NCBI RefSeq assembly: GCF_009733795.1
Contig: NZ_WNXX01000003.1
Span: forward strand, 186,001 to 250,000
DNA length: 64,000 bases
Direction: 5' to 3'
Source of the DNA: Actinotalea caeni
GTDB taxonomy: Bacteria > Actinomycetota > Actinomycetes > Actinomycetales > Beutenbergiaceae
Part shown: piece after piece, positions 1 through 64,000 of the stretch
Layout of the letters: each line of letters opens with the position of its first letter
How positions within the stretch are numbered: the stretch's first letter is position 1
Notes under the pieces: generated by a model
Told to the model about the DNA's origin: nothing
The model's database searches: none
The model's input: the letters and a program-made list of their open reading frames with translations, nothing else
Program-made: the position numbers and the translations under genes

Positions 1-68
1 CCGAGGACGGGACGCTCGTGGCGACGGCGTCGAGCAGCCTGCTGGTCATCGAGCCCCGCACCGCATGA
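1..68 (+). CDS. C-terminal end of a PQQ-like beta-propeller protein (partial)
   Basis: Only the last 21 codons are inside the window; the start lies to the left. The tail (residues EDGTLVATASSSLLVIEP then RTA and stop) resembles the last blade of a PQQ/YVTN-type beta-propeller and the C-termini of the two full-length paralogues at 65-1558 and 18963-20678. Its TGA stop overlaps the ATG of the next gene (ATGA at 65-68), so the two are probably translationally coupled tandem paralogues. The function cannot be stated from this fragment. Confidence 0.6.
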   Translation, partial: EDGTLVATASSSLLVIEPRTA

Positions 69-1558
69 CCTCACCGACCGGCGGCTACCACAGGGCACCC
101 GACCCCTACGTCGGGTTCGACGGCACCGACCGCTCCACCGCACCGAGGAGCGCGGACAGGCGGGGGGCGCCGGTCACGGACGCACCCGTCTCACCGAGCC
201 ACGCTCCCCCGGTCGCGACCGCGCCCTCGCCCTACCTGGTGCCGTCCGGCCCGCCGACGACCTGGAGCCCGTCCGGCGCGCCGGCCCGGCGAGCAGGGGC
301 GGGGGCCGGCTGCGTCGTCGTGGTGGCGGTCGTGGTCGTGCTCGTGGCGGTGGTCGGCGTCCTCGCCCGGCTGGTCGCCGGTGGCGGCAGCAGCAGTGGT
401 GCTGGTGGCAGCGGCGGCTCGGACCTGGAGGTCCGCTGGTCGGTGGAGCCCCGCGCCCTCGCCGACGACTGGGGCTACTTCGAGTCGGTCGACGGCGCCC
501 AGCCCGGGCTGCTGCCGACCGCCGGCGGCTGGGTGGCGATGGTCGACGCCTCGACGGTCGACGCCGTGCTCGGCGCGATCGACCCCGACGACGGCAGCGT
601 CCGCTGGTCGATCGAGCTGCCGGAGAGCCGGTGCACCCGCACCGGCGACGACCCCGCCGCGCCGCTGACCTGCCTCACCCGGGACGACCCGGGCGACCCG
701 TTCCAGGTCGTCTCGATCGACCCGGTCACCGGCGACCGTGTCGGCGACCCCCTCGCGACGACGCTCACCGAGGTCCCGGTCCTCCTCGCGCCGCTCGCGG
801 ACGGTCTGCTCGCGCTGTCGGCCGCCGGCTCGCTCACCGCGCTCGACGCGGACGGCACCGTGCTGTGGCACGAGCCGGTCGGCATCGCCGACCTCGACAC
901 CTCCTACCTGGAGGCCGACCTCGGCCGCTACGACGACGCCGTCCTCCTCCACCTCGGCTGGTACCGCGGCACGGTGCACGCGACCGTCGACGGCTTCACG
1001 GTCCGCACCTGCCGCGCGCTCGTCGTCACCGCCGAGGCGTGGGTGTGCGAGAGCAACGACGACGACGAGACGGCCGGCTACGCGCCCGACGGCGAGATGC
1101 TATGGAGCGGCGACTGGTCCGACTACTACCTCGTCGACCAGTACAACCGGATCACGCCGGTCGCCATCGCCGACAACTGGGACGGGTCGGTCTCGGCCGT
1201 GGACCCGACCACGGGCGAGAAGGGCGACCCCGTGCAGGTCGGCGACGGCAGGGACAACCTCGCCTTCTTCGGGGACGCCGAGCACCCGCTCGTGGCGACC
1301 GACGACGCCGTCGCGCTGCTGGAGCCCGATCTCACCGGGCTCCGCTGGCAGACCGCCATCACCGACGAGTACCTCAACATCGCCAACGGCGGCCTCGTGG
1401 GCGACACGATCGTCGTCGACGGCGAGCACTCCTACGGCCTGGACGTCGGCACCGGGGACGTGCGGTGGGAGCGCGACTTCCTCGGCGGTGACGCGGCCGT
1501 CGTCGAGGACGCGTGGATCGTGCTGCAGTCCCACGAGCTGCGCCGGTTCGAGGTCTAG
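65..1558 (+). CDS. membrane-anchored PQQ-binding-like beta-propeller protein
   Basis: This 497-residue protein has a Pro/Ala-rich, probably disordered cytoplasmic N-terminus (residues 1-78), one valine-rich transmembrane segment (about 82-105), a Gly/Ser linker, and an extracellular domain made of repeating units such as DPDDGSVRWSIELP and DVGTGDVRWERDF. Those units are typical of PQQ-like (YVTN/YrfF) beta-propeller blades. The ATG overlaps the stop of the upstream paralogue. The same architecture occurs at 18963-20678. Such proteins bind partner proteins or ligands through the propeller, and no catalytic motif for PQQ-dependent dehydrogenation is visible. The role is unknown; an envelope-associated scaffold or sensor is an inference. 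Confidence 0.8.
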   Translation: MTSPTGGYHRAPDPYVGFDGTDRSTAPRSADRRGAPVTDAPVSPSHAPPVATAPSPYLVPSGPPTTWSPSGAPARRAGAGAGCVVVVAVVVVLVAVVGVLARLVAGGGSSSGAGGSGGSDLEVRWSVEPRALADDWGYFESVDGAQPGLLPTAGGWVAMVDASTVDAVLGAIDPDDGSVRWSIELPESRCTRTGDDPAAPLTCLTRDDPGDPFQVVSIDPVTGDRVGDPLATTLTEVPVLLAPLADGLLALSAAGSLTALDADGTVLWHEPVGIADLDTSYLEADLGRYDDAVLLHLGWYRGTVHATVDGFTVRTCRALVVTAEAWVCESNDDDETAGYAPDGEMLWSGDWSDYYLVDQYNRITPVAIADNWDGSVSAVDPTTGEKGDPVQVGDGRDNLAFFGDAEHPLVATDDAVALLEPDLTGLRWQTAITDEYLNIANGGLVGDTIVVDGEHSYGLDVGTGDVRWERDFLGGDAAVVEDAWIVLQSHELRRFEV

Positions 1559-1568
1559 CGCCGGCTAG
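1555..1568. terminator. stem-loop spanning both stop codons of a convergent gene pair
   Basis: CTAGC-gccg-GCTAG contains the TAG stop of the plus-strand gene and the TAG stop of the minus-strand gene. A second stem, CCCCGAC-cgcc-GTCGGGG (1569-1586), follows at once inside the 3' end of the minus-strand gene. The pair may act as a bidirectional terminator. There is no U-tract. Confidence 0.4.
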
Positions 1569-1783
1569 CCCCGACCGCCGTCGGGGCGCGGCACGACCGG
1601 TACCGACTGCGCCGTGGGCGCCTGCTCGCCCGGGTCGACGGCGGGGCCCACCTCACCGGTCGACATGAGCGCCGCGACGAGCAGCCCGGCCGCGGCGACC
1701 ACCACGACGACGGCGAGCGCCAGCCAGGACACGACGAACGCAGGGCTCCGCCCGGGACCGGTGGCCGCCTCGCGCACGCTCAT
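1565..1783 (-). CDS. small single-pass membrane protein, unknown function
   Basis: The product has 72 residues: a short charged N-terminus (MSVREAATGPGRSP), one strong transmembrane helix (about residues 15-40, rich in V, A and L) and a Pro/Gly-rich tail. It is convergent with the beta-propeller gene (6-bp gap) and lies downstream of the gat operon on the same strand. I recognise no family. Codon usage and GC match the neighbours and the ATG is supported by the helix placement, but very small membrane proteins are easily mispredicted. Confidence 0.55.
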   Translation of the reverse strand: MSVREAATGPGRSPAFVVSWLALAVVVVVAAAGLLVAALMSTGEVGPAVDPGEQAPTAQSVPVVPRPDGGRG

Positions 1784-1865
1784 ACCCTGTACATGTCCGG
1801 ACGGGCCGGATCATGACATCGCCGCTGCGACGACCTCGCGATCGCCCAGGGGACTCGCGGAGGCG

Positions 1866-3368
1866 TCAGCCCTGCACGCGCTCCATGACGAGCTCGCGCA
1901 CGCGCCCGGCGTCCGCCTGGCCGCGCGTCGCCTTCATGACCGCGCCGATGATGACGCCCATCGGGCCCAGGTTGCCGCCGCGGATCTTCTCCGCGATGTC
2001 GGGCTGCGCGGCGAGCGTGGCGTCGATGACCTCCAGCAGCGGGCCGTCGTCGGAGACGATCTCCAGCCCGCGGGCGGTGACGACCTCCTCCGGGCTGCCC
2101 TCGCCGGCCAGCACGCCCTCGAGCACCTGCCGGGCCAGCTTGTCGTTGATGCGACCGGAGTCGACCAGCGCCTGCAGCTCACCGATCGCCGCCGGCGTCA
2201 CCGGCAGCTCCTCGAGCGCGACCTCCTGGGCCTTCGCGGTGCGGGCCAGCTCACCCATCCACCACTTGCGCGCCGCCGCCGGGCTCGCGCCCGCGGCGAC
2301 CGTGGCCTCGATGAGGTCGAGCGCGCCCGCGTTGACGACGTCGCGCATCTCGGCGTCGGCGTAGCCCCACTCGGCCTGCAGCCGGCGCCGGCGGGCCGCC
2401 GGCAGCTCGGGCAGGCTCGCGCGGATCTCCTCGACCCACTCGCGCGAGGGCGCGATCGGCACGAGGTCCGGCTCCGGGAAGTACCGGTAGTCCTCGGCGT
2501 CGGACTTCACCCGACCGGGCGACGTCGTGCCGGTGTCCTCGTGGAAGTGGCGCGTCTCCTGCACGACCGTGCCACCGCCGTCGAGCACCTCGGCCTGCCG
2601 GGCGACCTCGAAACGGACGGCACGCTCGATCGAGCGGAACGAGTTGACGTTCTTCGTCTCGGTACGCGTGCCCAGCGGTGCGTCCGGCGAGGGGCGCAGC
2701 GAGACGTTGATGTCGGCGCGCACGTTGCCGCGCTCCATGCGGGCCTCGGAGACCCCCAGCGCGCGGAAGATGTCACGCAGCGTCTGCACGTAGGCCCGCG
2801 CGACCTCGGGCGCCCGCTCCCCCACGCCGGTGATCGGCTTGGTGACGATCTCCACCAGCGGCACGCCCGCGCGGTTGTAGTCGACGAGCGAGTGCGAGGC
2901 ACCGTGGATGCGGCCGTCCGCGCCGCCGACGTGGGTGTTCTTGCCGGCGTCCTCCTCCATGTGCGCGCGCTCGATCTCGACGCGGACCACGGTTCCGTCG
3001 GAGAGCTCGACGTCGAGGTGGCCGTCGAAGGCGATCGGCTCGTCGTACTGGGAGGTCTGGAAGTTCTTCGGGATGTCCGGGTAGAAGTAGTTCTTCCGCG
3101 CGAACCGGCAGGTCTCGGCGATCTGGCAGCCGAGCGCGAGCCCGATCCTGATCGCGTGCTCGACGGCGGCACCGTTGACGACCGGCAGCGCACCGGGCAG
3201 GCCGAGCGACACCGGCGTGACCAGCTCGTTGGCACCCTCCGGCTCGGTCCCGCCCGCGGGCGAGGGGGCGTCGTCGAACATCTTCGTGCGGGTGCCGAGC
3301 TCGACGTGGACCTCGATGCCCAGCACCGGGTCGTAGCGCGTGATCGCGTCCTCGAAGGTGACGGTCAT
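1866..3368 (-). CDS. gatB: aspartyl/glutamyl-tRNA amidotransferase subunit B
   Basis: GatB is the kinase/tRNA-binding subunit of GatCAB. It phosphorylates the side-chain carboxylate of misacylated Glu-tRNA(Gln) or Asp-tRNA(Asn) so that GatA-derived ammonia can amidate it. The 500-residue product begins with the family signature [20 protein letters not shown]. It has the central [21 protein letters not shown] block and the [11 protein letters not shown] segment, and ends with the helical YqeY-like tRNA-binding tail (about residues 350-500, containing [13 protein letters not shown]). It is the last gene of gatC-gatA-gatB, 52 bp after gatA. Confidence 0.97.
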
Positions 3369-3420
3369 GAGAGGTCCTCAGGGGTCGTGCGGGGCGTGTG
3401 CGGGGCGGCGGAGGTGGTGC

Positions 3421-4935
3421 TCACCGGGCCACCGCCAGCTCGGGCGCGTGGGCGAGCAGCGGGCCGCCCCACTGCTGCAGCAGCAGCGCCTCCAGCGCGG
3501 CGCCGACGGCGTAGAGCCGCGCGTCCTGCCGCGCCGGGGCGAGGATCTGGATGCCGGCCGGCAGGCCGTCGTCCGAGAGCCCGCTGGGCAGCGACAGCCC
3601 GGGCACGCCCGCGAGGTTCGCGGGGATCGTCGCGACGTCGTTGAGGTACATCGCGAGCGGGTCCTCGAGCTTGGAGCCGAGCGGGAACGCCGTGGTCGGC
3701 GTCGTGGGCGAGACCAGCACGTCGGCCTGCTCGAACGCCGCCGCGAAGTCCCGCTGGATCAGCGTGCGGACCTTCTGCGCGCTGCCGTAGTAGGCGTCGT
3801 AGTAGCCGGCCGAGAGCGCGTAGGTGCCGAGGATGATGCGGCGCTTGACCTCGTCGCCGAAGCCCGCGCCGCGGGTCGCCGCCATGACGCGCTCCGCCGT
3901 CACGGGGCCCTCGGAGGGCTCGACGCGCAGGCCGTAGCGCATGCCGTCGAACTTGGCGAGGTTGCTCGACGCCTCCGACGGCAGGATCAGGTAGTAGGCC
4001 GCGAGCGCCGCGGAGAAGCTCGGGCAGGAGACCTCGACGACGTCGGCGCCGGCGGCGACCATCGTGTCGAGCGCCTTCTGGAAGGCGTCGCGCACACCCG
4101 GGTCGTAGCCCTCGCCGCCGAGCTCGTTGACGACGCCGACGCGCAGACCCTGCAGGTCGCCGGCGGCCCCCTGCCGGGCCGCGTCGGCGTACGACGGCGC
4201 GGGCTCGGGCAGCGAGGTCGAGTCGCGGGGGTCGTGGCCACCGATGACGTCGTGCAGCAGACCGGCGTCGAGCACCGTGCGCGTGCACGGGCCCGCCTGG
4301 TCGAGGCTCGAGGCGAGCGCGATGAGGCCGTAGCGGGAGACCGAGCCGTAGGTCGGCTTGACGCCGACCGTGCCGGTGACCGCGGCGGGCTGGCGGATCG
4401 AGCCGCCGGTGTCGGTGCCGATGGCGAGCGGGGCCTCGTAGGCCGCCACGGCGGCCGCGGAGCCGCCGCCCGAGCCGCCCGGGATGCGGTCGAGGTCCCA
4501 CGGGTTGCGGGTGGGCCCGTACGCCGAGTGCTCGGTGGAGGAGCCCATCGCGAACTCGTCCATGTTGGTCTTGCCCAGGATCGGCATGCGGGCCTGCCGC
4601 AGCCGGGTGACGAGCGTGGCGTCGTACGGCGGCACCCAGCCCTCGAGGATCTTCGACCCCGCGGTGGTCACCTGCCCCTTGGTGACGACGACGTCCTTGA
4701 CGGCGACCGGCACCCCCGCGAGCGGGTGGAGCTTCTCGCCGGCGGCGCGCGCGGCGTCGACCGCGGCGGCCTCGCCGAGCGCCCCCTCGGCGTCGACGTT
4801 GAGGAAGGCGTGCACGTCGCCGTCGACGGCGGCGATCCGGTCGAGGTGGGCCTGGGTGACCTCGACGCTGCTGACCTCGCCCGCGGTGAGCGCGGTGGCC
4901 AGCTCGGCGGCGGTGAGCCGGGTCAGGTCGCTCAT
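3421..4935 (-). CDS. gatA: aspartyl/glutamyl-tRNA amidotransferase subunit A
   Basis: GatA is the glutaminase subunit of GatCAB and releases ammonia for GatB. The 504-residue amidase-signature protein shows the Ser-cisSer-Lys triad: Lys80 (in VAVKD), Ser155 (in [10 protein letters not shown]) and Ser179 (in [12 protein letters not shown]). Length is normal for the family. Its ATG overlaps the gatC stop by 4 bp, so GatC and GatA are translationally coupled, consistent with GatC clamping around GatA. Confidence 0.97.
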
Positions 4936-5231
4936 GCGTCCTCGCCCAGGATCTGCGGCACGGCGAACTTGCCGTCCTCCGCCTCGGGGGCCTGCGACAG
5001 CACCTCGTCGCGGTCGAGCGTCTCGCCCGGCACGTCGTCGCGGAACACGTTGGTCAGCGGGATCGGGTGGCTGGTCGCGGGCACGCCGGGACCGGCGACC
5101 TCGCTGACGGTCGCGACGGCCTGGACGATGACGTCCAGCTCGCCGGCCAGCCGCGTCACCTCGTCCTCGGTGAGGTCGATCCGGGCCAGCCCGGCCAGCC
5201 GGACCACCTCGGCAGAGTCGATCGTGGACAT
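4932..5231 (-). CDS. gatC: aspartyl/glutamyl-tRNA amidotransferase subunit C
   Basis: GatC is the small stabilising subunit of GatCAB. The chosen start gives 99 residues beginning [20 protein letters not shown], which matches the usual GatC N-terminus. An upstream in-frame ATG at 5309 would add 26 arginine/proline-rich residues with no family support. The C-terminal part holds the [20 protein letters not shown] segment typical of GatC. It is the first gene of the operon, and a TAGACT hexamer 7 nt upstream of this ATG suggests a leaderless transcript. Confidence 0.95.
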
Positions 5232-5238
5232 GGTGGCG

Positions 5239-5244
5239 AGTCTA
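5239..5244 (-). promoter_or_regulatory. -10 element of gatCAB (leaderless start)
   Basis: TAGACT on the minus strand lies 7 nt before the gatC ATG, placing the transcription start at or next to the start codon. Confidence 0.5.
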
Positions 5245-5346
5245 TGAGGCTTCCAGGGTGCCGGTTCCCACCGGGCGGTGGGGCGGGTCGGCCGACGGTC
5301 GCGGCGCACCGGCGGCGATCAGGTCCGCGGGCAGGCGGCTCGACCC

Positions 5347-5352
5347 TAGGCT
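5347..5352 (+). promoter_or_regulatory. -10 element of the DUF308-lipase gene
   Basis: TAGGCT lies 6 nt before the GTG at 5359, giving a leaderless transcript and supporting that GTG as the start. Confidence 0.45.
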
Positions 5353-5358
5353 CGAGCC

Positions 5359-7157
5359 GTGGTCACGTCATGGTCGGCGCCCTCGCGGATCGACGCGCTG
5401 CTCGGTCGGCTGCCGCGCTGGGCGCGGCTGCTGCTGTCGCTCGCGGCGGTGGGCCTGGGGGTGGTGCTCGTCACGCGCCCGACGACGTCGCTCGGGGTGC
5501 TCGCTGTGCTGCTCGGGTCCGGGCTCGCGGTGCTGGGTGTGCTGACCGTCGCCGGCGAGGTGCGCTCGACGCGAGGCGGGACCGCCCGTGTGGCGACCGG
5601 GGTAGTCATGGTCGCCGCGGGGCTCTTCCTGCTGGTCTTCCTCGGCCTGACGGTGCGGCTGGCGGCGCTGGTGGTCGGGATGGCGCTCGTCGTGCACGGG
5701 GCGGGCCAGGCGCTCGACGCCGTCCGCGGCAGCCGCCCCCGCGACGAGCGTGCGGCGGCGATCATGCTCGGGCTCGCGGGCGTCGTCCTCGGCGTGCTGG
5801 CGCTCGTGTGGCCCGACGTCACGCTGCTGGTGACGTCCGTGGTGCTCGGGGTGCGGCTCGTCGTCCTGGGCGTCGTCCACGGGTGGTCGGCCATGACCGG
5901 GCGCAGCCGGCGCGCCGGCGCGCCGCGCGCACCACGACCCGCCCGGCGCTGGGCCCGGACCGCCACGGCCGCCGCCGCGGTGCTGCTCGCGCTCGCCGCG
6001 GGCGGCGTCAGCCTCTACCTGCGCGGCGCCGCACCCGTCGTCGACGACTTCTACGCCGCGCCGCGGCTGCTGCCCGGCGAGCCCGGGCGGCTGATCCGGT
6101 CGGAGCCGTTCACGCGCGACGTCCCGCCCCAGGCCCGGGCCTGGCGCATCCTGTACACGACCTCGCACGGCGACGGCTCCCCCGCCGTCGCGAGCGCGCT
6201 CGTGGTCGTCCCCCGGGACGGCGCAGGCAGCTGGCCCGTCGTCCAGTGGGCGCACGGCACCACCGGGTTCGCGCGCCAGTGCGCGCCGTCGCTGCTGGAG
6301 GAGCCGTTCGCCTCGGGCGCGATGTTCCTGCTGCCCGAGGTCCTCGCGCAGGGCTGGGGGCTGGTCGCGACCGACTACGTGGGGCTCGGCACCGAGGGCC
6401 CCACCCCTACCTCGTGGGTGCCGACTCCGCGTACGCCGTGCTCGACGCCGCGCGAGCGGCGCGCGAGCTCGACGGCGCCGACCTCGGCCTGCGCAGCGTC
6501 GTCTGGGGTCACTCGCAGGGCGGCGGCGCCGCGCTGTGGACCGGCGGCGTCGCCTCCTACTACGCCCCCGACGTCCCGCTCGACGGCGTCGCGGCCCTCG
6601 CCCCCGCGGCGAACCTGCCGGGCCTCGTCGCCACGCTGCCGGACGTGACCGGCGGCAGCGTGTTCGCCTCGTTCGTCCTCTCCGGCTACGCCGGCGTGTA
6701 CCCCGACGTGACGTGGCGCGACTACGTGCGCCCCGGCGCGCAGACGACCGTGCGCGCCATCGCCTCGCGCTGCCTGTCCGAGCCGGGCGTGCTCGTCTCG
6801 GTGCTCGAGCTGCTCGCGCTCAGCCGCGACCCGGTGATCACCGCGAGCGACCCTGGCACCGGGCCGCTCGGCACCCGGCTCGCCGAGAACGTGCCGCCGC
6901 TGACGACCGAGGCGCCGCTGCTGCTCGCGCAGGGCGCCGACGACACCCTGATCACCACCGAGATCCAGGAAGAGTTCGTCGACGCGGTGTGCGATGCCGG
7001 CCAGCAGCTCGACTACCGCACCTACGAGCGGCGGGACCACGTGGGCCTCGTGCAGCCGGACTCGCCGCTGGTGCCCGATCTGATCGCCTGGACGCACGAC
7101 CGGTTCGCCGACGTGCCGGTCGAGCCCGGCTGCCTCCGCTTCGGGGAACGGCCCTGA
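5359..7157 (+). pseudogene. DUF308/HdeD membrane domain fused to a LIP-type lipase, with a -1 frameshift
   Basis: From the GTG at 5359 the frame encodes about six transmembrane helices of the HdeD/DUF308 type (residues about 10-185). A further helix (about 197-220) and the start of an alpha/beta-hydrolase of the secretory lipase (LIP) type follow, up to TDYVGLGTEG. The frame breaks in the C run at 6399-6402; the expected continuation HPYLVGADSAYAVLDAARAA sits one frame over and runs to 7157. That second part carries the nucleophile elbow GHSQGGG, an aspartate region (LLLAQGADDTLI) and a late His (RRDHVGL). Restoring one C would give about 599 residues. Either a sequencing or assembly error in a homopolymer or a recent inactivation explains this. 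Helices plus a lipase in one chain would place the hydrolase at the outer membrane face. Confidence 0.75.
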
Positions 7158-7170
7158 GCGAGCCCGCACC

Positions 7171-7176
7171 TAGCAT
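7171..7176 (+). promoter_or_regulatory. -10 element for the repeat-rich membrane protein
   Basis: TAGCAT lies 7 nt before the ATG at 7184 and favours that ATG over the in-frame ATG at 7175, which overlaps the hexamer. Confidence 0.45.
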
Positions 7177-7183
7177 GGGCAGC

Positions 7184-7765
7184 ATGCCCGAGCAGGACGA
7201 CAACCCTCGCCCCGACGACGCGGCCGCCGACCTGGTGGGTCGGTCGGAGCCGGGCGGGTCGGAGGCAAGCACCGAGCCGGGCGGGTCGGAGCCGACCACC
7301 GCCGAGCCGGGCGGGTCGGAGCCGACCACCGCCGAGCCGGGCGGGTCGGAGCCGACCACCGCCGAGCCGGGCGGGTCGGAGCCGACCACCGCCGAGCCGG
7401 GCGCACCGGAGCCGACCGACACCGACCGGACCGACGCCGTCGACCCGTTCCGGATCCCGCACGCCACGAGCGACGACGACGAGACCGACCCGCGCCCGCT
7501 CAGCCGGCTCGCGCGCCGGTTCCGGGTGCCGATCGGGGTGATCGTCGCGCTGCTGGGCGGCGCGCTCGCGGTCGTGTTCGCGCTGCGTCCGCGCGCGGGC
7601 GAGGGCACCGGCGCCGTCGTCGCGAACGTCGCCGGCGTGGCGGTGTGGGTGTGCGTGGCCGCGGTCGGCGTCGCGTGGGCGCTGGCGGCGCCGCGCCGGG
7701 TCGTCAACATGTGCGCGCTCGCCGGGGTGGCGGCCTACGTCGTGATGCTGGTCGCCGGCATCTGA
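7184..7765 (+). CDS. membrane protein with acidic Pro/Gly/Thr decapeptide repeats
   Basis: The 193-residue product has an acidic N-terminus, a block of near-identical decapeptides (EPGGSEPTTA, four exact copies plus degenerate ends, residues about 22-80), a polar linker, and three hydrophobic helices (about 116-135, 144-168 and 173-192). The N-terminal half is probably disordered and on the cytoplasmic face. The C-terminal helices resemble DUF2537/DUF3017-like small actinobacterial membrane proteins, but I cannot assign a family firmly. It is convergent with pxpC (7-bp gap). Confidence 0.7.
   Translation: MPEQDDNPRPDDAAADLVGRSEPGGSEASTEPGGSEPTTAEPGGSEPTTAEPGGSEPTTAEPGGSEPTTAEPGAPEPTDTDRTDAVDPFRIPHATSDDDETDPRPLSRLARRFRVPIGVIVALLGGALAVVFALRPRAGEGTGAVVANVAGVAVWVCVAAVGVAWALAAPRRVVNMCALAGVAAYVVMLVAGI
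7247..7423 (+). repeat. in-frame 30-bp tandem repeat
   Basis: Four identical 30-bp units start at 7274, 7304, 7334 and 7364 and encode EPGGSEPTTA. They are flanked by a 27-bp variant (7247-7273) and a diverged unit (7394-7423). All units keep the reading frame, so copy number could vary by slippage without breaking the protein. Confidence 0.9.
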
Positions 7766-7772
7766 GCCGAGG

Positions 7773-8621
7773 TCACCGCGGGCCGGCGTGCCGGAACCGC
7801 ACCGTGGTGCCGGCACGCAGCTGCGCGAGCACGTCGCACGCCGCCGCGGTCAGCACCGCGACCACCGGGTAGCCGCCGGTCGTCGGGTGGTCCGGTCCGA
7901 GGACCACCGGCTCGCCGCTCGGCGGTACCTGGACCGATCCCGCCACGACGCCCTCCGACGGCAGCTCCGCCGTCACCGACCGCAGCAGCGGCTCCCCCTC
8001 CAGCCGGGTGCCGACGCGGTCCGCGAGCGCCGAGACACGCCAGGGCCGCGCGTAGAGCTGCTCGGGGTCGGCGAGCCAGTCGGCGCGCGGGCCGGCTGCG
8101 GCGTCGAGCATCGCGAGCGTCCCGGGAGGCGGCGGTGCGGGCGTCGGGTCGCTGGTCGGCACCTCGCCGGCCGGCGGCAGCACCGCGAGCCGGTCCCCCA
8201 CCTGCACCGGTGGTGGCCCGAGCCCCGAGAGCGTGTCGGTCGCGCGCGACCCGAGCACCGGCTCGACGTCGAGCCCGCCGCGGACGGTCAGGTAGCTGCG
8301 CAGCCCCCAGCGGGGCGCCGCGAGCGCCACGAGGGAACCGGCCGGGGCGGGGACGACGCGGCCGTCGTCGGGCACGCCGTCGACCGTGACGGCGCCCGGT
8401 GCGCCGGTGACGGCGAGCAGCAGGTCGTCGTGGACGCGCACCGAGATCGCGCCCATGACCTCCAGACCCGCAGCGGTGGCGGGGTTCCCGAGCGCGGTGT
8501 TGCCGGCGCGCAGCGCCGCCCGGTCAGCCGCGCCCGAGGGCGACACCCCGAGGTGGCTCAGCCCGGGCCGGCCGAGGTCCTGCACGAGAGCGGACCCGAT
8601 CAGCTCGACGACCTCGATCAT
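7773..8621 (-). CDS. pxpC: 5-oxoprolinase subunit C (biotin-dependent carboxyltransferase family)
   Basis: PxpC works with PxpA and PxpB in ATP-dependent hydrolysis of 5-oxo-L-proline to glutamate. The 282-residue protein starts MIEVVELIGSALVQDLGRPG, followed by the HLGVSPSGAADRAALRAGN block diagnostic of the KipA/UPF0271-partner family, and ends with PVVAVLTAAACDVLAQLRAG. The ATG overlaps the pxpB stop by 4 bp, so all three pxp genes are coupled in the order pxpA-pxpB-pxpC. Confidence 0.93.
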   Translation of the reverse strand: MIEVVELIGSALVQDLGRPGLSHLGVSPSGAADRAALRAGNTALGNPATAAGLEVMGAISVRVHDDLLLAVTGAPGAVTVDGVPDDGRVVPAPAGSLVALAAPRWGLRSYLTVRGGLDVEPVLGSRATDTLSGLGPPPVQVGDRLAVLPPAGEVPTSDPTPAPPPPGTLAMLDAAAGPRADWLADPEQLYARPWRVSALADRVGTRLEGEPLLRSVTAELPSEGVVAGSVQVPPSGEPVVLGPDHPTTGGYPVVAVLTAAACDVLAQLRAGTTVRFRHAGPR

Positions 8622-9223
8622 CGCGGCACGAACCTCACCTCGGTGCCCGCGGCGAGGCGGGTCGGCGGGTCGGCAGCGACGTCGAACAGGGTCGCGGAGG
8701 TGCGGCCGAGCAGCCGCCAGCCGCCCGGCGACGAGCGCGGGTACACGGCGGCGTAGGCACCGGCGATCGCGACCGACCCGGCGGGCACGCTCGGCCTCGG
8801 CGTGCTGAGCCGGGGCAGGTGCAGCACCGGGTCGAGCCCGGTGAGGTAGGCGAACCCGGGCGCAAAGCCGACGAACTCCACCCGGTAGCGGGCGGCGCTG
8901 TGCCGCCGCACGATCTCCTCGGGGCTCAGCCCGGTGAGGTCGGCGACCTCGGCCAGGTCCTCGCCGTCGTAGTCGACCTCGACGACGACCTCCTCCGTGG
9001 GCAGCGGCACGGGGTCGGTCGCTGCGGCCGTCTCCACGAGCTCGCGCAGGCCGGGCAGTGCCGCCGGGTCCGCGGCGACGACGAGCACGGTGCGGGCGCC
9101 GGGCACGACGTCCTCGGTGTCGGGTCGCTCGCGCAGCCGCTCGGCGAGGGCGCGTGCGGTGGCGGCGTCGTCGAGCTCGACGAGGATCGCCCGCTCCCCG
9201 CTCGGCAGCACCCGCACGCTCAT
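8618..9223 (-). CDS. pxpB: 5-oxoprolinase subunit B (KipI family)
   Basis: The 201-residue KipI/PxpB family protein starts MSVRVLPSGERAILVELDD. The cyclophilin-like C-terminal half contains RVEFVGFAPGFAYLTGLD and PRLSTPRPSVPAGSVAIAG, the family's most conserved blocks. It forms the ATP-dependent complex with PxpC and receives 5-oxoproline together with PxpA. It overlaps pxpA and pxpC by 4 bp on each side. Confidence 0.93.
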   Translation of the reverse strand: MSVRVLPSGERAILVELDDAATARALAERLRERPDTEDVVPGARTVLVVAADPAALPGLRELVETAAATDPVPLPTEEVVVEVDYDGEDLAEVADLTGLSPEEIVRRHSAARYRVEFVGFAPGFAYLTGLDPVLHLPRLSTPRPSVPAGSVAIAGAYAAVYPRSSPGGWRLLGRTSATLFDVAADPPTRLAAGTEVRFVPR

Positions 9224-9954
9224 GCCGGTGCCGCGATCTCGACGCCGGCCGCCACGAGGTCTTCTCGCAGCGCGCGGGCGATCGCGACCGCGCCGGGGGT
9301 GTCGGAGTGCACGCAGATCGTGCCGGCCGCGACCCGGACCGAGGAGCCGTCGGAGGCGGTGACCGTGCCGTCGCGGACGAGCCCGAGCATCCGCTGCGCG
9401 ACGGCGATCGGGTCGTGGAGCACCGCGCCCGGCTCCGTGCGCGGCACGAGGCTGCCGTCGGCACGGTAGCCGCGGTCGGCGAACGCCTCCCCCAGCGTCG
9501 GCAGCCCCGCCACCCGCGCGAGGTCGAGCACCAGCCCGCCCGGGAGCCCGACGACGGCGAGCCTCGCCTCACGCGCCAGCGCCACCACCGCCTCGGCGTG
9601 CTCGGCGTCGCGCACGACCCGGTGGTACAGGGCGCCGTGGGGCTTGAGGTAGGCGACCTCGGTGCCCGCGGCACCGGCGGCGGTCACGAGCGCGTCGAGC
9701 TGGCGACGCAGCTCGGCGAGGAGGGCCCCGCCGTCGAGGTCCATCTCGACGCGACCGAACCCGGCGACGTCGGGGTAGGAGACGTGGGCGCCGACGCGGA
9801 CACCGCGCGCGACGGCCTCGCGGCACACGACGCGCATCGAGTCGGCGTCGCCCGCGTGGCCGCCGCAGGCGACGTTGGCGCTGCTGACGACGTCGAGCAT
9901 CGCGCGGTCGTCGCCCATCCCTTCGCCGAGGTCGGCGTTGAGGTCGATCCGCAC
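9220..9954 (-). CDS. pxpA: 5-oxoprolinase subunit A (LamB/YcsF family)
   Basis: This is the LamB/YcsF TIM-barrel-like subunit of prokaryotic 5-oxoprolinase. I chose the GTG at 9954, which gives 244 residues starting VRIDLNADLGEG, the canonical family N-terminus; a longer in-frame ATG at 10065 adds 37 low-complexity residues. Family blocks are SSANVACGGHAGD, GAHVSYPD, YLKPHGALYHR and TICVHSDTPGAV. CACAAT lies 6 nt upstream of the GTG. It is first in the pxpABC operon, which recycles 5-oxoproline formed by glutamine and glutamyl-peptide cyclisation. Confidence 0.93.
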   Translation of the reverse strand: MRIDLNADLGEGMGDDRAMLDVVSSANVACGGHAGDADSMRVVCREAVARGVRVGAHVSYPDVAGFGRVEMDLDGGALLAELRRQLDALVTAAGAAGTEVAYLKPHGALYHRVVRDAEHAEAVVALAREARLAVVGLPGGLVLDLARVAGLPTLGEAFADRGYRADGSLVPRTEPGAVLHDPIAVAQRMLGLVRDGTVTASDGSSVRVAAGTICVHSDTPGAVAIARALREDLVAAGVEIAAPA

Positions 9955-9997
9955 GGACCCATTGTGCGACGACGCGCGCCTGCCGGGCGGCGGCGTC

Positions 9998-10408
9998 TCA
10001 GCCCACCGCGAGACCGACGAGATCGAGCAGGGCGAGCGCGTAGGCGTCGGCTGGATCGGCCGCACGCCCGACGATCGGCTCGTGGCCGGCGACCTGCGCG
10101 GTGACGACGTACTCGCCGTCGGCCCGCACGAGCGACACGAAGGCGCCTCCCAGGAGGTCGCGCAGCTGGTCCTCGCGGGGCAGCCAGAGCGTGTCGGAGG
10201 TGGGCACGGAGTCCAGCGCCCACTCGGTCGTGCCGTTGAAGCCGAAGAAGCTGCCGTGCTCGTGCTGGTGCTCCTCGACGACCATGTCGGAGACGGTGAA
10301 GACCTCCTCCGTCAGCGCCTGCTTCTCGATGCGGAAGCGGTCGCCGGACGCCGGGTGCCACCGCACCCCGGCGTCGCGCAGGGCTCGGGCGAGCTCGTCG
10401 GAGATCAT
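9998..10408 (-). CDS. conserved hypothetical protein, 136 residues
   Basis: The soluble acidic protein starts MISDELARALRDAGVRWHPASGDRF. It has a His-rich stretch (EEHQHEHGSFFGFNG) and a mixed alpha/beta composition, with no signal peptide or membrane segment. GATACT lies 6 nt before the ATG, which supports the start. It lies 43 bp upstream of pxpA on the same strand, but pxpA seems to have its own start signals. I do not recognise a functional family; pairing with a metal through the histidines would be speculation. Confidence 0.7.
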   Translation of the reverse strand: MISDELARALRDAGVRWHPASGDRFRIEKQALTEEVFTVSDMVVEEHQHEHGSFFGFNGTTEWALDSVPTSDTLWLPREDQLRDLLGGAFVSLVRADGEYVVTAQVAGHEPIVGRAADPADAYALALLDLVGLAVG

Positions 10409-10414
10409 CCACCC

Positions 10415-10420
10415 AGTATC
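10415..10420 (-). promoter_or_regulatory. -10 element of the 136-residue hypothetical gene
   Basis: GATACT on the minus strand lies 6 nt before the ATG, indicating a leaderless start. Confidence 0.4.
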
Positions 10421-10470
10421 GCCCGGGCGTGGCGCGAAGGGGCCAGCCGTGCGAGCGCGAGGATGGGCAC

Positions 10471-11628
10471 ATGACGTGGGACCTCATCGACACCGAGTCG
10501 CTGCTGACCGACGACGAGCGGGCCGTGCGGTCGCGGGTGCGCGCGCTGGTGGACGAGCACGTGCGGCCGCACGTGGCGACCTGGTTCGAGGAGGCGCGGT
10601 TCCCGGTGGAGCTGGTGCCGGAGCTCGCACGCGCAGGTCTGCTCGGCATGCACCTGCACGGGTACGGGTGCGCGGGCGCGAGCGCGGTGGAGTACGGCGT
10701 CGCGATGCAGGAGCTCGAGGCCGGTGACAGCGGCATCCGCACGTTCGTCAGCGTGCAGGGCTCGTTGGCGATGAGCGCGATCGCCAAGCACGGCAGCGAC
10801 GAGCAGCGGCAGGAGTGGCTGCCGGCGATGGCGCGCGGCGAGCGGATCGGCTGCTTCGCGCTCACCGAGCCGGACGGCGGCAGCGACCCGGCAGCGATGA
10901 CGACCACCGCCGTGCGCGACGGCGACGACTGGGTGATCACCGGTGCGAAGCGGTGGATCGGGCTGGCCTCGATCGCGGACGTCGCCGTCGTGTGGGCGCG
11001 CACCGAGCAGGGCGTCGCGGGGTTCCTCGTGGAGACGTCGCGGCCAGGATTCACGGCGACGCCGATCCAGCCCAAGCTGTCGATGCGGGCGTCGGTGCAG
11101 TGCGACGTCGTGCTCGACGGCGTGCGGGTGCCGGAGTCGGTGCGGCTGCCGGGGGCGCGCGGTCTGAAGGCGGCGCTCGCCTGTCTGAACGAGGCGCGCT
11201 ACGGGATCGTGTGGGGCGCCCTGGGCGCCGCGCGCGACGCGCTCGAGGACGCGATCGCCTACGCGGGCACGCGCACCGTGTTCGGTCGCCCGCTCGGGCA
11301 GATGCAGCTGACCCAGCAGCGGCTCGCGGAGTCGGTGGTGGCGCTGCAGCAGGCGCAGCTGCTGGCGATCCACCTGGGGCGCCGCAAGGACGCCGGCACC
11401 CTGCAGCCGCACGAGATCTCGATGGGCAAGCTGGTCTCGTGCCGCACGGCGATCGAGATCTGCCGCGACGTGCGCGCCCTGCTCGGCGGCAACGGCGTCA
11501 CCCTCGACCACTCCGCGATGCGGCACGCCGCGAACCTCGAGAGCGTCCGCACCTACGAGGGCACCGACGAGATCCACACCCTCGTCCTCGGCCAGGCGAT
11601 CACCGGCCACCCCGCCTTCCGCGGCTGA
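10471..11628 (+). CDS. acyl-CoA dehydrogenase, glutaryl-CoA dehydrogenase-like
   Basis: The 385-residue FAD enzyme has the usual three-part fold. The N-terminal helices are followed by the FAD-binding middle domain (CFALTEPDGGSDPAAMTTTA, WITG-like segment VITGAKRWIGLAS) and a C-terminal four-helix domain with RTVFGRPLGQMQ. The catalytic-base region is VRTYEGTDEIHTLVLGQAITG (Glu near residue 363), closest to the glutaryl-CoA dehydrogenase subgroup. GcdH oxidatively decarboxylates glutaryl-CoA to crotonyl-CoA in lysine/tryptophan breakdown, but other substrates are possible. It is transcribed alone; the etf genes at 21-24.6 kb would supply its electron acceptor. Confidence 0.88.
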   Translation: MTWDLIDTESLLTDDERAVRSRVRALVDEHVRPHVATWFEEARFPVELVPELARAGLLGMHLHGYGCAGASAVEYGVAMQELEAGDSGIRTFVSVQGSLAMSAIAKHGSDEQRQEWLPAMARGERIGCFALTEPDGGSDPAAMTTTAVRDGDDWVITGAKRWIGLASIADVAVVWARTEQGVAGFLVETSRPGFTATPIQPKLSMRASVQCDVVLDGVRVPESVRLPGARGLKAALACLNEARYGIVWGALGAARDALEDAIAYAGTRTVFGRPLGQMQLTQQRLAESVVALQQAQLLAIHLGRRKDAGTLQPHEISMGKLVSCRTAIEICRDVRALLGGNGVTLDHSAMRHAANLESVRTYEGTDEIHTLVLGQAITGHPAFRG

Positions 11629-12121
11629 CGAGCCGACGCGATCGCTGGGGCTCTGGCAGCACCCACCGCCAACCTGCTCACACCAGGCGCGGCGGAAACC
11701 CGTCGCTCGATGCCACGACAACCGGTTGCACCACCCGTCGGGACCCGTCGAGCGCCCGCTGTGCGCCACCACCTCCTGCCGAACGGCCCGACCGCACGGC
11801 CCGCCTGTCTCGCGCGGCACCGTCACGCCGTCGACACCCTCGGCGGTGAAACCGGTCCGCGGCAGAGCCGCGGTGAAAGCCGACCCGAGCGCGCCCTCCG
11901 CCAACACCCAGGCCAACGGCCCACGGGAGCCATGTTCCACAGTGCGGTGAAATCGGACGCTGTTGTTGCAAAGTGCGGTGAAACCGGACGCTGTTGCACA
12001 GTGCGGTGAAAAACGGAGGCGCCGGCACAGCCGAGCGGCCGGTCACCTCGCGCGCACACGACCGCTGACCGGTCGCGGCGTCGACGACACTCGCCGGTGG
12101 GGCCGGTGGCGCCGGCCTCCC
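11629..12121. other. 493-bp non-coding stretch between acyl-CoA dehydrogenase and ligA
   Basis: Open frames here have no family features and their apparent peptides come from the repeats. The left part (11629-11830) shows nothing I recognise. From 11843 on it holds five copies of a GCGGTGAAA-containing motif (see the repeat entry). It is bounded by the 3' ends of two genes, so it should contain terminators but no promoter for either neighbour. Confidence 0.6.
11933..12019 (+). repeat. three 28-bp direct repeats (GTGCGGTGAAA family)
   Basis: Units run 11933-11960, 11964-11991 and 11992-12019. Each begins TGTTsCAmAGTGCGGTGAAA; the first two end CGGACGC. The first two are separated by an extra TGT and the last two are contiguous. 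Two diverged partial copies, GCGGTGAAACCGG at 11843-11855 and GCGGTGAAAGCCGAC at 11870-11884, lie just upstream. Adenine and thymine content is well above the surroundings. The layout resembles tandem transposase-binding sites at an insertion-sequence end, but no transposase is near. Confidence 0.85.
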
Positions 12122-14461
<2,340 letters not shown>

Positions 14462-14463
14462 TC

Positions 14464-15075
14464 ATGACTCAGCCGTGGTGGCCGGGCACGCCGGAGAACC
14501 CTGCGGGCTCGCCACCGGCGCACGCCTGGCAGCAGCCGCAGCAGCCGCCGCACGGCTCCCGCGGGGCGACGACGCCGGCGCAGGGCCACCCCGCGGGTGC
14601 CACCGTCCCGATGCCCGCCTCGCCCTGGGCGGCGCCCGCGGTGACGACGAGCGGTGCGACGGCGCAGCTCCCGCAGGGCCGGCCGGTCGTCGAGCGGCGC
14701 GAGGCGGCCGGTGGCCCGACGTCGTCGGGGGCGATGGCGCCTGCGCCCGCTCGCACCGTCCCGGGGCTTGGCCTGCTCGTGTTCCTGCTGGTCGTCGCCG
14801 CCCTCGGGTTCGCGTGGTTCGTGGCGAGCACCTGGGTGACCGACTGGGCGCTCGGCCTCGACGGCTGCCTGGACGGCGGTGGCGCGTGGGAGTGCGTCGT
14901 CAACGACACCTCGCGGCGGCGGGTGCTGCTGCCCGTGGTCGCGGTCCTCGGCGCCCTCTGCCTCGCCCGCGGCGCGGGCGTCGAGCGCCGCCAGGGCCGG
15001 GCGATCGGCTTCGTGCACGCACTGCTGGGCCTCGCCGTGCTCGCGCTGGCGTGGTCGACGGGAGCGGCGCTGTGA
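14464..15075 (+). CDS. proline-rich three-helix membrane protein
   Basis: The 203-residue protein has a long W/P/Q/A-rich, probably unstructured N-terminus (1-98) beginning MTQPWWPGTPENPAG. Three transmembrane helices follow (about 101-122, 153-169, 181-198), with two cysteines in the first loop (GCLDGGGAWECV) that could form a disulfide outside. It is first of a two-gene operon: its TGA overlaps the GTG of the next gene. It is divergent from ligA. No functional family recognised. Confidence 0.7.
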   Translation: MTQPWWPGTPENPAGSPPAHAWQQPQQPPHGSRGATTPAQGHPAGATVPMPASPWAAPAVTTSGATAQLPQGRPVVERREAAGGPTSSGAMAPAPARTVPGLGLLVFLLVVAALGFAWFVASTWVTDWALGLDGCLDGGGAWECVVNDTSRRRVLLPVVAVLGALCLARGAGVERRQGRAIGFVHALLGLAVLALAWSTGAAL

Positions 15076-15524
15076 CGATCTTCGACCCCTACACGAGCAA
15101 CCAGCCGACGCACCCGGGGCTGAACACCGGCGGCCCGACGGACGTCTCCACGATGGCGCCGGTGCCGACCGACGGGCCGGCACCGGGCCGCTACCGCTCG
15201 GGTCTGCTCAGCGCGCTCGCACCGTTCCTCGGCTGGGTCTCGGTGGTGCTGGCGACGGCGACGGGCCTGGCCGCGGGTGTCGCGCGGCTCATGTGCGGCG
15301 AGGGTCGGCTCGACGCCCCGGCGTGCACGACCGAGCCCGCGCAGCTGGTGCTGGCACCGGCCGCCGTGCTGCTGGCCGGGGTGGTGCTGGCGGCGATCGC
15401 CGGCAGCCTCGCGAAGCGTCGTCGCGCTCTCGGCTCGGTGGTCGCGCTCGCGATCGGGGTCGCGGTCGTCTACCTCGTCCTCGACTGGTTCCGCGGCACC
15501 CTGCTCGGGCTGCCGTTCCCCTGA
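15072..15524 (+). CDS. three-helix membrane protein, partner of the preceding gene
   Basis: The 150-residue protein has a short polar N-terminus (VTIFDPYTSNQPTHPG) and three predicted helices (about 46-70, 92-111 and 120-138). Two cysteines in the first loop (MCGEGRLDAPACTTE) parallel the loop cysteines of the upstream gene, suggesting the two are distant relatives. The GTG start overlaps the upstream TGA (GTGA, 15072-15075), so expression is coupled. Function unknown. Confidence 0.7.
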   Translation: MTIFDPYTSNQPTHPGLNTGGPTDVSTMAPVPTDGPAPGRYRSGLLSALAPFLGWVSVVLATATGLAAGVARLMCGEGRLDAPACTTEPAQLVLAPAAVLLAGVVLAAIAGSLAKRRRALGSVVALAIGVAVVYLVLDWFRGTLLGLPFP

Positions 15525-15575
15525 GCGGCCCGAGCAGCCGCACTCGCGCCGGCAGCCCCGCGCCGCGCGCGAGAG

Positions 15576-16352
15576 TCAGCCCGTGACCCAGTCCATGTGG
15601 TCGATCCAGTGCTCGAGCAGCGCCCGGTCGCCCTTGACGTCGATGCCTCGGCACTCGGCGAGCGGACGCCGTCGGCTGATCGCGAGCAGCAGCTCGGTCG
15701 CCGGGCCCGACGCCACGACGTCGGCATCGGCGTGCGTGCGCACGAGCACCACCTCGTCCTGCTCGCGGCGTGCGAGCCACTCGCCGTCGGCGTCGGTCGC
15801 GTGGAGGTGCAGCGTCTCGCCGTGGCCGCGCATCGCCTCGGCGAACCCGGGCCGGTTCTCCCAGTAGCCGGGCGAGGTGAGCGTGTCGAGCCAGTCCTCC
15901 AGGGCCGCGGCGGCGTGGTCCGGGTGCAGCTCGTAGCGGCGGTCGAGCGCGACCGCGGCATCGGCCCGGTGCACGGAGATCTCCCCGAACAGACGACGCG
16001 ACCAGAACGGCACGCCCGCCTGTGCGCCCGAGGGCTCCCACACCGGCGTCTCGTCGTGGGCTGCGGCGAAGGCCTGCTGCGCCTCGGCCGCGCCCGCGAC
16101 CAGCCAGTCGGACCAGAGCGCGGGGTCGTCCGGGGCCGCCGCCTGCCGCTCGAAGGCGCTCGTCGGGTCGGTGAGGCGCTCCCCCACGAGCATCGTCGTC
16201 ATCCGCTGCACCGCGCCCACGTGGTCGACGAGGTCGGCGAGCGCCCAGTCCGGGCAGGTCGGGACGGGTGCGGCGGGGTCCTGGCCGCCCACCCACGCCG
16301 CCAGCGTGGCTGTCTGGTCGACGACGGCATCGAGGTACTCCGGTGTCTTCAT
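15576..16352 (-). CDS. maleylpyruvate isomerase family mycothiol-dependent enzyme
   Basis: This 258-residue protein belongs to the DinB-like MDMPI family. The N-terminal helical bundle starts MKTPEYLDAVVDQTATLAAWV and carries the CPDWALADLVDHVGAVQRM motif; the second metal-binding histidine is in GEISVHRADA. A C-terminal MDMPI_C domain (LHLHATDADGEW) ends with DHMDWVTG. Members use mycothiol as a thiol cofactor, which points to a mycothiol-producing actinobacterium. The actual substrate is unknown, as few members are real maleylpyruvate isomerases. Confidence 0.85.
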   Translation of the reverse strand: MKTPEYLDAVVDQTATLAAWVGGQDPAAPVPTCPDWALADLVDHVGAVQRMTTMLVGERLTDPTSAFERQAAAPDDPALWSDWLVAGAAEAQQAFAAAHDETPVWEPSGAQAGVPFWSRRLFGEISVHRADAAVALDRRYELHPDHAAAALEDWLDTLTSPGYWENRPGFAEAMRGHGETLHLHATDADGEWLARREQDEVVLVRTHADADVVASGPATELLLAISRRRPLAECRGIDVKGDRALLEHWIDHMDWVTG

Positions 16353-16443
16353 CTAGCGACCGTTGGCGTGTCGCGCCGGCGCCGCAACTGCCCTTGTAGT
16401 GGCCAGCGGCGGCCGCACGGCTCGCCGGCAGCCTGACCGCAGG

Positions 16444-17586
16444 TCAGCCGCGCGGCGCGGCGCCCGCGGCGGCCACGCCGTCACGCCGTCGGCCGGCGCC
16501 GGGTGCGCCGGCGCGACGGGCGCTCTCGACGCTCGCCTGACCGAGCACGCGGGTGCCGTCGTAGACGACGAGCGACTGCCCCGCGGCGACGCCTCGCAGC
16601 GGTTCCGACAGCCGTGCGACCAGCCGGTCCCCGTCGAGCTCGACCGACGCGGGCACCGCCTCGCCGTGCGCGCGCACCTGCACCGTGACGTCGGTCCGGC
16701 GGCCGGACCGCTCGGCGAGCCAGACGACGTCGCGGCCGACGACCTCGTCGACGCTGAGCAGCGCCGCCGGCCCCACGACGACCCGGTTCGCGGCCGGGTC
16801 GGTCGCGACGACGTAGCGCGGCGCGCCGTCGGGCGCCGGGCGGCGCAGCCCCAGGCCCTTGCGCTGCCCGACCGTGAACCCGTACGCGCCCTGGTGGCTG
16901 CCGACGACCGCCCCGGTCTCGTCGACGATCTCACCCGGCCTCTCGCCCAGCCGGGACCGCAGGAAGCCGCGGGTGTCGCCGTCGGCGACGAAGCAGATGT
17001 CGTAGGAGTCCGGCTTCGCCGACACCGACAGCCCGCGGGCGGCCGCCTCTGCGCGCACCACGTCCTTCGACGGCACGTCGCCGAGCGGGAACAGCGAGCG
17101 CTCCAGCCGCTCGGCCCCCATGACGGCGAGCACGTAGCTCTGGTCCTTGGCGTGGTCGACGGCGCGGTGCAGCTCCCGGCCCGCCGCCCCGTCGACGATG
17201 CGCGCGTAGTGCCCGGTGCACACCGCGTCGAAGCCGAGCGCGAGCGCCCGGTCGAGCAGCGCGGCGAACTTGATGTGCTCGTTGCACCGCACGCACGGGT
17301 TGGGCGTGCGGCCGGCCTCGTACTCGGAGAGGAAGTCGGCGACGACGGTCTCCTCGAACTCCTCCGACAGGTCCCACACGTAGTACGGGATGCCGAGCAC
17401 GTCGGCGGCGCGGCGGGCGTCGGAGGCGTCCTCGATCGAGCAGCAGCCGCGCGAGCCGGTGCGGTGCTGCGCGCGACTGCGCGACAGAGCCATGTGCACC
17501 CCGACGACGTCGTGGCCGGCGTCGACCGCACGCGCGGCCGCGACCGCGGAGTCGACGCCGCCCGAGAGAGCCGCCAGCACCCTCAT
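16444..17586 (-). CDS. mnmA: tRNA-specific 2-thiouridylase
   Basis: MnmA makes 2-thiouridine at tRNA wobble U34 of Lys, Glu and Gln tRNAs using sulfur relayed from a cysteine desulfurase. The 380-residue protein has the PP-loop SGGVDS (8-13), [12 protein letters not shown] with catalytic Cys98, TGHYARI, and the second catalytic cysteine Cys198 in [14 protein letters not shown]-terminal beta-barrel is present ([13 protein letters not shown]). The ATG at 17586 overlaps the desulfurase stop by 4 bp, so sulfur donor and thiolase are coupled. The last 20 residues are Arg/Ala-rich and atypical. Confidence 0.96.
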
Positions 17587-18803
17587 CGCGCACCCGCCCC
17601 TGCCGCCGACGCGAGACGCGTGGCTGCGGCGGCCGTGGCCCGGCGCGGCGCGTGGGCCGCGCGCGCCCGCGCGACGACCTCGGGCAGCACCGCGAGCACG
17701 TGCTCGACGTCGCGCTCGGTCGTCGGGCGCCCGAGCGTGAACCGGACGGCGGACCGAGCCGTCGCCTCGTCGTCGCCCATCGCGAGCAGCACGTGCGAGG
17801 GCTGGGTGACACCGGCGGTGCAGGCCGACCCGGCCGAGGCGGCCACGCCCGCGGCGTCGAGGCCGAAGAGCACGGCGTCGGCGTCGGTGCCGGGGATGGT
17901 CACGAACAGGTGCCCGGGCAGGCGCGGCGCGCCGGCGGAGCGCACCCGGGCGTCGGGCACCAGCGCGAGCAGGCCGTCCTGCAGACGGTCGCGCAGCGCG
18001 GCGAGCCGGGACGTCTCCTCCTCGCGCTCGGCGACCGCCAGCCGCAGCGCGGTCGCGAGCGCGCGGGCGCCCGCCGCGTCGAGGGTGCCCGAGCGCACGC
18101 CGCGCTCCTGCCCGCCGCCGTGCAGCACCGGGGCCAGGGCGGCGTCGCGGCGCGCCAGCAGCGCCCCGACGCCGACCGGTGCGCCGATCTTGTGCCCGGA
18201 GAGCGCGAGCGTCGTGGCGCCGCTGGCCGCGAAGTCCACGGGCAGCTGCCCGACCGCCTGGACCGCGTCGGTGTGGACCGGGACCCCGGCCGCCGCGCAG
18301 GCCGCGACCACCTCGGCCACGGGCTGCACCGCACCGGTCTCGTTGTTGGCCCACATGACGGCGACGACGGCGGTCCGCTCCCCCACCCGCGCCAGGTGGG
18401 CGGCCAGACCGTCGAGGTCGAGCACGCCCTCGGCGTCGACGGCCAGCTCGGTGACCTCCGCACCCTGCGCCGTGCCGAGCCAGCGTGCGGCATCGAGCAC
18501 CGCCGGGTGCTCGACCGCGGTGACCGCGACCGCGCGGCGGCCCTCGCTGGCGCCGTGGAACGCGCCGACCACACCCAGGTTGTCGGCCTCGGTCCCGCCC
18601 GCGGTGAGGACGACCTCCGTCGGGTGCGCACCCAGGTCGGCGGCGATCGACTCGCGCGACTCCTCCAGGACGCGGCGCGCCTCGCGGCCGAACGCATGGG
18701 TCGACGACGGGTTCCCCAGCCGCTGCAGGTCCTCGGCGTAGGCGCGCGCCACCTCCTCGCGCACGACCGTGGTCGCCGCGTGGTCGAGGTAGGTGGCGGT
18801 CAC
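17583..18803 (-). CDS. cysteine desulfurase (IscS/NifS-like)
   Basis: This PLP enzyme releases sulfur from cysteine as a persulfide. The GTG at 18803 gives 406 residues starting [12 protein letters not shown], the standard family N-terminus; a longer in-frame ATG at 18959 adds 52 unrelated residues. Key sites are the EHPAV histidine (His99), the PLP-binding Lys205 in SGHKIGAP, and the persulfide Cys328 in AGSACTAG. Its position immediately before mnmA with a 4-bp overlap suggests it supplies MnmA. TACACT lies 8 nt before the GTG. Confidence 0.95.
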
Positions 18804-18811
18804 GACGATCG

Positions 18812-18817
18812 AGTGTA
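18812..18817 (-). promoter_or_regulatory. -10 element of the desulfurase-mnmA operon
   Basis: TACACT on the minus strand lies 8 nt upstream of the GTG start. Confidence 0.45.
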
Positions 18818-18904
18818 GGTGGCCGGCCGCACCGCGACCGGCGGCCGCTGCCGGGCCGCCGCGCACGGGGAGACCTGCCCGCGAGTGCGCTGGGTGCGTC
18901 TGGG

Positions 18905-18910
18905 TAGCGT
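18905..18910 (+). promoter_or_regulatory. -10 element upstream of the leader ORF and beta-propeller gene
   Basis: TAGCGT lies 8 nt before the ATG of a 15-codon ORF (18919-18966). This fits a leaderless transcript that would begin with that small ORF. Confidence 0.4.
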
Positions 18911-18918
18911 GGCCCGCG

Positions 18919-18966
18919 ATGTCCGACGCGCCGTCCCCGTCCCCGCACGAGCACCGCACCCCATGA
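18919..18966 (+). CDS. possible 15-residue leader peptide coupled to the beta-propeller gene
   Basis: ATG TCC ... CCA TGA encodes [15 protein letters not shown]. Its ATG is ideally placed behind TAGCGT, and its TGA overlaps the downstream ATG (ATGA at 18963-18966), the same coupling seen between the tandem propeller genes at 65-68. The downstream gene has no Shine-Dalgarno of its own, so re-initiation after this short ORF may drive its translation. A 15-codon ORF can occur by chance. Confidence 0.35.
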
Positions 18967-20678
18967 CCGACCGAGACGACTCACGCTTCCGACCCGACGA
19001 CGACCAGCCGGACGACTACGAGGTCGGCGAGGACTACGAGCCCGCTCCGCCGCCCGGCGGTGCGGCGGCCGCCGCCCCGGTCGACCTCGGCACACCGCTC
19101 GAGCCGCGGCGGGCCACCCCGCGGCGCAGCAGGCGTCGGGGTCGCCGCCGCAACCTCCCGTACGGCGCGGTCGAGGACGCGGCGCAGCCGACACCGGCCC
19201 GGCGAGACGTCCGGTCGGGCCGTGCGCCCGCGGCGACCCGGACCGGTCCGAGCACCGTGCCACCCGGCGCACCCGCGCCCGCCCCGGGACCCGTCACACC
19301 GGCGAGCGGTCGGGCCGGGTGCAGCCCGAAGGCCGTCCTGCTGGTGCTGGCCGCAGCGGCGCTCGCCGGCATGGTGGCAGGCATCCTCGACGACGTCACG
19401 GGCACGGACTCCTCCTCCGACCCCACCCCGACCACCCCGCCGGACATCGACACCGCATGGGTCGTGACCGTGGCCGACCTCGACCCCGCCGCAGCCGACG
19501 ACGTCGAGATCGCGATCGGCGTCGACGGCGCCTTCACCGGGCTGTCCTTCGTCAGCGACCCCGAGATGCTCGTCGTCGGGTACGGCCGCAACCACGAGCC
19601 CGACGCGCTCGCGGGCATCGACCCCGCCGACGGCACGGTCCGCTGGACGCGCGACCTGCCCGGCGTGCTGTGCGGCGACCAGGCGTTCGACGGCGCCGTC
19701 GCGTGCCTCGCGCCCGAGGACGGCGGCTGGGTCTACCACCGGGTCGACATCACGACCGGCGAGGACCTCGCCACGGCCGAGGCCCCGGTGCGCGACGTGG
19801 TCACCGTGCACGCCGGCCCCGACGCGCTGGTCGTCGTCGGGCCGGCGAACCCGGCCCCGCACGCCGACCTGACGGCGCTCGGCCTCGACGGCGAGCTGCT
19901 CTGGACGACCGACCTCGCGACCGTCGACGGCGCCGAGCACCTCTTCGACGACCTGCTCGCGAGCGACATGGGCAGGTCCGACGCCGCCGACGCGACGATG
20001 GAGCGGCCCCGGTGGCGCGATCTCGACGACGGGCTGATGATGCTCTGGGTGACGCCCGGCGTGGCGATCATCGACCCGGTGGCGGGCACCGTCGTCGCCC
20101 ACGAGTGCCTGCGCGCCACCCCGGCGCACGACCGGTACTTCTGCCAGGACGAGGCCGGGATCAACCGGCGCGACCTCGACGGCCAGGTGGTGTGGTCGCT
20201 GCCGGACCTGCAGCTCGCCTACGTCACCGACACCTCCGACGCGCGCCCGGCCGCGGTCACCCAGAGGTTCGAGGTGATGCCGATCGACTGGGAGACCGGC
20301 GAGGTGACGGGTCCGGCGATCCACCGGTTCCGGCCGCGCACGAACAGCTTCACCGGCACGGCGATGGGCCCGAGCGCCGCCGGCGACGCCCAGGCCGCGT
20401 ACCTCGAGCAGGACGGCCGCGTCGTCGTGCGGCTCGCGGACGACGTCGACGAGGTCCTGTGGGTCCACGACGTGGGCGAGGACGGCGACTACGTCGACGA
20501 GGTGCTGACCGTCGGCGGCACCACGGTGCTCGACGCGTACACGATGGTCGGGCTGGACGCCGACACCGGCGAGGAGCTGTGGCAGCGCCGCAACCGCTAC
20601 GGCATCTACACCTCGGTCCACGACGACGCGATGATCGCGATCGGGTTCGACGAGGTCGCGCGGCTCGAGCTGCCGTGA
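18963..20678 (+). CDS. membrane-anchored PQQ-like beta-propeller protein
   Basis: The 571-residue paralogue of the protein at 65-1558 starts [20 protein letters not shown]. It has an acidic then Arg/Pro-rich N-terminal tail (1-118), one transmembrane helix (about 122-141), and an extracellular eight-blade-like propeller. Blade repeats include [35 protein letters not shown] and [16 protein letters not shown]. Cysteines in the propeller ([20 protein letters not shown] then YFCQDE) could form disulfides outside the cell. No catalytic motif is seen, and ligand and role are unknown. Confidence 0.8.
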
Positions 20679-20679
20679 C

Positions 20680-20697
20680 GCGGGCAGTCCTGCCCGC
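20680..20697 (+). terminator. GC-rich hairpin after the beta-propeller gene
   Basis: GCGGGCA-gtcc-TGCCCGC is a perfect 7-bp stem with a 4-nt loop, starting 1 nt after the stop codon. It has no U-tract, as is common for actinobacterial terminators. Confidence 0.55.
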
Positions 20698-20729
20698 CCA
20701 CGTGGCCCGGTGACGTCCCCAAGCCCGGC

Positions 20730-20735
20730 TAACGT
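20730..20735 (+). promoter_or_regulatory. -10 element of the 134-residue membrane protein gene
   Basis: TAACGT lies 7 nt before the ATG at 20743, indicating a leaderless start. Confidence 0.45.
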
Positions 20736-20742
20736 GGCGGCG

Positions 20743-21147
20743 ATGAGCACGCAGCCCTCGCACCAGCCCTACGGCACCGTCGGCGCACCCGACCCCGCCG
20801 AGCCGCCGCTGACGCCGGGGTTCCAACGCTGCCCCTGCGGGCGCCCGGTGCGCCCCTGGTTCCGCGGCCAGGGTGTCGGGCACGCGATCTGGCTGGGCGT
20901 CGTCTCGCCCCTGCTCACGCTCGCGCTCTACGCGCTCGTGGTCGGCGTGGCGTTCACGCCCGGGGTGCGGCAGGTGCCGGGTGCGACGGCGGTCGTGCTG
21001 GGGCTGCTGCTGCTGTTCTACCTCGTGGCGCTGATCGCGCTCGCGGCCTCCGCGAAGCACCGTGGCCGCTGTCTCGCGGGACGCTCACTGATCTGGTTCC
21101 TGCTGTGGCCGGGCGCGGCGATCTCGGCGGTCGCCTCCGCCGTCTGA
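20743..21147 (+). CDS. small membrane protein with a CxC motif
   Basis: The 134-residue protein has a polar N-terminus ending in FQRCPCGRPVRPWFRG, where CPC could bind metal or be redox-active. Three hydrophobic helices follow (about 47-69, 78-100 and 113-131). It is preceded by a hairpin terminator and has its own leaderless-type promoter. It is convergent with the phosphotransferase gene. No family recognised. Confidence 0.65.
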   Translation: MSTQPSHQPYGTVGAPDPAEPPLTPGFQRCPCGRPVRPWFRGQGVGHAIWLGVVSPLLTLALYALVVGVAFTPGVRQVPGATAVVLGLLLLFYLVALIALAASAKHRGRCLAGRSLIWFLLWPGAAISAVASAV

Positions 21148-21172
21148 GGGGTCGTCCGGTCGCGGGACGGCG

Positions 21173-22123
21173 TCACACGGGGCCGGCCAGGCCGTCCGCC
21201 AGCCGCTGCCGCAGCCAGGCCAGCGCCACCTCGCCCTGGGCACGCTGGTAGGCGCGCAGGTGCGGGATCCCGGGCGGCGGCGGCTGGACGCTGCCGTGCA
21301 CGAAGAACCCGGTGATGCCGGCGAGCAGCGCGGTGGCGCGGGCCTGGTCGGCGGCCCGCCCGAGCGGGTGCGACGCCCAGATCTCGGCTGCCCGCCCCGC
21401 GCCCTCGAGCTCTGCGCTGGGCAGGAAGCACAGCAGGTCGACCCAGGGCGCGGCGGCGGCCGCGTAGGGCCAGTCGGTGAGCAGCACGCGGTCGCCGAGC
21501 CGCACCATGTTGTCGGCGCGCGCGTCGCAGTGCCCGAGACGGTCGCCGACGGACGCCTGCGCCCAGTCGATGCTGAGCTCGACGAGGAGGTCGAGGTGCT
21601 CGGCGACCCACGGGTCCCACGAGCCGAGGTCGGCACCCTCGCGCGCCGCATCGGCCCACGACGGCATGCCGCCGAAGAAGTCCGCCGCCGAGCCCAGACC
21701 GGCGGGTGCCGGCACGGCGGCCATGGCCGTGAACAGCTCGAGCGCGGCCGCGAGGTCGTCGGGTCGCCACGGCACCTCGAGCGAGGAGTCGGCCGCGTCG
21801 AACCCCATCGCGACCCACTCGCCGTCGTCGACGACCCACCGCATCCGTGGCGCCGGCACGCCGTCGGGGAGCAGCCCGTTGACGCGGGCCTCGTCCCGGT
21901 AGAGCTCGGCGCTGCGCTCGTGGAAACCGCTCGAGACGGCCTTGACGAACACGCGCTCCCCCGCGGCGGTGCGCAGCGTCGCCGCCATGCCGGGCGAGTA
22001 GCCGCCCTCGTGGCTCGTCGCCTCGACGACCTCGGCGCCGACCTGCTCGACGACCGCCTGCTGCACGTGCGCGGGCAGCTGTGCCCAGGCCAGCCGGGTG
22101 CGCGCCGGCGTCGGCGAGGTCAC
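21173..22123 (-). CDS. aminoglycoside-phosphotransferase (APH) family protein
   Basis: The 316-residue kinase-fold protein begins at the GTG at 22123 (VTSPTPARTRLAW). The N-lobe has GGYSPGMAATLRTAAGERVFVKAV, where the Lys in VFVKA is the ATP-binding lysine. The catalytic loop is LGHCDARADNMV and the metal-binding motif is LLTDWPYA. APH-fold proteins in this subgroup phosphorylate diverse small molecules, so antibiotic resistance should not be assumed. Its start overlaps the HAD gene stop by 4 bp; it is last in the etf operon. Confidence 0.82.
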   Translation of the reverse strand: MTSPTPARTRLAWAQLPAHVQQAVVEQVGAEVVEATSHEGGYSPGMAATLRTAAGERVFVKAVSSGFHERSAELYRDEARVNGLLPDGVPAPRMRWVVDDGEWVAMGFDAADSSLEVPWRPDDLAAALELFTAMAAVPAPAGLGSAADFFGGMPSWADAAREGADLGSWDPWVAEHLDLLVELSIDWAQASVGDRLGHCDARADNMVRLGDRVLLTDWPYAAAAAPWVDLLCFLPSAELEGAGRAAEIWASHPLGRAADQARATALLAGITGFFVHGSVQPPPPGIPHLRAYQRAQGEVALAWLRQRLADGLAGPV

Positions 22124-22818
22124 CGGTGGCTCCCCGCCGGCAGCGCGGCGTCCGAGACGCCCGCGAGGTGGTCGAGCACAGCCGCGGCGAGCGAGGCGAC
22201 GTCGGGGACCACGCCGACCGCGCCGTCGAGCTCGCCCGGCTCGCCGTAGCCCCACCCGACGCCCAGGCAGGCGATGCCGTGCTCGGCGGCGCCCTCGACG
22301 TCGTGGTGGCGGTCGCCGACCATGAGGATGCGCTCGGTGCCGGGCACCCGCTGCGGCCCCAGCTCGGCGAGCGCGTGCGTGATCACGCTCGCCTTGGTCG
22401 AGGGCACGTGGTCCAGCGGTGCGCCGTAGACGCCGTCGACCAGCACGTCGACACCGCGACGCTCGCAGATCGGACGGGCGTACACCTCGGGCTTCGACGT
22501 CGCCACCGCGAGCGTGCAACCCGCCTCGCGCAGCAGCCGCAGCTGCTCGGGGATGCCGTCGAAGAGCTCCGACTCCCACATGCCGCCCGCCTCGAACGCC
22601 TCGCGGTAGGCCGCGACGCCGTCGAGCAGCCGGTCCTCGGGCACGCCGTGCGCGCGCAGCGCCACCGGGAGCGGCGGGCCCACGAAGGCGCGCAGCTGCG
22701 CGTCGGAGGGCACCGGCAGCCCGAGCGTCGTCAGCGCGTGCCGGGCCGAGCGCACGATGCCGGGCGCGGAGTCGCTGAGGGTGCCGTCGAGGTCGAGGAG
22801 GACGAGCGGTGCCGTCAT
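22120..22818 (-). CDS. HAD-superfamily hydrolase, phosphoglycolate phosphatase-like
   Basis: The 232-residue HAD phosphatase has motif I LLDLDGTLSDS (nucleophile Asp9, acid Asp11), a helical cap inserted after residue 15, motif II VATSKPE and motif III MVGDRHHDVEGA. These features place it in the Gph/PGMB-like class; the substrate is not determined. It is third in a four-gene operon after etfB and etfA, with 4-bp overlaps on both sides. Confidence 0.88.
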   Translation of the reverse strand: MTAPLVLLDLDGTLSDSAPGIVRSARHALTTLGLPVPSDAQLRAFVGPPLPVALRAHGVPEDRLLDGVAAYREAFEAGGMWESELFDGIPEQLRLLREAGCTLAVATSKPEVYARPICERRGVDVLVDGVYGAPLDHVPSTKASVITHALAELGPQRVPGTERILMVGDRHHDVEGAAEHGIACLGVGWGYGEPGELDGAVGVVPDVASLAAAVLDHLAGVSDAALPAGSHR

Positions 22819-23774
22819 GACTCGCGGTGCTCCCGGATCGCCTGCGCCGCGGCCGGCAGGATCTCCTGCAGGTCGCCGATCACCGCGAGGTCGGCGATCT
22901 GCACCAGCGGCGCGTCGGGGTCGACGTTGACCGCCACGATCGTGCCCGAGGCCTGCATGCCGCCGTGGTGGTGCGGTGCACCCGAGATGCCGGCGCCGAT
23001 GTAGAGGCGCGGCGCGATGGTCACGCCGGTCTGGCCGATCTGGGCGTCGTGCGGCTGCCACCCCTCGTCGACGCAGTCGCGCGTCGTGCCGATCGCGGCG
23101 CCGAGCGCGTCCGCGAGCTCCTCGACGGCGGCGAAGTCGCCCTCGGTCCCCCGCCCGCCGGCGACGACGACCGCGGCCTCGGCCAGGGCCGGGCGGCCCT
23201 CGGCGCGCGGGTGCTCCTCGTGCTCGTCGAGCACGAGCCCGCGCGGCAGGGTCGCGTCCACCGACAGCGGCTCGACGGCGGTGGTCACGGCCTCGGGGGC
23301 GTCCGCCGCGACGATCGCGTTGGCGCGCACGGTCGCAACGGCGACCGGGCTGGTCACCGCGCACTCGGTCTCCCAGGTGCCGGCGAAGACGCGCTTGCCG
23401 CCGACGAGCTCGCCGGACTCCAGGCGCAGCGTGGCGACGTCGACCAGCAGACCGGCGTCGAGCAGGAACGCGGCGTGCGCCGCGGCCTCCTTGGCCACGA
23501 ACGAGGTCGGCAGCAGCACGACCGTCGCGCCGGTGGCCTCCGCCGCGGTCGCGACCGCGCGGCCGGCCACGGCGGGCGCGTGCCGGGCCTCGCCCAGGTC
23601 GGCGACCAGTGCGCGGGCGACGCCGGCACGGCCGAGCGCGTCGGTGTCGGCCTCCGACAGCGGCTGCAGCGACAGCAGCACCGGGGTGCCGAGGGTGCGC
23701 GCGAGCGTCACCGACTCCAGGACGGGCGAGCGCACCTCGCCGAGGGCGACGACGAGCACGGTCGCAGCGGTCAT
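22815..23774 (-). CDS. etfA: electron transfer flavoprotein alpha subunit
   Basis: EtfA binds FAD and passes electrons from acyl-CoA dehydrogenases towards the respiratory chain. The 319-residue protein has an N-terminal Rossmann-like domain (VLVVALGEVRSPVLESVTLA) and the C-terminal FAD domain signature. That signature includes VVAGGRGTEGDFAAVEELAD, GTTRDCVDEGWQPHDAQIGQ, the G-GISGAPHHHGGMQASGTIVA stretch, and NVDPDAPLVQIADLAVIGD. It overlaps etfB by 4 bp. The likely donor in this window is the acyl-CoA dehydrogenase at 10471. Confidence 0.96.
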   Translation of the reverse strand: MTAATVLVVALGEVRSPVLESVTLARTLGTPVLLSLQPLSEADTDALGRAGVARALVADLGEARHAPAVAGRAVATAAEATGATVVLLPTSFVAKEAAAHAAFLLDAGLLVDVATLRLESGELVGGKRVFAGTWETECAVTSPVAVATVRANAIVAADAPEAVTTAVEPLSVDATLPRGLVLDEHEEHPRAEGRPALAEAAVVVAGGRGTEGDFAAVEELADALGAAIGTTRDCVDEGWQPHDAQIGQTGVTIAPRLYIGAGISGAPHHHGGMQASGTIVAVNVDPDAPLVQIADLAVIGDLQEILPAAAQAIREHRES

Positions 23775-24574
23775 CGGGTGCCTCCCACCAGGTCGCGCGA
23801 GACGAGGAACTCGGCCAGCCGGCGGCCGCCCTCGCCGTCGTCGTCGGTCACGATCTCGGGCCCGGGGTGCGGGGGCCGGCGCTCGGCCCGCACGACCCGG
23901 GTGCGCGAGCCGGCCGCGCCGACGGCGTCGGGGGCCAGCCCGAGGTCCTCCGCGCCGAGCGTGGTCACCTCGGCGGAGCGCGCCGCCATCAGGTCCTTCA
24001 TGCGAGGCAGCCGCGGCTCGTTCGCGGTGTCGATGACCGACACGACCGCGGGCGTGGTCGCCCGCCAGCGCTCGGTCACGCCGTCGAGCTCGCGGCGGGC
24101 GACGAGGACGTCGCCGTCGACGCCGAGCTCCTCGACGACGGTCAGCTGTGGCCAGCCGAGGTCGGCGGCGACGAGCGACGGGACCACCGAGCCCAGGCCG
24201 TCGAGCGCGGCGAGACCGGTGAGCACGACGTCGACCGGGGCCTCGGCGGCGAGGTGGCGCACGGCCGCGGCGAGCACGCGCGCCGTGGCGACGACGTCGC
24301 CGCCTGCGAGCTCGGGGCCGGTGAGGTGCACCGCGCGGTGAGCACCCATCGCGAGCGCCCGGCGCAGGGCGTCGACGGCGATCGCCGGGCCGAGGGTGAC
24401 CGCGACCACCTCGCCGCCGGTGTCGGCGACGAGCTGCAGGGCGGCCTCGACGGCGTTCTCGTCGACCTCGTTGAGGGTCGAGTCGTCCGCCGTGCGCAGG
24501 GTGCGCCCGGCGTCGTCGAGACCACGGTCGCTCAACAGCTCCGGGACGTGCTTGACGAGGACTGCGACGCGCAT
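23771..24574 (-). CDS. etfB: electron transfer flavoprotein beta subunit
   Basis: The 267-residue EtfB starts MRVAVLVKHVPELLSDRGLD; the in-frame ATG 21 bp upstream (24595) adds seven unsupported residues. It contains the AMP-binding family blocks NEVDENAVEAALQL, VDVVLTGLAALDGLGSVVPS and PRLPRMKDLMAARSAEV. It is the first gene of etfB-etfA-HAD-APH and its ATG is preceded by CAGGCT at 6 nt. Confidence 0.96.
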   Translation of the reverse strand: MRVAVLVKHVPELLSDRGLDDAGRTLRTADDSTLNEVDENAVEAALQLVADTGGEVVAVTLGPAIAVDALRRALAMGAHRAVHLTGPELAGGDVVATARVLAAAVRHLAAEAPVDVVLTGLAALDGLGSVVPSLVAADLGWPQLTVVEELGVDGDVLVARRELDGVTERWRATTPAVVSVIDTANEPRLPRMKDLMAARSAEVTTLGAEDLGLAPDAVGAAGSRTRVVRAERRPPHPGPEIVTDDDGEGGRRLAEFLVSRDLVGGTR

Positions 24575-24580
24575 GCCCTC

Positions 24581-24586
24581 AGCCTG
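24581..24586 (-). promoter_or_regulatory. -10 element of the etfB operon
   Basis: CAGGCT on the minus strand lies 6 nt before the etfB ATG. It supports the ATG at 24574. Confidence 0.35.
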
Positions 24587-24690
24587 CCACGCCACGGGGC
24601 CGCAACCCGCTGCCGGCGGGCGTTGTCCGCATCACGCCACGCGCACCCGCCGGCGGGCCGTGGCGCGGCGCCGGACGCCGTCGGGCCCAC

Positions 24691-24696
24691 TACCGT
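24691..24696 (+). promoter_or_regulatory. -10 element of glgX
   Basis: TACCGT lies 27 nt upstream of the glgX ATG. A short leader with GAAGG (24711-24715) as ribosome binding site follows. Confidence 0.4.
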
Positions 24697-24723
24697 GGGA
24701 CGGTCCCGTCGAAGGCATGAGAG

Positions 24724-26931
24724 ATGACCCAGACCGCCGAGAAGGCCGTGACGCTCGTCGAGGTCACGCGAGCGACGACGCCCGCGGTGCGACCCGAGCG
24801 GTTCGGGGTGCACCTCGAGGGCGACGGCGTCGACGTCGTCGTCAGCGCCCCGTTCGCCGACGCCGTCTGGCTGTGCCTGCTCGACGGCGACGACGAGGCG
24901 CGCACCGAGAGGCGCGTCGAGCTCCTGCCGCGGCTGCACGGGTGCTGGCACGCGCACGTGCCGGGCGTCGCGGCCGGGCAGCGCTACGGCTTCCGTGTCG
25001 CGGGCCCGTGGGAGCCGGTCCACGGGCTGCGGCACAACCCCGCGAAGCTCCTGCTGGACCCCTACGCACGGGGCCTCGCCGGGCAGGTCGAGCTGCGACC
25101 CGAGATCTACGGGCACCCGGTCGGCGACGACCTGCGGCCGCTGCCCGTCGACCACCCCGACGAGCGCGACTCCGCCCCGTTCGTCGCGCACGGCGTCGTG
25201 CTCGAGGACCGGCCCGGCGGCGGCGTCGCCAACCGCCCGGGCACGACGTGGAGCCGCACGGTCGTCTACGAGGCCCACGTGCGCGGGCTGACGCTGCGGC
25301 TGCCGGACGTCCCCGAGCACCTGCGCGGCACCTACGCCGGGCTGGCCCACCCGGCGACGATCGCGCACCTGCGGCAGGTCGGGGCGACCGCCGTCGAGCT
25401 GCTCCCGATCCACGCGAAGATGACCGAGCCCGCCCTCACGCGGCGCGGCGTCGTCAACCACTGGGGCTACAACACGCTCGCGTACTTCGCCCCCGAGCCC
25501 GGCTACGCGACCCGCGCCGCCCAGGAGGCCGGGCCGGCCGCCGTCCTCGACGAGGTCAAGGGCATGGTGCAGCTGCTGCACGAGGCGGGCATCGAGGTGC
25601 TGCTCGACGTCGTTCACAACCACACGTGCGAGGGCGGCGTCGACGGCCCCACGCTGTCGTGGCGTGGTCTCGACGACCTCGGCTACTACCTCCACGACGG
25701 CTCCGCCGCGGCGCGCTACCTCGACGTCACCGGCTGCGGCAACTCGCTGGACTTCCGCCACCAGCGCACCGTGCAGATGACGCTGGACTCGCTGCGGTAC
25801 TGGGTGGAGCAGGTCGGCGTCGACGGCTTCCGGTTCGACCTCATGACGACGCTCGCCCGGCGCGGCGCGCAGGTCGACATGGGGCACCCGTTCCTCGTGG
25901 CCCTCGCGTCCGACCCGGTGCTGTCCGGCGTCAAGCTGATCGCCGAGCCGTGGGACGTCGGGCCGCACGGCTGGCAGACCGGGCGCTTCCCCGCCCCGAT
26001 CGCCGAGTGGAACGACCGCTACCGCGACTGCCTGCGCACCTTCTGGCTGCGCGACGCGGCCACGATCGCCGGCGGTGGCCACGGCCACGACCTGCGCGAC
26101 CTCGCCACCCGGCTGGCGGGCTCGGCCGACATGTTCGCCCACACGGGCGTGCCCGGCGGGCGCGGGCCGGTCGCCTCGGTCAACTTCGTGACGGCGCACG
26201 ACGGCTTCACGCTCGCCGACCTCACCTCCTACGACGTCAAGCACAACGAGGCGAACGGCGAGGACAACCGCGACGGCAGCGACGACAACCGCTCGTGGAA
26301 CCACGGCGTCGAGGGCCCGACCGACGACCCCGAGGTGCTTGCCGCCCGCCGCCGCAGCCGCCGCAACCTGCTCGGGACGCTGCTGCTGTCGGCGGGCACG
26401 CCGATGCTCACCGCTGGTGACGAGATCGCCCGCACCCAGCACGGCAACAACAACGCCTACTGCGCGCCGATCGACGGCGACGACTCCTGGCTCGCCCTCG
26501 ACTGGGACCTCGACGAGCACCAGCGCGACCTGCTGGCCACTGTCGCGCACCTGACGGCGCTGCGGCGCGAGCACGTCGTGCTGCGGCCGTGGCGGTTCCG
26601 CCGCCCGGACGAGGCGCGCTCGGGCCGGCCCACGCTCGTGTGGTTCGACGAGCACGGCGAGGCCCTGACGATCGACCTGTGGCACGACCCGCACCGGCGC
26701 GTGCTGCAGAAGTACCGGGTCAGCCCCGAGGAGCACGGCCGCGACATGCTGCTGGTGGTCAACGGAGCGGCGAACGACGTGCAGGTGACCGTGCCCGATG
26801 TCGGCCGGGGGTTCGAGCTCGTGTGGGACTCGGTGTGGGAGCGCCCCACGGGGCACGAGCCGGTCACGGTGCACGGCGGCACCGTCACGACGGTGCCCGG
26901 GCTCAGCGTGCGGCTCTACCTCGGCGCCTGA
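24724..26931 (+). CDS. glgX: glycogen debranching enzyme (GH13_11)
   Basis: GlgX hydrolyses alpha-1,6 branches of phosphorylase-limit glycogen. The 735-residue protein has an N-terminal CBM48 (VVVSAPFADAVWLCLLD to YGFRVAGPWEP) and a GH13 barrel. The barrel contains LDVVHNHTCEGG, nucleophile Asp372 (GVDGFRFDL), acid/base Glu408 (KLIAEPWDVG) and the transition-state Asp in VTAHDGFTL. The C-terminal domain follows the isoamylase-specific NEANGEDNRDGSDDNRSWN segment. It is divergent from etfB and encoded 9 kb from glgP-glgE-glgB. Confidence 0.94.
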   Translation: MTQTAEKAVTLVEVTRATTPAVRPERFGVHLEGDGVDVVVSAPFADAVWLCLLDGDDEARTERRVELLPRLHGCWHAHVPGVAAGQRYGFRVAGPWEPVHGLRHNPAKLLLDPYARGLAGQVELRPEIYGHPVGDDLRPLPVDHPDERDSAPFVAHGVVLEDRPGGGVANRPGTTWSRTVVYEAHVRGLTLRLPDVPEHLRGTYAGLAHPATIAHLRQVGATAVELLPIHAKMTEPALTRRGVVNHWGYNTLAYFAPEPGYATRAAQEAGPAAVLDEVKGMVQLLHEAGIEVLLDVVHNHTCEGGVDGPTLSWRGLDDLGYYLHDGSAAARYLDVTGCGNSLDFRHQRTVQMTLDSLRYWVEQVGVDGFRFDLMTTLARRGAQVDMGHPFLVALASDPVLSGVKLIAEPWDVGPHGWQTGRFPAPIAEWNDRYRDCLRTFWLRDAATIAGGGHGHDLRDLATRLAGSADMFAHTGVPGGRGPVASVNFVTAHDGFTLADLTSYDVKHNEANGEDNRDGSDDNRSWNHGVEGPTDDPEVLAARRRSRRNLLGTLLLSAGTPMLTAGDEIARTQHGNNNAYCAPIDGDDSWLALDWDLDEHQRDLLATVAHLTALRREHVVLRPWRFRRPDEARSGRPTLVWFDEHGEALTIDLWHDPHRRVLQKYRVSPEEHGRDMLLVVNGAANDVQVTVPDVGRGFELVWDSVWERPTGHEPVTVHGGTVTTVPGLSVRLYLGA

Positions 26932-26941
26932 GCGAGATCCA

Positions 26942-26958
26942 CCGACCCCCCGGGTCGG
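26942..26958 (+). terminator. hairpin after glgX
   Basis: CCGACCC-ccc-GGGTCGG is a 7-bp stem 10 nt after the glgX stop. The same stem sequence recurs after glgE (38395-38413). Confidence 0.5.
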
Positions 26959-26983
26959 CAGGGCGCGCGCGACGGCTGCGACG

Positions 26984-26989
26984 TAGCGT
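26984..26989 (+). promoter_or_regulatory. -10 element of the 58-residue acidic protein gene
   Basis: TAGCGT lies 30 nt before the ATG at 27020, giving a short leader that contains the Shine-Dalgarno. Confidence 0.4.
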
Positions 26990-27019
26990 GGACGGACCAC
27001 CGACTCGAAGGAGAGCGTC

Positions 27020-27196
27020 ATGACCAGCACCCCCACCCCGCCCGTGGTCCCGCTGCCCGACGACGAGGGCGACGACACGACGCTGCTCGGCGAGGACGAG
27101 CGCCCGCTCGACACCGACCTCGACGACGACGCCGTCGACAGCGCCGAGGCCGACCGCCGCGCCGCCACCGAGGGCGAGATCGGCGAGGACGCCTAG
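27020..27196 (+). CDS. 58-residue acidic small protein
   Basis: ATG at 27020 to TAG at 27196 encodes 58 residues with about 20 Asp/Glu and three Arg, beginning MTSTPTPPVVPLPDDEGDD and ending ATEGEIGEDA. A strong ribosome binding site, GAAGGAGAG (27007-27015), sits 4 nt before the ATG, one of the best in the window, and TAGCGT lies upstream. The protein is probably disordered. I recognise no family. It sits between glgX and a palindromic repeat element. Confidence 0.65.
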   Translation: MTSTPTPPVVPLPDDEGDDTTLLGEDERPLDTDLDDDAVDSAEADRRAATEGEIGEDA

Positions 27197-27200
27197 CCGC

Positions 27201-27351
27201 TGTCGACCCACTTCTGCCCCCTCTCCCGGAGTCAACCCACTTCTGCCCCCAGGGTCTCGACCGGCGCCTGCCATCCCGAGCAGGTCGAGAGCGGCTCGCG
27301 CGGCAGGAGTGGGTTGAAACCTGTCGAGGGGCAGAAGTGGGTTGAAACCTG
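27201..27351. repeat. nested palindromic repeat element (CAACCCACTTCTGCCCC family)
   Basis: Two direct copies of a core reading (C)AACCCACTTCTGCCCC lie at 27204-27220 (one mismatch) and 27233-27249. Two copies in inverted orientation lie at 27308-27323 (diverged) and 27328-27351, spaced 28 bp. Between the arms is a further hairpin, TCTCGACC (27255-27262) with GGTCGAGA (27283-27290). The whole 150 bp is therefore roughly symmetric, like a small non-autonomous mobile element or paired transposon ends. No coding potential is seen. Confidence 0.85.
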
Positions 27352-27367
27352 CTGCGGGGGGTCTCGC

Positions 27368-27373
27368 TAGGGT
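27368..27373 (+). promoter_or_regulatory. -10 element of the flavoprotein gene
   Basis: TAGGGT lies 7 nt before the ATG at 27381 and fixes that start over an in-frame ATG inside the repeat element. Confidence 0.45.
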
Positions 27374-27380
27374 GCGGGTC

Positions 27381-29027
27381 ATGACAGACACCGACGTCGT
27401 CGTCGTGGGAGCCGGTCTCTCCGGGCTGGTCACCGCCACCGAGCTGGTGGCGCGGGGCAGGCGCGTGACGCTGCTCGACGCCGAGCCGGCCGGCGCGCTG
27501 GGCGGGCAGGCCTGGTGGTCCTTCGGCGGGCTGCTGCTCGTCGACTCCCCCGAGCAACGGCGTCTGGGCGTGCGCGACTCCCCCGACCTCGCGCTCGCCG
27601 ACTGGCTCGCCTCCGCCGACTTCGCCGAGGGCGCCGATCGCGGTGAAGGCCCGGACCGCAACGGCTACGCGTGGGCGCAGGCCTACGTCGAGCTCGCCGC
27701 GGGCGAGCTGCGGCCCTGGCTGCGCGCCAAGGGCGTGCGGTGGTTCCCGCTCGTGCAGTGGGCGGAGCGGGGCGGGCACGCCACGCACGGTCGCGGCAAC
27801 ACCGTGCCGCGCTTCCACGTCACGTGGGGCACCGGTCCGGCGATCCTGGAGCCGTTCGTGCGCGCGGCGCGCGATGCCCGCGCGGCCGGCACCCTCGACG
27901 TCCGGTTCCGGCGCCGCGTCACCGACCTCCTCACCGTCGGCGGTGCCGTCGTCGGCGTGCGGGCGGACGTGCTCGCCGACGACGCGCCCGGGCGTGGACG
28001 CCCCAGCTCGCGCGAGGTCGTCGGCGAGGAGCAGGTGACGGCGGAGGCGGTCGTCGTCGCGACCGGTGGCATCGGCGCCAACCACGAGCTGGTGCGCTCG
28101 CTGTGGCCGCGCGCCGCGGGCCGGCTGCCGCAGGACCTGCTCTCTGGCGTGCCCGACTCGACCGACGGCGTGGTGCTCGACCGCGCCGCCGCCGCGGGCG
28201 CCGCGATCGTGCACACCGACCGGATGTGGCACTACCCGGAGGGGCTGCCGATGCAGCCGCCGGTATGGAGCCGCCACGGGGTGCGGATCCTGCCCGGTCC
28301 GAGCGCGCTGTGGCTCGACGCCGACGGCCACCGGCTGCCCGCGCCGCTGTTCCCCGGCTTCGACGCCCTCGGTGCGCTCATGCACCTGACCGAGCACGGC
28401 CACGAGCACTCGTGGTTCGTGCTCAACAAGGCGGTCATGGTCAAGGAGTTCGCGTTCTCCGGCTCCGACATGAACCCCGACCTCACCGGCAAGAGCGTGC
28501 GGCAGCTGCTCAAGCGGGTGACGAGCGGCGCCACCCCGGTCGTCGAGTTCGCGAAGACCTCGCCCGACTTCGTGTGGGCCGACGACGTCGCCGGGCTCGC
28601 GGCGGGCATGAACGCCCTCACCGGGACCTCGCAGATCTCCGCGAGCGCGCTCGCGGAGGTGGTCGCGGCGCGCGACGCCGCGGTCACCGCGGGGGGCGAC
28701 CCGCAGATCGAGGAGATCCGACGGGCGCGCAGCTACGTCGTCGACAGGCGGATGCGGGTGGCCGAGCCGGCGCCGCTCACGCGGCCCGAGGACGGGCCGT
28801 TGCTCGCCGTGCGGCTGCGCGCACTCACCCGCAAGACGCTCGGCGGCCTGCACACCGACGTCACCGGCCGGGTGCTGTGCCCCGACGGCGAGGTGCTGCC
28901 GGGGCTCTGGGCGGTCGGCGAGGCCGCCGGGTTCGGCGGCGGCGGCATCCACGGCAGCCGCTCGCTCGAGGGCACGTTCCTCGGCGGCTGCCTGCTCACC
29001 GGCCGGGTGGTGGGCCGCGCGATCTGA
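27381..29027 (+). CDS. FAD-binding dehydrogenase, KstD/fumarate-reductase-like
   Basis: The 548-residue flavoprotein has an N-terminal dinucleotide fold (VVVVGAGLSGLVTATELVARG), the ATGGIGANHELV segment, and the C-terminal FAD-closing motif LWAVGEAAGFGGGGIHGSRSLEG. It matches the group usually annotated as FAD-binding dehydrogenase (COG3573), related to 3-ketosteroid delta1-dehydrogenase, whose substrates are mostly unknown. It has no signal peptide, so it acts in the cytoplasm. It is monocistronic and convergent with the hexapeptide-repeat gene. Confidence 0.88.
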   Translation: MTDTDVVVVGAGLSGLVTATELVARGRRVTLLDAEPAGALGGQAWWSFGGLLLVDSPEQRRLGVRDSPDLALADWLASADFAEGADRGEGPDRNGYAWAQAYVELAAGELRPWLRAKGVRWFPLVQWAERGGHATHGRGNTVPRFHVTWGTGPAILEPFVRAARDARAAGTLDVRFRRRVTDLLTVGGAVVGVRADVLADDAPGRGRPSSREVVGEEQVTAEAVVVATGGIGANHELVRSLWPRAAGRLPQDLLSGVPDSTDGVVLDRAAAAGAAIVHTDRMWHYPEGLPMQPPVWSRHGVRILPGPSALWLDADGHRLPAPLFPGFDALGALMHLTEHGHEHSWFVLNKAVMVKEFAFSGSDMNPDLTGKSVRQLLKRVTSGATPVVEFAKTSPDFVWADDVAGLAAGMNALTGTSQISASALAEVVAARDAAVTAGGDPQIEEIRRARSYVVDRRMRVAEPAPLTRPEDGPLLAVRLRALTRKTLGGLHTDVTGRVLCPDGEVLPGLWAVGEAAGFGGGGIHGSRSLEGTFLGGCLLTGRVVGRAI

Positions 29028-29044
29028 GCGGCGGCCCACCGGCC

Positions 29045-29458
29045 TCAGGCGGCCCGGGCCTCCTGCTCCACGCCCGCGGACGTCACCCGTGCACCGGCCG
29101 GGATCTCGAGGTCGGTGCCGACGGTGACGCGGGCGAGCACGTGCGCGCCCGCCCCCAGGCGGGTGCGGCTGCCGATCCGCGCGTACGGGCCCACGACCGC
29201 GTCGGGGCCGACGTGGACGGCGGTGGCGAGGTAGGCCCCCTTCTCGACGCGGGCACCGGGCTCCACCCAGCACCCCGGGCCCAGCCGGGCATCGGCGCAC
29301 ACCGTGGCGTCGGGGTCGACCCACGCGGTCTCCTCGATGCGTGCGCTCGGGTCCGCCTGGGCGCGCATCGCGACCATGCCGCCGCCGTTGTCGTGACGCC
29401 GGTAGCGCACGACGGTGCCGTCGTCGAGCTCAAGCTCCTCGTACTTGCGCTTCCTCAC
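29045..29458 (-). CDS. hexapeptide-repeat (left-handed beta-helix) protein
   Basis: The 137-residue protein has a short basic N-terminus (MRKRKYEELELDDGTVVRY) and then imperfect hexapeptide repeats from about residue 37 to 127 (ARIEETAWVDPDATVCADA, VGPDAVVGPYARIGSRTRLG). Such repeats form a trimeric left-handed beta-helix in acyl- and nucleotidyl-transferases and gamma-carbonic anhydrases. No catalytic histidine is evident, so the enzyme activity is unassigned. The ATG follows GAGAGGG at 2-3 nt, an unusually tight spacing. Confidence 0.75.
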   Translation of the reverse strand: MRKRKYEELELDDGTVVRYRRHDNGGGMVAMRAQADPSARIEETAWVDPDATVCADARLGPGCWVEPGARVEKGAYLATAVHVGPDAVVGPYARIGSRTRLGAGAHVLARVTVGTDLEIPAGARVTSAGVEQEARAA

Positions 29459-29603
29459 ATGTCCCTCTCGGTCGGTGGTGTTCTCTGCTTGACATAACGA
29501 AGGAGATGCCCGAAGGATTCCCGATCCGGCGGCCTCCGGCGGGCGTGCCGCCTCCGTCCGGTACCCCGTGCCCGGCGCGTGGAACCGTCCCGCCCGGGAG
29601 GGC

Positions 29604-29609
29604 TACCGT
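29604..29609 (+). promoter_or_regulatory. -10 element of the deazaflavin-dependent protein gene
   Basis: TACCGT lies 7 nt before the ATG at 29617, giving a leaderless start. It argues against a longer in-frame start near 29505. Confidence 0.45.
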
Positions 29610-29616
29610 CGACGCC

Positions 29617-30129
29617 ATGACCGCTCGCCGCCCCGTGCCCGCCCTGGTCACCCGAGCGGTCGCCGCGCTGCTGCGCACCCGCTGGTTCGTCCGCTCCCCG
29701 ATCGCGCTGTACCGCCGCGGTCTGGGCCGCTGGTTGGGCGACCGGCTGCTGATGCTGGAGCACCGTGGCCGCCGGTCGGGGCTGGTGCGCCGGGTCGTCC
29801 TGGAGGTGGTCGAGCGCCCCTCCCCAGGGCGCTTCGTCGTCGTGTCCGGCACCGGCGAGCGCGCGGACTGGCTCCGCAACGTGCGCGCCCACCCCGGCGT
29901 GCGGGTGAGCAGCGGCGCGCTGGGGTCCGTGCCGGCGACCGCGCACGAGCTGCCGCACGAGGCCGCGGTGGCCGTGCTCGCGCGCTACGCCGAGGCGCAC
30001 CCGGTCGCGTGGAGCGTGCTGTCGTCGGCGATGTCCGAGGGCCTCGGGACCGCGCAGGACCTGCTTCCGGTCGTCGCGATCGACCTGGCCGACGGCGGTG
30101 GTGCCGAGGCACCCGCCGGACCTCAGTAA
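29617..30129 (+). CDS. nitroreductase family deazaflavin-dependent oxidoreductase
   Basis: The 170-residue protein resembles the Ddn/FDOR-B split-barrel family that uses F420H2. It shows SPIALYRRGLGRWLGDRLLMLEHRGRRSGLVRR, in which the LEHRGRRSG segment is the family marker. It then has VVLEVVERPSPGRFVVVSG and DWLRNVRAHPGVRV for cofactor phosphate binding. The physiological substrate is unknown. Its stop codon is part of the trpS -10 hexamer, so the two genes abut with independent starts. Confidence 0.85.
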   Translation: MTARRPVPALVTRAVAALLRTRWFVRSPIALYRRGLGRWLGDRLLMLEHRGRRSGLVRRVVLEVVERPSPGRFVVVSGTGERADWLRNVRAHPGVRVSSGALGSVPATAHELPHEAAVAVLARYAEAHPVAWSVLSSAMSEGLGTAQDLLPVVAIDLADGGGAEAPAGPQ

Positions 30130-30132
30130 CCT
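30127..30132 (+). promoter_or_regulatory. -10 element of trpS, overlapping the previous stop codon
   Basis: TAACCT, whose first three bases are the TAA of the preceding gene, lies 6 nt before the trpS GTG. Confidence 0.45.
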
Positions 30133-30138
30133 CTTCCG

Positions 30139-31254
30139 GTGACCACCGAGCCGTTCGACGACGCCCCCGACTTCGAGCCCGACGAGATCTCCGACCGGTC
30201 GTTGCTGACCGCGCAGACGCGCAGCGCGCAGATCGAGGCGCAGCTCGAGGTCGACCCCTCGCAGTTCCGCGTGCTCACCGGTGACCGGCCGACCGGCCGG
30301 CTGCACATGGGCCACTACCTCGCGACGCTGCGCAACCGGGTGCGGCTGCAGGACCTCGGCGTCGAGACGATGATCCTCGTCGCGGACTACCAGGTGATCA
30401 CCGACCGCGACGAGATCGGGTCGATCGCCGACCGCGTGCGCGACGTCGTCACCGACTACCTCGCGGTCGGCATCGACCCGGCCCGCTCGACGGTGTTCGC
30501 GCACTCCGCGGTCCCGGCGCTCAACCAGCTGATGCTGCCGTTCCTCAGCCTGGTGACCGACTCCGAGCTGCGGCGCAATCCGACGGTCAAGGCCGAGCAC
30601 GACGCCACGGGCGGTCGCCCGATGAGCGGGCTGCTGCTCACCTACCCGGTGCACCAGGCGGCGGACATCCTGTTCTGCAAGGCCAACCTCGTGCCGGTCG
30701 GCAAGGACCAGCTGCCGCACCTCGAGCAGACGCGCGTCGTCGCGCGCCGCTTCAACGACCGCTACGCGGGCGGCCGCCAGGTGTTCCCCTCCCCCGACGC
30801 GCTGCTCGCGGAGTCGGTCAACGTGCTCGGCGTCGACGGCACCAAGATGAGCAAGTCCAAGGGCAACACGATCGACCTCGCGATGACCGAGGACGAGACC
30901 GCGAAGCAGATCAAGCGCGCCGTCACCGACTCCAACCGCACGATCACCTACGACCTCGACAACCGCCCCGAGGTCGCGAGCCTGCTGCGGATGGCCGCGA
31001 CGCTGTCCGACCGCGACCCGGTCGCGATCGCCGACGAGATCGGCGACGGCGGCGGTGGTGGCCTCAAGCGCCTCGTCACCGAGGTGGTCAACGAGCACCT
31101 GCGCCCGATCCGGCAGCGCCGGCGCGAGCTCGAGGCCGATCCGGGCTACGTCGCGAGCGTGCTCGCCGAGGGCAACGCCCGCGCCAACGAGATCGCCGAC
31201 GCGACGCTCGCCGAGGTGCGCGAGGCGATGGGGATGGTCTACTCCGCCTCCTGA
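30139..31254 (+). CDS. trpS: tryptophanyl-tRNA synthetase
   Basis: This class Ic aminoacyl-tRNA synthetase charges tRNA(Trp). The 371-residue protein has the HIGH-type motif RLHMGHYL (56-59 for HMGH) and the KMSKS motif at 236-240 (GTKMSKSKGN). About 40 residues precede the catalytic core (MTTEPFDDAPDFEPDEISDR), longer than the E. coli enzyme. The GTG start is supported by TAACCT at 6 nt. Confidence 0.96.
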   Translation: MTTEPFDDAPDFEPDEISDRSLLTAQTRSAQIEAQLEVDPSQFRVLTGDRPTGRLHMGHYLATLRNRVRLQDLGVETMILVADYQVITDRDEIGSIADRVRDVVTDYLAVGIDPARSTVFAHSAVPALNQLMLPFLSLVTDSELRRNPTVKAEHDATGGRPMSGLLLTYPVHQAADILFCKANLVPVGKDQLPHLEQTRVVARRFNDRYAGGRQVFPSPDALLAESVNVLGVDGTKMSKSKGNTIDLAMTEDETAKQIKRAVTDSNRTITYDLDNRPEVASLLRMAATLSDRDPVAIADEIGDGGGGGLKRLVTEVVNEHLRPIRQRRRELEADPGYVASVLAEGNARANEIADATLAEVREAMGMVYSAS

Positions 31255-31264
31255 GGCGCCTCAG
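31251..31264. terminator. 14-bp perfect palindrome containing both stop codons (trpS/udgX)
   Basis: CTGAGGCGCCTCAG contains the TGA of trpS and the TGA of the convergent udgX gene. It could act as a compact bidirectional terminator. Confidence 0.4.
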
Positions 31265-31878
31265 CCGGCGGCCGCCGCGGTCCGCAGGTCGGCGACCAGT
31301 GCCGCGAACGCCTCGTCGTAGCCGCCGCGCCCCCGCAGCCGCAGCAGCGCCGAGGGGTGCGTGGTGAGCACGACAGCGCCGACCGCCTCGGGGCCGTCGA
31401 GCACGCGGCCGCGCTCCGCCGTCACGCGCACGGGTCGGCCGAGGACCGCACGCCCGGCGGTCGCGCCGAGCGCGACGACGACCGCGGGGCGTACCGCCTC
31501 CAGCTCGGCGACCAGCCACGGGTGGCACGCCGTCACGTGCGCGACGCCCGGCTTCTTGTGGATCCGCCGCGGACCGCGCTGGTCGAACCTGAAGTGCTTG
31601 ACGGCGTTGGTCAGGTAGGCCTGCTCGCGCGTGACGCCCGCGGCCGCGAGCGCCTGTTCCAGCACACGGCCCGCCGGGCCCACGAACGGCTCGCCCTCGA
31701 CGTCCTCGTGGTCGCCGGGCTGCTCGCCCACGAGCAGCAGCCGAGCCGAGGCCGGGCCGGCGCCGAAGACCACCTGGGTGGCGTCCTGCCACAGCTCGCA
31801 GCCGCGGCAGGCGGTCGCCGCCTCCGCCAGCGCCGGCAGCACGCGCCGCGCGGGCACCCAGGGCCCGGCGTCGGTCAT
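31261..31878 (-). CDS. udgX: UdgX-type uracil-DNA glycosylase
   Basis: The 205-residue family-4-like UDG carries the UdgX hallmarks: GEQPGDHED (51-59) in place of the usual motif A, and the loop RRIHKKP with His107. That His aligns with the His of mycobacterial UdgX that becomes covalently attached to the abasic site after uracil removal. Cys24, Cys27 and Cys118 are cluster ligands; the fourth position seems to be occupied by His95 (NAVKHF). Motif B is HPSALLR (174-180). TACCGT lies 6 nt before the ATG. Role: uracil repair with suicide cross-linking, known from Mycobacterium smegmatis. Confidence 0.9.
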   Translation of the reverse strand: MTDAGPWVPARRVLPALAEAATACRGCELWQDATQVVFGAGPASARLLLVGEQPGDHEDVEGEPFVGPAGRVLEQALAAAGVTREQAYLTNAVKHFRFDQRGPRRIHKKPGVAHVTACHPWLVAELEAVRPAVVVALGATAGRAVLGRPVRVTAERGRVLDGPEAVGAVVLTTHPSALLRLRGRGGYDEAFAALVADLRTAAAAG

Positions 31879-31884
31879 CCCCCG

Positions 31885-31890
31885 ACGGTA
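31885..31890 (-). promoter_or_regulatory. -10 element of udgX
   Basis: TACCGT on the minus strand lies 6 nt before the ATG, indicating a leaderless start. Confidence 0.45.
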
Positions 31891-31903
31891 CGCCTGCCGC
31901 CGC

Positions 31904-32554
31904 TCAGCCCGGCGACGCCGTCACCTCGCCGAGCAGCGCATGCGCCTGACGGCGCAGCGCGGTCGCGATCCGTTCGGCGCTCAGCCCCAGGTCGTGCCGC
32001 TGGTGCCGGAACACCTCGGGAGCCAGCGGCGCGAGCACGAGGTCGACCTCGGCGTCGGGGTCGGGCACGCCCGCGGCGGCGAGCAGCCCGCGCACGTGCA
32101 GCCGCCAGGAGCCGTAGGCGCCCGTGGCGAACCTGCTCGCGCCGGTCTCGGCACCGAGCGCGAGCGGCAGGTGCTCCTCGAGGAGCGTGACCATCGCCTC
32201 GTAGAAGGCCGCGAGCCGGTCGGCCGGCGGGGCCCCCGGACCGAGCGGTGGCGGGCCGCCGACCATCGCCTCCTGCAGCGTCCTCTCGTGCTCGTCGAGC
32301 AGCGCGACGGCGACCGCGGCGGTCGTCGGGAACCGCCGGTACACCGTCGCGCGCCCGACCCCTGCGGCCTCGGCGATGTCGCCCATCGTCACGGTGGCGG
32401 GGTCGCGCTCCGCGAACAGCCTGCGCGCCGCCTCGAGCACGCGCTGCCGGTTCCGGGCCGCGTCGGCGCGCTCGTGCACGGTCCCGTCCCGACGCAGCGC
32501 CGGCGTGTCGAGAAGGACGACGCCGGACCTTCGTGGCCGATGCCTGTCGCGCAT
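31904..32554 (-). CDS. TetR-family transcriptional regulator
   Basis: The 216-residue protein has an N-terminal TetR helix-turn-helix (about residues 28-80, RNRQRVLEAARRLFAERDPA then MGDIAEAAGVGRATVYRRFP) and an all-helical ligand-binding half without a recognised ligand. It is divergent from a DUF606-type transporter, and two palindromes of its probable operator lie between them. It most likely represses itself and the transporter. TACCCT lies 6 nt before its ATG. Confidence 0.92.
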   Translation of the reverse strand: MRDRHRPRRSGVVLLDTPALRRDGTVHERADAARNRQRVLEAARRLFAERDPATVTMGDIAEAAGVGRATVYRRFPTTAAVAVALLDEHERTLQEAMVGGPPPLGPGAPPADRLAAFYEAMVTLLEEHLPLALGAETGASRFATGAYGSWRLHVRGLLAAAGVPDPDAEVDLVLAPLAPEVFRHQRHDLGLSAERIATALRRQAHALLGEVTASPG

Positions 32555-32560
32555 CCCCCC

Positions 32561-32566
32561 AGGGTA
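32561..32566 (-). promoter_or_regulatory. -10 element of the tetR gene
   Basis: TACCCT on the minus strand is separated from the ATG by six G residues. It lies 10 bp from the first operator palindrome, so bound repressor would cover the promoter. Confidence 0.45.
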
Positions 32567-32576
32567 CGGGAATAAC

Positions 32577-32617
32577 CGGACACCATGTCCGATTGATCAT
32601 CTGGACAACGTGTCCAG
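32577..32617. promoter_or_regulatory. double TetR-type operator
   Basis: Two inverted repeats share GGACAnnnTGTCC: CGGACACCATGTCCG (32577-32591) and CTGGACAACGTGTCCAG (32601-32617), with centres 25 bp apart. They lie between the divergent tetR and transporter genes. The spacing of about 2.4 helical turns would allow two dimers to bind. Confidence 0.75.
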
Positions 32618-32640
32618 TTCTTGCTCCCGGAGGTGTCCCC

Positions 32641-33624
32641 ATGACTCTGCTGCTGGCGCTCTCGGCCCTGCTGGTCGGCGGCCTGCTCGCCGTGCAGGCC
32701 TCGGTCAACCAACGACTCAGCGCCACCGTCGGCACCCCCTTCGGCGCCTCGACGGTGCAGCTCGCCGTCGCAGCGCTGTCACTCGCGGCGGTGGCCGCGG
32801 CGACCGGCGCGATCGGAGCGGTCTCGGCCGTACCGCACGTGCAGCCCGGCTGGCTCCTCCTCGGCGGTCTCGCCAGCCCGCTCTACATCACGGCGGGCAT
32901 CCTGCTGCTGCCACGGCTCGGCGCGCTCAGCGCCGTCGGCCTGTTCGTCGCCGGTCAGGTGCTGATGTCGCTCGTCCTCGACACCGCCGGCTGGCTGGCG
33001 GTGCCGGTGCAGCAGCTGAGCGCCGGACGCGTGCTCGGCGCGGCGACCGTGGTCGCCGGGATCGCGACGGTGGTCCGCTCCCAGCGCGCGGGCCTGTACC
33101 GACGCGCACCGGTGCTGGTCGGCGCGCGCGAGACCATCGCGCCGGCCACCGAGCTCGACGCCCCGCGCCACCGTGCCGGCTGGGTGACGCTCGGCCTGCT
33201 GGCCGGCGCCGGACTCCCGGTGCAGGGCGCGGTCAACGCCCGGCTCCGCGAGCAGGTCGGGGCGCCGCTCGCGGTCGGCACGATCAGCTTCACGGTCGCC
33301 ACGCTCGCGATCGCGGCCGTGCTGCTGGCGCTGCTCGCGCTGCGCCGCACGCCCGCACCGCGGCTGCGGGCGCTGCCGAGCATGCCCTGGTGGGGCTGGC
33401 TCGGCGGCATCTGCGCGGCGACCTACGTCACCGGCACGTTCCTGCTGCTGCCGGTGATCGGCGCCGCCGTCACGGTCGCGCTGACGGTGTCGGGGCAGCA
33501 GCTCGCGTCGGCCGCCGTCGACCGCTTCGGCTGGTTCGGCATGCCGCGCCGCCCGCTCACGCCGTCACGCGTGCTCGGGCTCGCTCTCCTGCTGGCCGGC
33601 TCGGCGCTCGTCCAGCTCGCGTGA
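32641..33624 (+). CDS. DMT-superfamily transporter, duplicated DUF606 (YdcZ-like)
   Basis: The 327-residue membrane protein has about ten helices. The two halves (about 1-150 and 180-327) repeat the same pattern: AVQASVNQRLSATVGTPFGA versus PVQGAVNARLREQVGAPLAV, and GGLASPLYITAGILLLPRLG versus GGICAATYVTGTFLLLPVIG. This is a fused tandem duplication of the 5-helix DUF606 unit. Such proteins export small molecules or quaternary compounds, but the substrate is unknown. A GGAGGT ribosome binding site lies 6 nt before the ATG. Control by the divergent TetR protein is likely. Confidence 0.85.
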   Translation: MTLLLALSALLVGGLLAVQASVNQRLSATVGTPFGASTVQLAVAALSLAAVAAATGAIGAVSAVPHVQPGWLLLGGLASPLYITAGILLLPRLGALSAVGLFVAGQVLMSLVLDTAGWLAVPVQQLSAGRVLGAATVVAGIATVVRSQRAGLYRRAPVLVGARETIAPATELDAPRHRAGWVTLGLLAGAGLPVQGAVNARLREQVGAPLAVGTISFTVATLAIAAVLLALLALRRTPAPRLRALPSMPWWGWLGGICAATYVTGTFLLLPVIGAAVTVALTVSGQQLASAAVDRFGWFGMPRRPLTPSRVLGLALLLAGSALVQLA

Positions 33625-33647
33625 GCCCGCGCGCCCGGCGCGAGGCG

Positions 33648-36245
33648 TCAGGCGGTGGCGACCAGACCGAGCTCGGTGACCGCCGCCAGCGCCGGGTGCC
33701 GGGGCACGACGCGCACCGCGTAGCCGAACGCGCCCGCACGCTCGAGCGTGAGCTCGCGCGCGAACTGGTAGCGGCCGCCCTCGTAGGTCTCCACGAGGTC
33801 GAGCGGCGCCGTCGAGAAGTCCGCGATCTCGTCGTCGTCGCCGACGAGGCCGTGGTTGACCTGCACCTCGACGTCGGACGGCGCGAGGTCGCCCAGCGAC
33901 ACGAACGCCTTCACGGTCACGCGATCGCCCACCTTGACGGCCTCGTGCAGGCCCTCGGACTCCACGTGGTCCACGCGCACCGACGGCCAGGCGGCGCGCA
34001 CGCGTGCCTTCCAGTCCGCGAGCTCGACGGCGCCGGTGTGGCCGGGGCCGTCCATCTCGCGGAACGAGAGCGCCGTCGGGGCGTAGAGCTGCTCGACGTA
34101 GTCGCGGACCATGCGGGTCGCCTGCACCTTGGGGCCGAGCGTCGCCAGCGTGTGCCGGACGTTCTCCAGCCAGTGCGTCGGCAGCCCGGTCTCGGGGTCG
34201 CGGTCGTAGAACCGCGGCGCGACCGTGTTCTCGATGAGGTCGTACAGCGCGGCGGCCTCGAGGTCGTCGCGGCGGTCGGGGTCGTCGACGCCGTCGGCGG
34301 TCGGGATCGCCCAGCCGTTCTGGCCGTCGAACATCTCGTCCCACCAGCCGTCGAGGATCGACAGGTTCAGCGAGCCGTTGAGCGCGGCCTTCATGCCGGA
34401 CGTGCCGCACGCCTCGAGCGGCCGCAGCGGGTTGTTGAGCCAGACGTCGGTGCCCGGGTAGAGCGTCTGCGCCATCTCGATGTCGTAGTTGGGCAGGAAC
34501 ACGATCCGGGTGCGGACCTCGGGGTCGTCGGCGAACTGGACGAGGCGCTGGATCAGCCGGATGCCCTGCTCGTCAGCCGGGTGCGACTTGCCGGCGACGA
34601 CGATCTGGATCGGCCGCTCCGGGTGCGTCAGCAGCTTCTTGAGCCGGTCGGTGTCGCGCAGCATCAGCGTCAGCCGCTTGTAGGTGGGCACGCGGCGCGC
34701 GAACCCGATCGTGAGCACGTCGGGGTCGAGGACGTCGTCGACCCAGCCGAGCTCGGCGGGCGAGGCGCCGCGGGCCAGCCAGGAGGCCCGGACGCGACGG
34801 CGCGCGTCCTCGACCAGCCGCGAGCGCATGATCGAGCGCAGCCGCCACAGCGTGTCGTTGGGCATGCCGTGCTCGGTCTTGAGCCAGCCGGAGCCGTCGG
34901 CGATCTCCTCCAGCGAGAAGTGCTCGGCCTGCGCCTCGGCGAACAGCGGGTCGACCCAGGTCGGCGAGTGCACGCCGTTGGTGATCGAGCCGATCGGCAC
35001 CTCGGAGGTGTCGAAGCCCGGCCACAGCGCCTTGAACATCTCGCGCGAGACCTTGCCGTGCAGCTGGGCGACGCCGTTGGCGCGCTTCGCCATGCGCAGC
35101 CCCATGACCGCCATGTTGAAGATGCCCTCGCTGCCGCCCTCGTAGTCCTCGGCGCCGAGCGCGAGCACGCGGTCGACCGGCACGCCCGGCAGCTCGGCGG
35201 CGCCGCCGAAGTACTGCGCGACGAGGCCGGCGTCGAACCGGTCGATGCCCGCGGGCACCGGGGTGTGGGTCGTGAAGACCGTGCCGGCGCGGACCGCCTC
35301 GACCGCGGCGTCGAACGTGAGGCCCTCGGCCTCGACCAGCTCGCGGACCCGCTCGATGCCGAGGAAGCCGGCGTGACCCTCGTTGCAGTGGTACACCTCG
35401 GGCGCCACGCCGTCGGTGAGGCGGGCGTGCAGACGCAGCGCCTTGACACCGCCCATGCCCAGCAGCAGCTCCTGCTGCAGGCGGTGCTCGCTCGTGCCGC
35501 CGTAGAGCCGGTCGGTGACACGACGCATCGCGTCGTCGTTCTCGGGCACGTTGGAGTCGAGCAGCAGCAGCGGCACCCGGCCGACGTCGGCCCGCCACAC
35601 CTGGGCGTGCAGCTGCGCGCCGCCGGGGAGACCGAGCGTCACGCGGGCCGGGGTGCCGTCGGGCTCGCGCAGCAGCGTCAGCGGCAGGTTGTCGGGGTCG
35701 AGCAGCGGGTAGGTCTCGGACTGCCAGCCGTCGCGCGTGAGCGACTGCCGGAAGTAGCCGGCGCCGTACAGCAGCCCGACGCCGACGATCGGGACGCCGA
35801 GGTCCGAGGCGCTCTTGAGGTGGTCGCCGGCGAGGATGCCGAGACCGCCCGAGTACTGCGGCAGCGCCGCGGTGATGCCGAACTCCGCCGAGAAGTAGGC
35901 GATCGAGCGCGGCAGCTCGGCCTCGCCGGCGGCCGCGCGCCGCTCCGCCTCGCGCTGGTACCAGCGGGGCTCGCTGAGGTAGGTCTTCAGGTCGGCGGCC
36001 AGACCCTGCACCCGCGCGACGACGTCGCCGTCGGCCGCGAGCGCCGCGAGCCGCTCCGGGGTCAGCGTGCCGAGCAGCCGCACCGGGTCGCCGTGCACCG
36101 CCTCCCAGCGCCGCGGGTCGAACGACGCGAACAGCTCGCGCGTGGGCGCGTGCCAGGACCAGCGCAGGTTGAGCGCGAGCTCGTCGAGAGCGCCGAGCGC
36201 CTCGGGCAGGACGGTCCGGACGGTGAATCGGCGGATGGCTCTCAC
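33648..36245 (-). CDS. glgP: alpha-glucan (glycogen) phosphorylase, GT35
   Basis: GlgP releases glucose-1-phosphate from glycogen. The GTG at 36245 gives 865 residues starting VRAIRRFTVRTVLPEALGAL, the usual N-terminus of this class; an ATG at 36284 would add 13 residues upstream. The N-terminal DUF3417 region (ELALNLRWSWHAPTRELFA), YFSAEFGITAALPQYSGGLG and the PLP site with Lys619 (EACGTSGMKAALNG) are visible. A beta-sandwich tail (about 760-865) is typical of actinobacterial members. It is divergent from glgE, with TACACT 7 nt before the GTG. Confidence 0.95.
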   Translation of the reverse strand: MRAIRRFTVRTVLPEALGALDELALNLRWSWHAPTRELFASFDPRRWEAVHGDPVRLLGTLTPERLAALAADGDVVARVQGLAADLKTYLSEPRWYQREAERRAAAGEAELPRSIAYFSAEFGITAALPQYSGGLGILAGDHLKSASDLGVPIVGVGLLYGAGYFRQSLTRDGWQSETYPLLDPDNLPLTLLREPDGTPARVTLGLPGGAQLHAQVWRADVGRVPLLLLDSNVPENDDAMRRVTDRLYGGTSEHRLQQELLLGMGGVKALRLHARLTDGVAPEVYHCNEGHAGFLGIERVRELVEAEGLTFDAAVEAVRAGTVFTTHTPVPAGIDRFDAGLVAQYFGGAAELPGVPVDRVLALGAEDYEGGSEGIFNMAVMGLRMAKRANGVAQLHGKVSREMFKALWPGFDTSEVPIGSITNGVHSPTWVDPLFAEAQAEHFSLEEIADGSGWLKTEHGMPNDTLWRLRSIMRSRLVEDARRRVRASWLARGASPAELGWVDDVLDPDVLTIGFARRVPTYKRLTLMLRDTDRLKKLLTHPERPIQIVVAGKSHPADEQGIRLIQRLVQFADDPEVRTRIVFLPNYDIEMAQTLYPGTDVWLNNPLRPLEACGTSGMKAALNGSLNLSILDGWWDEMFDGQNGWAIPTADGVDDPDRRDDLEAAALYDLIENTVAPRFYDRDPETGLPTHWLENVRHTLATLGPKVQATRMVRDYVEQLYAPTALSFREMDGPGHTGAVELADWKARVRAAWPSVRVDHVESEGLHEAVKVGDRVTVKAFVSLGDLAPSDVEVQVNHGLVGDDDEIADFSTAPLDLVETYEGGRYQFARELTLERAGAFGYAVRVVPRHPALAAVTELGLVATA

Positions 36246-36252
36246 GGCGGGG

Positions 36253-36258
36253 AGTGTA
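36253..36258 (-). promoter_or_regulatory. -10 element of glgP
   Basis: TACACT on the minus strand lies 7 nt before the glgP GTG and supports that start. Confidence 0.45.
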
Positions 36259-36340
36259 ACCAGGGAAGCTGTCGCGGCCGTCACGGGCCACCGGGACGCC
36301 GGACGGTCCCAACCGCGCGGCCTGCGCCGATGGTTCTCGG

Positions 36341-36346
36341 TAGGTT
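36341..36346 (+). promoter_or_regulatory. -10 element of glgE
   Basis: TAGGTT lies 6 nt before the glgE GTG. The glgP and glgE -10 elements are about 85 bp apart in a 107-bp divergent region. Confidence 0.45.
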
Positions 36347-36352
36347 CGATCT

Positions 36353-38374
<2,022 letters not shown>

Positions 38375-38394
38375 CGCACGGGCTCGGGCTCGCC

Positions 38395-38413
38395 CCGACC
38401 CCCCTCGGGTCGG
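38395..38413 (+). terminator. hairpin between glgE and glgB
   Basis: CCGACCC-ccctc-GGGTCGG is a 7-bp stem 20 nt after the glgE stop, identical in stem sequence to that after glgX. With TAGGCT downstream it suggests glgB is also transcribed on its own. Confidence 0.5.
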
Positions 38414-38437
38414 CCCGCGCGAGCAGCGCCGCGACCG

Positions 38438-38443
38438 TAGGCT
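38438..38443 (+). promoter_or_regulatory. -10 element of glgB
   Basis: TAGGCT lies 28 nt before the glgB GTG. The leader carries GAGGAGGAA as ribosome binding site, 3 nt from the GTG. Confidence 0.4.
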
Positions 38444-38471
38444 GGAACCGCCGTCGAGCGAGGAGGAAGTC

Positions 38472-40685
38472 GTGACGGAGACGCCCAGCTCTGACCCTGC
38501 CCGCGCCGCCGCCCCCGTCCCGGTGCCGGCGGCGCTGCTCACCTCGGTGGCGCAGGGTCTGCACTTCGCGCCTCACGAGGTGCTCGGGCCGCACCTGCAC
38601 GACGGCGTCGTGACCGTGCGCGTGGTGCGGCACGGCGCCGACGCGGTCACCGTGCTCACGCCCGAGGGCGAGCACCCCGCGCAGCACGAGCAGGACGGCG
38701 TCTGGGCCGCGGCCTTCCCGGCCGCGGAGGTGCCCGAGTACCGGCTGCGGGTCGCCTACGGCGACCGGGTCGACGAGGTCGACGACGGCTACCGGTACCT
38801 GCCGACGCTGGGCGACGTCGACCTCCACCTCGTCCGCGAGGGGCGGCACGAGCGGCTGTGGGGCGCGCTCGGCGCGCACGTGCGCCGCTACCCGACCGGG
38901 TTCGGGGAGGTCGTCGGCACCTCCTTCGCGGTCTGGGCCCCGAACGCCCGGGCGGTCCGTGTCATCGGCGACTTCAACGGCTGGGACGGGCGCGCGACGT
39001 CGATGCGCTCGCTCGGCGACAGCGGCGTCTGGGAGCTGTTCGTGCCGCACGTCGGCAAGGGCACCCGGTACAAGTTCGAGATCATCACGCCCGACGGCAC
39101 CGCGCTGGCGAAGGCCGACCCGCTCGCGCGCGCGGCCGAGGTGCCGCCCGCGACGGCCTCGGTCGTGACGGAGTCGGAGTACTCCTGGTCCGACGACGAG
39201 TGGATGCAGCAGCGGGCGCAGCGCGACCCGCACACCGGCCCGATGAGCATCTACGAGGTGCACCTCGGCTCCTGGCGGCAGGGTCTCGGCTACCGCGAGC
39301 TGGCCGACCAGCTCACGGAGTACGTCACCTGGATGGGGTTCACCCACGTCGAGCTGATGCCGGTCTCCGAGCACCCGTTCGGCGGCTCTTGGGGCTACCA
39401 GGTCAGCTCCTACTACGCGCCGACGTCGCGGTTCGGCGACCCGGACGACTTCCGGTACCTCGTCGACCGGCTGCACGGTGCCGGCATCGGCGTCATCCTC
39501 GACTGGGTGCCGGCGCACTTCCCGAAGGACGACTGGGCGCTCGCCCGGTTCGACGGCACACCCCTGTACGAGGACCCCGACCCGCTGCGCGGCGAGCAGC
39601 TGGACTGGGGCACCTACGTCTTCAACTTCGGCCGCAACGAGGTGCGCAACTTCCTCGTCGCGAACGCCGTGTACTGGCTGACGGAGTTCCACGTCGACGG
39701 CCTGCGGGTGGACGCCGTCGCCTCGATGCTCTACCTCGACTACTCGCGCCAGCCCGGCCAGTGGCGGCCGAACGTGCGCGGCGGCCGCGAGAACCTCGAG
39801 GCGATCCAGTTCCTGCAGGAGGCGAACGCGACCGCCTACCGCAGCGCGCCCGGCATCGTCATGATCGCCGAGGAGTCGACGGCGTGGCCGGGCGTCACGG
39901 CGCCGACCGACGCGGGCGGCCTCGGGTTCGGCCTGAAGTGGAACATGGGCTGGATGAACGACACCCTTCGCTACCTCGCGGAGGAGCCGATCAACCGGCG
40001 CTACCACCACGGCGAGCTGACGTTCTCGCTCGTGTACGCGTTCTCGGAGCAGTACGTGCTGCCGCTGTCGCACGACGAGGTGGTGCACGGCAAGGGGTCG
40101 CTGCTGCGGAAGATGCCCGGCGACCGCTGGCAGCAGCTGGCGGGGCTGCGCGCGCTCTTCGCCTACATGTGGACCCACCCGGGCAAGAACCTGATCTTCA
40201 TGGGCGACGAGTTCGGCCAGGAGACCGAGTGGGCGGAGTCGCGCTCGCTGGAGTGGGAGCAGGGCGACAGCCCGGAGCACGCCGGGGTCCGCCGACTGGT
40301 GCGCGACCTCAACCGCTTCTACGTCGAGCACCCCGCGCTGTGGGCCGACGACTTCAGCCACGCGGGCTTCCAGTGGCTCGAGGCCGGCGACGGCGACCAC
40401 AACACGATCTCCTACCTGCGCCTGGGCGGCGGCGAGACCGTGGCGGTCGTCGTCAACTTCGCGGGCGTGCCGCACGAGGACTACCGGGTGGCGCTGCCGC
40501 ACGGCGGCGACTGGCTGGAGGCCCTCAACACCGATGCGGCCGACTACGGCGGCTCCGGCGTCGGCAACCTCGGCCGGGTGCGCGCCGAGCCGGTGCCGTG
40601 GGCGGGTCGCAGCCACTCCGCGGTGCTGCGGGTGCCGCCGCTCGGCGCGGTGCTGCTCGTGCCCGCGGACGACGCCGAGGCCTGA
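38472..40685 (+). CDS. glgB: 1,4-alpha-glucan branching enzyme
   Basis: GlgB introduces alpha-1,6 branches. The 737-residue GH13_9 protein has an N1 module, a CBM48 ([20 protein letters not shown]) and the catalytic barrel. The barrel shows GHFPKD-like [19 protein letters not shown], nucleophile Asp414 ([17 protein letters not shown]), Glu467 ([12 protein letters not shown]) and [10 protein letters not shown]; a C-terminal beta domain follows. The positions are within 3 of M. tuberculosis GlgB (411 and 464). The GTG start has a strong ribosome binding site. Confidence 0.96.
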
Positions 40686-40721
40686 GCGGACCTGCCCGGC
40701 GGGCGCGGCTGCCGAGCCGGG

Positions 40722-41651
40722 TCAGTACAGCGCGATCGCCAGGTCGCGCCGCGCCTTGAGCACCGCCGGGTCGTCGGGCTCGGCCAGCAGGAACAGCTCG
40801 ACGAGACGCGCCCGCACGGTCTCACGGTCGTCGCCCGTCGTCGCGCGGACGGCGGCCAGCAGCCGGGCGTAGGCGGCGGCCGGCTGCCCGGCGCTCACCT
40901 CGACGTCGGCGGCCCGCAGCTGGGTCTCGACGTCGCCCGGGGCGGCGTCGCGCGCGGCCGCCAGCGCGGCGGCCGGGTCGATGCCCTCCAGGCGGCGGAG
41001 CAGCTCGACCTGCGCGAGCATCGCCTTCGCCTCGGGGTCGCCGGGGTTCTGGCGGATCGCGACGTCGAGCGCCGCGGCGGCGTCGTCGAGCGAGCCGTTC
41101 TCCAGCGCGTCGTAGGCGGGGCGCAGGTGCTCCGGGATCGGCGGCTCCTGCGGCTCCTCGGCCTCGGCGGCGTCGGGCTCGCCGGCGCTGACCGTGCCGG
41201 TCACGCCGTTCTCGGCGGCGACCCGCAGCACCTGGTCGATGACGGCCTGCACCTGCTCGGCCGGGTACGAGCCCTGGAACAGCGGGATCGGCTGGCCCTT
41301 GACGAGCGCGAACACCGTCGGCAGCGCCTGCGCCCCGACCGCCTGGGCGATCTGGGGGTTGGTGTCGGCGTCCACACGGGCGAGCTGGAACCGGCCGCCG
41401 TAGGCGGTGGCGACCTGCCGCAGCGTCTGCGACAGCTCGGTGCTCGCGGCCGAGCGGGCCGAGTACAGGTCGACGACGACCGGGACGGTCATCGAGGTCG
41501 TGACCGCGTCCTGGAAGGTCTGCGCGGTCACCTCGACGACGAGACCGCCGCTGCCGGCGCCCTCGCTCGCGCCCGCGGGAGGCTGCGGCTGGGAGAGCGC
41601 CGAGAGGTCGACGGCGCCTCGGAGGTTGATACCGGTGGGTGGCTGAGTCAT
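40722..41651 (-). CDS. thioredoxin-fold/TPR protein (CnoX/YbbN-like) without CxxC
   Basis: The 309-residue protein has a thioredoxin domain (about 38-145, VPVVVDLYSARSAASTELSQTL and the cis-proline loop ALPTVFALVKGQPI). A helical TPR-like tail follows (about 170-309, PGDPEAKAMLAQVELLRRLEG). The CxxC position reads SARS (64-67), so no dithiol chemistry is possible; there is no cysteine in the domain. YbbN/CnoX family members act as chaperedoxins or holdases, so a redox-independent chaperone role is plausible. TAACCT lies 9 nt before the ATG, inside the end of the upstream gene. Confidence 0.85.
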   Translation of the reverse strand: MTQPPTGINLRGAVDLSALSQPQPPAGASEGAGSGGLVVEVTAQTFQDAVTTSMTVPVVVDLYSARSAASTELSQTLRQVATAYGGRFQLARVDADTNPQIAQAVGAQALPTVFALVKGQPIPLFQGSYPAEQVQAVIDQVLRVAAENGVTGTVSAGEPDAAEAEEPQEPPIPEHLRPAYDALENGSLDDAAAALDVAIRQNPGDPEAKAMLAQVELLRRLEGIDPAAALAAARDAAPGDVETQLRAADVEVSAGQPAAAYARLLAAVRATTGDDRETVRARLVELFLLAEPDDPAVLKARRDLAIALY

Positions 41652-41660
41652 CGCAACCCG

Positions 41661-41666
41661 AGGTTA
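41661..41666 (-). promoter_or_regulatory. -10 element of the thioredoxin-like gene
   Basis: TAACCT on the minus strand includes the TAA stop of the upstream lipoprotein gene and lies 9 nt before the ATG. Confidence 0.35.
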
Positions 41667-42695
41667 CTCGGTGTCGACGCTCTCGAGCACACGCTCGGCG
41701 CCGAGGACCTGGATCGTGGTGTCGTCGGCGTCGGCCGGCGGCACGTAGAACGCCACGGTCACGTAGTACCTCGCGGTCAGCGAGGTCTCGACGTCGATGC
41801 TCTCGCTGCCCGCGAACGCGGCGATCTGACCGGCGACCGTCAGCTCGGAGTCGTCGATGGTGCGCTCGTAGACGTGGTCGGCGCGGAGCGCGCCGATGAC
41901 GACCGCTCCGCCGTCGGCGGTCTGCATGCCGACCGGCTCGAACTGGCGGATCGAGTACTCCTCGGTGTACTCGCCGGCGTCCTCGACCGACTCGGCGATC
42001 GCCTCCCGGTCCTCGACGACGAGGGAGCGGAACCGGTCCTCGGCGAAGGTGTCGGCGAACTCGCTGTCGGCGTCGTTCTCGAGCAGGTCCGCGTAGGCGT
42101 CCAGGGTGTCGGCGGGCGACAGCACCAGCCCCTCGGCGTCCGGCGGGACGTCGGGGCTGCCCTCGACGGGCGCCGCCATGGGCGGCGTCGTCGTCTCGGG
42201 CAGCAGCCGCACCCACGCGTACAGGTGGTAGTCGCCGCGCGGGTCGTCCTGCTCCATGCCGAGCAGCAGCGGGGTGTTCATGCCCTCGGCGATCGTCGTG
42301 ATGACGAGCACGCGCTTGGGCCACTCGTCCTCGTTGCTGATCGCGACGACCTGCGGCTCGGTCGTCAGCACCTGCGGCTCGACGGCCTCGTCGGTGTCGG
42401 CGGTCCTGGCCGCGAGGCGGTACTCGGCGCGCCGGCTGTGCATCGCGGGTCCCTGGACCCGGGTGCCGAAGTCGGTGACGTCACCGGTCTCGTCGCCGGC
42501 CGCGAGAGCGTCGGAGACGGCGGCGAGCACGCGCTCGAGGCGGGGCTCGTCGAGCGCGGGCTGGGGGCCGTCGGGCGGCGGGTCGGCCTCGACGGTCGGC
42601 AACGGGACGGCGCAGCCGGCGACCAGCAGGGCGGCGGCGGCCAGCACGGCGCCGAGGCGGGCGACGCGGGCGCGCAGAGGCTGTCCGGTGCTCAT
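41664..42695 (-). CDS. lipoprotein, conserved in actinobacteria, unknown function
   Basis: The 343-residue protein has a type II signal peptide (RVARLGAVLAAAALLVAGC, lipobox LVAGC with Cys28). A mature domain of about 300 residues follows, with acidic helices and strands, including KRVLVITTIAEGMNTPLLLG and YYVTVAFYVPPADADD. It should be anchored to the outer face of the membrane. Its ATG overlaps the stop of the upstream membrane-protein gene by 4 bp. No enzymatic motif seen. Confidence 0.8.
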   Translation of the reverse strand: MSTGQPLRARVARLGAVLAAAALLVAGCAVPLPTVEADPPPDGPQPALDEPRLERVLAAVSDALAAGDETGDVTDFGTRVQGPAMHSRRAEYRLAARTADTDEAVEPQVLTTEPQVVAISNEDEWPKRVLVITTIAEGMNTPLLLGMEQDDPRGDYHLYAWVRLLPETTTPPMAAPVEGSPDVPPDAEGLVLSPADTLDAYADLLENDADSEFADTFAEDRFRSLVVEDREAIAESVEDAGEYTEEYSIRQFEPVGMQTADGGAVVIGALRADHVYERTIDDSELTVAGQIAAFAGSESIDVETSLTARYYVTVAFYVPPADADDTTIQVLGAERVLESVDTE

Positions 42696-44191
42696 CGCTC
42701 CTCCTCCCGCTCGTGGTCGGTGCCGCCGAAGCCCCAGGTCTCGCGCCACGAGGCGCCGGAGGTCTGCGGGTTCGGCTCGTCGTCGGGGCGCACGACCGGG
42801 ATCTGCTCGGTGTCGCCCGAGCCGGTCGCCGGTCCGGGCGACGCCTGCTCGGGCACGCTGCCGCCGGCGTCGGGCTGGTCGCTGCCGGACGGCTCGGCCT
42901 GCTCGGTCTCCGCGGGCGCGGCGGCGTCGTCGCGACGGCGTCGCCACCAGCGGTCCCGCCCCTGCGGCCGGTCGGCACCCGCGCGGGTGCGGCGTGGGGC
43001 GTCGTCGCCCTCGTCGGGTCCGGCGGCGTCGGCCGGGGCGGGCGCGGCGGCGGGCGTCGGCTCCTCGTCGCCGAGCTCCAGGTCTGCGGGCGTGGTGCGC
43101 TCGCCCTCGTGCATGAGCGGGCTGGCGGCGCCGCTGCGGACCCAGGCGGCGAGCTCGTCGCCGCCGGCCTCGGCGGGCGTGCTCGCGGTCGGCGGGGTCT
43201 CGGGTGCGGCCGTGCCGTCGTCGGACGCCTCGACCGTGCTCGGGCTCTCCGCGCCGACCGCCGTCATCTCGTCGGTCGTGGTCGCCGGGCCGCCGCTGCG
43301 GCCCTTGCGGCCACGGCGTGCGGCCTCGGCGGCGAGCCGGATCTCGCGCCGCGTGAGCGGCCGGTCGCCCTCGACCGTCGTGGTGACGACGGGCTCCGGG
43401 GCGGTCCGTGCCGCGGCGCGCCGCGCACGGCGGCGCTCGAGGTCGGCGAGCAGCTGCACGACGAGCAGCGCCAGCCCGAGCAGCGTGACGGCGCTGCCGA
43501 GGATGATGCCGGGCTGCACGAAGGGCGTCTCGACCTCGCGGTCCCAGGTCAGCTCGACCTGCGGCGCGGGCTGGGTGCCGTCGGTCGCCACCAGCATCAC
43601 CCAGCGGCCCGGCACGGAGGTCCAGGTGTAGGTGGCCTCGCCGGTCCCGGTGACCTCCTCGACCCACAGGTCGGAGCCCGCCGGGTCCGGCAGCGGCTCG
43701 GCCTCGGCGTCGTCGCCGGGTGCCTCGGTCTCGGCGTCGTCGCTCGGGGTCTCGGTCTCCTCGGCGTCGTCGCTGGGGCTCTCGCTCGCCGCGCCGCCGT
43801 CGGTGGTCTCGGTCGCGTCGGTGGGGTCGTCGGTGGGATCGCCCGGTGCCGCGCCCTCGGTCGCCTCGGTGTGCGCGAGGGTCTCCCAGTCGGCGAGGCC
43901 GGTGATCTCCCAGTGCGGGGCGTCCGCGACCCAGGCGCGCACGTCGGACTCCCGGCCCATCGCGATGACGACGGGCGAGGACGGGTCGGCGGCGACGACC
44001 CGCACGTCGACGGTGTCGTCGACGGCGTCGAGCACGCCCGGCGCGGTGATGACGACCGGGACGTCGGGGGCAGCGGCGAGCGCCAGCGTCACCCGGTCGT
44101 CGGGGCGCCAGATGGTGCCGGAGGCGATCGCCGCCCCGATCGTGCCCAGCCCGAGCACGACGAGGACGATCGCGAAGATCCGTCTCGCCAC
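42692..44191 (-). CDS. two-helix membrane protein with acidic low-complexity regions
   Basis: The GTG at 44191 gives 499 residues: helix 1 (about 4-26, IFAIVLVVLGLGTIGAAIAS), an extracellular domain (27-255) and helix 2 (about 262-285). The extracellular domain contains an Asp/Glu/Ser/Thr tandem-repeat stretch (TPSDDAETEAPGDDAEAE). A long cytoplasmic Ala/Pro/Glu-rich tail (about 286-499) contains an Arg cluster (RWWRRRRDD). It is first of a three-gene operon with the lipoprotein and the thioredoxin-like protein, which suggests an envelope role. No known family assigned. Confidence 0.72.
   Translation of the reverse strand: MARRIFAIVLVVLGLGTIGAAIASGTIWRPDDRVTLALAAAPDVPVVITAPGVLDAVDDTVDVRVVAADPSSPVVIAMGRESDVRAWVADAPHWEITGLADWETLAHTEATEGAAPGDPTDDPTDATETTDGGAASESPSDDAEETETPSDDAETEAPGDDAEAEPLPDPAGSDLWVEEVTGTGEATYTWTSVPGRWVMLVATDGTQPAPQVELTWDREVETPFVQPGIILGSAVTLLGLALLVVQLLADLERRRARRAAARTAPEPVVTTTVEGDRPLTRREIRLAAEAARRGRKGRSGGPATTTDEMTAVGAESPSTVEASDDGTAAPETPPTASTPAEAGGDELAAWVRSGAASPLMHEGERTTPADLELGDEEPTPAAAPAPADAAGPDEGDDAPRRTRAGADRPQGRDRWWRRRRDDAAAPAETEQAEPSGSDQPDAGGSVPEQASPGPATGSGDTEQIPVVRPDDEPNPQTSGASWRETWGFGGTDHEREEER
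43705..43791 (-). repeat. in-frame 27-30 bp repeat coding an acidic linker
   Basis: Three imperfect units each starting cggcgtcgtcgc (43705, 43732, 43762 on the plus strand) encode the ETxSDDAE-type repeats of the membrane protein. Confidence 0.7.
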
Positions 44192-44367
44192 GAGCCTGAT
44201 TCGTCCTTGTCTTCCTGGTGCCAGAGCCGCACCGACCGCGGACCAGGGTACGTGACCGTTCTGTGATCTTCGGCCCGAGCGAACCCCCTCGGGGCACTCG
44301 CACCTGTGACCCCGGCTACTCTGAGGTCGCTCTGGCATCGATCCGACGAGAGGCACAGGGGCACGAC

Positions 44368-45768
44368 GTGGCTGATGAGAGCTCACCCTTCCCGGTGGTG
44401 ATGCGTGGGTACGACCGTGCCCAGGTGGACCAGCGGCTGCACGAGCTGCAGCGGCGTCAGGAGGCTCTCGAGACGGAGCTGGCAGCCGCTCGGGCCGAGT
44501 CCGAGCGGGTCTCCGCGGACCTCGCGGAGGCGCAGGAGCGGCTGCGCGAGATCGACTCCCCCAGCTACTCCGGGCTCGGTGTGCGCGTCGAGCAGCTGCT
44601 GCGCTCGGCCGAGGAGCAGTCGGCCGACGTCGTCGCCCAGGCCAACGCGCAGGCCGGCGCAATCATGGGGTCGGCGCGCGAGGACGCCGCCGCCCTCACC
44701 GAGTCCGCCGAGCGCGACGCCGGCGAGATCCTGCGCCGCGCCCGCGCCCAGGCCGACGACGTCGCCGCCGCCGCCAAGCGCGACGCCGACGGCGTGCTCG
44801 CCGACGCCCGCCGCCGCGCCGAGGAGCTCGTCGGCTCCGCCGAGCGCGAGGCCGCCCGCATCCACAGCGCCGAGTCCGCGACCCGCGCCGAGCGCCTCGC
44901 CGAGCTCGAGCGGCTGCTGGGCGGGCTGCGCGCCTCGACCGAGCGCGAGATCACCGCGCACCGCGTCGAGGCCGAGCGCGAGACCCGCACCCTTCTCGCC
45001 GACGCCAAGGCGGAGGCCGAGCGCATCGTCGAGGACGCCCGTGCGAGCGCGACCGAGCTCGTGCGCAACGCGACGGTGGAGTCCGACGAGATCCGCGCGG
45101 CCGCGACCCGGCTGCGCGAGGACACCGAGCTCGAGCTGGCCCGGCTGCGCGAGGAGGCCGAGCGCGAGGCCGCCGAGCGGCACGCGCTCGCCAAGGCGGA
45201 GGTCGAGTCCGTGCTCGCCAGCACCACCGAGCACGCGCAGGAGGCCGAGAGCCGGCTCGCGAGCGCCCTCGGGGCGGCCGAGAAGGTCCGGCAGGACGCC
45301 GAGCGGGAGGCCGACGGGCTGCTGGAGGAGGCGCGGGCCAAGGCGGCCGCGCTCGTCGACGAGGCCCGGGCCCGCGCCGAGCGCGAGCGTGCCGAGCACG
45401 CGGCGCGCGCCGAGGAGGAGCGCGCGACCGCGCAGCGCCAGCTCGACGACCTCAACCGGCAGCGCGAGGAGATCTCCGCCTACCTCGACGAGCTGCGCTC
45501 GATGCTCGGCTCGGTCACGCGCGACGTGAGCGCGATGTTCGCGGGCGGCTCCGTCCCGGTGCCCCGGGCCGACGCCGCCGAGGGCGGACGCGAGCCCTCC
45601 TCGGCAGCCCCGGCCGCCGAGGACGGCGTCGCCGAGAGCACGACGTCGGACGACCGCGCCGTCGGGACCGACGACGCGCAGGACACGGCGGGGCTCGAGG
45701 CCGCGGAGCCGGCCGAGGACGACCGCCCCGGCGAGGCCGCCGCGCTGCAGGCGCGGCCCACGGAGTGA
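44368..45768 (+). CDS. DivIVA-like coiled-coil protein
   Basis: The GTG at 44368 gives 466 residues. The first 25 (VADESSPFPVVMRGYDRAQV) contain a DivIVA N-terminal signature, in which FxxxxRGYDxxxVD binds negatively curved membrane. About 370 residues of Ala/Glu/Arg coiled coil follow, with heptad and 11-residue periodicities, and then an acidic unstructured tail (about 400-466). This layout matches Scy/FilP/Wag31-related cytoskeletal proteins (often labelled cellulose-binding protein) that organise polar growth or division. CAGGGG serves as ribosome binding site. Confidence 0.82.
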   Translation: MADESSPFPVVMRGYDRAQVDQRLHELQRRQEALETELAAARAESERVSADLAEAQERLREIDSPSYSGLGVRVEQLLRSAEEQSADVVAQANAQAGAIMGSAREDAAALTESAERDAGEILRRARAQADDVAAAAKRDADGVLADARRRAEELVGSAEREAARIHSAESATRAERLAELERLLGGLRASTEREITAHRVEAERETRTLLADAKAEAERIVEDARASATELVRNATVESDEIRAAATRLREDTELELARLREEAEREAAERHALAKAEVESVLASTTEHAQEAESRLASALGAAEKVRQDAEREADGLLEEARAKAAALVDEARARAERERAEHAARAEEERATAQRQLDDLNRQREEISAYLDELRSMLGSVTRDVSAMFAGGSVPVPRADAAEGGREPSSAAPAAEDGVAESTTSDDRAVGTDDAQDTAGLEAAEPAEDDRPGEAAALQARPTE

Positions 45769-45769
45769 C

Positions 45770-45791
45770 CCGCCGGTGAACGGGCCGGCGG
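45770..45791 (+). terminator. hairpin between the DivIVA-like gene and the next gene
   Basis: CCGCCGG-(8 nt)-CCGGCGG is a perfect 7-bp stem 2 nt after the stop. It may attenuate read-through, since the next GTG is only 11 nt away. Confidence 0.4.
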
Positions 45792-45801
45792 TGCACGTCC
45801 G

Positions 45802-46221
45802 GTGACGGAGCCGACCGACGACTGGGTGGCGCGCCGCACCGAGGCTGCACGCGAGCAGGAGCGACGGCTGCGCGAGCGCCAGGAGGTGGAGCACCGCAAG
45901 GCGCGCGCGATCCTCGCCGAGTTCACCAAGGTCGCGCGCGAGCGGCTGCCCGCTGAGCGGCTCGTCGTGCAGGGCTACGGCGGCCGCGGCCGCGCGACCA
46001 GCGATGTCGAGGGCTGGTACCTGCGCCTCGACAAGACCGTCGGGCTGGGCACCGACGGGGAGTTCTACGTGCTCACCGCTCCCCTCGGCCTGCTGGACCG
46101 TGTGCGCGGCGTCACGCTGCGCCCCACCCCTCCCCCGCTCGTCATCGGCGCGGGCGGCAAGGACGGCGACTCGATCGAGCTCGTCGCGGCGCTCGACAGG
46201 CTGCTGCCGGGCTGGCGCTGA
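45802..46221 (+). CDS. conserved hypothetical protein, 139 residues
   Basis: The soluble protein has a charged helical N-terminus (WVARRTEAAREQERRLRERQEVEHRKARAIL in outline; residues 8-38) followed by a compact alpha/beta part (GYGGRGRATSDVEGWYLRLD, FYVLTAPLGLLDRVRGV). It has a GTG start, 33 nt after the DivIVA-like gene and same strand, so the two are probably co-transcribed; a link to cell-shape control is an inference from position only. No family recognised. Confidence 0.7.
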   Translation: MTEPTDDWVARRTEAAREQERRLRERQEVEHRKARAILAEFTKVARERLPAERLVVQGYGGRGRATSDVEGWYLRLDKTVGLGTDGEFYVLTAPLGLLDRVRGVTLRPTPPPLVIGAGGKDGDSIELVAALDRLLPGWR

Positions 46222-46265
46222 GTCCGGCACGACCCGTGCACGAGGTCCGCGGCTGCGTCGCTGCA

Positions 46266-46271
46266 TAGGGT
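46266..46271 (+). promoter_or_regulatory. -10 element of the Ser/Thr kinase gene
   Basis: TAGGGT lies 6 nt before the GTG at 46278, indicating a leaderless start. Confidence 0.45.
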
Positions 46272-46277
46272 TGGGCC

Positions 46278-47435
46278 GTGGGTGAGACCTTGGCCGGGCG
46301 GTACGAGCTCGTCGACCCGCTGGGCGAGGGCGGCGCCGGTGTCGTCTGGCGCGCCTGGGACCACCGCACCCGCCGCTACGTCGCCGCCAAGGTGATGCGG
46401 CAGTCCGACGCGGGGTCGCTGCTCCGGTTCGTCCGCGAGCAGGCCGTCCGGATCGAGCACCCGCACGTGCTGACGCCGCTCGGCTGGGCGGGCGAGGACG
46501 ACCGCGTGCTGCTGACGATGCCGATCGTGAGCGGCGGCTCGGCGGCGACGCTGGTGGGCGACCACGGCGCGCTGCCGCCGGTCTGGGTCGCGACCCTCCT
46601 CGACCAGCTGCTCGCGGCGCTCGAGGTCATCCACGCCGCCGGGCTCGTGCACCGCGACGTCAAGCCCGCCAACCTCCTCCTCGATGCGACCGGTGGCGGG
46701 CTGCCGCGCGTGCGCCTCGCCGACTTCGGCGTCGCCGCCGCGGTCGACCAGCCGCGGCTGACCCACGTGACGCACGCCGTCGGCACGCTCGGCTACGCCG
46801 CGCCGGAGGCGCTGACGGCCGGTTGGGACCCCGACCCTCGGGCCGACCTCTACGGCGCCGGGCTGACCGCCGTCGAGCTGCTGACGGCGCGGCGACCGTC
46901 CGACGCGACCGATGTCGCCGCCGAGCTCGTCCGCGCCGAGGTGCCCGTCGACCTGGCGCGGCTGCTGCTCGACCTCACCGCGGCGGACCCGAAGGACCGG
47001 CCCGACTCGGCCGCGGCCGCGCGCGCCGCGCTCGCGAGCACCGGTCTGGTGGCGCGTGCCGACGACGACCTCGGCGCGCACGGCGTCGAGGTCTTCGACC
47101 AGCTGCCGCCGCTGCCGCGGGGCTGGGGCTCCGGAGGGCCCGAGCCCGCGGGACCGCACCGCACCGCGCCCGACGCGACGGGCCAGGTGCCGGACGCGCC
47201 CGCCGCGGGCTCGCCCGAGGCGGACCCCGGCACGGACGCCACCCGGACCGAGATCGGGCCTGCGACGCGCGAGGAGCCGCGTTCGACCCGGGGCGCCGGC
47301 GGGGCGCCGGCCGCCGTGGACCCGCCTGCCGCACCGCCCCGACGACCGGCGCGCCCGATGCCGCGGCTCGGCCTCGCGCTCGTGACGCTCGGCACGCTCA
47401 TGGTCGTCGTGGCGGCGGTGCTGCTGACCCGCTGA
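46278..47435 (+). CDS. Ser/Thr protein kinase (PknB-like), membrane-anchored
   Basis: The 385-residue Hanks-type kinase has the glycine loop LGEGGAGVVWRA (15-26), ATP-binding Lys38 (AAKVM), HRDVKPANLL with catalytic Asp127, DFG at 149-151 and the APE motif (GYAAPEAL). A Pro/Ala-rich juxtamembrane stretch (about 265-360) follows the kinase domain. One C-terminal transmembrane helix (about 363-384) ends right at the membrane, so there is no extracellular sensor domain. The glycine-rich loop reads GEGGAG instead of GxGxxG with an aromatic. Substrates unknown. Confidence 0.92.
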   Translation: MGETLAGRYELVDPLGEGGAGVVWRAWDHRTRRYVAAKVMRQSDAGSLLRFVREQAVRIEHPHVLTPLGWAGEDDRVLLTMPIVSGGSAATLVGDHGALPPVWVATLLDQLLAALEVIHAAGLVHRDVKPANLLLDATGGGLPRVRLADFGVAAAVDQPRLTHVTHAVGTLGYAAPEALTAGWDPDPRADLYGAGLTAVELLTARRPSDATDVAAELVRAEVPVDLARLLLDLTAADPKDRPDSAAAARAALASTGLVARADDDLGAHGVEVFDQLPPLPRGWGSGGPEPAGPHRTAPDATGQVPDAPAAGSPEADPGTDATRTEIGPATREEPRSTRGAGGAPAAVDPPAAPPRRPARPMPRLGLALVTLGTLMVVVAAVLLTR

Positions 47436-47442
47436 GGCTCAG
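47432..47442. terminator. palindrome containing both stop codons (kinase / VWA gene)
   Basis: CTGAG-g-CTCAG contains the TGA of the kinase gene and the TGA of the convergent VWA gene. The 1-nt loop is too tight for a full RNA hairpin, so any function may be at DNA level or chance. Confidence 0.25.
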
Positions 47443-49319
47443 CCCACGCTGCGGCCGCGTCGCAGCAGCACCACGCCGACGCCCGCGACCAGCACCCCGG
47501 CCGCGGCGAGCAGCCACACCAGCCACGACGCGGCCGGTTCGTCGTCGGACGGGCCGTCGGCCGCCGAGGGCTGCTCCGCGGGCGCGCTGGACGCCTGCGA
47601 GTCGGTGGCCTCCGGCGCCTCCTCGACCTGCTCCGGGGCGGCGTGCTCGGGCACGCCGCTGACCTCGCCGACGACGTTCGTCGTCAGGGTGAGCGGCAGC
47701 GGCACCAGCCGCTCGCGCGTCGAGGTCAGCGAGACCATGATCACGTGGTCGCCGGCCAGCACGGGGTCGGTCTCGCCGTCGTTGGCCCAGCGCACCTCGC
47801 GCATGACGGCGGCCGCCTGCGCCGGCTCGGTGCTCCCCAGCACCGCCCGGGGCCTGGCGCCCCCGGCGTCGGCGAGCGCGTCGTGCACCTGCGCGCGGTG
47901 GGGCGCGATGATCGCGACGTCGAGGGCGTTGGACGTCGGGCGCATCTCCTCGGCCAGCGGGCCGTCCGCGCCCGCGAAGTCGACGAGCGCTTCCAGGCCC
48001 TGCCCGTAGTCGACCGGCACCGAGAAGAACGCGATCTCGCCGGGCACCAGGTCGAACGCGACCGTGGTCCCCGCCTCGACCGGGGTCGCCGCGGACGGTG
48101 ACACACCACCGACGACCTCTCCGGCAGGCGTGCCCGCGGTGAGGCCGGACCACTCGGGGCTCGCCGCCGGGCCGGGCAGGCTGTCGGCGTCGACCACCGG
48201 CGGGATCTCCTCGACGACGATCTGGACCGTCTCACCGAGGATCTGCTGGGAGCCGGCGCCCGCCCCGAGCGAGAGCACCAGGCCGTCGTCGTCGGTGCAT
48301 GCCGCAGGCCCGTCGACCGGTGTCGCCACGCCGGCGCTGCCGAAGGAGCTCTGACCGCCGATGCTGGTGACCGGCATGGTGGCCGACCCGCACAGCCTGT
48401 CGTCGGTCGTGCGGAGCCGCACGTCGACCGCGGACACCCCGCTGGGGCTGGGGTTCTTCATCGTCACGCCGACGAGCAGCCGCGACCCGGGCTCCGACCG
48501 CAGCACCGTGTAGTGCTTCGGCTCGCCCTCGGTCTCGGCGATCGTGTCGGTGTACTCGCCGACGGCGAGCTCGGGAGCGCCCTCGGGCGCCGGGGTGCCC
48601 ACCACGGGGGTGCCGCTGTAGACGAAAGGACGGAACGCCCGTGTCGCCAGCCGCCCGAGCGCGGTCGTCAGCGTCTCGGCGTCGGAGGCCCCGAAGTACT
48701 CGCCGCCGCCTGCCGCGGCGATGCACTGCAGCTGGCTGCGGGTGCGGTCGTCGGCGCCGAGACCGACGGTATGGATGACGAGGTCCAACCCACCGGCGCG
48801 CAGCTCGCGGGCGACCTCGCACGGGTCGGGGTCGCACGTCTCGACGCCGTCGGAGACGAGCACGATCGTGCGCTCGCCCGTCTCCGAGAGGTCGCCGGCC
48901 GCTTGCTGCAGCGCGTACGCGATCGGGGTGTCACCGAGCGGTGCGTAGGCCTCGACGGCCTGCGACAGCGCATCGGCGTTGCCGGTCCCGACCGGCACGA
49001 CCAGCTCGCTGTCCACGCACGTCTGTGCGTCCGGGCGGTCCTCGTGCACCGCGCCGCCGAACACCCGCAGCCCGACGGCCTGCTCGGGCGCCAGCTCCTC
49101 GATCATCGCGTGCAGCGCCGTACGCGCCGCGTCGATGCGGGGGGCGCCGTCGGCGTCCGGCTCCGCCATCGAGGAGGACGCGTCGAGCACGAGCAGCAGC
49201 TCGGCGTCGGTCGGCGCCGTGTCGGTCGGGTCCGCCGTGTCCGCGGTCGCCGCGGCAGCCGGCGCGAGCACGAGGGCGACGCCGACGAGCGCCGCGAGTC
49301 GGGTGGGCCACAGCCGCAT
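47439..49319 (-). CDS. secreted VWA-domain protein with C-terminal membrane anchor
   Basis: The 626-residue protein has a signal peptide (1-26, RLAALVGVALVLAPAAAATA) and a von Willebrand A domain (about 38-225) with a MIDAS motif DASSS (Asp46, Ser48, Ser50). The domain also has GDTPIAYALQQA for the MIDAS Thr and LVSDGVETC for the MIDAS Asp. A beta-rich region (about 230-575), a Pro/Ser/Glu linker, and a C-terminal helix (about 598-619) followed by RRGRS close the protein. Paired cysteines suggest disulfides. It is divergent from an HTH regulator across overlapping palindromes, so regulated expression is likely. Confidence 0.88.
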   Translation of the reverse strand: MRLWPTRLAALVGVALVLAPAAAATADTADPTDTAPTDAELLLVLDASSSMAEPDADGAPRIDAARTALHAMIEELAPEQAVGLRVFGGAVHEDRPDAQTCVDSELVVPVGTGNADALSQAVEAYAPLGDTPIAYALQQAAGDLSETGERTIVLVSDGVETCDPDPCEVARELRAGGLDLVIHTVGLGADDRTRSQLQCIAAAGGGEYFGASDAETLTTALGRLATRAFRPFVYSGTPVVGTPAPEGAPELAVGEYTDTIAETEGEPKHYTVLRSEPGSRLLVGVTMKNPSPSGVSAVDVRLRTTDDRLCGSATMPVTSIGGQSSFGSAGVATPVDGPAACTDDDGLVLSLGAGAGSQQILGETVQIVVEEIPPVVDADSLPGPAASPEWSGLTAGTPAGEVVGGVSPSAATPVEAGTTVAFDLVPGEIAFFSVPVDYGQGLEALVDFAGADGPLAEEMRPTSNALDVAIIAPHRAQVHDALADAGGARPRAVLGSTEPAQAAAVMREVRWANDGETDPVLAGDHVIMVSLTSTRERLVPLPLTLTTNVVGEVSGVPEHAAPEQVEEAPEATDSQASSAPAEQPSAADGPSDDEPAASWLVWLLAAAGVLVAGVGVVLLRRGRSVG

Positions 49320-49332
49320 GAGGGGTCCCCTC
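49320..49332. promoter_or_regulatory. palindrome over the Shine-Dalgarno of the VWA gene
   Basis: GAGGGG-t-CCCCTC directly abuts the start codon. On the minus strand it reads GAGGGG A CCCCTC then ATG, so the ribosome binding site is one arm of a perfect 6-bp inverted repeat. It could limit translation, or form a protein site at DNA level given the 1-nt loop. Confidence 0.45.
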
Positions 49333-49342
49333 GGTGGTCGGG

Positions 49343-49348
49343 TAGGAT
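49343..49348 (+). promoter_or_regulatory. candidate -10 of the HTH regulator gene
   Basis: TAGGAT lies 54 nt before the ATG at 49402. The operator palindromes would then lie just downstream of the transcription start. Confidence 0.3.
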
Positions 49349-49356
49349 TTCTGATA

Positions 49357-49384
49357 GCAAACGTAGACCGTTTGCATTCGCAAA
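49357..49384. promoter_or_regulatory. overlapping palindromic operator between the VWA gene and HTH gene
   Basis: GCAAACG-tagac-CGTTTGC (49357-49375) and TTTGC-attc-GCAAA (49371-49384) share a half-site, giving three GCAAA half-sites in 28 bp. The block is strikingly AT-rich for this genome. It is the obvious target for the HTH protein encoded just downstream. Confidence 0.7.
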
Positions 49385-49401
49385 GTCAACTGGGAGCGCG
49401 C

Positions 49402-49941
49402 ATGACCGTCGAGCGCAACCGCGCCGAGCAGGTGGAGCTGTACGGCGAGCCGCTCGCCGACGTCTTCGCACGCCTGACCGCCGGGCTGCACCTGAGCCAG
49501 GCCGGCCTGGCGCGCGCGATCGGCATGTCTCCCCCCATGCTCTCCCAGCTGGGCTCTGCCCACCGCGTCAAGATCGGCAACCCGGCCGTGCTGCACCGGC
49601 TGGAGGCGCTGCAGGCGCTGCTGGAGGAGGTCGAGGCCGGCCGGGTCGGCGAGGACGAGCTGCCGGCCCGCATCGAGGCGGTCCGCGACTCCAGCCGGAC
49701 CTGGTCCACCTCGCGGCTCGACCTCGCGGCGACGCCCGCAGCCGGGACCGACCGGGACGTCGTCGAGGCGACGACCGTGCGGCAGCTGCTGCGCGCGGTC
49801 GCCTCGGGCGCCGACCTGCGGCGCGCGGCCGACCTGCTGCACGACGACGTCCCCGGCCTGGCCGAGCTGGTGCGCACCTACGGCCTCGGCAGCCCCGAGG
49901 AGGCCGCCGCGCACCTGCGGCGGCACCGCGAGCTGTTCTGA
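49402..49941 (+). CDS. HTH (XRE-like) DNA-binding protein
   Basis: The 179-residue protein has an N-terminal XRE-like helix-turn-helix (about residues 20-62, RLTAGLHLSQAGLARAIGMS then PPMLSQLGSAHRVKIGNPAV). A helical C-terminal half of unknown function follows (TVRQLLRAVASGADLRRAADLL). GGGAG lies upstream of the ATG. It is divergent from the VWA gene with AT-rich palindromes between them, so it probably controls the VWA gene and itself. This HTH type with a KIGNP segment appears specific to actinobacteria (from memory, not checked). Confidence 0.82.
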   Translation: MTVERNRAEQVELYGEPLADVFARLTAGLHLSQAGLARAIGMSPPMLSQLGSAHRVKIGNPAVLHRLEALQALLEEVEAGRVGEDELPARIEAVRDSSRTWSTSRLDLAATPAAGTDRDVVEATTVRQLLRAVASGADLRRAADLLHDDVPGLAELVRTYGLGSPEEAAAHLRRHRELF

Positions 49942-49959
49942 GCGCGCGCCGCGCCTCAG
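49938..49959. terminator. stem-loop containing both stop codons (HTH gene / alpha-beta hydrolase)
   Basis: CTGAG(c)GCGC-gcc-GCGC CTCAG is a 9-bp stem with one bulged base. It includes the TGA of each convergent gene. Confidence 0.45.
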
Positions 49960-50732
49960 GCGGTGGCGCGGCGATGCAGGTCGGCGAGCGCGGCGGCGAC
50001 GGTCGCCGGGTCCTCGAGTGCCAGCAGGTGCCCGGCACGGGCCACCTCGACGACGTCGGTGCCGAGCGCGTCCGCCATCGCGTCCGCGTCCTCGGGCGAC
50101 ATCAGGCCGTCCTCGGCGCCACGCGCGACGAGCGCCGGCAGCTCCTCCGGCAGCGCCGCGAGGGCGGCGAGCCGGTCCGGACGCTGCGCCATCGAGCGCT
50201 GCGCCCACACCAGCCCCTCCCCCGGCGCCGCGGCCAGCGCCCGGCGGACCCGGTCGACGACGTCGGGGCGCTCCCGCAGCGTCGTGGCGCCGAGCAGCTT
50301 CTCCAGCATGCCCGCGGCGGGCTCGGGCTCGCCGCGCTCGACCGCGGCGACCATCTCGAGCCGCGCCGCACGCGCGGGCTCGGGGTCGGCCGACGCCTTC
50401 GTGCTGAGCAGCGCGAGGCCCGCGAGCGCGCCGGGCGCCTCCTCCGCGACCGCCATCGCGACGTACCCGCCCATCGACAGGCCGGCGAGGACGGCCTGCT
50501 CGGCACCGAGCTCGCGGATCGCGGCCACGACGTCGAGCGCGAACGCCTCGAGCCCGGCCTCGCTGCGGGGCGGGGTGCTCCCGAAGCCGGGCGCGTCGAT
50601 CCGGACGACCGGCACGCCGTCGAGGCGGCGCGCCACCTCGTCCCACATGCCCGAGTCGAGCGGGAACGCGTGCAGCAGCACGAGCGGGACTCCCGTGACC
50701 GGCTGCTCGGCGTGGACGGCGAGCGTGCTCAT
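49956..50732 (-). CDS. alpha/beta-fold hydrolase
   Basis: The 258-residue hydrolase shows an oxyanion region VLLHAFPLDSGMWDEVA and nucleophile Ser86 in GLSMGGYVAMA. An acidic residue in VARGAEDGLMSPEDA and a catalytic His in EVARAGHLLALEDP complete the triad. It resembles the 3-oxoadipate enol-lactonase/haloperoxidase-like branch; the substrate cannot be told. GGAGG lies 6 nt before the ATG. Confidence 0.88.
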   Translation of the reverse strand: MSTLAVHAEQPVTGVPLVLLHAFPLDSGMWDEVARRLDGVPVVRIDAPGFGSTPPRSEAGLEAFALDVVAAIRELGAEQAVLAGLSMGGYVAMAVAEEAPGALAGLALLSTKASADPEPARAARLEMVAAVERGEPEPAAGMLEKLLGATTLRERPDVVDRVRRALAAAPGEGLVWAQRSMAQRPDRLAALAALPEELPALVARGAEDGLMSPEDADAMADALGTDVVEVARAGHLLALEDPATVAAALADLHRRATA

Positions 50733-50855
50733 GGGCGCCTCCGTGGTCGGGTCGGGGGCCTGCGAGGGTCGGCACCAGCCTAGGCACGGGACACGACCGC
50801 CACCACGCCCCCGGCTTCACCCGCGGCGGCGGGGTCGATCTGCTTTGCTGTGGCG

Positions 50856-52331
50856 ATGGGCGACGAGATCGCTGGCACCTCGTTCACGCGCGAGCAGCGC
50901 ACGCGGTACCGCGAGAAGGTGCGACGCTGCCTCGACGTGTTCGAGCGCATGCTCGCCGACGACCACTTCGACGCCACCGCCGGCGTCACCGGGCTGGAGA
51001 TCGAGCTCAACCTCGTCTCGGGGTCGTTCCAGCCGGCGATGGCGAACGCCGCGGTGCTGGAGCGCATCGCCGACCCGGCCTTCCAGACCGAGCTCGGCCG
51101 CTACAACATCGAGCTCAACGCGCCGCCGACCACGCTCGCGGGCGACTCCCTCGCCGCGCTGGAGAGCGCGCTGCGCGAGTCGCTGAACCGTGCCGAGGAC
51201 CTCGCGTCGGAGGCGGGCGCCCACATCCTCATGGTCGGCATCCTGCCGACGCTGTACCCCGAGCACCTCTCGGGTGACTGGATGAGCGAGAACCCTCGTT
51301 ACGAGGCGCTGGAGGACGCCGTGCTGGGGGCACGGCGGGAGGACATCGAGCTCGACATCTCGGGGCCGGAGTCGCTGCGGATGACGATCGGGTCGATCGC
51401 ACCGGAGTCGGCGTGCACGTCGGTGCAGCTGCACCTGCAGGTGGCGCCGCGCGACTTCGCCGACCACTGGAACGCCGCTCAGCTGCTGGCCGGCCCGCAG
51501 CTCGCGCTCGGCGCGAACTCGCCGTACCTGTTCGGCACCCGGCTGTGGGCGGAGACCCGCACCGAGCTGTTCATGCAGGCGACCGACACCCGCTCGCCCG
51601 AGCTGCGCAACCAGGGCGTGCGGCCGACCGTGTGGTTCGGCGACCGCTGGATCACCTCGATCTTCGACCTGTTCGAGGAGAACGTCCGGTACTTCCCCGC
51701 GCTGCTGCCGGAGACCACCGACGAGGACCCGGAGGCGGTGCTCGCCGCCGGCGGGGTGCCGAGGCTGCAGGAGCTGCGGCTGCACAACGGCACCGTGTGG
51801 CGGTGGAACCGGCCGGTCTACGACACGGTGGGCGGGATCCCCCACTGCCGCGTCGAGAACCGGGTGCTGCCCGCAGGCCCCACGGTCGTCGACATCGTCG
51901 CCAACGCGGCGTTCTACTACGGCTGCCTGACGATGCTCGCCGACGACGAGCGGCCGCTGTGGAGCCGTATGTCGTTCGCCGCCGCGGAGGCGAACTTCGC
52001 CGCCGGCGCGCGGCACGGCGTCGACGCCACGTTCTACTGGCCGGGCTACGGCGAGGTGCCGTGGGACGAGCTGATCCTGCGCGAGCTGCTGCCGCTGGCG
52101 CGCACCGGGCTGCAGCGGTTCGGTGTCAGCGACGACGTCGCGAACCGTTACCTCGGCATCGTCGAGGCGCGCTGCAAGCTGCGCCGCAACGGCGCCTGGT
52201 GGCAGACCGAGGTCGTCGAGCGGCTGCAGCGCCGCGGGTACTCCCGGGCCGACGCGCTCGTGGAGATGACCCGCCGCTACGCCGACGGCATGCACAGCAA
52301 CGAGCCGGTGCACACCTGGGAGCTGCCCTAG
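50856..52331 (+). CDS. glutamate-cysteine ligase family protein (GCS2-like)
   Basis: The 491-residue protein has a C-terminal two-thirds of glutamate-cysteine-ligase fold. It contains GVTGLEIELNLVSGSFQPAM, the tight FQTELGRYNIELNAPPTTLAGD segment corresponding to the GCS acidic metal-binding residues, and a CTSVQLHLQVAP strand. CRVENRVLPAGPTVVDIVAN holds the RxEnR-type active-site arginine. It could form gamma-glutamyl peptides, but in mycothiol-producing actinobacteria the physiological product is often not glutathione. TTTGCT, a weak -10, lies 6 nt before the GTG two codons upstream of the chosen ATG. Confidence 0.8.
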   Translation: MGDEIAGTSFTREQRTRYREKVRRCLDVFERMLADDHFDATAGVTGLEIELNLVSGSFQPAMANAAVLERIADPAFQTELGRYNIELNAPPTTLAGDSLAALESALRESLNRAEDLASEAGAHILMVGILPTLYPEHLSGDWMSENPRYEALEDAVLGARREDIELDISGPESLRMTIGSIAPESACTSVQLHLQVAPRDFADHWNAAQLLAGPQLALGANSPYLFGTRLWAETRTELFMQATDTRSPELRNQGVRPTVWFGDRWITSIFDLFEENVRYFPALLPETTDEDPEAVLAAGGVPRLQELRLHNGTVWRWNRPVYDTVGGIPHCRVENRVLPAGPTVVDIVANAAFYYGCLTMLADDERPLWSRMSFAAAEANFAAGARHGVDATFYWPGYGEVPWDELILRELLPLARTGLQRFGVSDDVANRYLGIVEARCKLRRNGAWWQTEVVERLQRRGYSRADALVEMTRRYADGMHSNEPVHTWELP

Positions 52332-52388
52332 CCGAGGGCTGCGCTCCCCGGCCACGGCGACGCACCCGCGGCCGAGGGGCCCGCCGGT

Positions 52389-53085
52389 CTACTCCCAGCG
52401 GAAGAGGGCCGCGGCCACCGCGGTGCCGAGCACCGTCGTCACGCCGAGGCTCGCCCAGCTCTGCCAGGCCACCGGGTCGCCGAACCAGGTGGCGCGGAAC
52501 GCCTCGGCCGCGGCGCCGAACGGCAGCCAGGAGCCGATCTCGGCGAGCTGCTCGGGCAGGTTCTCGGTCGGACCGAACATGCCGCCGAGCGCCGCCATGC
52601 CGAAGAAGGCGACGAGCCCCAGGGCCACCGCGGCGTTGGGCGTGGGCGCGACCGAGGCGACCGTCATGCCCACCGCGTACATCGCGAGGCTCAGCCCGAG
52701 CAGCACGGCCACGGCCATGGGCACGTCGCGCGGCAGGTGCGCGTCGAACATCGTCACCGCGACGCCGCACGCGACCGCGATGCCGAGGAGCATCTGCGCG
52801 AAGCTGACCACCATCTGCGCGACCAGCACCATCGCGGGCGAGGCCGGCGTGACGGCCAGCCGGCGCAGCACCCGGGTCTTGCGGTAGGTGGCGAGGTAGC
52901 CCGGGAAGTTCATCACCGCGACCATCGTCACCACGAGGCTGAGCACGACCGGCACGGCGTAGGCGTCCAGCACGGTCACACCGGGCCGGACCTCCTCGTC
53001 GGGGGCGTCCAGCGACAGGCCGTTCATGACGAGCAGCAGGACCGGCGCGCCGCACGCGGGCGAGCGCCGTCAGCGGCCCCAGCAC
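52389..53085 (-). pseudogene. ABC-2 type transporter permease with disrupted N-terminus
   Basis: From the ATG at 53027 the frame encodes five helices of an ABC-2 permease (VPVVLSLVVTMVAVMNFPGYLATYRKTRVLRRL and the late SWLPFGAAAEAFRATWFGD, given here in outline). In-frame codons just upstream still read APVLLLV, the end of a first helix, before running into the stop of the next gene. In another frame a GTG at 53085 starts [12 protein letters not shown], which looks like a permease N-terminus. An internal deletion or frameshift around 53050-53060 would explain both. No ATPase gene is adjacent. Confidence 0.6.
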
Positions 53086-53354
53086 TGCCGGTGCCAGTGG
53101 CGCCGCTCCGCGAGCCCGGCGGCCGCCCCGAACAGGTGCTCCTCCGTCCAGGCGACCACGTGCGGCACCCCTGGCGGGATGTCGCCGCCGCAGCCGGGGC
53201 AGCGGTACGTCTTCTCGCTGCCCCGGACGTCGCGGACCGTCCAGCTGCGCCCCTGCCGGTCGACCTCGGTGCGGGCGAACCCGCGCGTGAGGCGGTCGAC
53301 GTCGAGCGGCTGGTGCTCCTCGCCGTACGGCCGCTTGCGACCGCGCCGGCTCAC
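53070..53354 (-). CDS. small zinc-ribbon-like protein, conserved in actinobacteria
   Basis: The 94-residue basic protein has [20 protein letters not shown] at its N-terminus, then [19 protein letters not shown] and [12 protein letters not shown] at its end. CxxC plus late His and Cys suggest a zinc-binding fold. The GTG start overlaps the stop of the GH1 gene by 4 bp, so it is at least co-transcribed with the glycosidase operon. Close relatives are often labelled ATP/GTP-binding protein, without evidence that I can see here. Confidence 0.75.
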
Positions 53355-54799
53355 GGGACCGGGCCGACCGCCGGCTCGTCGGCGCCGGAGCCCACCGGGG
53401 GCAGCGTCCGGGTCGCGATGAGCCGTGCGTACCACCGGCCGGAGTCCTTGATCGTGCGCTCCTGGGTCTCGTAGTCCACCCGCACGATGCCGAAGCGCCG
53501 GTCGTAGCCGTAGCCCCACTCGAAGTTGTCCAGCAGCGACCACACGAAGTACCCGCGCACGTCGGCGCCGTCCTCGCGGGCGCGGCCGACGGCGTCGATG
53601 TGGTCGTGCAGGTACCTCTCGCGCTCGATGTCGTGCACCCGCCCGTCGGGGCTGACGACGTCGTGGAAGGCCGCGCCGTTCTCGGTGATCATCATCGGGA
53701 CGCCGGGGTGCTCCCGGTGCAGCCGCATCAGCAGGTCGTGCATGCCATGCGGGTCGATGTTCCACCCCATGGCGGTGTACGGCCCCGGCTGCTGCACGAA
53801 CTCGACCTGGCCGTCGGTGCCGACCCACGGCGTCGCGCTGCTGTTGCCGTGCCCGTCGGCCTGCTGGGGCTCGCCCTCGCCGTCGAAGGCCCGCACCCGG
53901 GTGGTCGAGTAGTAGTTGACGCCGAGCAGGTCGAGGCGCTGCGCGATCAGGTCGGTGTCGCCGTCGCGCACGAACGAGAAGTCGCTGACGTGCGCGACGT
54001 CGTCGATCACGTCCTGCGGGTAGCCCTGGCCGAGCAGCGGTCCGAGGAACACGCGGTTGGCGAGCCCGTCGATCCGGCGCACCGCGTCCTGGTCTGCCTC
54101 GCTGTCGGGGTCGTCGGGACGGATCACGTGCAGGTTGAGCGTGATCGACAGCTGGGCACGGTCGCCGAGCTCCTCGCGGATCGCAGCGGCCGCGAGGCCG
54201 TGCGCGAGGTTGAGGTGGTGCACCGCGGCGAGCGCGGCCGCGGGCTCGGTGCGGCCCGGGGCGTGCACGCCCGAGGCGTAGCCGAGGTACGCCGAGCACC
54301 ACGGCTCGTTGAGCGTGGTCCACACGGTGATCGCGTCACCGAGCTCGCGGGCCATCAGCCGCGCGTACTCGGCGAACGCATAGGCGGTGTCGCGGTTGGC
54401 CCAGCCGCCCTCGTCCTCGAGCTCCTGCGGCAGGTCCCAGTGGTAGAGGGTCACGACCGGGCGGATGCCGGCCTCGACGAGCGCCTCGACGAGGGTGCGG
54501 TAGAACGCCACCCCCTCGGGGTTGAGCGGGCCGCGGCCGCCCGGCTGCACGCGCGACCACGAGATCGAGAAGCGGTAGGCCTGCAGCCCGAGCTCGGACA
54601 TGATCTCCAGGTCGGTGCGCCACCGGTGGTAGTGGTCGGCGGCCACGTCGCCGGTGTCGCCGTTGAGCGTGCGCCCCGGCGTGTGGGAGTAGGTGTCCCA
54701 GATCGACGGCGTCCGGCCGCCCTCGGCCGCGGCCCCCTCGATCTGGTAGGCCGCGGTGGCCGAGCCCCACAGGAAGTCGCTCGGGAAGGTCCTCGTCAT
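53351..54799 (-). CDS. GH1 beta-glucosidase/beta-galactosidase
   Basis: The 482-residue GH1 TIM-barrel enzyme starts [20 protein letters not shown]. The acid/base is Glu165 (TTLNEPWC) and the nucleophile is Glu373 ([10 protein letters not shown]). There is no signal peptide, so it acts on imported oligosaccharides. It is third in an operon after the GH42 and GH31 genes, with AGGAGGAGA 3 nt before the ATG. The 52-bp gap to the GH31 stop makes co-transcription likely. Confidence 0.95.
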
Positions 54800-54851
54800 C
54801 TCGTCTCCTCCTGCGCTCGCGGCCACCCGCTCGCGCGCCTGTCGTCCATGA

Positions 54852-57137
54852 TCACGCCTCGGGCGGCTCGTCCAGCGCGATCGTGACCTCACCCGCCTCG
54901 GCGTGGACAAGCCTGCCACCGACACGCACCGACCACTGCCCGCCGAGACCGTGCGCGCGTGCGCGCAGGATCCCACCCGTGACCCGGAGGTCGACGGTAC
55001 CCGCAGAACCGGCACCGTCCGACGTCGGCACGTCGACCTGCTGCACCAGACCCTCGTGCGGCTCGTAGACCTCGAGGACCAGACCCTCGCCGTAGTCGTA
55101 GTCGGGCCGGTCGCTGCGGGCGCCGCGCGCGATCACGCTCCCCGGCCGCACGAGCAGCGGCAGCGAGTGCGCGTCGTGACGCTCCCGGCGCCATCCGCCG
55201 CCCTCGACGACCTCCCCCGTGAGCAGCCGCGTCCAGCGCCCGGCAGGCAGGTAGTACTCGACCTCGCCGCCGGCGTCGAACACCGGGGCCACCAGCAGCG
55301 ACGGCCCCAGCATGTACTGGGTGTCGACCGTGGCGGCGCCGCGGTCGTCGGGGAACTCCAGCAGCATCGGGCGCATCACCGGGACGCCGTCGCGGCTCGC
55401 CTCCAGGCCGGCCGCCGCCAGGTAGGGCATCAGGGTGTTCTTCAGACGCGCGAACGTGCGTGTGACCGAGACCGCCTCCTCGTCGAACGCCCACGGCACC
55501 CGGTAGGAGTTCGACCCGTGCAGGCGGCTGTGCGAGGACAGCAGCCCGAACGCGAGCCAGCGCTTGAACACCTCGGCGTCGGGCGTGCCCTCGAAGCCGC
55601 CGATGTCGTGCGACCAGAACCCGAAGCCGGACAGCGCGAGCGACAGCCCGCCCCGCAGCGACTCGGCCATCGCCACGAACGTCGACTCGCAGTCGCCGCC
55701 CCAGTGCACCGGGAACTGCTGACCACCCGCGGTCGCCGCGCGCGCGAACAGCACGGCCTCGCCGCGGCCGCGACGCCGCTCGAGCAGCTCGAAGACGCAG
55801 CGGTTGTACAGCTGCGCGTAGTAGTTGTGCATCCGCTCGGGGTCCGAGCCGTCGTGCCACACGACGTCGGTGGGGACGCGCTCGCCGAAGTCGGTCTTGA
55901 GGGTGTCGACGCCCTGGTCGAGCAGCACCTCGAGCTTGTCCTGGAACCATCGCCACGCGTCGGGGTTCGTGAAGTCGACCAGCGCCATGCCGGCCTGCCA
56001 CATGTCCCACTGCCACACGTCGCCGTTCGGCCGCCGCACCAGGTAGCCGAGCCGCGCCCCCTCCTCGAAGAGGTGCGAGCGCTGGGCGATGTAGGGGTTG
56101 ATCCACGCCGAGACCTTGAGGCCGCGCTCGTGCAGGCGTGCGAGCGTCCCCTCCGGGTCGGGGAAGGTGGCGGGGTCCCACACGAAGTCGCACCAGTGGA
56201 ACTGCCGCATCCAGAAGCAGTCGAAGTGGAACACCGACAGCGGCAGCTCGCGCTCGGCCATGCCGTCGACGAACGACAGCACGGTCGCCTCGTCGTAGTC
56301 GGTGGTGAACGACGTCGACAGCCACAGCCCGTAGGACCAGGTCGGCACGCGGGCCGGTCGCCCGGTCAGCGCGGTGTAGCGCCGCAGGATCTCCTTGGGC
56401 GTGGGCCCGTAGACGACGTAGTAGCGCAGCCGCTGGCCGGCGACCGAGAACTGCGTGCGCGAGACGACCTCGGTGCCGACCTCGAACGAGACCCGCTCCG
56501 GGTGGTCGACGAAGACCCCGTAACCGGCGTCGGTGAGGTAGAACGGCACGTTCTTGTACGCCTGCTCGGACGCGGTCCCGCCGTCGGCGTTCCAGATGTC
56601 GACCGACTGGCCGTTCTTGACGAACGGCCCGAACCGCTCGCCGAGCCCGAACACGTGGTGCCCGACGCCGAGCGCGAGCTGCTCGCGCACGAACGGCCCG
56701 TCCGGCGTCTGCAGCGCGGCGAGACCGCGCTCGCCCGAGCTGGTGAGCACCCGGTCGGAGGCGAGGAAGTCCAGCTGCCAGGGCGCGTCCGTGCGCAGCC
56801 GCGCCGTCAGCGGGCCGGCCGTCAGCGTCGCGTGCTCACCCGGCGCCTCCGCACCCTTGACGACCACGGGGTCCGGGCTGGTGCGGACCTCGAACGCGGG
56901 ACCGCGGTCCACCGTGCCGCGGAAGTGCTCGACCTGCACGCCGATGACACCGTCCATCGGCGAGTCCACCCGCACGGTCAGCTGCGGCAGGTTGAGAGAG
57001 TGCCGCCGCTCCGTGAGCGGCGCGGTCGCCGCGTAGGCCACCAGGGTGTCGTCGTGCACCTCGACGGTCTCGACGTGACGCGGCCGCAGCACCTCCACCC
57101 CGGGGAGCGTGAGCCAGTAGCCGTCGGTGAACTTCAT
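54852..57137 (-). CDS. yicI: GH31 alpha-xylosidase (YicI type)
   Basis: The enzyme removes alpha-1,6-xylose from the non-reducing end of xyloglucan oligosaccharides or isoprimeverose. The 761-residue protein begins [20 protein letters not shown] and has the GH31 nucleophile Asp416 ([13 protein letters not shown]) and acid/base Asp482 (HWGGDCEST). Both have exactly the numbering of E. coli YicI, which argues for orthology. [18 protein letters not shown] forms the substrate-binding wall. No signal peptide. Its ATG overlaps the GH42 stop by 4 bp. Confidence 0.93.
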
Positions 57138-59158
57138 GTGAGCGCCTCTCTGAGCACGACGGTGCCGCCGGGCGGCACGGGGACACGGGCCTGGTGCTCG
57201 ACGCCGTCGAGCAGGTCCAGGCAGGGTGTGCGCACCGGCACCTCGACCGCGGTGCGTCGGTGGTTGAGCACGAACGTGACGGGTCCGCGGCGGGCGACCT
57301 CGACGCCCGCGGGTACGGCCGCGACCGGGAGGCGGGGGGCGACGCCGCGACGCTCCGCGAGACCGAGCAACCAGCGCCGCAGCAGCACGTCGTCGGGGAT
57401 CGTCGCCAGGTAGTGCAGCCGGTCGTCGCGGGAGCGCACGAGCGCGGGCAGGCCGTCGACGTCGCCGCCGTCGAACCGCGCGACGACGACGCCGTGGGTC
57501 GGGCGCAGCACCTCGGCCCACGTGCGCGCGGTCCCGGAGCCGACGTCCTCGGGGCTCGCCGGGTCGGGCACGAGCCCCACGGTGTCGTCGTCCCCGCCGC
57601 CACCGGGCAGCGGCCACCACTCCTCGCCCTCGGCACCCAGCAGGTCGGTGAACGGCGCCGGGAACGGCCCGGTGCGCACGCGGGCGTTCCCGTCGGCGAC
57701 CGCCGAGAACGGCCCGAGCGCGAGGCAGCCGCCGTCGGTGACGTAGCGGCGCAGGCGCGCGGCGTCGTCGTCGGTGAGCAGGTACAGCTGCGGCGCGAGC
57801 ACGAGCCGGTAGCCCTCGAGGTCGTCGCCCGGGTGCCGCACGTCGACGCCGACGCCGGTCTCCCAGAACGGCCGGTACCAGGCCTCGAGCTGCGGCAGCA
57901 CCCGGAGGTGCTCGCTCGGGGTGGCGGGCTCCTCGGCCGCCCAGCGGCTCGGCCAGTCGTGCAGCAGCGCGACCTCGGCCCTCTCGTGCGTGCCCGCGAC
58001 GTCGGCCAGCGCCGCCAGGTCCCGACCCAGCTGCTGGACCGCGCGGTGCAGCCGGGTCCCGGTGCCGGCGTGCGGCACCATCGCCGAGTGGAAGCGCTCG
58101 GGCCCGGCCGGCGAGGCGCGCCACTGGAAGGACAGCACGCCGTCCGCGCCGTGCGCGACGGCCCGCAGCGCGTCCTGGCGCATCACCGCCGTCGTCTTCG
58201 GCACGTTGTGGGGCCGCCAGCTCACCGCGCCCACCGCCTGCTCCATGAGCAGCCACGGCCCGTCGGCCAGCGACCGCATCAGGTCGTGCGTGAGCGCCGC
58301 GCGCACCGGTGAGCCGGGGTCGGCCGGGTCGGGGTAGCTGTCGTCACTGATCACGTCGAGATCGCCCGCCCAGCTGCGGTAGTCGGCGCCGCCGAAGAAG
58401 CCCATGAGATTCGTCGTCACCGGCCGGACGGCGTCGACCTCGCGGATCGCGTCACGCTCGGCCCGGTACAGCGCGAGCAGCGCGTCGGAGGCGAACCGGC
58501 GGTAGTCGAGCGTGTGGGCCGGGTGCAGCAGGTACGGCGCCCGCAACGGTGGCGCGACCTCCTCCCAGCGCGCGTACCGCTGGGACCACACCGCGGTCCC
58601 CCACGCGGCGTCGAGCGCCTCGACCGAGCCGTACCGGGCCCGCAGCCAGCCCCGGAACGCCTCGCCGCAGCGCGGGCACCAGCAGGTGGTGCCCAGCTCG
58701 TTGTTGACGTGCCACATGACGACCGCCGGGTGGGCGGCCCAGCGCCGTGCGACGGCACGCGTGATCGCGAGCGCCCGCTCGCGGTAGGTGGGCGAGCTGG
58801 GGCAGAAGTGGGTCCGGGAGCCGTGGTGCAGCCGGTGCCCCGAGGCGTCGACCGGGAGCGTCTCGGGGTCGAGCCGGGCGAGCCACGGCGGCGGGCTCGC
58901 GGTCGGCGTCGCGAGGTCGACCTCGATGCCGGCGCCGTGCAGCAGGTCGAGCACCTCGTCCAGCCAGGCGGTCTCGACACGGTCCGGCTCGGGCTCCAGC
59001 AGCGCCCACGAGAACACGCCGACCGTCACGGTCGTCACCCCCGCGGCTCGCATGGCGGCGACGTCCTCGCGCCACGTCGCGCGGTCCCACTGCTCGGGGT
59101 TGTAGTCGCCGCCGTAGCGCAGCCCGCGCGCCGGCAGCGCGCGTCGCGCGCCCGTCAC
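57134..59158 (-). CDS. GH42 beta-galactosidase
   Basis: The GTG at 59158 gives 674 residues, normal for GH42. LRYGGDYNPEQWDRATWRED is the family N-terminus, acid/base Glu154 is in WHVNNELGTTCWCPRC (with the GH42 zinc-site cysteines), and nucleophile Glu306 is in WLLMEQAVG. The trimerisation and C-terminal beta domains follow. It is cytoplasmic and first of the GH42-GH31-GH1 operon. It is divergent from lacI with a LacI-type operator 30 bp upstream. A role on galactosylated xyloglucan side chains or galacto-oligosaccharides is an inference. Confidence 0.93.
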   Translation of the reverse strand: MTGARRALPARGLRYGGDYNPEQWDRATWREDVAAMRAAGVTTVTVGVFSWALLEPEPDRVETAWLDEVLDLLHGAGIEVDLATPTASPPPWLARLDPETLPVDASGHRLHHGSRTHFCPSSPTYRERALAITRAVARRWAAHPAVVMWHVNNELGTTCWCPRCGEAFRGWLRARYGSVEALDAAWGTAVWSQRYARWEEVAPPLRAPYLLHPAHTLDYRRFASDALLALYRAERDAIREVDAVRPVTTNLMGFFGGADYRSWAGDLDVISDDSYPDPADPGSPVRAALTHDLMRSLADGPWLLMEQAVGAVSWRPHNVPKTTAVMRQDALRAVAHGADGVLSFQWRASPAGPERFHSAMVPHAGTGTRLHRAVQQLGRDLAALADVAGTHERAEVALLHDWPSRWAAEEPATPSEHLRVLPQLEAWYRPFWETGVGVDVRHPGDDLEGYRLVLAPQLYLLTDDDAARLRRYVTDGGCLALGPFSAVADGNARVRTGPFPAPFTDLLGAEGEEWWPLPGGGGDDDTVGLVPDPASPEDVGSGTARTWAEVLRPTHGVVVARFDGGDVDGLPALVRSRDDRLHYLATIPDDVLLRRWLLGLAERRGVAPRLPVAAVPAGVEVARRGPVTFVLNHRRTAVEVPVRTPCLDLLDGVEHQARVPVPPGGTVVLREALT

Positions 59159-59187
59159 GAGGCCCGCCCCGCGCGCCGCCGTTCCGT

Positions 59188-59199
59188 CGAAGCGCTTCG
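59188..59199. promoter_or_regulatory. LacI-family operator
   Basis: CGAAGCGCTTCG is a perfect 12-bp palindrome with the central CG and AAnCGnTT core of LacI-family sites. It lies in the 137-bp region between the divergent GH42 and lacI genes. Confidence 0.7.
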
Positions 59200-59265
59200 G
59201 CTGGACGGGTGCGGGCGCGACGCGCTGACACCGGAGATCGCGTCGAACGACGTCGAAACCAGCGC

Positions 59266-59271
59266 TACCGT
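59266..59271 (+). promoter_or_regulatory. -10 element of lacI
   Basis: TACCGT lies 24 nt before the lacI ATG, with GAGGAGGGG (59282-59290) as ribosome binding site. It overlaps AGCGCT, a possible second, weaker operator half. Confidence 0.4.
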
Positions 59272-59295
59272 GGGCGCGGACGAGGAGGGGTGGCC

Positions 59296-60312
59296 ATGGT
59301 GACGATCGAGGACGTCGCGCGACGGGCGGGTGTGGCGCCGTCGACCGTGTCGTACGCACTCAGCGGCAAGCGCTCGATCTCCGAGCGCACGCGCGAGCGC
59401 GTCGAACGGGCGGTCGCGGAGCTCGGCTACCGGCCGCACGCAGGCGCCCGTGCGCTGGCCTCGGCGCGCACCAGCACGCTGGGGCTGATGATCCCGCTGC
59501 GGCAGGGCGTCGACGTCAACGTGATGATGCAGTTCGTGCTCGGCATCGTCACCCGGGCACGGGAGTTCGACCACGACGTCCTGCTCGTCACCCAGGACGA
59601 GGACGCCGGGCTCGAGCGCCTCACGGGCGGCCGCATGGTCGACGCGCTCATCCTCATGGACGTCGAGGCCGCCGACCCGCGCGTCGGCCGGGCCGCCCGG
59701 CTGGCGCAGCCCACGATCCTCATCGGGCTCCCCGACGACCCGCAGGGCCTGCACTGCGTCGACTTCGACTTCGACGCCGCTGCGCGGCTGGCGGTGCGCC
59801 ACCTCGCCGACCTCGGGCACACCTCGATCGGGCTCGTGGGTCCGCCGCCCGCGGTGCTCGAGCGGCACACCAGCTTCGCCGAGCGGCTGCTGCACGGCTT
59901 CCGCGAGCAGGTCGAGCGCTCCGGCGTGACCGGGCTCGTCGAGCTGACGCCGCCGACCCACGCGGGCGCGCTGGCCGCCGTCGAGGCGCTGCGTGGCGCG
60001 AGCGAGCCGCCCACCGCGTTGGTCGTCCACAACGAGGCCGCGCTGCCGTGGGTCGTCGACGCGCTGCAGATGCACGGCGCGGGCATCCCCACGGACGTGT
60101 CGCTGGTCGCGATCTGCCCCGCGGCCGTGGCGCAGAGCCAGTCCCGCCCGGTCTCCTTCATCGACCTCCCCGCGACCACGATCGGCGCCGTCGCCGTCGA
60201 GATGGCGATGGACCGGCTCGAGGAGCAGGGCGGCGCCGCGGAGACCCGCCTGCTCGGCCCGGTGCTGGTCGACCAGGGGTCGACCGCTCCCCCGCCCCAC
60301 GTCAGCCCTTGA
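59296..60312 (+). CDS. LacI-family transcriptional regulator
   Basis: The 338-residue LacI repressor has an N-terminal HTH (MVTIEDVARRAGVAPSTVSY), the hinge helix HAGARALASARTSTLGLMI, and a periplasmic-binding-like core (VRHLADLGHTSIGLVGPP). The HTH recognition residues AVAPSTVSYALS fit binding of AAnCGnTT-type operators, as found at 59188. It is divergent from the glycosidase operon and convergent with the ABC permease operon, whose last gene it overlaps by 11 bp at the 3' ends. It probably controls both; the effector sugar is unknown. Confidence 0.93.
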   Translation: MVTIEDVARRAGVAPSTVSYALSGKRSISERTRERVERAVAELGYRPHAGARALASARTSTLGLMIPLRQGVDVNVMMQFVLGIVTRAREFDHDVLLVTQDEDAGLERLTGGRMVDALILMDVEAADPRVGRAARLAQPTILIGLPDDPQGLHCVDFDFDAAARLAVRHLADLGHTSIGLVGPPPAVLERHTSFAERLLHGFREQVERSGVTGLVELTPPTHAGALAAVEALRGASEPPTALVVHNEAALPWVVDALQMHGAGIPTDVSLVAICPAAVAQSQSRPVSFIDLPATTIGAVAVEMAMDRLEEQGGAAETRLLGPVLVDQGSTAPPPHVSP

Positions 60313-61270
60313 CCGCGCCGAAGATGACGCCCTTGGTGAAGTGCCGCTGCACGAACGGGTAGACGACGAGGATCGGCACGACGGCGAGCACCATCACCGC
60401 CATCTTCACCGGCAGCCCTGTCACCGCGCCGGTCGCGACGTCGACCTGGCCCACGCCCGAGCCGGGCAGCGTGACGCCCTGCAGCACGTAGGAGCGCAGC
60501 ACCAGCTGGAGCGGCCACTTCGCGTTGTCGTTGATGTAGAGCATCGCGTTGAAGAACGCGTTCCAGTAGCCGACGCCGTAGAACAGCGCGACGACGGCCA
60601 CCACCGCCTTCGACATCGGCAGCACGATCCTGCCGAGGATGCGCCAGTCGCCCGCGCCGTCGATCCGCGCCGCCTCGGTGATGGCGGGGTCGAGCCCCAT
60701 GAAGAAGTTGCGCAGGATCAGCACGTTGAACGCCGACACGGCGCCCGGCAGGATCAGCGCCCAGTAGGTGTCGATCAGGCCCAGCCCCGAGACCAGCAGG
60801 TAGGTCGGGATCATGCCGGCGCTGAAGAACATCGTGATGACCAGGACGAACAGGATCGGCCGGTGCCACAGCGACGACGGCCGCGACAGCCCGTAGGCGC
60901 ACAGCACCGACACGGTCGTCGAGAGCAGCGTGCCGACCGTGGTGACGCCGATCGACACCATGGTGGCGCGCGTGACGATGCCGCCCGCCAGGATCTGCCG
61001 GTAGGCCGCGAGCGTGATCTCGCCGGGCACGGTGACCAGCCCGCCGGCCTCGGTGATCGTCGCCTGCGTCGAGATGCTGGTGAGCACGACGGTGTAGAGC
61101 GGGAACAGCACGGCCAGGCAGATGAGCGTGAGCACCAGGCCCTTGGCGACGGCGCCGGGCAGGCTCGGCTGCTCCTGCCAGACGGGTCGGTGCCGGTTGC
61201 GCGGCCGACGGCGCGGCGCCACCGGGAGCGCAGGCGTCTGGGGCCCGGTCGGTGTCGAGACGGTCGTCAT
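60302..61270 (-). CDS. carbohydrate ABC transporter permease (YtcP/LplC type)
   Basis: The 322-residue permease has a long Pro/Arg-rich N-terminus, six helices, and the EAA loop EAARIDGAGDWRILGRIVLP that docks the shared ATPase. The FFSAGMIPTYLLVSGLGLID segment and the terminal FVQRHFTKGVIFGAVKG are signatures of the YtcP/LplC branch that imports complex polysaccharide fragments. No ATPase gene is in the window; an MsmK-type shared ATPase is expected. GGAGT serves as ribosome binding site. Confidence 0.94.
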   Translation of the reverse strand: MTTVSTPTGPQTPALPVAPRRRPRNRHRPVWQEQPSLPGAVAKGLVLTLICLAVLFPLYTVVLTSISTQATITEAGGLVTVPGEITLAAYRQILAGGIVTRATMVSIGVTTVGTLLSTTVSVLCAYGLSRPSSLWHRPILFVLVITMFFSAGMIPTYLLVSGLGLIDTYWALILPGAVSAFNVLILRNFFMGLDPAITEAARIDGAGDWRILGRIVLPMSKAVVAVVALFYGVGYWNAFFNAMLYINDNAKWPLQLVLRSYVLQGVTLPGSGVGQVDVATGAVTGLPVKMAVMVLAVVPILVVYPFVQRHFTKGVIFGAVKG

Positions 61271-61373
61271 CGCAGGACTCCGCAGCGGTGGGGTCGGGCA
61301 GGACGGTGGGTGGTTGCGGCCGCCGGCGCGGGCGCGCCTGCTCGGGGCCGTGCGGCCGGAGGCTGGGTCGTGG

Positions 61374-62375
61374 TCATGCCCGCTGGTACACCCCTGCCTC
61401 GCCGAAGGCGTGCGCGAGCTTGTTGGCGCCGAGCACGAGCAGCAGGCTGATGACGCCCTTCATGAGGCCTGCGGCGGTCGCGAAGCCCCAGTCGCCGTTG
61501 ATGACGCCCTGGTAGTAGACGAAGGTGTCGATCACCTCCGACACCTGGGCACCGACGGCGCCGCGCTGGAGGATCAGCTGCTCGAAACCGACCGTCAGCG
61601 CGTCACCCAGCCGCAGGATGAGCAGCAGCACCACGACCGGCCGCAGCGCGGGCAGCGTGATGTGCCACATCCGCCGCCACCGGTTGGCGCCGTCGACCAC
61701 CGAGGCCTCGTACAGCGCCGGGTCGACGGTCGAGAGCGCGGCGAGGAAGATGATGATGCCCCAGCCCGCGTCCTTCCAGATCGCCTGGCTCGTGATGAGC
61801 AGCAGGAAGGTGTCGGGGTTGGTCATCAGGTCGAAGGAGCCCCAGCCGTTGCGGGTGAGGATCTGGTTGACCAGACCGGCGCCGCCGAACATCTGCTGGA
61901 AGATCGTCACGACCAGCACCCACGAGAAGAAGTGCGGCAGGTAGACGATCGACTGGATCGTCGTGCGGATCGCGGGCGTGAGCACGCTGTTGAGCAGCAG
62001 CGCCAGCGCGATCGGGATCGGGAAGTAGAAGACCAGCTGGAACCCGGTGATCACCAGCGTGTTGCGGACGGCGTGCAGGAACGCCGGGCTGCCGAGCACC
62101 CGCGCGAAGTTGTCCCACGCGACGAACGGCGACTCGGCGATCCCGACGTAGGGCGAGTAGTCCTGCCAGGCGACGATGTTGCCCGCCATCGGCACGTAGG
62201 CGAAGACGCCGAGCAGCAGCAGCGCCGGCAGCGTCATGACCACGAGCGAGCGGTCGCGCTGCCAGCGGGTGCGCAGCGGCACCGTGCGGCGCAGCGGCGG
62301 CGTGCTGCGCTGCGGGCGCGGCGCGGTGGCGACCGCCTCGGGGGCGGTCGCCACCGTCGTGGTCGAAGACGTCAC
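61374..62375 (-). CDS. carbohydrate ABC transporter permease (LplB type)
   Basis: The GTG at 62375 gives 333 residues with six helices. LVVMTLPALLLLGVFAYVPM is the first helix and the EAA loop is EASVVDGANRWRRMWHITLP. The N-terminal 40 residues are Thr/Pro/Ala-rich. It pairs with the YtcP-type permease 103 bp downstream. Its start overlaps the stop of the binding-protein gene by 4 bp, so binding protein and permease are coupled. Confidence 0.94.
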   Translation of the reverse strand: MTSSTTTVATAPEAVATAPRPQRSTPPLRRTVPLRTRWQRDRSLVVMTLPALLLLGVFAYVPMAGNIVAWQDYSPYVGIAESPFVAWDNFARVLGSPAFLHAVRNTLVITGFQLVFYFPIPIALALLLNSVLTPAIRTTIQSIVYLPHFFSWVLVVTIFQQMFGGAGLVNQILTRNGWGSFDLMTNPDTFLLLITSQAIWKDAGWGIIIFLAALSTVDPALYEASVVDGANRWRRMWHITLPALRPVVVLLLILRLGDALTVGFEQLILQRGAVGAQVSEVIDTFVYYQGVINGDWGFATAAGLMKGVISLLLVLGANKLAHAFGEAGVYQRA

Positions 62376-64000
62376 TGCGCGTCCAGCACGTCCTGGTAGA
62401 ACTGCCGCAGCTCCTCGCCGCCGGAGCTGCGCCAGGTCTCGATCGCCGCGTCGAGGTCGTCGATCGACCGGCGCCCGCGCGAGATGTCCTTCTCGAGGTC
62501 CTCGATCGGCTGGTTGAGCGAGCCGAACCGGTTGGGCTCGGTGATCTGCATGCCGAAGAAGGCCGGGTCCTGCACGTACTGGGCGGCGTCGGCCATCCAG
62601 GTGCAGAACGCCTCGACGAACCCGGGGTACTGCACCTTGGCGTTGACGACCGGCGGGTCGGCGAGGAAGACGTAGGTGGGCTGCAGCTCGGTCGCGGCGA
62701 GCTCGGTCGGGACCGGCAGCCCCTGGTCGTCGGTCTCGTAGTGCACGCCCTCGACGCCGTAGTTGATCAGCGCGTACTCGGTGGTGCCGAAGGGCGCGGC
62801 AAGGAAGTCGGCGACCGCGAGCATCTCGGCGACCTTGTCCTTGTCGTCGGTCGCCTTGATGAACGACAGGATGTTCGCGGGGTTGCCCTTCCACAGCACC
62901 GGGGTGCCGCCGTCGGCGGCGACCGGCGGGAACGGTCGCTGCGAGTAGGTGGGGTTGCTGCCGAGCTGGCGCGCGAGCGCCTCGTGCCAGCCGCCGACGC
63001 CGTCGGAGGAGATCAGCACCTGCCCGGACTCGAACCGCGCCTTGGCGTCGCCGGAGTTGTCGGCGACCGCGTCGGGGTGCACCGAGCCCTGCGCGAACAG
63101 CCTCGCGTTCCACTCCAGCGCCGCGCGGTACTCCTCGGTCTCGATCCGGTGGGTGAGCGTGCCGTCGTCCTCGATGCGCCACTTCGGGACGACGCCGTGG
63201 ATGAGGGTCGCCGCGTTCCAGAGGTCGTTGGCCGCCCAGCGCCGGCCGTTCGTCAGCTCCGCGCACAGCTCGAGCAGCTCCTCGGCGGTCGTCGGGAGCT
63301 CGGTGATGCCCTCCTCCTCGAAGACGTCGTCGCGGTAGAAGATCGCGTCGGTGATGATCTCGCCCGGGAACGGCAGCGCCTTGAGCTTGCCGTCGAAGAC
63401 GCAGAACCGCCAGACGTCGGTGGGGATGTTGGCGAGGTGCGGGTAGGAGCGCACGGCGTCGCCCGCGAGGAACGGCGTGAGGTCCTCGAAGAGCGACTCG
63501 ACCGCCTGGTCGAACCGGGGCGGGATGTTCCAGGTCGGGATGCACACCCAGTCCGGCACGTCGTCGGCGCTGGCGAGCACCGCCGCGAGCTTGTCGCCGT
63601 AGGTGTTGCCGTCGCTGATCTGGAACTCGATCGTCGAGCCGATCGCGGCGTTGACGGCGTCGTAGTACTGGTTGCCGACCGTGGGCGGGATCGCGCCCCA
63701 GAGCGGCGTCATCGCCGTGAAGGTCGAGCCCGAGCCGGGCGGCGTCTCATAGGCCTGCACGAGCTCCGACGGGATCGTCGCGAAGCCCGCGGTCGAGCCG
63801 TTGACGCTCGGGAAGTCGGGCTCGACGTAGTCCAGCGGCAGGTAGGCCGGCAGCACGTCGTCGGACGCGACGCCCGCCGAGCTCGACGGCGCGTCGGAGC
63901 CGCTGCCACCGGTGCGGCAGCCCGCGAGCGCGGCGGAGCCGACGACACCTGCGCCGACGAGGGTGAGGAAGGTGCGTCGGCTGTGACCGCCGACGGGTGC
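62372..64000 (-). CDS. extracellular sugar-binding lipoprotein of the ABC importer (5' end outside the window)
   Basis: The open frame runs off the right edge with no start codon in the last codons, so it is at least 542 residues. The visible N-terminus has a Tat-like signal, SRRTFLTLVGAGVVGSAALAGC, with the lipobox LAGC. The mature part is of the large LipO/YtcQ-type family 1 binding protein. It includes NYGVEGVHYETDDQGLPV, a C-terminal GMQITEPNRFGSLNQPIEDL, and a helical tail. It delivers oligosaccharides to the two permeases encoded downstream. Confidence 0.9.
   Translation of the reverse strand, partial: APVGGHSRRTFLTLVGAGVVGSAALAGCRTGGSGSDAPSSSAGVASDDVLPAYLPLDYVEPDFPSVNGSTAGFATIPSELVQAYETPPGSGSTFTAMTPLWGAIPPTVGNQYYDAVNAAIGSTIEFQISDGNTYGDKLAAVLASADDVPDWVCIPTWNIPPRFDQAVESLFEDLTPFLAGDAVRSYPHLANIPTDVWRFCVFDGKLKALPFPGEIITDAIFYRDDVFEEEGITELPTTAEELLELCAELTNGRRWAANDLWNAATLIHGVVPKWRIEDDGTLTHRIETEEYRAALEWNARLFAQGSVHPDAVADNSGDAKARFESGQVLISSDGVGGWHEALARQLGSNPTYSQRPFPPVAADGGTPVLWKGNPANILSFIKATDDKDKVAEMLAVADFLAAPFGTTEYALINYGVEGVHYETDDQGLPVPTELAATELQPTYVFLADPPVVNAKVQYPGFVEAFCTWMADAAQYVQDPAFFGMQITEPNRFGSLNQPIEDLEKDISRGRRSIDDLDAAIETWRSSGGEELRQFYQDVLDAQ

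Follow-up and report, generated by a model that had tools for sequence, protein, structure and literature searches.

In a window of 64,000 nucleotides from Actinotalea caeni (the whole stretch of DNA that was analysed), we examined a nested palindromic element at 27201-27347 and found that it belongs to a dispersed family of intergenic repeats, in which one nuclease-like gene is associated with each repeat dialect. A sequence-only reading had likened the element to a MITE; it is better described as REP/REPIN-like with a cognate gene of the DUF559 (Vsr-like) type. Within this REP-like family, which we call family A, the window element is probably a non-autonomous member, probably with a use as terminator. 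The results point to a kind of bacterial system not recognised so far, in which each repeat family would be maintained by a nuclease resident in the same genome.

The element is built from a 21-bp unit (TTTCAACCCACTTCTGCCCCC) that occurs four times, twice on each strand, around a small inner hairpin. Unit 1 (TGTCGACCCACTTCTGCCCCC; 27201..27221, + strand) begins 4 nt past the stop codon of the upstream gene and is followed at a spacing of 29 bp by unit 2 (AGTCAACCCACTTCTGCCCCC; 27230..27250, + strand), while the reverse units 3 (27299..27319, - strand) and 4 (27327..27347, - strand) are spaced by 28 bp. The arms of the inner hairpin, TCTCGACC on the left (27255..27262) and GGTCGAGA on the right (27283..27290), were read directly from the sequence and from the fold. 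Core copies are located at 27204-27218 (+, 1 mismatch), 27233-27247 (+, exact), 27302-27316 (-, 1 mismatch) and 27330-27344 (-, exact). At up to three mismatches, the window holds six core matches, four of which form the element, compared to a mean of 0.82 in shuffled sequences, and six or more were reached in none of 100 shuffles. Coordinates and shuffle test thus bear out the earlier description of two direct and two inverted core copies with an inner hairpin. The large fold that had been predicted is also possible: the stretch 27195-27355 folds as RNA with -93.4 kcal/mol (z -5.8) and as DNA with -50 (z -5.6), values equalled in neither case by any of 200 shuffles. The neighbours were named correctly as well. 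Upstream lies a 58-aa acidic ORF (27020..27196, + strand; no Pfam match), whose TAG at 27194-27196 abuts the element, and downstream a flavoprotein gene encoding a 548-aa FAD_binding_2 protein (27381..29027, + strand; Pfam E 9.8e-65).

Several other classes were considered for the element and rejected. A CRISPR array does not fit, as the spacers are about 8 nt and thus not long, and the Rfam match to CRISPR-DR56 scores 20.8 bits compared to a gathering score of 35; matches to microRNA families in Rfam also stay below their gathering scores. An array of Rho-dependent (rut) sites does not serve as the whole explanation, as a fixed core of 16-21 bp would be needless there (to our knowledge, rut sites require none), and could be a side function at most.

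A search of G000, the 4.0-Mb genome (49 contigs) from which the window comes, gave 136 matches of the 15-nt family A core at up to two mismatches, compared to 5 for a reversed-pattern control, so that the repeat proved to be multicopy. The loci examined hold at least 35 clusters; the site lists are lower bounds, with 100 of the 136 core matches listed and 40 of 234 candidates scored. The common layout consists of one to five forward units, an interior of variable length and one to seven reverse units, with a period of 28-29 bp; about ten clusters are one-armed and two (L025, L044) show the opposite orientation. Where a cluster is flanked by the 3' end of a gene, the outermost unit is met in sense direction in 31 of 37 cases and otherwise in the remaining six, a direction that at two-armed copies is given by the layout alone because the element is symmetric. 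The unit stands 0-7 nt past the stop codon in 26 of these 31 sense flanks, and 28 cluster flanks are gene 5' ends at distances of 19-533 nt; all flank distances are approximate, as they depend on a home-made gene caller. The sense strand is C-rich (46% C, 17% G), eleven interiors yielded no BLAST match among each other, and the unit itself is neither palindromic nor GTAG/CGTC-tagged.

A second family of the same genome, family B, has a 28-bp unit with a TTTCACCGCACTTTGC/G core and gave 129 matches at up to two mismatches, compared to 37 for the control, with about 30 places among the matches listed. One of its elements lies in the window between convergent genes (11937..12011, - strand) and carries three 16-nt cores of the TTTCACCGCACTTTGC type. 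Nineteen family B interiors produced just 11 pairwise BLAST matches, 19-69 nt long. A tandem-repeat scan over 464 kb of G000 returned 16 intergenic regions, of which six belong to family A, three to family B and seven contain neither core. Family B arms were also seen to enclose a candidate VOC/glyoxalase-like short ORF (L157:2272-2670) and, at L156:2183-5531, two genes within an interior of 3.5 kb.

The cognate gene of family A is found outside the window, at G000:C22:100719-101702, and is bracketed by inverted family A arrays. In one of two congeners (G002; the other is G001), an array pair at another place encloses a homolog with 50% identity. A search of 24 genomes of the family revealed four homologs above 200 bits in the genus, all of them between inverted arrays and in four different dialects: the G000:C22 gene in family A, a gene at about G000:C45:29740-30648 (its TAG is the natural stop) in family B, and G002:C13 and G002:C11 in the two dialects of G002. 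The congener G001 has arrays with fewer units and no close homolog (best match 40 bits). The orthologue of the G000:C22 site in G002 has arrays but no gene between them, as if an inserted gene had been gained or lost. The same arrangement recurs in a further genus, g7, in which both homologs found are bracketed by a unit unrelated to that of the first genus and located directly behind the stop codons of the neighbouring genes. This unit gave 106 and 121 matches in the two g7 genomes, compared to 5 and 4 for the controls, at a background of 24-25 matches in G000 and G002. Across the family, the family A protein was matched in 18 of the 24 genomes.

By its predicted fold, the family A protein combines an AbiEi-like part at the N-terminus with a Vsr-like PD-(D/E)XK (DUF559) nuclease. 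A Pfam scan of nine homologs detected DUF559 in eight and AbiEi_4 in four of them, and an AlphaFold2 model based on an alignment of 24 sequences reached a pLDDT of 91.3 and a pTM of 0.83. Foldseek matches were re-examined with VIA-align, and the resulting ranking covers the folds that Foldseek returned. The predicted C-terminal part aligned with the homing endonuclease I-Bth0305I (3r3p; Z 11.7, rmsd 2.8, 95 aligned), with Vsr (1cw0; Z 11.6, rmsd 2.2, 110 aligned) and with 3hrl (Z 11.6), and the predicted N-terminal part with AbiEi (6y8q; Z 11.5, rmsd 6.1 over 179). AbiEi is the antitoxin of the type IV toxin-antitoxin system AbiE, in which it stands next to the toxin AbiEii. All 24 sequences have D228 and D241, and almost all have E239 and H246.

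The genes also have an upstream motif in common. TCCACA occurs within 250 bp upstream of 22 of 24 DUF559 genes (at L197 in reverse orientation only), compared to 66 of 1580 background windows, and is presumably similar to part of a DnaA box. In 12 of the 24 genes it takes the form of a direct pair with a distance of 26-29 bp. Before the family A gene, the motif is located at L129:633 (G000:C22:100634), and the pair at this place is the sole one with a distance of 24-32 bp in 400 kb of G000; distant homologs have a pair of this kind in two of 22 cases. The distance within the pairs equals the array period, which would agree with DNA recognition by the protein at this interval.

Both congeners share the architecture of G000 with different units, namely TTTCAACGCACTTTCG and variants thereof, and in G002 additionally TTTCAACACGATTCCG. 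At up to three mismatches, the dialect gave 134 matches in G002 (4 for the control) and 46 in G001 (8 for the control); several single-match places were left out of the G002 locus set, which was drawn from the matches listed and is a lower bound. When 396 genomes of the order were searched at up to one mismatch, the three species of the genus alone exceeded the 0-2 matches of all others. As in G000, the arrays of the congeners follow genes: 60 of 70 3'-end flanks in G001 and G002 are met in sense direction and 54 of these lie within 23 nt of the stop codon, with four of the 60 having negative distances that are gene-call errors. According to a position check, six of 33 G000 loci have an array site in common with the G001 and G002 loci fetched, and six of 13 G001 loci have one in common with G002; at L030 and L051, the neighbouring DNA is common with a congener and the arrays are located elsewhere. 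Of the units at these six common sites, 40 of 42 in G000 and 31 of 36 in G001 and G002 follow the dialect of their own genome (units were sought with the cores of each genome at up to four mismatches, and the two consensus sequences differ at three positions). One G000 unit, in L038, is identical to the G002 consensus.

Cores and spacers behave differently in these comparisons. Core identity is 86-92% in every comparison, a level that is partly an effect of selecting units at up to three mismatches, and spacer identity amounts to 31-45% between opposite arms and 34-44% between different sites compared to 51-62% between adjacent units within an arm. This pattern suggests that arrays grow locally and that the uniformity of the cores is maintained by a factor recognising them. 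At the window's site, both flanking genes are kept in G001 and G002 and the element is absent from the orthologous intergenic region in either congener. Hence, the single-copy element lacking any empty site in relatives, which the sequence-only reading had named as the outcome speaking against it, is not what we found. The congeners carry other hairpins there (L021:1650-1752 and L022:1616-1712), with a modest excess of folding energy (z -2.0 and -1.7), and an alignment of the window's site to the two empty sites, inspected for a target-site duplication, was too diverged to be read. Two further array sites, those of L051 (G000) and L070 (G002), are empty in G001.

A profile of the six proteins extended the search to the order and matched 43 of 396 genomes at 1e-20. 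From 64 matches listed, 30 were taken as loci, of which seven were excluded because a contig end truncated them, four had been counted already and 19 were new with both flanks. On inspection by eye, ten of these 19 further homologs have their own repeats on both sides (L196, L199, L200, L201, L205, L208, L216, L217, L219, L220); no bracketing repeats were found within 500 bp at the other nine. A first flank test around homologs misses palindromic repeats; one case is L168, which is identical in position to L217, where repeats are present. A blind inverted-flank score of at least 18 of 20 was reached by seven of the 19 homologs compared to nine of 151 G000 genes, the family A nuclease gene among them; since eight of 150 ordinary genes also score 18 of 20, the test is weak when used alone. 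Nine of the bracketing repeats (L220 was left out) were searched in their nine source genomes and proved multicopy in seven, with 68, 14, 95, 11, 21, 45 and 54 matches, and not dispersed in the other two (G083 with 1 match, G086 with 3); palindromes can match both strands, so that places are fewer than matches. Every bracketing-repeat row among the matches listed fell on a piece of its own genome and none on that of another.

The observations, namely the repeats with their dispersal and dialects, the single bracketed gene per dialect, the predicted nuclease fold, the conserved acidic residues in it and the location next to stop codons, can be joined in a proposed mechanism. We consider it likely that the arrangement is REP/RAYT-like but based on a nuclease unrelated to RAYT, with the window element as a non-autonomous member. 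The cognate protein would probably recognise the unit dialect of its own family and nick or cut there; repair after the nick may then duplicate units in tandem, keep them homogeneous and rarely give rise to new intergenic sites. The surviving copies would be those immediately past a stop codon, a position in which hairpin and C-rich strand could act as transcription terminators. Some observations speak against this reading: the site-specific spacers disfavour a recent spread of entire units together with flanking sequence; G001 has arrays without a close homolog, nine of 19 homologs are unbracketed and two of nine repeats undispersed; and a host function alone could yield the stop-codon position and maintained cores. 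A more far-reaching proposal, to which we give somewhat less than an even chance, is a new class of elements across several families of the order, in which single-copy AbiEi/Vsr-like nucleases own, maintain and re-write genome-wide repeats at gene ends. Dialect switches would then arise from altered specificity of the nuclease.

The strongest competing explanation, which we nevertheless regard as unlikely, is that nothing moves: the arrays would be host regulatory sequences under selection, e.g. bidirectional terminators or 3'-end stabilisers, and the DUF559 protein a resident DNA-binding user. The tight position behind stop codons, the different hairpins at the window's site in the congeners, the uniform cores with site-specific spacers and the array sites conserved between species (six of 33 and six of 13 loci) would all be expected. 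Against this stand the three array sites that are empty in a congener (that of the window in addition to L051 and L070), the gene found within arrays in six of six close homologs, and the orthologous G002 site, where arrays without the gene resemble the gain or loss of an insert. With lower probability still, a Vsr-like enzyme might drive short-patch correction by nicking imperfect units, with repair converting the core alone, so that cores would evolve in concert across the genome and spacers would stay local. Such a drive agrees with the core identity of 0.86-0.92 throughout (in part due to selection at up to three mismatches) and with opposite-arm spacers at the level of different sites; the own-genome dialect of most cores at the six orthologous sites, the L038 unit with the G002 consensus and the presence of Vsr among the nearest folds of the predicted structure also point in this direction. 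We know of no correction template, however, and selection for recognition would look identical.

MITEs have inverted arms, an intergenic position and no coding capacity, and the window element resembles them in all three respects. Part of the earlier comparison to a MITE therefore stands, as the element is multicopy, capable of forming a long hairpin and missing at this site in both congeners; the part that does not stand concerns a common body, since interiors are unshared and the spacers of the two arms unrelated. A classical MITE family mobilised by an IS transposase is very improbable in our view, given that arms evolve apart without a common interior and that no Y1 (PF01797)/RAYT transposase was found in the three genomes of the genus, whereas a control search detected it in five of 14 genomes. 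We give least credit of all to the idea that DUF559 genes are passengers that landed by chance in repeat-rich intergenic regions. Many DUF559 genes indeed lack adjacent arrays, but all six close homologs have repeats on either side, with a separate unit for each species or dialect, and chance bracketing is small because a genome has roughly 60 array sites (35 family A clusters and about 30 listed family B places).

Among known systems, the REP/REPIN repeats with their RAYT (TnpA_REP) genes are closest to the likely nuclease-repeat system proposed here. In these 'REPtrons', each repeat class has a resident gene flanked by that repeat, the dialect switches from one relative to the next ('orthoswitch') and repeats outlive a lost gene (PMC3116915, PMC3686654, PMC3733652). 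The arrays of the genus are similar in having many dispersed extragenic copies per genome, mostly as inverted doublets, and a nuclease gene flanked by its cognate repeat, here the DUF559 gene, as well as in dialect switching and in repeats that outlive the gene. They differ in the enzyme, which is predicted to be a Vsr-like PD-(D/E)XK nuclease with an AbiEi-like part in contrast to the Y1 HUH nuclease RAYT; in the unit, which is a non-palindromic tandem repeat of 28-29 bp without GTAG in contrast to the GTAG/CGTC-tagged REP palindrome of 20-40 bp; and in the copies abutting stop codons. Lacking both a Y1 transposase and a tagged palindrome, the genus system is thus not a member of REP/RAYT. 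With Vsr-like or DUF559 nucleases such as E. coli Vsr, Caulobacter VsrA (PMC12907096, consulted in part) and I-Bth0305I (3r3p), the protein shares the predicted fold and the conserved acidic residues; Vsr, however, is a mismatch-repair enzyme, the entry title of I-Bth0305I names a homing endonuclease, and the consulted part of PMC12907096 draws no link between such nucleases and a repeat family. The TAACTGA direct repeats of Beggiatoaceae, in the part of PMC4679880 consulted, likewise form many intergenic sets for which a trans-acting binder was proposed, but these are heptamers near start codons and no repeat-flanked cognate gene is named there. Unlike MITEs, the elements of the genus share no interior. 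In the literature within coverage, outside of which most subscription papers fall, a search for DUF559, AbiEi, Vsr, REP, MTES_1575 and mobile repeats returned no report of a DUF559-repeat association.

Many genomes of the order contain genes of the DUF559/AbiEi type to which no role has been assigned. If a subset of them partners repeat families, these genes would gain a testable substrate and the palindromes behind genes an origin. The arrangement known from REP/RAYT would then have been invented a second time, independently and with an unrelated nuclease, and the persistence and concerted change of short bacterial repeats could be tested on two unrelated enzymes.

Outside chromosomal contexts, a plasmid search gave a single weak match in Tsukamurella, a phage search gave no match and a search of viral contigs no confirmed one. 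A look-alike tandem pattern was met at 12 loci in named genomes and rejected as related: eleven loci (ten in cyanobacteria, one in Prevotella) consist of a different AACCCACCCCTGCC repeat, and the remaining one in Nocardioides is another short repeat. The AACCCACCCCTGCC look-alikes (L056-L066) differ from the genus unit in their consensus and may represent convergence. A further dialect, CTCGTCGATCTGGCTAC or ..GGTCAC, was seen in G024 of genus g7, a genome without a family A protein match, where it often forms inverted pairs 22 bp apart.
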